A stretch of DNA of 20,514 bases from a virus. The notes under the pieces were generated by a model, which had not been told where the DNA came from, did no database searches, and worked only from the letters and a program-made list of their open reading frames with translations. The position numbers were made by a program, and so were the translations under genes. Shown here in pieces: positions 1 through 20,514 of the stretch (position 1 is the first letter of the stretch; every line of letters starts with the position of its first letter). Where the stretch lies: the IMG/VR virus record IMGVR_UViG_3300024301_000118, positions 1-20,514 of that record; one strand, written 5' to 3'.

Positions 1-42
1 ATCTTTACCTGATGCCGCTTTACCTACGAGTATTAATTTCAT
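1..42 (-). CDS. P-loop nucleotide kinase, N-terminal fragment (partial)
   Basis: Only the first 14 codons lie in the window; the gene runs off the left edge. The peptide begins MKLILVGKAASGKD, a hydrophobic beta strand followed by a Walker A loop (GKAASGKD). This is the usual start of phage nucleoside monophosphate kinases such as guanylate kinase-like or T4 gp1-like dNMP kinases, where the lysine binds the ATP phosphates. Assignment to a kinase subfamily is an inference from 14 residues; any P-loop enzyme with this start is possible. It lies 29 bases after the stop of the preceding gene and is read in the same direction. Confidence 0.6.
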   Translation of the reverse strand, partial: MKLILVGKAASGKD

Positions 43-71
43 GTAGTTTATATGATGAATTTATTTTTTGT

Positions 72-407
72 TTATTTAAAAAGTCTATTAGTTATAGCAA
101 GTCCAATTTTTTGTAATGTAGATGGTTTTGTTCCCCATAAAATATCTTCTTGTAAACTTGATGACCAACGATACATGGGCGTTGCCAAGAATAAGAAGTC
201 CCAATTATCAATGGTAAACTCTTTTACATTTCCACCATTAGGTAGTCTAAACTCTATAGACAACAATGAATATGGCCTAAAGTCTTTTACTATTTCAAAG
301 AATGTAAATCCCCAACAACCGTCACCATCATGTAAAAAGATATCTAATAGATTGAACTTAATATTCCATCTGCGAGTTCGCCATGCTATTTTTTGTAATA
401 ATCCCAT
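72..407 (-). CDS. Conserved-looking small tryptophan-rich phage protein, function unknown
   Basis: A 111-residue protein rich in Trp, Phe and Arg, with no signal peptide or membrane segment. The middle (about residues 48-75: SIEFRLPN, then FTIDNWDFLF) alternates like beta strands and suggests a compact beta-rich fold. Its ATG shares one base with the stop of the upstream gene (TAATG), which supports this start and suggests translational coupling. The plus-strand reading frame over the same bases is a shadow with no sensible neighbours. I recognise no catalytic motif and assign no function. Confidence 0.7.
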   Translation of the reverse strand: MGLLQKIAWRTRRWNIKFNLLDIFLHDGDGCWGFTFFEIVKDFRPYSLLSIEFRLPNGGNVKEFTIDNWDFLFLATPMYRWSSSLQEDILWGTKPSTLQKIGLAITNRLFK

Positions 408-616
408 TATGCTTCTAATTTATGTAAGTCTGTTAGTAATATAGAATATACTTCTTCGCATGATTCTTTATAGAATACATCGGTGAAGTTTTTCATGTTG
501 TCATATTTAGAGTATAAATATTGTCCAAATCTCAAATCTTGTTCATTTCTACCATCACCATGTTCAATTGCCCATGATAGGTATTCTCCGTTTAATCTTG
601 AATAGTTTAATTCCAT
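407..616 (-). CDS. Small hypothetical protein (69 aa)
   Basis: A 69-residue soluble protein with an acidic and aromatic composition, probably mostly helical. It starts one base after the stop of the upstream 42-residue gene and ends in a TAATG overlap with the next gene, so it sits inside a tightly packed operon. No known domain is recognised. The chain of overlaps on both sides is the main evidence that it is real. Confidence 0.65.
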   Translation of the reverse strand: MELNYSRLNGEYLSWAIEHGDGRNEQDLRFGQYLYSKYDNMKNFTDVFYKESCEEVYSILLTDLHKLEA

Positions 617-617
617 T

Positions 618-746
618 TTATTCTTTACAATTACATGTTCCGTTTGTACTACAATTACCTGTGCACTTTTTAGGTTCAGGTGGTGTCACCGGATCTGTTG
701 AAGATTTATTCCACATATCATCCCAAAATATCATATCATTTCCCAT
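618..746 (-). CDS. Tiny cysteine-rich protein (42 aa)
   Basis: The frame encodes 42 residues from an ATG at 746-744 to a TAA at 620-618. The N-terminal part is acidic and aromatic (MIFWDDMWNK), the middle is proline-rich (PVTPPEPKK), and the C-terminal end carries four cysteines at 28, 32, 38 and 40 (CTGNC and CNC). Such spacing could bind a metal ion or form disulfides; this is an inference. It overlaps the upstream gene by 11 bases and its stop is followed after one base by the next ATG. The perfect fit between neighbours is the best argument that it is coding. Confidence 0.6.
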   Translation of the reverse strand: MGNDMIFWDDMWNKSSTDPVTPPEPKKCTGNCSTNGTCNCKE

Positions 747-969
747 TTTCTACTATATAAGTTGTTTCTACTTCTGGATCTTTAATTACTTGAATTATAC
801 GTGGCTCAGTAGCTCCGTTTGATTTTAAGATGCTGCAGACTCTATTATATACAGACTTAGGTATACAACCATTAACACCAGAACTAAGATCACCAGGTAC
901 GTCTAAAATGCTTTCAATGTATTTGTGTATAAAGTCAGATTCAGTCATATTATTATTAATCAAATTCAT
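736..969 (-). CDS. Small hypothetical protein (77 aa)
   Basis: A 77-residue protein without recognised domain. The middle is helical (SDFIHKYIESIL, then SVYNRVCSILKSNGA) and the end is charged (VIKDPEVETTYIVENGK). Two starts are possible: the ATG at 969, which overlaps the upstream gene by 14 bases, or an internal ATG at 948 (MTESDF), which avoids the overlap. I favour neither strongly. Its 3' end overlaps the cysteine-rich small gene by 11 bases. Confidence 0.6.
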   Translation of the reverse strand: MNLINNNMTESDFIHKYIESILDVPGDLSSGVNGCIPKSVYNRVCSILKSNGATEPRIIQVIKDPEVETTYIVENGK

Positions 970-1114
970 CTAATTCATCTAGATCATCTAGATTTCCCAT
1001 TCTTTTAGGATTAAAATAGTTTTCTTCGAATCTCTGTTTCTTTTTTTTGAAATGGATTTTCCGTTTTCTATCTTCTGGATTATGTTCCCCACGCGGTGAT
1101 TTGCGCTTCTTCAT
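956..1114 (-). CDS. Small highly charged protein (52 aa)
   Basis: A 52-residue frame from an ATG at 1114 to a TAA at 958-956. It is sharply two-part: residues 1-38 are strongly basic (MKKRKSPRGE, KRKIHFKKKKQR), and residues 41-52 are acidic (NLDDLDELDEFD). The basic part could bind nucleic acid or an acidic partner, but that is a guess. It fills what would otherwise be an empty gap, starts 15 bases after the upstream stop, and overlaps the next gene's first ATG by 14 bases. Confidence 0.55.
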   Translation of the reverse strand: MKKRKSPRGEHNPEDRKRKIHFKKKKQRFEENYFNPKRMGNLDDLDELDEFD

Positions 1115-1129
1115 TTTAATGTAATTTGG

Positions 1130-1486
1130 TTATTCTTTTTTATCTCCGGGCCATTTAGTATCCGAATATTCAAATGGCGTTTTATTATAAGTAGTTCCAG
1201 TCGTATACCAAAAAGGTGTGCCAGGTGGAACATCTCCGGGCGTGAAAGGTGGTTGATAAGGATTAGTTGGAAATGGAGGCATTGCCGGCATAGGTGGAAA
1301 TAAAGGTTGATACAATTCATGGTTATCTTTCAATAAAATAACAGCTTCTTGAACTGAAATAATACCGTCTTCTCTTAAAAGCGCAACGGTACTTGTTTTC
1401 TCAAGCCTATCATTTAATAATGAGTCTGCCATATTTATGGTAATGTGACCCTCTGTTAGCAATCTTTCAACTATTTGATCTTTCAT
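1130..1486 (-). CDS. Hypothetical protein with helical N-domain and proline-rich tail
   Basis: 118 residues. Residues 1-55 look like a small helical domain (MKDQIVERLL, INMADSLLND, SVQEAVILLKD). Residues 58-98 are extremely rich in Pro, Phe and Met (FPPMPAMPPF, YQPPFTPGDVPPGTPF), and a charged tail (WPGDKKE) ends the protein. The proline-rich part is probably extended and may be a flexible linker or a binding peptide. It is the first gene after the terminator at 1536-1561 and has its own TATA-like element upstream, so it may head a separate transcription unit. Function unknown. Confidence 0.7.
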   Translation of the reverse strand: MKDQIVERLLTEGHITINMADSLLNDRLEKTSTVALLREDGIISVQEAVILLKDNHELYQPLFPPMPAMPPFPTNPYQPPFTPGDVPPGTPFWYTTGTTYNKTPFEYSDTKWPGDKKE

Positions 1487-1505
1487 TGTTTAGTATATTT
1501 GTACT

Positions 1506-1515
1506 TTATATATGA
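1506..1515 (-). promoter_or_regulatory. Possible promoter -10 element, variant TCATATATAA
   Basis: On the minus strand the bases read TCATATATAA, two bases different from the AGATATATAA element found ahead of the structural genes. It lies about 20 bases before the ATG at 1486, the same distance as for the other elements, and just downstream of a terminator hairpin. No -35 box is evident. Confidence 0.35.
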
Positions 1516-1535
1516 CCCGTTTTATTTGTTTCAAA

Positions 1536-1561
1536 AAAAATGCAACCGGAGTTGCATTTTT
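1536..1561 (-). terminator. Rho-independent terminator with UNCG-type loop
   Basis: On the minus strand an 11-bp stem (AAAAATGCAAC pairing with GTTGCATTTTT) closes a TCCG loop. The stem continues directly into a run of T (eight T, 1540-1533). C(TCCG)G belongs to the stable UNCG tetraloop class. It lies about 25 bases after the stop of the membrane-anchored coiled-coil gene at 1586 and before the gene starting at 1486. The flanking A-run means it could also work weakly in the plus direction. Confidence 0.8.
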
Positions 1562-1585
1562 ATATTCTTTAGTCGAAAGTTTAAT

Positions 1586-2017
1586 TTATTTTGTTTTTAC
1601 TAGTTTATTTTCCTCTATCATATGATACAGTTTATCTACAAATGCAGTATTGTCATTAAATTTTGCATTAATGTCTGCAATATGTTTTGAGATACCATCT
1701 GCCATTTTATCTGTACGGGAATCGATATAAGCGTATAACTTATTCATCTCATCTTGCGCATGGTTATTTAGAGTATCAGCATAGTCATGTAAAGTGTGAC
1801 TAACACTGTCAATCCTATCAATTTCTTGATCGATTCTGCGGTCTAACATTTCGTTATCTCTGTGAATTTCACGTTCTAATTCATTGATAACGTTTTGTAA
1901 ATCTTCAATTTCTGTATACAAATCCTTGATCTGTACACGAGTCTTAAACATACCGTAAACACCAGCTAAAGCTAACACTGACAATACACCTAAAACGAAT
2001 GCAATTGTTTGTTCCAT
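1586..2017 (-). CDS. Membrane-anchored coiled-coil protein, function unknown
   Basis: 143 residues. Residues 5-24 form one hydrophobic segment (IAFVLGVLSVLALAGVYGMF), followed by a basic residue pair, typical of an N-terminal signal anchor. Residues 30-110 show a long heptad-like, charged coiled coil (IEDLQNVINELEREIHRDNE, then RRIDQEIDRID). The product is therefore likely an inner-membrane protein with a rod-like soluble domain. Spanin-like or envelope-associated roles would fit this shape, but there is no sequence motif proving it. It is followed by a strong terminator. It begins 17 bases after the KTSC gene stop, so the two are probably co-transcribed. Confidence 0.7.
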   Translation of the reverse strand: MEQTIAFVLGVLSVLALAGVYGMFKTRVQIKDLYTEIEDLQNVINELEREIHRDNEMLDRRIDQEIDRIDSVSHTLHDYADTLNNHAQDEMNKLYAYIDSRTDKMADGISKHIADINAKFNDNTAFVDKLYHMIEENKLVKTK

Positions 2018-2034
2018 AATTTATTTATTTTTAT

Positions 2035-2277
2035 TTACTCGACTAAAGAAGTATCTTCGCTATGAATTTTTTCAAACTCATATTTACCTTTAATAAATTG
2101 ATTGAGAGCTTTACCTTGAGATTCTGCAAGATTAAATAAATTCCAATCAGCAGCTTCAACATCTTTGTATAGATATGAACCATGATTAAAATGTACTAAT
2201 AGAGTCTTATGCTCATAATTATATGCAGCTGACTTAAGTGTAGAGCTATTGTAATGTGAATGTGTTGATGTAATCAT
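2035..2277 (-). CDS. KTSC-domain protein
   Basis: 80 residues that match the pattern of the KTSC domain (named after the Lys-tRNA synthetase C-terminal context). The features are an N-terminal SSTLKSAAYNYEHKTLLVHF strand pair, then GSYLYKDV, and the C-terminal KALNQFIKGKYEFEKI. The family occurs as small stand-alone proteins in phages and bacteria; its biochemical role is not well known. Length is normal for the family. It is the first gene after the tape measure gene, with a TATA-like element ahead of its ATG. Confidence 0.75.
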   Translation of the reverse strand: MITSTHSHYNSSTLKSAAYNYEHKTLLVHFNHGSYLYKDVEAADWNLFNLAESQGKALNQFIKGKYEFEKIHSEDTSLVE

Positions 2278-2290
2278 ATTAAATGTATTT

Positions 2291-2321
2291 AAACATTATA
2301 TGATCTACTAAAATAATGTTT
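2291..2321 (-). other. AT-rich inverted repeat between tape measure and KTSC genes
   Basis: AAACATTAT (2291-2299) pairs with ATAATGTTT (2313-2321) around a 13-base loop. It starts four bases after the tape measure stop. There is no T-run after it on the minus strand, so it is a poor terminator. It overlaps the TATA-like element at 2296-2303. Its low G+C content means a stable RNA hairpin is doubtful. Confidence 0.3.
2296..2303 (-). promoter_or_regulatory. Possible promoter -10 element ahead of KTSC gene
   Basis: Minus strand TCATATAA, ending 19 bases before the ATG at 2277. It resembles the variant element at 1506-1515. The spacing fits a promoter, but the sequence is short and AT-rich, so chance is possible. 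Confidence 0.25.
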
Positions 2322-2324
2322 CAA

Positions 2325-5300
2325 TTAACGGCCTCCACCTAGTCCATCTTCTTTAATTGCATCAATAGATTTACGATCTAGACTTACAACCATTTTAGAT
2401 GGGAATTGGATTTTAGGTGCAGGTGAACTTGAACCGCCTGAATTACTACCGAACATATTAGAAACTGCATTACCTACTTTTTCGATAATACCAGTATTTT
2501 GTTCATTTCCTTCTTGAACAGTGCTTCTGAAATTCTCTAACATTTCAGCTAGATTATCAAGTGCATCTTCTAAAGATTCACCCATTTGAGCTAAGACATC
2601 GCTAGGAGAACCTCCTTCTGATAAAACTGCAAGTGCTTCGAACATTGTTCTAGCCTCAGTTAATTTAGCTAAATCCATAGAGTTAATAGCAGAACTTATA
2701 GTAGGGAATACAGTTCCACTTGTTTTCATACTAACACCTATTGATTTCCACAATTCAGCTTGAGCTTCATATCCAGCAACAGGTCTTGTCATACTAACTT
2801 TACCAACAAACATACCTTTAAATACTTCTAACGTTTTTATGTTAGTTCCGTTAATAGCACCTGAAATAGCTTGAGCACCCTTGCCCATTTTTTCATAACC
2901 GGTTCCTACTGCTAAAAATAAGTTTGATCTACTGTCCAGTACTTCTGTTCCGACATTCATTTGACCGCCATATATTGCAGTAAACTCATCTAATTGTTTA
3001 GCACTTACCGTATTAATTGATCCTATGATCATTGGAATGGCCACTGCCATTCTCATATATGATGTTGTTAAGCCTTTTAAGAAATTTGTTTTAGATTCAA
3101 GCAATTCTGCTGGAGATTCACCTCCAAAAATAGATGCAAATGATTTTGCTTTGTCTACTGTAAATGTCGCAATAGCAGTAATGATCTGTGGAATTGCAGT
3201 ACCCAATTTAGCGTATGTGCCTCCTATGGTTGCTATTAAATTCTTTTTAGCATTAATAATTCCCACATCTTGTCCACCCGCATCGGTGATCGTTGATATG
3301 ATAGCGGTTACTTTTTCTTTTACATCTTGAGCGTCGGTAATTTTAGAAGTAATTTTAACAACATTATCAACTACCGATGCCAATGTTGTATAAGGTTCTC
3401 CTAATTGCAATGCTATCTCTACACCTTTTTCAAAACTAGATGAAGAGAACCACCCGCCGTCTTTGCCAATTCCAGATTTACCCACTTCTTCAAAAACTCC
3501 AGCTAAACCTTTAATAAGAGCTTTAGTGTTTTTAGATAGTTTTTTAACTAGTGAACCTACGTTACCAATTGATTTAAATCCTGTTGGGTTACCATCTTTA
3601 TCATAGCCAGTTGGGAATTTAAGATTGGCCATAGCTTGTACACCATTTGCCAAATTATAAAGAGGTGTACCCATTTGTTTAACAACATTAATACCCTTCT
3701 CATATGTAGAACTACTAAACCATGAACTACCTTGAGCTGCTTCAGACGCTCCAACCTCTGCGAATACAGAACTTAAACCTGCTACTAATAATTGTGTATT
3801 CTTTATTAAACCTGGAACTACAGTACCAATATCTATTGTTTCGTAGCCAGTTGGATTGCCATCTTTATCAAATCCCGTTGGGAATTTAAGATTAGCCATG
3901 GCTTGTACACCTTTTGCAATTCCGGTGAGTGCTTTACCCATTCCACCGACAGCTGAAATACCCATAGCAACTACTGATTGTCCACTAGTATTACCTGTTA
4001 ATGCAGATAATAATGAAGAACCTCCGCCTGGATATTTTTTTCCAACTTCTGCAAAAGTATCGGCTAAACCGCTTACTATAAAACTAACATTTTGCTTTAA
4101 TTTAGGTAGATCAGCATCTTCAGCTATACTGGAAAATGCTCTAATACCTGCGACTATACCAACTAATGCAGCTCCAGCTAATATCAACATAGGTGCTCCC
4201 ATTGCAATACCTGCGACAGAAAGAGGACCTAATGATATACCATCTGCGATTGCATCCATTGCAACCTCAAAGTTAGTTTTCTTACCTCCGAAGAAGCCTT
4301 TTTCTCCAGACCAGTTAAATGGTTTATTACCTTTTTTATCAATACTGCCTAAAGCTTTAAAGTTCATTTTACTAATTGCTAATATACCTAAACTTATGCC
4401 CAATGTCGCGACACCTGCTACTACCATCGCAGCTGAACCTATTAATATAAATGGTGCTGCTAAACCTGCTGCGGCCATTGCTATTGCAAGCCCTGCAATA
4501 ACTCCACCTATTACAAGTACTTTCTCTGTTGTTAGGTTTTCAGTTGCTTTTGCAAGTGCAGCAACTCCAAGTGCAATAGGTAATAGAGCTATACCTGCTA
4601 GAGCCATAGCCGCCGAACCTAATGCTATAGCCAATGGAACTGGTCCAATACCGGCAACTCCCATTGCTACAGCTAATCCAACGATTACTGCTGCCATCAT
4701 ACCTAAATTACCCCAAGAAAGACCGTCTAATGCTTTTTTCATTGCATAGACACCTACTGCTATTATTATCATAGCGCCGGCAGCAAACAGCATTGCTATT
4801 GAGCCCTTCTTAATAAACTTTTCACCAACGCCAGCAAGTGCAAAAATTGCAGCAACTGCGCCTAATACAACTAAAACACCAAAGGTTTGAAGAGCATTCT
4901 CTGCATCAACTGGGCCAATCAATAATTTAGCTAAGAAAATTGCTACTGCAACTGCTAAAATTGCTCCCGCAGCATACATTAATATAGTTGCACCCTTTGT
5001 AGTACTCTTACCTAATACTTTATCAACTACATAGAATGCGAGGGCAACAGTACCAACTAATAGTAATACTTTACCTACTTCATCCCATCCTAATGTAGAA
5101 ATAATAAGAGAAGATAACACTAATGAAACTGCTACTGATAAAATAGCCATAGATGCAGTTATAAGTGCCCTACTAGTCTTTCTCATTGCTTTATCGACTT
5201 GCATCTTATCTATTAACCAGAATACTCCAGCTAATGTAAGAATTATCAATGAAGCTGTGGCTAAACCATATAGAATAGGTTGTGTTAAAAGTCCAATTAA

Positions 5301-6056
5301 TATCAAACCGACTGAAAGCCCTAATAATGCCAATGACAAGGTTTTTAGAGTTTTGGCCATTTTATTTAAACTCTTACCTATTTTCATTTTATCTAAGAGC
5401 ATGCCTAATAGACCAAAACCTAATAAAATAGCTCCAGCTACCAATAGACCCTTTAGGATATATGGTGCTAGAAGTGACATTAAGACTAAACTACCTGACA
5501 TTATTAATAATGCCGTGCCCACGTCTCCGAGTACAAGAATCTTCTTAAGTGCCTTTTTATCTAATTTCTCAGTAGCCCACAATAGACCCTGGATCATAAG
5601 TTTTAATAATGGAACCCAAATAATGGCTCCAATACCAGCTAATAGTAATAATGGAGTAGCCAATATCATGGTGGCTGCAAATTTAAGGATTGAATATCCT
5701 ATATCTGCTAAAGATAAAAGACCATTTGTCAATGCTTCCATCTTTAATTTAAGTTCTTTGCCGTCTGGTGCTCTATCTAAAGCATCGATAATGACACCTA
5801 AACCAAGTCCAATAGGTTTTAATGCTCCCGCAGTAATTCTAAGGACTAGAGCCTCTTTAGCAGAAACACTACCTTTGCCCTTTCCACCCGATTTAAGAGC
5901 CTTGACAAGCTCATCCATTTTTTCATATAAATCGCCACCCATTGAGACCGAAGCTGCAGTTTGGCCAGTGTTTATTGCGATTTGTTCCAGTGCTTTATTA
6001 CCAGATCCCATTCTTTCGAATGCACTTGCTAAAATAGGTGGTATTAGTTGAGCCAA
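2325..6056 (-). CDS. Tail tape measure protein
   Basis: 1243 residues, the longest gene here. Its size, its place right after the tail chaperone pair and downstream of sheath and tube, and its composition all fit the tape measure that sets tail length inside the tube. Residues about 68-620 hold many hydrophobic Gly/Ala/Leu segments, as expected for a protein that may enter the host membrane on ejection. Residues about 649-906 hold three related units carrying FxEVG. Two of these also carry the near-identical segments LKFPTGFDKDGNPTG and LKFPTGYDKDGNPTG. Residues about 935-1145 hold four weaker repeats of about 50-57 residues. Translation seems to start at TTG (6056-6054). An in-frame TAA lies seven codons upstream, and the first internal ATG is at codon 16. 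Confidence 0.88.
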   Translation of the reverse strand: MAQLIPPILASAFERMGSGNKALEQIAINTGQTAASVSMGGDLYEKMDELVKALKSGGKGKGSVSAKEALVLRITAGALKPIGLGLGVIIDALDRAPDGKELKLKMEALTNGLLSLADIGYSILKFAATMILATPLLLLAGIGAIIWVPLLKLMIQGLLWATEKLDKKALKKILVLGDVGTALLIMSGSLVLMSLLAPYILKGLLVAGAILLGFGLLGMLLDKMKIGKSLNKMAKTLKTLSLALLGLSVGLILIGLLTQPILYGLATASLIILTLAGVFWLIDKMQVDKAMRKTSRALITASMAILSVAVSLVLSSLIISTLGWDEVGKVLLLVGTVALAFYVVDKVLGKSTTKGATILMYAAGAILAVAVAIFLAKLLIGPVDAENALQTFGVLVVLGAVAAIFALAGVGEKFIKKGSIAMLFAAGAMIIIAVGVYAMKKALDGLSWGNLGMMAAVIVGLAVAMGVAGIGPVPLAIALGSAAMALAGIALLPIALGVAALAKATENLTTEKVLVIGGVIAGLAIAMAAAGLAAPFILIGSAAMVVAGVATLGISLGILAISKMNFKALGSIDKKGNKPFNWSGEKGFFGGKKTNFEVAMDAIADGISLGPLSVAGIAMGAPMLILAGAALVGIVAGIRAFSSIAEDADLPKLKQNVSFIVSGLADTFAEVGKKYPGGGSSLLSALTGNTSGQSVVAMGISAVGGMGKALTGIAKGVQAMANLKFPTGFDKDGNPTGYETIDIGTVVPGLIKNTQLLVAGLSSVFAEVGASEAAQGSSWFSSSTYEKGINVVKQMGTPLYNLANGVQAMANLKFPTGYDKDGNPTGFKSIGNVGSLVKKLSKNTKALIKGLAGVFEEVGKSGIGKDGGWFSSSSFEKGVEIALQLGEPYTTLASVVDNVVKITSKITDAQDVKEKVTAIISTITDAGGQDVGIINAKKNLIATIGGTYAKLGTAIPQIITAIATFTVDKAKSFASIFGGESPAELLESKTNFLKGLTTSYMRMAVAIPMIIGSINTVSAKQLDEFTAIYGGQMNVGTEVLDSRSNLFLAVGTGYEKMGKGAQAISGAINGTNIKTLEVFKGMFVGKVSMTRPVAGYEAQAELWKSIGVSMKTSGTVFPTISSAINSMDLAKLTEARTMFEALAVLSEGGSPSDVLAQMGESLEDALDNLAEMLENFRSTVQEGNEQNTGIIEKVGNAVSNMFGSNSGGSSSPAPKIQFPSKMVVSLDRKSIDAIKEDGLGGGR

Positions 6057-6082
6057 CTTAAGTGTGTGTATTTTTTAATATA

Positions 6083-6114
6083 AGACAAACGCTACTAGTG
6101 TGTAGCGTTTGTCT
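6083..6114 (-). other. Perfect 13-bp hairpin in tape measure leader
   Basis: AGACAAACGCTAC and GTAGCGTTTGTCT form a perfect 13-bp stem with a six-base loop. On the minus strand the stem starts eight bases after the AGATATATAA element (6131-6122). If transcription starts at the usual distance, the hairpin would be at the very 5' end of the tape measure mRNA. There is no T-run on either side, so a simple terminator is less likely than an mRNA-stabilising or translation-controlling structure. Confidence 0.7.
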
Positions 6115-6121
6115 ATACTCT

Positions 6122-6131
6122 TTATATATCT
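6122..6131 (-). promoter_or_regulatory. Late promoter element AGATATATAA, tape measure gene
   Basis: An exact copy of the ten-base motif shared by five structural genes, placed between the stop of the chaperone extension (6132) and the leader hairpin. It resembles the TATAAATA -10 element of T4 late promoters, which have no -35 box. That it is used as a late promoter here is an inference. Confidence 0.6.
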
Positions 6132-6380
6132 TTAAAATTTAGGCATCTTCATTGAAGGCGCTTTCATTTGTGGGATCTTAGGCATCGCAGGCGTTTTATA
6201 CTTAGAACTCATTTGATTCTGTTGTTGTGCCTGTTGTTCTTCTTGATCCTTATTCTGATTATTCTTCTCTTTAATGTAATCCGACAGGTTCTTAACATAA
6301 TACCAATACTCGTAGTAGTATAAATTATCAACTTCTGAAGGTTGCATTCTGAGATGTATGCCCAGATAGAACTTAGTCTT
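6132..6380 (-). CDS. +1-frame extension of the tail assembly chaperone
   Basis: This frame is open from 6500 but has no ATG before 6347. Its meaningful part follows the stop of the gp26-like gene: 82 codons, reading from KTKFYLGIHLRMQPSEVDNL through YYYEYWYYVKNLSDYIKEKN. A Gln/Glu-rich stretch and a Pro/Met/Lys tail (MPKIPQMKAPSMKMPKF) follow. A +1 shift on CTT TAA would join it to residue 335 of the upstream protein, giving about 417 residues. Long-tailed phages often make such an extended chaperone to load the tape measure protein, and the tape measure gene is next. The alternative is a separate 71-residue protein from the ATG at 6347, which has no good leader and would drop the FYLGIHLR helix. 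Confidence 0.65.
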   Translation of the reverse strand, partial: KTKFYLGIHLRMQPSEVDNLYYYEYWYYVKNLSDYIKEKNNQNKDQEEQQAQQQNQMSSKYKTPAMPKIPQMKAPSMKMPKF

Positions 6381-6393
6381 AAAGTAATTCTCC
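6378..6393 (-). promoter_or_regulatory. Putative +1 programmed frameshift site (CTT TAA)
   Basis: Minus-strand bases read GGAGAATTACTTTAAG. The zero-frame codons are GAA TTA CTT TAA; slipping from CTT to TTT places AAG in the A site. CTT before a stop codon is the known +1 slippery element of bacterial prfB (CTT TGA). A GGAGA five bases upstream of CTT recalls the prfB stimulatory Shine-Dalgarno-like sequence, though prfB spacing is three bases. The frame shift needed to reach the downstream coding sequence is exactly +1. Confidence 0.6.
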
Positions 6394-7386
6394 AGCGAGA
6401 TCTGAAATAATGAAAAGACTTTTGATGCCACCTGGGAAATCAAGAGGGGCTTTCGCGATCTCCCCTTCGTATTCCATTTCAAGTGTTGTTTCAACTCCAA
6501 TTTTCATTTTCTCAGCAAGTCTATAGATAACCATAAACTTATTTTGATCCCATGATTTGTAATCAACTTCTAAGTTAAAGATTTTAGGTAGATTTACTTG
6601 TCTCCAATCTGGTGTGATATAAGGTAGAACTTGGATAAAGGCTTTATCAAACTCAACTTCTTTTTCTTGACGATCCTTTAGGTATTTAGTAATTTCTTGC
6701 ATAACACCGATTGAAGGCGGACGCATTCTAACTTCACCAGCAGATCTAGTCTTAATAACATATGTTCTTTCTTTAGAACTGTAATAAGCCTCGATTTCAT
6801 TAGGAACCTGTGTAGCTACTAAATATCTAGATGATAATTCGATATCAACTGGAATTTTGCTGTTTTCAGTTTTACCCTTAAGAATCAATTTGTTTTCTGG
6901 TTCAGGGAAAGTAAGATCTCTAATAGCCAATAGAATTACAATTCTATCTTCTTCTAAAATATCTTTATAAGATAGTCTCTTTTCATCCACTGTTAATTGA
7001 GTACACATTTCTACAATGTGGTTCAATTTCTCTTCCATATCGATATAGTTGTTTTCATCCATAGTAGAAAAATGTCTAATCTCAGATGCTCTTGCAGATC
7101 TAATCTTAATTACTGTACCATTAGGGTAAAATTTACCTTTAGATGGTAATTCTTCTTGATCTAGAACCATCCATCCTAAGAATTGGTCCGCAGACTTTTC
7201 TGGTCTTGCTTGTCCAAAATTGTCCATATTAACTCTACCTAATCCATTGGATTCAACTGCGCTCAACATTTCTACTGAAACATCTTCAACTGTCGAATCA
7301 TTAGAAGTCTGTGGATTATTAATTTGATCCCTAGCGTCTAGCATTGCTTTTGCCGCTTCTTCTTTTTTGTTTAATTCTTCGCTCAT
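6379..7386 (-). CDS. gp26-like baseplate/tail assembly protein (T4_baseplate family-like), zero-frame chaperone
   Basis: 335 residues. After a low-complexity acidic N-terminus, residues 79-100 read ELPSKGKFYPNG then TVIKIRSARA. This beta hairpin is typical of the T4 gp26-like family (T4_baseplate), proteins needed for baseplate hub and tail assembly. Residues about 100-170 form the helical part with an LLAIRDLTFPEPEN segment. T4 gp26 is about 208 residues; this one has a longer N-terminus. It starts in an ATGA overlap with the ribbon-helix-helix gene and ends at CTT TAA, where a +1 shift would add 82 residues. Its place before the tape measure gene agrees with a chaperone role. The family call is from memory of the motif. 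Confidence 0.72.
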   Translation of the reverse strand: MSEELNKKEEAAKAMLDARDQINNPQTSNDSTVEDVSVEMLSAVESNGLGRVNMDNFGQARPEKSADQFLGWMVLDQEELPSKGKFYPNGTVIKIRSARASEIRHFSTMDENNYIDMEEKLNHIVEMCTQLTVDEKRLSYKDILEEDRIVILLAIRDLTFPEPENKLILKGKTENSKIPVDIELSSRYLVATQVPNEIEAYYSSKERTYVIKTRSAGEVRMRPPSIGVMQEITKYLKDRQEKEVEFDKAFIQVLPYITPDWRQVNLPKIFNLEVDYKSWDQNKFMVIYRLAEKMKIGVETTLEMEYEGEIAKAPLDFPGGIKSLFIISDLAGELL

Positions 7387-7610
7387 TGTTTTTTGTTATT
7401 TAAGTTTTTTACTTTTGTTTTAATATATGATTGCTGTTCACTTGATTTTAAACTTAATTCTTTTTTAATTAAGTCTCTAATCCATGCACTAACAGAAACC
7501 GGCCTAGTTTCAGTTTCGACTGCATCATTTAAGATACATCGATTAACATCAGCCACTTCGTCTTCTGTGAGAAGAACTTGAAGTTTTTTTGTTAACTTGT
7601 GGTTATTCAT
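7383..7610 (-). CDS. Ribbon-helix-helix DNA-binding protein (Arc/MetJ type)
   Basis: 75 residues from the ATG at 7610 (MNNHKLTK). An upstream TTG at 7652 would start inside the terminator and is rejected. Residues 5-12 (KLTKKLQVLL) form the DNA-contacting beta strand. Helix A (EDEVADVNRCIL) and helix B (VSAWIRDLIKKEL) follow, separated by a slightly longer loop than usual. Such proteins bind DNA as dimers and usually repress. It overlaps the gp26-like gene by four bases (ATGA), so the two are translated together. It may regulate phage late genes or a host gene; the target is unknown. Confidence 0.7.
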   Translation of the reverse strand: MNNHKLTKKLQVLLTEDEVADVNRCILNDAVETETRPVSVSAWIRDLIKKELSLKSSEQQSYIKTKVKNLNNKKQ

Positions 7611-7632
7611 AATATTTGTGTATGTTAATAAT

Positions 7633-7648
7633 ATAATATATTTATCTT
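7633..7648 (-). promoter_or_regulatory. Possible AT-rich promoter ahead of the ribbon-helix-helix gene
   Basis: The minus strand reads AGATAAATATATTATA between the terminator and the ATG at 7610. The core GATAAATATATTA is also found in plus orientation just before the gene at 19341. It is related to, but not identical with, the AGATATATAA element. Placement right after a terminator makes a new start of transcription likely, but the exact -10 is not certain. Confidence 0.4.
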
Positions 7649-7650
7649 GC

Positions 7651-7686
7651 AAAAAATAAGAAGATATCGTTAGATACCTTCTTATT
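7651..7686 (-). terminator. Rho-independent terminator after the tail tube gene
   Basis: On the minus strand a 14-bp stem (7686-7673 with 7668-7655; one G-T pair) closes a TAAC loop and ends in TTATTTTTT. It begins 15 bases after the tube gene stop at 7702, the usual place. High expression of sheath and tube compared with downstream genes would be explained by this terminator. Confidence 0.85.
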
Positions 7687-7701
7687 AGTAGTGTGTGTTA
7701 A

Positions 7702-8259
7702 TTAGTTTACTTCTTCAGCGTAAACATCAGATCTCCAAGTGATCTCTAATGTTTGTACGTCTGCAGCTGAATAATCTAATGCATCCGTAAATCCAAGTCC
7801 TGAAGTGATGAAACAATCATCTAATGTGATTTTTCTAAAAATATCACCTTCTCTATTAAATTGTACGATAACAATAGTTCCTACGTAATTCTTTTTCAAG
7901 CCCATTTCACCAGTTTCTGGATTATATTGTGCTCTGTACCATTGTCTCATAGTTTTGTATAAGTATGCTTGGTTAGAATCGTTTAGGTTCAATGAAAAGT
8001 TAACAGTTACGTCGATTGAAGTATTGTCTACCATACCAGCGAATGATCTAGTAGCAAATTTATACTTCTGCTCAATTGCAGCAACATCTTTATGTAAACC
8101 TGCAAGGCCTGAAATTGAATTTACGTGTTGTAATAACAATTCTTGACCGGCAACACCATCGGGAGGTAAAATTGTCACCTCGAACAGGTTAGCCTGTACT
8201 GGTTCAAAGTTCTTGCCCTTCTTCTGTGTTTGATCTTCTGAATAATGTGGTAAAGCCAT
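7702..8259 (-). CDS. 19: Tail tube protein (T4 gp19-like)
   Basis: 185 residues, close to the 163 of T4 gp19. The N-terminus (FEPVQANLFEVTILPP) and the C-terminal strands (ALDYSAADVQTLEITWRSDVY) match the beta-barrel tube proteins, which stack as hexamer rings inside the sheath. The middle includes YKTMRQWYRAQYNPETGE, the helix and loop seen in far T4-like tube proteins. It follows the sheath gene, as gene 19 follows gene 18 in T4, has its own late promoter element at 8287-8278, and ends in a strong terminator. No membrane segment or signal is present, as expected. Confidence 0.9.
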   Translation of the reverse strand: MALPHYSEDQTQKKGKNFEPVQANLFEVTILPPDGVAGQELLLQHVNSISGLAGLHKDVAAIEQKYKFATRSFAGMVDNTSIDVTVNFSLNLNDSNQAYLYKTMRQWYRAQYNPETGEMGLKKNYVGTIVIVQFNREGDIFRKITLDDCFITSGLGFTDALDYSAADVQTLEITWRSDVYAEEVN

Positions 8260-8277
8260 AATTTGTATGTGTTTATT

Positions 8278-8287
8278 TTATATATCT
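8278..8287 (-). promoter_or_regulatory. Late promoter element AGATATATAA, tail tube gene
   Basis: An exact copy of the shared motif, ending 18 bases before the tube ATG at 8259. It lies in the short gap after the sheath gene stop, where a separate tube promoter makes sense because many tube copies are needed per virion. Confidence 0.65.
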
Positions 8288-8294
8288 TATTTTG

Positions 8295-11141
8295 TTATGC
8301 AAAGTTTCCGGTTGCAATTTCACCCGTGTTCAAGATAGTTACTCTCGATACTAAGATCTCAAGACCTTTAACTGGCTCAACAAATGTATCTAAAATACCC
8401 ATATTATTATCGATTACTTCGTTAGTGTTGTTTGTTCCGTCCATAACGTTTCTATAGTCGTATACACCTCCGTCTTTCTTCACTGATTCCATAAATGAGT
8501 CAGCTAAAGTTTTAATCTCTAATCTTGTTTGAGCATTGTTAAACTCGAATAAGTAGTTTTTCAAGATTTCTGCTAAACCATCTTCAATGTAGATCATTGC
8601 TTCTCTTACGTGAGCTGAAGACAATGCTGATTGAACTGATTGTTGTGCAGTCTTATTACCTTTGATAGTCAAACCAACACCTCTTTCGAATACGATTGGG
8701 TTGATACCGAATGGCTCTAAGTAATCTCTATCGTTCTTATCGAATGCAAATTCTAGACCTTGTACACCTGTACCACCTACAACACCTCTTCTTGGTCCTG
8801 CGATGATAGACCATGGTAATGCGTCTAAATATTTATCGATATAGTTGTTTGATACATAAGCCGCTGGTGGAATAACTTTAGTTCTACCATTTTCTAATAC
8901 ATTAAGACCTGGTGAGTAGTAGAAACCGAAGTTTGCACCCTCATTGATAGATGGTAATGTGTAGACTGCAGTAGGGTTAAGTTCTAAGTTACCGCCAGTT
9001 GCTACTAATCTAGTTTCGAATGAACCTGTGTTAGCATCTTTGAAAGAAGGATTAGTTGCTGCTTTGAATTCTTTCACCATTGGTGCGTTAAGGATTGCAG
9101 AAGCATTTTGTCTTTCTTTACAAAGTTGAGTAATTTCTTCTTTATTAAGAATACCTCCGTTTTCTAATGATCCAAATGTATCAACAACATATCTGAATGT
9201 GATTGCGTCTTTGTCAATTAAAGTATTTGATAAACCATTACCTGGTCTCAATTGTGTTAACAATTCAGCGATTGATTTTTCAGATTGTGTTGCAGCCGCT
9301 AATGGGAACATAGTGTACGTTGAAGTACTTTCTTCATATCTTTTAAGAGCATATCCTGGTCTCTCAGATACTGGTCTGTGACATTCAAATGTATATACGT
9401 TTGATCCACCAACAACTGTCTTGATGATTCTTTTAATTCTTGCTAATTTACCTTCATCTGCTGGAATGTACATACCAACTGAAACTGATGTCCAATCAAA
9501 TGTATCATCTTCTAATAAAGCAGATAATCTAAATTGACCTGCACCGATTGGTAAGAATGAATAGTTATCAGTTTGTGTTGGTAACATAACTGCTCTTGAG
9601 TTAGGCTCAATTGTAGTAAATTCAAATGTTGCAGATGCTGTTCTAGAATATGCTGAGATAGAAGTAGCTGATGCAGTTGCATATGTTGAGCTAAATGATT
9701 TTCCTGCAGCCGGTGTGATTTTGATAACGTTTACTCCACCTAAATTAAATAATTCAGTAACTTGTGAAATTTTAACATGATCAATACCGTTTGATCCTAG
9801 TAAGAAGTTACCTACGATTACGCTACCTGATGTAAGGAATTTACCAGCTGGATCTGGTCCAACTGCTGGTGCTGCGATATAGATATCTCCGTCAACAACT
9901 GTGATTTCTCCTGCGTGGAATGTTGCAGCTAAACCTAATTCATAAGATTCAAATGTAGAAGCTTTAATAGCACTTTCACATTCAATGATTACGTTAGCAC
10001 CATCTTCATAAATTGCAGAAATAGGTGTAAATTCTCCATCGATTTCAGCTCTTAAGAATCCGCTCTCTGAAATACCTAATAAAGTTAATTCAGATAGTGT
10101 TGCTCCTTCGATAGTTAATTCATTACCATCTACTATCATTACTTTAGATAAAGATAATACGTCTGGTGTAGCATCTTGTTCAACTCTATGAGAAAGAACT
10201 TTATAATCTTGATAGATATCAAAGTTTTCACCTACGAAATCAATATTTTCTAGAGCATCTTCGTTGATAGCACAGAATAAACCAGTTCTTCTAGCTTCCA
10301 AGTTAATTAAAGTCTCAATGTATAATTGACGACCTTCTTGATCTTGGAATTCAGGAATTACTGAACCTGTGTATTGTGCTACTAAACTAACTTCTCTTAA
10401 AGCAGTAAATTTAGCCAATTGATCTCTGTGTAAACCGTGTTCGTTAAAGAATGAACCGTATGTTGGATCATTTTGTAATTTTTCAGAATCATAAGATCCT
10501 TTAAATACAAATACATCTACCATATAATCAGATACGTATTCTAAATCTTCAATACCGTCTGGCACATTACCTTCACCGTACCATTCTCTTGCTGTCATTT
10601 CAAAACCAGCAGTATTAGCTGCTTGTCTTACGATAACTGAGATTGGCTCTTGTTTGATGTTAGCAAAAGTAATTGCGTTGTTTGATGTTTCATCTGAATT
10701 TCCAGCAGCTTCTAATACTTCAATATCTGAAGGAACCCAGAATTTATCAGTATCGAAAATGCTACTATATTGTACAGATGCTGTTTTAGCTGATAAACCT
10801 TCTTCAGAAGAATTAGTCGCTGGTGAAACCATTGCAATTCTATCTGCAGCGTCTGCTGCTGTTAGGTTTAAAGCCAAGATCGGCCCTCTAGAAAGAGTTT
10901 CGATTGCTGATCTGTGGAAATACATTCCTTTCTTTTCTAAAGATTTATCAATACCACCAAAAACTTGAGTAAATTGCTCAACATTTTCAATGAATACTGG
11001 TGTGTTGTAAGGACCTTTTTTAGATCTACCAACAACCAATCTGATAGTTTCAGCCGGAATGTTCACTGTTTGTGATTTGTCAAACTCTAAGCGATATACG
11101 CCTGAGCTTTTGAACTGTAATAATTGAGGACTTAATGCCAT
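8295..11141 (-). CDS. 18: Tail sheath protein (T4 gp18-like), with large insertion
   Basis: 948 residues against 659 in T4 gp18. Residues 1-95 (GVYRLEFDKSQTVNIPAETI, VVGRSKKGP, TQVFGGIDKSLEKKGMYFHR) and 125-325 match sheath N-domains. Residues 622-948 (PWSIIAGPRRGVVGG, then PFGINPIVFERGVGLTIKGNK, and an SSAHVREAMIYIEDGL helix) match the conserved C-terminal domain that holds sheath subunits together in rings. Residues about 325-620 are an added, beta-rich, Ser/Thr-rich stretch, probably exposed outside the tail. The gene has a late promoter element at 11181-11172 and lies between terminase and tube genes, the T4 order 17-18-19. Confidence 0.92.
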   Translation of the reverse strand: MALSPQLLQFKSSGVYRLEFDKSQTVNIPAETIRLVVGRSKKGPYNTPVFIENVEQFTQVFGGIDKSLEKKGMYFHRSAIETLSRGPILALNLTAADAADRIAMVSPATNSSEEGLSAKTASVQYSSIFDTDKFWVPSDIEVLEAAGNSDETSNNAITFANIKQEPISVIVRQAANTAGFEMTAREWYGEGNVPDGIEDLEYVSDYMVDVFVFKGSYDSEKLQNDPTYGSFFNEHGLHRDQLAKFTALREVSLVAQYTGSVIPEFQDQEGRQLYIETLINLEARRTGLFCAINEDALENIDFVGENFDIYQDYKVLSHRVEQDATPDVLSLSKVMIVDGNELTIEGATLSELTLLGISESGFLRAEIDGEFTPISAIYEDGANVIIECESAIKASTFESYELGLAATFHAGEITVVDGDIYIAAPAVGPDPAGKFLTSGSVIVGNFLLGSNGIDHVKISQVTELFNLGGVNVIKITPAAGKSFSSTYATASATSISAYSRTASATFEFTTIEPNSRAVMLPTQTDNYSFLPIGAGQFRLSALLEDDTFDWTSVSVGMYIPADEGKLARIKRIIKTVVGGSNVYTFECHRPVSERPGYALKRYEESTSTYTMFPLAAATQSEKSIAELLTQLRPGNGLSNTLIDKDAITFRYVVDTFGSLENGGILNKEEITQLCKERQNASAILNAPMVKEFKAATNPSFKDANTGSFETRLVATGGNLELNPTAVYTLPSINEGANFGFYYSPGLNVLENGRTKVIPPAAYVSNNYIDKYLDALPWSIIAGPRRGVVGGTGVQGLEFAFDKNDRDYLEPFGINPIVFERGVGLTIKGNKTAQQSVQSALSSAHVREAMIYIEDGLAEILKNYLFEFNNAQTRLEIKTLADSFMESVKKDGGVYDYRNVMDGTNNTNEVIDNNMGILDTFVEPVKGLEILVSRVTILNTGEIATGNFA

Positions 11142-11171
11142 AGTTGTTCTTATTTATTTTTTTTACTTTTA

Positions 11172-11181
11172 TTATATATCT
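11172..11181 (-). promoter_or_regulatory. Late promoter element AGATATATAA, sheath gene
   Basis: An exact copy of the shared motif in the 60-base gap between terminase and sheath, ending 30 bases before the sheath ATG at 11141. The leader between is A-rich with no Shine-Dalgarno sequence. Confidence 0.65.
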
Positions 11182-11201
11182 ATTCTTCTTTCGAAATTTA
11201 T

Positions 11202-13028
11202 TTATATCAGGTCATATATATCATATTGTAGATCTCCGTCAGTTGCATTATCTTTATATAAAACTTTTTCCATTTCTAAATGCAAATCTGGATCAATAAA
11301 ATCTAATAATTCTTCTATGTAGTCAGCGTAGTCTGTGGTGTTAAAGAATTCAGTAGAACTAATAACCGTCATAATCGTATCATCATTTCCCATTTGAGCT
11401 CCATAACCACCTCTTGGTAAACCTCCAAATAAACTAGCTTCACTTATAGTAGTTTCATCTGTTATATCTATTCTATTTATTTTATAAAGCTTGGCAAAAT
11501 TTTGACAAAATATAGCTTTATTATCAGATTTTATTTTAATACCTGGTTTTAGAGTTTTGGAATCATGTCTGTGTTTAAACTTAACAACCATTTCATCATC
11601 AAAATCATTTTTCTGGGGAAACACAGATCTTAAGTATTGGAACAGTACAGACCCATATGTATTGTATTCTACAATTAATTTAACGTTTTCATTGTAAAAG
11701 ATCTCACATGATAATGTATATAGTACTTTTGCAAAATCTTCGATAACGTGTTCATTTGACCTAAAAACGCCTACCTGTTTTATTTTAAAGAAATCATACA
11801 TTGCACCTGGATTTATAGCGTTGGCAATTTCTTCCTTGTTCATGGGCTCTACTTGAAATATATTGATTACTGAATAATCTCCACCATTTCCTTCTGCAAT
11901 ATCTACTGAAAATAACCAGAAATTCTCCGGATCTTTTGTAGATTCTATATCAAACCTAGGATCCCACATTAAGAAGTCTTTAGTATCTATTGAAATATAA
12001 TCAAATTCATCAAAATCATGATAAATATATTTCTGCATACGTTTGCGCATTTTCTTTAAATCAATTGGATCTAATAATAGATTAGAGGATGAAACGAATT
12101 CATTACCGTATTGTCTATTAAATGCCTCAATAGAACCAAGATTTCCCAGTTCTCTTTGGTACCATGCGTCATCTCTATCGGGGTGTTCCCACCAATCGAT
12201 ACGCATTGCTGTATACTCATTTTCACCTCTATCTGCTGCCGCATAGATTTGATAAAATTTGTTAAATCCGTTTGGCGTTGATGTAATAGTAATACGAGAG
12301 ACCTTTGAAGCTGAAAGCGTTGGATAAACGTTTTCGTAAAAGGTATCTACAATAGTTGGGTGAATGTGAGCAAACTCATCTAAGTATAAATTATGAATAG
12401 TAAAACCGATACCTGCTTTCGCAGTAGTTGCTTGACCAACAAGTCTACAACCATTATCACACTTAACGTTCATAACGTCATATTTGACAATACCTGGTTT
12501 CATAAAGAAAGGTACGTTCTCAATTACAACTTTGGCCTTATCGATGATTTCTTTAGTTGAATCAGATTTGTTGGCTAAAAGAAGGGTGTTTTTATCAGTA
12601 TTAAAGATTAGATACCATGCATTAAAGATGGATGCTGTCACAGTTTTACCCATTTGACGAGATGCTAAAACAATATTAAATCTTTCATCTTGAAAGTTTC
12701 TCAACATCCTTTTTTGATACTCTCTAAGTTTCACTTGTTGAATACCATCATCGGTCATTACTACTGCATACTTCTCTGCAAAATAAACAATGTCAGTGGC
12801 ACATCTGGCCAATTCTGTAATCTCTTCATCAGTATACTCAAATACGATATTACCTTTACGTAAAAAGTTTTTACCTTCATAAAATGGCATGGCAACTTTA
12901 GGTCTAAAACCTTGGTCCATTGCAACCATCAGATCATTTACTTGTTTAGTAGACCAAACAATTTTCTCTGATAGTACATCACCCTCTTCTTTGGGTATCC
13001 ATTTATTATCTCCTACGTAATCACTCAT
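11202..13028 (-). CDS. 17: Terminase large subunit (T4 gp17-like DNA packaging motor)
   Basis: 608 residues, nearly the length of T4 gp17 (610). The N-terminal ATPase has Walker A SRQMGKT (residues 123-129), Walker B LYLDEF with Asp217 and Glu218, and the coupling motif TSTPNG (249-254). The C-terminal RNase H-fold nuclease has Asp376 (SVDIAEGNGGDYS), Glu454 (IVEYNTYG) and Asp549/Asp550 (GNDDT), matching the acidic triad that cuts the concatemer. It works at the portal vertex to pump DNA into the prohead using ATP. Its ATG shares a base with the stop of the putative small subunit gene (TAATG), so the pair is probably translationally coupled. Confidence 0.96.
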   Translation of the reverse strand: MSDYVGDNKWIPKEEGDVLSEKIVWSTKQVNDLMVAMDQGFRPKVAMPFYEGKNFLRKGNIVFEYTDEEITELARCATDIVYFAEKYAVVMTDDGIQQVKLREYQKRMLRNFQDERFNIVLASRQMGKTVTASIFNAWYLIFNTDKNTLLLANKSDSTKEIIDKAKVVIENVPFFMKPGIVKYDVMNVKCDNGCRLVGQATTAKAGIGFTIHNLYLDEFAHIHPTIVDTFYENVYPTLSASKVSRITITSTPNGFNKFYQIYAAADRGENEYTAMRIDWWEHPDRDDAWYQRELGNLGSIEAFNRQYGNEFVSSSNLLLDPIDLKKMRKRMQKYIYHDFDEFDYISIDTKDFLMWDPRFDIESTKDPENFWLFSVDIAEGNGGDYSVINIFQVEPMNKEEIANAINPGAMYDFFKIKQVGVFRSNEHVIEDFAKVLYTLSCEIFYNENVKLIVEYNTYGSVLFQYLRSVFPQKNDFDDEMVVKFKHRHDSKTLKPGIKIKSDNKAIFCQNFAKLYKINRIDITDETTISEASLFGGLPRGGYGAQMGNDDTIMTVISSTEFFNTTDYADYIEELLDFIDPDLHLEMEKVLYKDNATDGDLQYDIYDLI

Positions 13029-13693
13029 TATTCTTCAGTAGATTCTTCTATATCTTCTATATCATCAATTGGTGTATTTTTAATACCCGCTTGAATTGCA
13101 GCCATTAGGTCCTTTGTACCTCTTTGTAGGTTTTTATTTTCTTTATCACCACCAGCCTGTTCAATTTCTCGAACATCATCTCTCTTTTTATAGATCTCAA
13201 TATCACGTGCAATTCTTTTAGTAGATTCTTCAGAAGCCATCAAGTACATTGTTTGTGATTTAATGATATCTAACATTGATTTTTGTAATGTTGCAAGTAC
13301 CTCGAACATTCTTGGCGCTAATTCACCGTCGTCAATCGTTTGTAAAAGTGTAGTTAAGGCTCTTTCTCCAGCTTGTAATTGATAGATCAATGAACTCATT
13401 GTCATTTCATCCATTTTCTTTTTAGCCTGAATATACTCATCATTTTCAATAATATCTGCGTCTAAATAAAATTTCATAAGTGCTGAAATTGTTTTAGTTG
13501 CTTTTTTAGTTGCAGCAGATTTTAGTTCTTCATAACTGACTCTGGGAACAAGGTCTGTATTTTGTCGTCTTATAGGTAAATCTGATGGATCTTTTTCAAC
13601 ATCCAAAGAACCTGTATCCCCTATTAAATCATCTAACTCTTTTCGGATTTGATCCGCTTGTTCAGATATATTTTTCTTTTTGTCTTCACTCAT
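13028..13693 (-). CDS. Putative terminase small subunit (T4 gp16-like by position)
   Basis: 221 residues, highly charged and helical. Residues 1-60 are acidic and probably flexible. Residues about 62-165 form long amphipathic helices (TKTISALMKFYLDADI, MTMSSLIYQLQAGERALTTL, FEVLATLQKSMLDII), and residues 165-200 look like a coiled coil (RIARDIEIYKKRDD). T4 gp16 is a 164-residue oligomeric coiled-coil protein that controls the large terminase and lies immediately upstream of it. The same position, a TAATG overlap and a similar helical core support this call. Sequence alone is not decisive; a different helical assembly factor is possible. Confidence 0.6.
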   Translation of the reverse strand: MSEDKKKNISEQADQIRKELDDLIGDTGSLDVEKDPSDLPIRRQNTDLVPRVSYEELKSAATKKATKTISALMKFYLDADIIENDEYIQAKKKMDEMTMSSLIYQLQAGERALTTLLQTIDDGELAPRMFEVLATLQKSMLDIIKSQTMYLMASEESTKRIARDIEIYKKRDDVREIEQAGGDKENKNLQRGTKDLMAAIQAGIKNTPIDDIEDIEESTEE

Positions 13694-13709
13694 AATATTA
13701 TATTATAGT

Positions 13710-13719
13710 TTATATATCT
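13710..13719 (-). promoter_or_regulatory. Late promoter element AGATATATAA, terminase operon
   Basis: An exact copy of the shared motif, ending 16 bases before the ATG at 13693, in the 66-base gap after the 649-residue gene. It would drive the two terminase genes together. Confidence 0.65.
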
Positions 13720-13759
13720 AAATATTTTACAGTAACAAATTAATAATTTGCACAGGATA

Positions 13760-15709
13760 TTACCTATTTTGGTTATATCTTCTTAATTGAATTGATGGAA
13801 TGGCATTATCGATAATTAATGCCAATTGATTGTCTCTTACGACATATTGTTGTAATATGTTAACTCTTTGTTCTGCCTCTATAGGCTTTTTAAATAATCT
13901 AACGTTTGTTAATTTAATTTGACCAGGCATTAAAGACCATTGCTTTTGAGTAGACCATCCATATGAAGAAATTTCTTTATCTTCTCTTAATACCGATGTA
14001 ATAGTTTCTTGTAATGAATTTGCGGGTAGCATATTATTACCAGGTTCTAATCTAAATACATCTGCGGTTAATTTATTATATTTATTATTTAAATTAACTA
14101 CTAATCCATACCATGCATCTGATTGTACTGAATTATTATAAGAAAATGTATGTGTGTCTTCGTTTATTTGAACTAGTAATTCATTTGAAGTTGTAGATAT
14201 TTTTAAACCCTTTCTACTTACTAAACCATCTAATAACGTTGCGTTAGGATTAGTTGTAGTTAAATTTGGTTTAAACCATAAAGCAACTGCTAAATTACTA
14301 TCTGACGCTAAAACAGATTTTCTTTTGTATACTAATGCTTCTATACCAACATCTGCTATACTACTAAGATCATATGTATTTTTACTAATGATAGTCCATT
14401 TGTGTCTAATTTCTGTATCTAATATCGTTAAATTATTATGGATTCTATCTCTAATACCATCACTTACCGGTGTAAATACTGTTTGATATTGTTCAGGTTT
14501 GGAGACTTGTGCATATTCATCTTTTATCTCTTCACCAAAAACTTCATCTAGACCAGTAACCAATGTATCTAATTCTTCTTCTATTGCAGTATCGGTATGT
14601 ATTGAACTTGTTCTTTCTTCATATTTTTTCAACATTACTCTCCAATAAGTCATTTCCATATTGAATTCATCTGCAAAAGTAACTGAACTTACTTCATACA
14701 TTCTATTCATTAACGGGAAATAAAGATAATCTCTAGCGCTTGGTTTTTTATGTGCCCCAAATGCCGATTCAAATTGAGTTTTTGTAATGTGAATTTCAAA
14801 ATCTTCAAATCCCATTCCATATATGTCAAATTTAAAATCATTAGCTGGCATTTCATTATCAGGTACCATAACTTTAAACTCTCCAGAAGATTTCACATTA
14901 TACAATGAGTATTCCATTAATATAACGTCTTTAGATCTTTTATCAGCTTCTACTTTAAAATATTTAACTTTATGCCCAAACATATCCGTAGACAGATCAC
15001 TAATCTGTTTATACATATTGACGGGTTTATTTAAAGCATATGGATCAAATAAATTCTCATTACATTCGACTATTATATTAGCACATCCTATCATTGCATA
15101 TGGATCATCACAATCTCCGCAATATTGTGGACATGAAACTAATTCTCCGGCTTCTGTTTCTAAATTAAATGTTAAACTTAATAATGAAAGTGAGTGAGCA
15201 GTCGATAATCTATTTACGGTAAATCTAACCGTAATCCATAACGGTTTTGTAGGATCAAATACTAATCCTAATAAATCTTGATCTGATGTGTTATTATTAA
15301 GAGGTCTGTATTCTGACATAATACCACCATCGCTAGTTTTATCTTCTTGAGACCATTTAAATTCATAATCAAAAAAGTTATTAGCGTCTAATGTTTCATA
15401 AAATTTTAAAGAATCTCCTGAAAATGAAGGCGCTTCTAATACACGAAATGTATTAGAATCTATAATTTCTATAACATCAAATACTGTATTTCCTACTATA
15501 ATTTTACTGCCAAATGAGAGATTTAAATTAGTGCCGGTACCTGTTACTAGTGTTTCACCAGCTGTCATTGATAGAGTGCCTATTGTATTAGGCGTATTTA
15601 CACCCACTATAATGTCCCATGAGTTAATGTTAACTACATTTTCATAAGGAGTTACTAATTTGGCCGTAAATGAATCACCAATTTGATTTGCTGTAAAGTT
15701 ATTTACCAT
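13760..15709 (-). CDS. Putative virion structural protein with cysteine cluster and LamG-like region
   Basis: 649 residues. Residues 43-105 (GTLSMTAGETLVTGTGTN, then FGSKIIVGNTVFDVI) form a small beta unit of a type seen in phage tail and fibre proteins. Residues 193-216 hold five cysteines (193, 197, 200, 209, 216), possibly a metal site. Residues about 300-365 include YLYFPLMNRMYEVSS and YWRVMLKKYEER, which look like a structural-protein core. Residues about 455-605 (LAVALWFKPN, WYGLVVNLN) resemble a LamG/concanavalin-like fold. It has a late promoter element and precedes the terminase operon, where T4 carries neck genes 13-15. A neck or tail-completion role is a guess from position. Confidence 0.6.
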   Translation of the reverse strand: MVNNFTANQIGDSFTAKLVTPYENVVNINSWDIIVGVNTPNTIGTLSMTAGETLVTGTGTNLNLSFGSKIIVGNTVFDVIEIIDSNTFRVLEAPSFSGDSLKFYETLDANNFFDYEFKWSQEDKTSDGGIMSEYRPLNNNTSDQDLLGLVFDPTKPLWITVRFTVNRLSTAHSLSLLSLTFNLETEAGELVSCPQYCGDCDDPYAMIGCANIIVECNENLFDPYALNKPVNMYKQISDLSTDMFGHKVKYFKVEADKRSKDVILMEYSLYNVKSSGEFKVMVPDNEMPANDFKFDIYGMGFEDFEIHITKTQFESAFGAHKKPSARDYLYFPLMNRMYEVSSVTFADEFNMEMTYWRVMLKKYEERTSSIHTDTAIEEELDTLVTGLDEVFGEEIKDEYAQVSKPEQYQTVFTPVSDGIRDRIHNNLTILDTEIRHKWTIISKNTYDLSSIADVGIEALVYKRKSVLASDSNLAVALWFKPNLTTTNPNATLLDGLVSRKGLKISTTSNELLVQINEDTHTFSYNNSVQSDAWYGLVVNLNNKYNKLTADVFRLEPGNNMLPANSLQETITSVLREDKEISSYGWSTQKQWSLMPGQIKLTNVRLFKKPIEAEQRVNILQQYVVRDNQLALIIDNAIPSIQLRRYNQNR

Positions 15710-15736
15710 TGATACTTGACTAATGTCTTATTTTTA

Positions 15737-15746
15737 TTATATATCT
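15737..15746 (-). promoter_or_regulatory. Late promoter element AGATATATAA, 649-residue gene
   Basis: An exact copy of the shared motif, overlapping the last codons and TAA stop of the upstream 216-residue gene (GAT ATA TAA), and ending 27 bases before the ATG at 15709. Because the motif overlaps a coding end, this copy could partly be coincidence, but position and exact match agree with the other four. Confidence 0.55.
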
Positions 15747-16387
15747 GAATTTCTATCAGTTATTAAGAGTATCTCCGGATCATCTCCTTCGTATGGTTCT
15801 AATTTTTGAATTATAGTATTTATTACACCAAATGTTTCGTTAGCATTATCATCAGATAAAAACATATCTAAAATGGACATAAATTTTTTAAGTTTAAATA
15901 CATTATACATTTGATCTGCCTTTATAAGTCCACATTTTTCTAATATCTCATTGACTATTCTCAATTCTCTGGATTCAAACAAATCAAATAACCTTAAACT
16001 ACCTCTAATGGTTTTAATATTATATTTAATAGTTTTGATTTGATCTATTGTTACAATCCTACTATAAGTTAAATTTTTGTTTAATGTAACTTTAATCCAA
16101 GAAAGATTTGGAGTTGCATTTAGCATTTGCCAAATAAAGTATATTGAAGTAGCTTCTTTGTGAATTGATATATCGCTAACTGATTGAAATCTAGTAACAT
16201 CACTGGCAAACCATTTGTTAATATATTCGTTTATTCTATTAACCGGTACTAAATATGATGTTTCAGCTAATTTCTTAGTAGATACATCTCTTGAAATTAA
16301 ACCCCATAATTTGACATCTATAGAATTATATTTATATAATGTGATGTCAATTACTTCTGAAAAATCATCTTTATTTTCTGTAAACAT
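15737..16387 (-). CDS. Hypothetical protein (216 aa), probable phage assembly protein
   Basis: 216 residues, rich in Ile, Asn and Lys, with no membrane segment. Residues 1-110 alternate strands and helices (SEVIDITLYKYNSIDVKLWG, WIKVTLNKNL); residues 115-200 are mostly helical (SLRLFDLFESRELRIVNEIL, FKLKKFMSILDMFL). No recognised domain. It overlaps the upstream 142-residue gene by 17 bases and is followed 27 bases later by the structural gene, so it may belong to the same assembly unit. T4 neck or tail-completion genes would be found in this place. Confidence 0.65.
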   Translation of the reverse strand: MFTENKDDFSEVIDITLYKYNSIDVKLWGLISRDVSTKKLAETSYLVPVNRINEYINKWFASDVTRFQSVSDISIHKEATSIYFIWQMLNATPNLSWIKVTLNKNLTYSRIVTIDQIKTIKYNIKTIRGSLRLFDLFESRELRIVNEILEKCGLIKADQMYNVFKLKKFMSILDMFLSDDNANETFGVINTIIQKLEPYEGDDPEILLITDRNSDI

Positions 16388-16799
16388 TTAGTTGCGTTTC
16401 AATTTTTTGTAAATCATCGAATAATTCCTGCTTAGCGTATTGCTTTAATTCATTAAATTCACGCATACCTATTTCATTCTTTGATAAGTACAACTCAATT
16501 GAAGCTTCGCTAGGTGTATATTTATCTACTTGTTTTTTAGGAGCTTTTTTAGTCTTAGTATAAAACCAACCTGGCACACCTTTAAATCTTTTTGCAACCA
16601 TAGACCATGATTCTACTACATTTCCACCATTAATTCCATTAACATTAAACATATTAGCGTTAGATGGATATTTAATAGCAAAAAAACGATTGATCATGAA
16701 ATGATGACGCTTCTTTGAATGATTTTTAATATTGCTGTATTGGTCTGGTTTTGTGAACATAATTTTCACAAAATCAAATAATTTTGTTTCGTCTAGCAT
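16371..16799 (-). CDS. Hypothetical protein (142 aa)
   Basis: 142 residues, strongly basic. Residues 1-65 look helical (LFDFVKIMFTKPDQYSNIKN, HHFMINRFFAIKYPSNANMF). Then comes an aromatic segment (VPGWFYTKTKKAPKK) and a C-terminal helix (MREFNELKQYAKQELFDDLQ) that could be a coiled coil. The phrase INRFFAIKYP followed by VPGWFYTK gives the impression of a conserved phage family, but I cannot name it. It lies between replication genes and structural genes, so either a replication accessory or an assembly role is possible. It overlaps the next gene by 17 bases. Confidence 0.65.
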   Translation of the reverse strand: MLDETKLFDFVKIMFTKPDQYSNIKNHSKKRHHFMINRFFAIKYPSNANMFNVNGINGGNVVESWSMVAKRFKGVPGWFYTKTKKAPKKQVDKYTPSEASIELYLSKNEIGMREFNELKQYAKQELFDDLQKIETQLNVYRK

Positions 16800-16828
16800 A
16801 TCTATTATATGTTAAGTAGAGTGAATGT

Positions 16829-16987
16829 TTATTTAATCCACTTGTTAAATGCTAAGTTATGTGCTTCTACATGACCATAACCTTCTTTTATAAATTGAGA
16901 AGCCATCTCATAAACCTCTGTTCTAAGACCATGTGCATTAGATTCTGATAATATCTCTTCTATTTGTATATAGTCATCTAATGTCAT
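16829..16987 (-). CDS. Small hypothetical protein (52 aa)
   Basis: A 52-residue frame from an ATG at 16987 to a TAA at 16831-16829, filling the gap between the 5'-exonuclease gene and the 142-residue gene. The ATG follows the exonuclease stop by six bases. The protein is acidic and looks like a helical bundle (LDDYIQIEEILSE, TEVYEMASQFIKEG, VEAHNLAFNKWIK). No domain recognised. Tight spacing and protein-like composition support it being real. Confidence 0.6.
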   Translation of the reverse strand: MTLDDYIQIEEILSESNAHGLRTEVYEMASQFIKEGYGHVEAHNLAFNKWIK

Positions 16988-16993
16988 ATTAAT

Positions 16994-18262
16994 TTAGAAT
17001 AATTTTTTAGTAGGTTCTAATTTTTTGGTAGTAGTTTGTGTTTTCTTACCTACTAACTTCATTGGTGGAATTTCTTTTTTATTTTCGTCTGGAATATCCA
17101 TACCTGCAAAGGCATCTACACCAAATCCTGTTTTATCCTTTAACCAATGTGTACCTTCTAATATTTTTTCCATATCCATAAACTGTTCTACATTTTCTAA
17201 AGCTCCTTCCCAATCTTTATCGATTGCAGAATAGATAGCTTCTTGAATAGAATCTGGGATGGTTTTAATGTGTAGTAGCATTAGTGCTATGTTATTAGAT
17301 AAAGCTGCTTTAATTAGAGTTGTATTAGTATGACCGACGACTCTGTAAATGATATCTGCTAAAGCGTTTTTATGTTCAGCATTAAATAGATACTCTATTG
17401 TAAAGTTATCCAATTCTTTAATAAACTGTTCATATATGGTATCAGCCATTTTCTCTGTGATAGAGTATGTTCTAAGTTTACCATTTTTCATTTCTTTTTG
17501 CCATGTCACAACAGATTGGATATTATCTGATTTATCACCTATTAATATTTTATTAAATATAAATCTATCACAATCTACTTCTGTAATTTCTATTTTAAGA
17601 TCTTTTACCCAAGATAAAATATTGGTTTGATACGTGTCCCTAGTCATATGTTCTCCGCCCATATTAAATAGAAGATCATCGTTTGACATTTCAGTAGCTA
17701 CAGAAGTTTCCATGTCTTTAGTAAATCCTTCGTATGCATATAAAGATTTCTTAGTATTGTAATACCAAAGAGTATGTGCATCATTAGTTTTAGAATAGTT
17801 GACCAATTGAATAAGGTCTCTATCACCAGACCAAACGATACATGATTTACCTCTATTGTTTAATGCAGTTGACCATCCAAAAATAACATCATCTGCTTCT
17901 GCGCCTTGAATTTGATGTACTGTAACGCCCTTAGCAGCTAATATATTTTGAAATTCTTCGTATACTGAATATACATTTGTCCAATTTACACTGCTACTTT
18001 GCTTTCTAGTACCTTTATAGTCTGATTCCGGATATAAATCTTTTCGCCAAGATTTAGAATCAACTGTTAATACTACGTCGTCTACGAACATTTTTAATTT
18101 ACGCATCTCAGACGCAAAATCAATAGATAATTTTCTCATAAATTGAGACTTTTGTTTGTCGTCGCCTAACAGTTGACCTGTTTTAGGTTTCGGTAAAACA
18201 AATAGTCTACTGAATACGAAATAATTACCGTCTATTAATAGTGTATGTTTTCCCACTTTCAT
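16994..18262 (-). CDS. rnh: 5'-3' exonuclease / RNase H of FEN family (T4 rnh-like)
   Basis: 422 residues. The metal-binding acidic residues of the FEN/T4 RNase H family are visible: Asp11 (LLIDGNYFVFS), Asp68 with the following basic patch (VDSKSWRKDLYP, DYKGTRK), Glu122/Asp124/Asp125 (GAEADDVI), Asp147/Asp149 (WSGDRDLIQL) and Asp243/Asp246 (LIGDKSDNI, helix-hairpin-helix entry). The enzyme removes RNA primers and flaps from lagging-strand fragments. It is about 115 residues longer than T4 RNase H (305), mostly after residue 300, and ends in a Lys/Thr-rich tail that may bind a partner such as clamp or single-strand binding protein. It follows the clamp loader gene, a sensible replication grouping. 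Confidence 0.9.
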   Translation of the reverse strand: MKVGKHTLLIDGNYFVFSRLFVLPKPKTGQLLGDDKQKSQFMRKLSIDFASEMRKLKMFVDDVVLTVDSKSWRKDLYPESDYKGTRKQSSSVNWTNVYSVYEEFQNILAAKGVTVHQIQGAEADDVIFGWSTALNNRGKSCIVWSGDRDLIQLVNYSKTNDAHTLWYYNTKKSLYAYEGFTKDMETSVATEMSNDDLLFNMGGEHMTRDTYQTNILSWVKDLKIEITEVDCDRFIFNKILIGDKSDNIQSVVTWQKEMKNGKLRTYSITEKMADTIYEQFIKELDNFTIEYLFNAEHKNALADIIYRVVGHTNTTLIKAALSNNIALMLLHIKTIPDSIQEAIYSAIDKDWEGALENVEQFMDMEKILEGTHWLKDKTGFGVDAFAGMDIPDENKKEIPPMKLVGKKTQTTTKKLEPTKKLF

Positions 18263-18278
18263 ATTTATATTTCTTTAT

Positions 18279-18311
18279 TTAGTCCAATATACTAAAAAAA
18301 ATTGAGACTAA
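18279..18311 (-). other. AT-rich inverted repeat between clamp loader and exonuclease genes
   Basis: TTAGTC (18279-18284) pairs with GACTAA (18306-18311), and the inner bases CAAT and ATTG extend it with a single-base bulge, leaving a loop of about 11-12 bases. It lies in the 57-base gap between the two genes. In the minus direction the T-run is in the loop rather than after the stem, so terminator function is doubtful. Nothing else is visible in this gap apart from an A-rich leader ending in AAATATAAATATG. Confidence 0.35.
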
Positions 18312-18319
18312 AAAATTAT

Positions 18320-19276
18320 TTACGAGTTAATTATACTTTGTATTTCATACACACAACTCAACATTGTAATTACAGGATCGATAACATGAACTCGTTGAGC
18401 TTGATGCTTAGCGACAGTTATAATAACTTGAGGTATATGTTTTATATATTGTCCTTTCTCTTGTTGAATGTATTCAATAAATTCTTCACCTAGAGTTTGT
18501 AATACATCATCAACTCGATTGGCATAATTACCAACAAGCGTTTGATAATTTTTAGCTGGATCTGTTTCATTAAATACCAGATCAAATACATCTTTGTATA
18601 CTGAATTGAATTTCTTTACATCTTCTGCTGTAATATTCGATGTGCCTTGTGTTTTGTAACCTTGTAATTTATTAAGTGTAGTTCTAAGATCTGGAAAGTT
18701 TCTTTTAACAAATTCAACCAAAGCTGGTTTTTCAATTGTCATTCCTTCTTTACCACAAATCTCATATACTCTTTTAATGTACTTCTTTGTTAATTCAGTT
18801 TCTTCTGCTTTATCAAAGTCGAAATCAATAACTTCAAATCTTGAAAGGATTGGATCTGGTAGTTTATTAATGTAATTACAGGTAGCAATGAAACGACTAT
18901 TGCTTGCAAATGTTTCCATAGTAGCACGAAGTGCCTTAAAGAATTGATCTGATACACCATCAACCTCATCGAGAATAACTACTTTAAACATTCCGGGTGC
19001 ATCCATAATAGAAACAGTAGAACAAAAATCTGTAATTCGAGTTCTAATTACATCAACAGACGTGTCAGTCGATGCATTGATGTATAAATATGGTAATTTA
19101 AATTGTTGAACGATTGCCTTTGCACATGAGGTTTTACCTGTACCCGGTGAACCTGCGAACAACATGTTTTGAACTAAACCATCTTTAAACTTTGACATTA
19201 CTCTCTCTGGTAATATAAGTTCTTCTAGATTAGATGGTCTGTATTTCTCTGTAAAGAGTTGGTTTATTGAATTCAT
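18320..19276 (-). CDS. 44: Sliding clamp loader ATPase subunit (T4 gp44-like)
   Basis: 318 residues, the same length class as T4 gp44 (319). The start TEKYRPSNLEELILP is typical of clamp loader subunits. Walker A is GSPGTGKT (42-49), Walker B is VVILDEVD (99-106), sensor 1 lies in ATCNYIN (131-137), and the SRF arginine-finger motif is at 145-147. The C-terminal part is helical, as in the loader collar. Together with gp62-type and gp45-type partners it opens and loads the sliding clamp at primer ends using ATP. No gene for those partners is recognised in the window, though one of the unnamed neighbours could be the gp62 equivalent. It has a sigma70-like promoter upstream. Confidence 0.95.
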   Translation of the reverse strand: MNSINQLFTEKYRPSNLEELILPERVMSKFKDGLVQNMLFAGSPGTGKTSCAKAIVQQFKLPYLYINASTDTSVDVIRTRITDFCSTVSIMDAPGMFKVVILDEVDGVSDQFFKALRATMETFASNSRFIATCNYINKLPDPILSRFEVIDFDFDKAEETELTKKYIKRVYEICGKEGMTIEKPALVEFVKRNFPDLRTTLNKLQGYKTQGTSNITAEDVKKFNSVYKDVFDLVFNETDPAKNYQTLVGNYANRVDDVLQTLGEEFIEYIQQEKGQYIKHIPQVIITVAKHQAQRVHVIDPVITMLSCVYEIQSIINS

Positions 19277-19295
19277 GTATCTAATATATTTACTA

Positions 19296-19325
19296 ATTAT
19301 ACCATCAAGCGCTAAAAGGTTTCAA
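19296..19325 (-). promoter_or_regulatory. Sigma70-like promoter of the clamp loader gene
   Basis: On the minus strand TTGAAA (19325-19320) and TATAAT (19301-19296) are separated by 18 bases, close to the bacterial housekeeping consensus. Transcription would start about 13 bases before the ATG at 19276. This differs from the late element of the structural genes, as expected for an early or middle replication gene. If the host is a Bacteroidetes, whose main sigma factor prefers TTTG and TAnnTTTG, this match may be accidental. Confidence 0.45.
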
Positions 19326-19340
19326 TGATAAATATATTAA

Positions 19341-19850
19341 ATGGCAAGATCATACTCACATATTAATATCACCCGCACTGCTGGTCCTAATCCACGTAAT
19401 AGATACGGTATTATACTTGCACCGTTAACTAAGTTCTTCAGACAGTTCCTGGTAGAACATAGACATATAAAGAGATGGTCTAATGATGATCAATTCGTAC
19501 ACTGTGTACTTAGAATGCAAAAACCACCAGTTAAGAACGTTACATTACTAAAAAAATATTGGGATAATACTACTCAATCTATGGTAGATAAAGAGACTCT
19601 ACATCAAAATTGTAATATAGTAGATTGGCAGTGCGCTGTGAGTTTGAAACCAATTAAAGCTAAATTTATGAACTTTGATTTGGAAAACTTTGTTCACCCT
19701 GAATATCATGATGTTTTAAAAGCACCAATGATAGATAGCCGCATCCTCAAAAGTTCAATTGAGTTTCGCAAGGAATGTAAAAAACTCCTGCTCAATGAGA
19801 GACAGGAGTTTCTTAAACTTGCAAAGAAGAACGCTAAGCGTCGTCTTTAA
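19341..19850 (+). CDS. Unknown basic protein, only plus-strand gene (169 aa)
   Basis: 169 residues, strongly basic (many Lys and Arg), no membrane segment. The N-terminal part includes NPRNRYGIILAPLTKFFRQF and a His/Arg-rich stretch (VEHRHIKRW); the C-terminal part ends in a basic helix (RQEFLKLAKKNAKRRL). No known domain recognised. It is read divergently from the clamp loader gene and converges, with a two-base gap, on the gene at 19853. An AT-rich GATAAATATATTA element lies right before its ATG. A nucleic-acid-binding role would fit the charge, but this is only an inference. Confidence 0.65.
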   Translation: MARSYSHINITRTAGPNPRNRYGIILAPLTKFFRQFLVEHRHIKRWSNDDQFVHCVLRMQKPPVKNVTLLKKYWDNTTQSMVDKETLHQNCNIVDWQCAVSLKPIKAKFMNFDLENFVHPEYHDVLKAPMIDSRILKSSIEFRKECKKLLLNERQEFLKLAKKNAKRRL

Positions 19851-19852
19851 TA

Positions 19853-20514
19853 TTACATTAATGCTTTGAATCTGTCAGCAATTGACATGCTCTCATCTAA
19901 TTTAATAGTCTTAGGCATTTCTTCTTTTACTGATTCTTCAATCCAATAACCACCCTCTTCTGGACCGCTAGTGATATCCTGATCATGTCCTGAGATTGCG
20001 GCTAACTTTAAGATAGCTGATTTATCACCAGAGTAATTTAACTCATCATAACCGTCTCCGAATGGATCTTTATCTACAGATACCTTAACGCCTAATTTTT
20101 TAGCTTGTTGTTTTAGGTATCCATAATCGTCTTCGTCTGCATCATATGCCATTAAACCGTTTAATGATGCTTCAACTAATGACGCTTCAAATGATAAATC
20201 TATTTCCAAGCCTTCTTCAGTTACCCCGCCTGATACTTGTACTGGTTTTAGAGCTGCAGTATTTTTAGCAGCTTCCAATTTTCCTTCAAGGTCTTTAGTA
20301 TCTTCGCCTTTAGCCTTAGCCACCGCGATTTTTGCAGTAAATAATGTTATATCTGCCTTAGCTTTATCTTGCTTACTTGCATCTTCTGGTAATTTGTCTT
20401 TGGCTTCTTGTGCCTTAGTTACAGCTGCATCTAATTTCTCTGTATCAGTTTCAGGGGTTTTATCAGCAGCAGCTTTGTCAGCAGCAGCTTTGTCAGCAGC
20501 AGCTTTGTCAGCAG
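19853..20514 (-). CDS. Hypothetical protein with Ala/Lys/Asp repeat, 5' end outside window
   Basis: The frame is open to the right edge, giving 219 visible residues; an apparent GTG start at 20323 is only an internal codon. The visible N-terminal part is low-complexity, built of AAADK repeats followed by a Lys/Ala/Glu-rich helix (DAAVTKAQEAKDKL, DITLFTAKIAVAKAKGED). The following part has a folded look: YDADEDDYGYLKQQAKKLGV, then GDGYDELNYSGDKSAILKLA. The end reads SMSIADRFKALM. The charged helical N-part would suit a head scaffold (prohead core) protein, but nothing proves it. Confidence 0.6.
   Translation of the reverse strand, partial: ADKAAADKAAADKAAADKTPETDTEKLDAAVTKAQEAKDKLPEDASKQDKAKADITLFTAKIAVAKAKGEDTKDLEGKLEAAKNTAALKPVQVSGGVTEEGLEIDLSFEASLVEASLNGLMAYDADEDDYGYLKQQAKKLGVKVSVDKDPFGDGYDELNYSGDKSAILKLAAISGHDQDITSGPEEGGYWIEESVKEEMPKTIKLDESMSIADRFKALM
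20466..20510 (-). repeat. Three tandem 15-bp repeats encoding A-D-K-A-A
   Basis: Three perfect copies of GCAGCAGCTTTGTCA (plus strand) lie end to end and continue with GCAG to the window edge, so more copies may follow. Translated on the minus strand they give repeated AAADK units in frame with the partial gene. Perfect identity suggests recent expansion or slippage. Confidence 0.9.

Follow-up and report, generated by a model that had tools for sequence, protein, structure and literature searches.

A gp26-like tail gene in the window (the whole 20,514-nucleotide stretch of DNA that was analysed) very probably gives rise, in a virus of bacteria, to two forms of a tail-building helper protein by a slip of the reading frame. 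Judged from the sequences, the slip looks like the rare two-base backward kind and would lie about 21 codons before the CTT TAA at which the gene ends. We propose, with a probability of roughly 0.6, that this gene encodes a T4-group tail chaperone with a Shine-Dalgarno-stimulated -2 frameshift at GCC_CCT_CTT, a counterpart of lambda G / G-T. Comparison with relatives supplies the homology, the gene order, the constraint on both frames, a selected Shine-Dalgarno-like element and an invariant tandem -2 site; from the sequences we infer that shifting occurs, that it is by -2 and not by +1, how efficient it is, and that the products serve as chaperones.

According to the proposed mechanism, most ribosomes would complete the 335-residue gp26-like protein and a minority would slip back two bases at GCC_CCT_CTT, the P-site tRNA-Pro moving from CCU to CCC and the A-site tRNA-Leu from CUU to CUC. 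Reading would then continue with TTG ATT TCC CAG and yield a protein of 418 residues whose C-terminal domain is helical and gp51-like and whose predicted junction peptide is APLLISQVASK. Behind the ribosome, the 16S rRNA tail would pair with the Shine-Dalgarno-like GGAG located 12 bases upstream, and this pairing would aid the slip.

The gene, its shifted frame and their protein families

The features discussed are collected in the table, with codons numbered backwards from the zero-frame stop. At its 3' end the gp26-like gene reads GGA GAA TTA CTT TAA G on the minus strand, and genes for tail-tube, tail-sheath and large-terminase proteins lie upstream of it. As the initial annotation had observed, the +1 frame past CTT TAA is open for 82 codons (KTKFYLGIHLRMQPSE..., its stop ending at 6132) and reaches to just before an ORF presumed to encode the tape measure, for which Pfam and PHROG profile matches gave no significant family.

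Table. Features of the gp26-like gene and its surroundings in the window
Feature	Coordinates	Strand	Description
Zero-frame gp26-like gene, 335 codons	7386..6379	minus	putative tail assembly chaperone, baseplate hub assembly family; ends CTT TAA
Internal Shine-Dalgarno-like element AAGGGGAGA	6459..6467	minus	core GGAG at 6463-6460; 12 bases before CCT
Proposed slip site GCC_CCT_CTT, codons -23 to -21	6442..6450	minus	candidate for tandem -2 re-pairing, CCT to CCC and CTT to CTC
Shifted-frame extension	6132..6443	minus	103 codons and stop after the predicted -2 slip; gp51-like 'baseplate hub assembly catalyst' domain LISQVASKVFSLFQISLENYFKTKF...
Two-frame overlap, proposed site to zero-frame stop	6379..6441	minus	constraint on both frames
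Alternative slip site CTT TTC, codons -12/-11, context AGT_CTT_TTC	6412..6417	minus	+1 (CTT to TTT) or -2 (TTC to TTT)
CTT TAA, site of the initial annotation	6379..6384	minus	zero-frame terminator, judged not to be the slip site
Downstream ORF, 1243 codons	2325..6056	minus	taken as tape measure from position and length

The gp26-like protein of the window matches phrog_36717 (function unknown; E 1.3e-24), and a Pfam search with both frames of the window gave no match; its relative L001, 43% identical, scores 29.9 bits against PF12322 (T4_baseplate), for which the gathering score is 24.5. The downstream frame matches phrog_634 ('baseplate hub assembly catalyst', E 2.9e-5), and in a profile comparison its domain matched the gp51 domain of the cyanophage family Kyanoviridae with a probability of 97.3% (E 1.7e-11). 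The window gp26-like profile matched Kyanoviridae gp26 weakly, with a probability of 3.6%, and neither T4 gp26 nor T4 gp51 gave a match in the profile comparison. AlphaFold modelled the read-through protein, joined as a +1 at codon -12 and not at the -2 site, with confidence (mean pLDDT 83) and with a helical extension. A fold search with this model matched viral baseplate hub proteins; the PDB fold search with it returned 0 matches at E 0.001 or better, and the PDB sequence search reached a best E of 0.09, nothing significant.

Relatives of the gp26-like gene

Scanning viral contigs with the window protein provided the best 80 of 131 relatives, at 67-100% identity. An alignment scan added L182-L261, mostly more distant relatives and the best 80 of at least 225; two further scans contributed the best 80 of 303 and the best 80 of 276 relatives, and a scan with L001 as query gave one locus. 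The same contigs recur across scans, and the gene-end count covers 112 distinct sequences among 241 loci; from one analysis to another the number of distinct sequences runs from 109 to 120, as the lengths of the sequence windows and the filters vary. Four loci that lack the gene end (L048, L139, L231 and L259) were left out, as were sequence windows with N. L182, L218 and L229, which carry an insertion or a separate gene, were excluded from the constraint, slip-site, Shine-Dalgarno-pairing and clade analyses, and genes whose match spanned fewer than 240 codons were dropped from the Shine-Dalgarno-pairing, tandem-site and clade-tree analyses. Re-pairing was judged by rules that we set ourselves, which allow wobble, with G-U in the first and third positions.

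Phage records account for 11 loci overall. Seven of those opened have Bacteroidota hosts (two Chryseobacterium phages, one Flavobacterium phage, two Tenacibaculum phages and two Lak phages of Prevotella), and the others are PAU, labelled as a Sphingomonas phage, and three uncultured phages (L001, L008 and L009). The Lak phages (L006 and L007) and the 735 kb uncultured phage L009 keep the gp26-like protein with a junction that looks different, and L009 has additional residues ahead of the VFSVF motif.

Conservation of the +1 frame around CTT TAA

CTT TAA and the same +1 frame recur in 79 of 79 close relatives (the best 80 of 131, minus L048, which is cut before the gene end; five of the contigs end inside the +1 frame), which rules out the sequencing error that the initial annotation had allowed for. 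That annotation took CTT TAA as the place of the frame change, and the loss of CTT-stop with the frame still open as evidence to the contrary. Across the 112 distinct relatives the gene ends in CTT TAA in 104, in TTA TAA in seven and in ATT TAA in one; 111 of them have no +1-frame stop within the last 11 codons. CTT-stop is lost in eight of them, and in seven, which end in TTA TAA, the frame is open; the eighth is L182, which carries a separate ATG gene. Distant phages end in ATT TAA (MA9V-1 and MA9V-2), TCT TAA (PAU), TTA TAA (pT24) or TTA TGA (PTm1) and keep the +1 frame, which before the zero-frame stop reads FSLFQIQLTNFF, FSLIRVPMTNYY, FSLIQLPSLRNFL and alike.

Upstream of the stop the +1 frame is conserved as protein (SLFQISLENYF). 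When its residues were compared with synonymous shuffles (60 representatives), codons -11 to -5 gave z values of 8.3 to 39.9, codon -15 gave 15.8 and codon -13 gave 9.8, and codons -24 to -16 lay between -1.2 and 5.1. Further upstream, codons -35 and -32 reached 5.8 and 7.2, and codons -27 and -26, which correspond to the Shine-Dalgarno-like element, 15.0 and 13.4. Because this protein conservation covers at least 11 codons before the stop, ribosomes appear to have shifted before they reach CTT TAA, and because the +1 frame needs TTT AAG (Phe-Lys) there, we regard CTT TAA as a by-product.

The prfB-like +1 shift at CTT TAA that was initially proposed, with SLFIISDLAGELLK as its predicted peptide, is therefore very improbable. 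It could draw on the frequency of CTT TAA (104/112 relatives), on CUU-stop being the known +1 site of prfB, on the AGGAGGUAUCUUUGAC that a passage of PMC8710568 gives for Flavobacterium prfB, and on the GGAGA just upstream, which is present in the window, albeit in only 78 of the 112 distinct relatives. Against it stand the seven TTA TAA relatives with an open frame, a +1-frame protein constraint that starts at least 11 codons before the stop, and the Phe-Lys by which CTT TAA is forced. Moreover, the GGAG-to-CTT spacing is one base more than in F. johnsoniae prfB (same passage of PMC8710568), and the prfB stop is TGA in >99% of genomes and TAA in the rest, according to an excerpt of PMC12421855. 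On the grounds that the TTA TAA relatives keep the frame and that the constraint begins so far upstream, we rejected CTT TAA as the slip site. The comparison gives good support to a programmed frameshift fusing the gp26-like gene with the downstream frame, but none to the site and the prfB-like mechanism that had been attached to it.

A tandem -2 site in the window clade

The window clade was chosen from codons -240..-41 only, that is, without the last 40 codons, as the 56 of 120 sequences whose protein identity to the window reaches 70% or more along this stretch. GCC_CCT_CTT is present in 56/56, and GCC CCT CTT occurs in none of the other 64 (<60% identity). In a tree of the same codons all 56 carriers of the motif cluster together to the exclusion of every other sequence (support 0.857). 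As the clade members are related, 56/56 does not stand for 56 independent events; the clade comprises eight lineages below 80% nucleotide identity. The motif is likewise found in all 41 distinct close relatives of the window-protein scan (best 80 of 131) and is missing from the 42nd sequence, L001. Five of the 10 nearest outsiders (55-60% identity) permit tandem -2 re-pairing if first-position G-U is accepted.

At GCC_CCT_CTT, the conserved site of the window clade, -2 re-pairing of both tRNAs is possible. In the tandem-site analysis, where, as in the codon-constraint and Shine-Dalgarno-pairing analyses, the window clade was defined by the motif GCC CCT CTT itself, the pair -22/-21 is the sole codon pair among the last 240 at which every member has a tandem -2 site. 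Upstream of codon -26, such sites make up 13 of 11928 codon pairs (0.11%) in the 56 window-clade genes, and the chance of the site given Ala-Pro-Leu and the codon usage of the clade is 0.0043. A +1 shift at CTT_G (codon -21) would give one residue fewer (APLISQVASK); AAA_A at -14 and TTT_C at -19 were considered as further +1 candidates.

The codon-constraint analysis covered 33 representatives of 50 window-clade sequences and 44 of 61 from sister clades. In the window clade third bases are near-invariant from codon -23 to -1, barring codons -20 and -2 (TTA/CTA) and single exceptions. GCC is rare, at 37 of 608 Ala codons, and stands at codon -23 in 33/33 representatives of the motif-defined clade. 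Stops in the +1 frame occur at codon -25 in 6/33 representatives, with none from -24 on. Lys at codon -24 is also always AAA (29/29, with another residue in 4/33), which blurs the boundary of the conserved block a little. RNA folding of the window sequence immediately 3' of CTT TTC and of the stop revealed no stable structure (z values of 0.28 and 0.38), and in the stretch from the Shine-Dalgarno-like element to codon -12 a search for conserved hairpins across 39 sequences gave 0 pairs; single-sequence folds of that stretch suggested hairpins whose registers shift.

An internal Shine-Dalgarno-like element

Over codons -31..-23 of the window clade, the best duplex with the anti-Shine-Dalgarno sequence has a value of -7.87 versus -4.92 (sd 0.30) for synonymous shuffles (z -10.0), the strongest mean of the last 240 codons; in the sister clades the corresponding values are -10.57 and -4.98 (z -19.4). 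The element occupies codons -29 to -27 in the window clade, as GGGGAGA or AAGGAGAG, and codons -27 to -25 in the sister clades, where it is commonly GAGGAGGT. Between GGAG and CCT there are 12 bases in the window and 14 in the members with AAGGAGAG. By hand count, the element of the sister clades lies 16 bases from TTT_C and 37 from CTT TTC; the sister-clade GAGGAGGT (for example in L193 and L241) is strongly selected and has no re-pairing slip site at the usual distance. In Bacteroidota the anti-Shine-Dalgarno sequence is occluded on the ribosome, and in the Chryseobacterium group it is altered, as stated in parts of PMC8710568; that of the window's host may be altered as well.

Alternative slip site and a separate downstream gene

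A shift 9-10 codons further downstream, at AGT_CTT_TTC, would be either +1 (CTT to TTT) or -2 (TTC to TTT, the P site re-pairing partly or fully), with SLSLFQISLENYFK and SLFSLFQISLENYFK as the respective junction peptides, and the upstream block would then act as a stimulator or be constrained for another reason. We consider this unlikely, even though CTT TTY or TTT TTC occupies -12/-11 in 88 of 109 sequences, codon constraint in the sister clades sets in around -15 to -11, a tandem -2 site occurs more often here than anywhere else in them (full form in 27/64), and in the zero-frame alignment the position corresponds to TTT TTC at the -1 site of Kyanoviridae (SLF versus SFF). The site is absent from 21 of the 109 sequences although their +1 frame is open: neither +1 at -12 nor -2 at -11 re-pairs in them, all 21 have TTT_C at -19, and some offer other candidate sites too. 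The window clade, with AGT before CTT, forms only 2/3 P-site pairs for a -2 slip, the Shine-Dalgarno-like element is about 40 bases off in the window, and the invariant GCC CCT CTT together with codons -23 to -13 of the window clade would be left unexplained. A tandem -2 site at -22/-21 is found in 5/64 sister-clade sequences, and the unrelated position -79 has 11. Since the sister clades are without GCC_CCT_CTT and 21/109 sequences are without CTT TTC re-pairing, there is no one slip site for the whole family.

Less probable again, and by our estimate distinctly so, is an arrangement with no frameshift, in which the downstream part would be a separate, translationally coupled gene starting within the overlap (in the window clade, at TTG -21 or GTG -17). 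GTG stands at -17 of the +1 frame in 33/33 window-clade representatives, some ATG, GTG or TTG is present in the open +1 stretch upstream in 94/112 sequences, and in L182 stops interrupt the overlap and a new ATG follows four bases past the zero-frame stop. However, in 18/112 sequences the +1 frame is free of ATG, GTG and TTG from its last stop up to codon -11, and on this ground independent starts in the overlap were rejected as a general explanation. In addition, the window-clade member L245 lacks the TTG; GGAG lies 16 bases from the TTG in the window and further from the GTG, a spacing too far for normal initiation; and the slippery heptamer is kept in 53/53 Kyanoviridae, some of which also have an ATG just after the stop. 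In L182 itself (positions 2240-2660) the gp51-like part is a separate gene with its own ATG, an A-rich leader and the same domain, and this locus is a natural control for frame fusion.

The gp26 and gp51 genes in Kyanoviridae and T4

Among the Kyanoviridae loci examined (L094-L100 and L262-L341), gp26 stops a few bases after TTT TTC, and it is the -1 frame that carries the domain onwards. An in-frame T_TTT_TTC is shared by 53/53 distinct sequences (from the best 80 loci), with the -1 domain recognised by motif search in 40 and by eye in 13. Six of seven annotated records carry T_TTT_TTC, and Melnitz-3 (L096) has T_TTT_TTT; no frameshift is annotated in these seven records, six of which list two separate genes and one gp26 alone. 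A Shine-Dalgarno-like element is found in the 24 bases before T_TTT_TTC (z -8.8, 43 representatives); GGAG lies 12 bases before TTT in the five sequences inspected for it, and the codon involved is GAG in 25/43. In some Kyanoviridae an ATG sits just past the stop, and for this reason coupling may add to shifting there. In T4 (L093, NC_000866), genes 26 and 51 are on opposite strands and hence not joinable by a frameshift; an ancestral gp26/gp51 joint, if there was one, was broken in T4.

Taken with the proposed -2 shift at GCC_CCT_CTT, these loci raise the possibility, to which we give even odds, of a gp26/gp51 frameshift in the T4 group. It would be -1 at T_TTT_TTC in Kyanoviridae and a tandem -2 in this clade, whose named relatives mostly infect Bacteroidota, with similar Shine-Dalgarno-like spacing; the joint would have switched between -1 and -2 (perhaps +1), with a separate gene in L182.

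Comparison with known systems

Tailed phages use -1, -2 or +1 shifts for tail products, with phage Mu among the -2 cases, and tail-chaperone frameshifting is described as widely conserved in long-tailed phages 'except T4' (passages of the review PMC5009743). According to an excerpt of PMC10885494, prfB accounts for every CUU-stop +1 case in RECODE; part of PMC8570332 mentions a chaperone frameshift in phage G, and passages of PMC7412058 mention frameshifting for dnaX only. Searches of open-access papers showed no report of gp26/gp51 frameshifting, which we take as weak evidence of novelty. Two T4-related branches bear the chaperone-frameshift signature in gp26/gp51, whereas in T4 itself the two genes have opposite orientations. 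If our reading is true, it adds a rare -2 site, offers a natural series on how a frameshift signal changes direction, and means that records annotating gp26 and gp51 as two genes need correcting. Should the hosts be Bacteroidota, the shift would occur though their ribosomes hide the anti-Shine-Dalgarno sequence and rarely initiate with it, which would suggest that Shine-Dalgarno pairing is used during elongation outside prfB.

The -2 shift of phage Mu is in a tail gene, and stimulation of the dnaX kind relies on a Shine-Dalgarno-like element placed some 10-14 bases ahead of the slip. The internal element of the window, 12 bases before the proposed site, is in the dnaX range. With phage Mu the window would share a -2 shift in a tailed phage (a passage of PMC5009743); the candidate site of the window is GCC_CCT_CTT, behind a Shine-Dalgarno-like element, and its phage is of the T4 group. 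The CTT before the stop and the purine-rich stretch upstream resemble the +1 shift site of prfB (release factor 2), but the window family has no universal CTT-stop, and its shifted frame is conserved before the stop.

T4 gp26/gp51 may be linked to the window by the PF12322 family, through the relative L001, and by the shared gp26/gp51 names, whereas the T4 genes lie on opposite strands and gave no profile match. The gp26/gp51 of Kyanoviridae (S-PM2, Syn19 and others) resemble the window more broadly, in the homologous C-terminal domain, the gene order, the upstream Shine-Dalgarno-like element and a predicted shift at the gp26 end; their downstream frame is -1 at T_TTT_TTC, in contrast to the +1/-2 of the window. 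Like lambda G / G-T, the window gene would give two products, the longer with a C-terminal domain in another frame (as described in a section of PMC5009743), and it lies beside the presumed tape measure; lambda shifts by -1, whereas the shift in the window would be net +1/-2 and concern gp26/gp51-like proteins.
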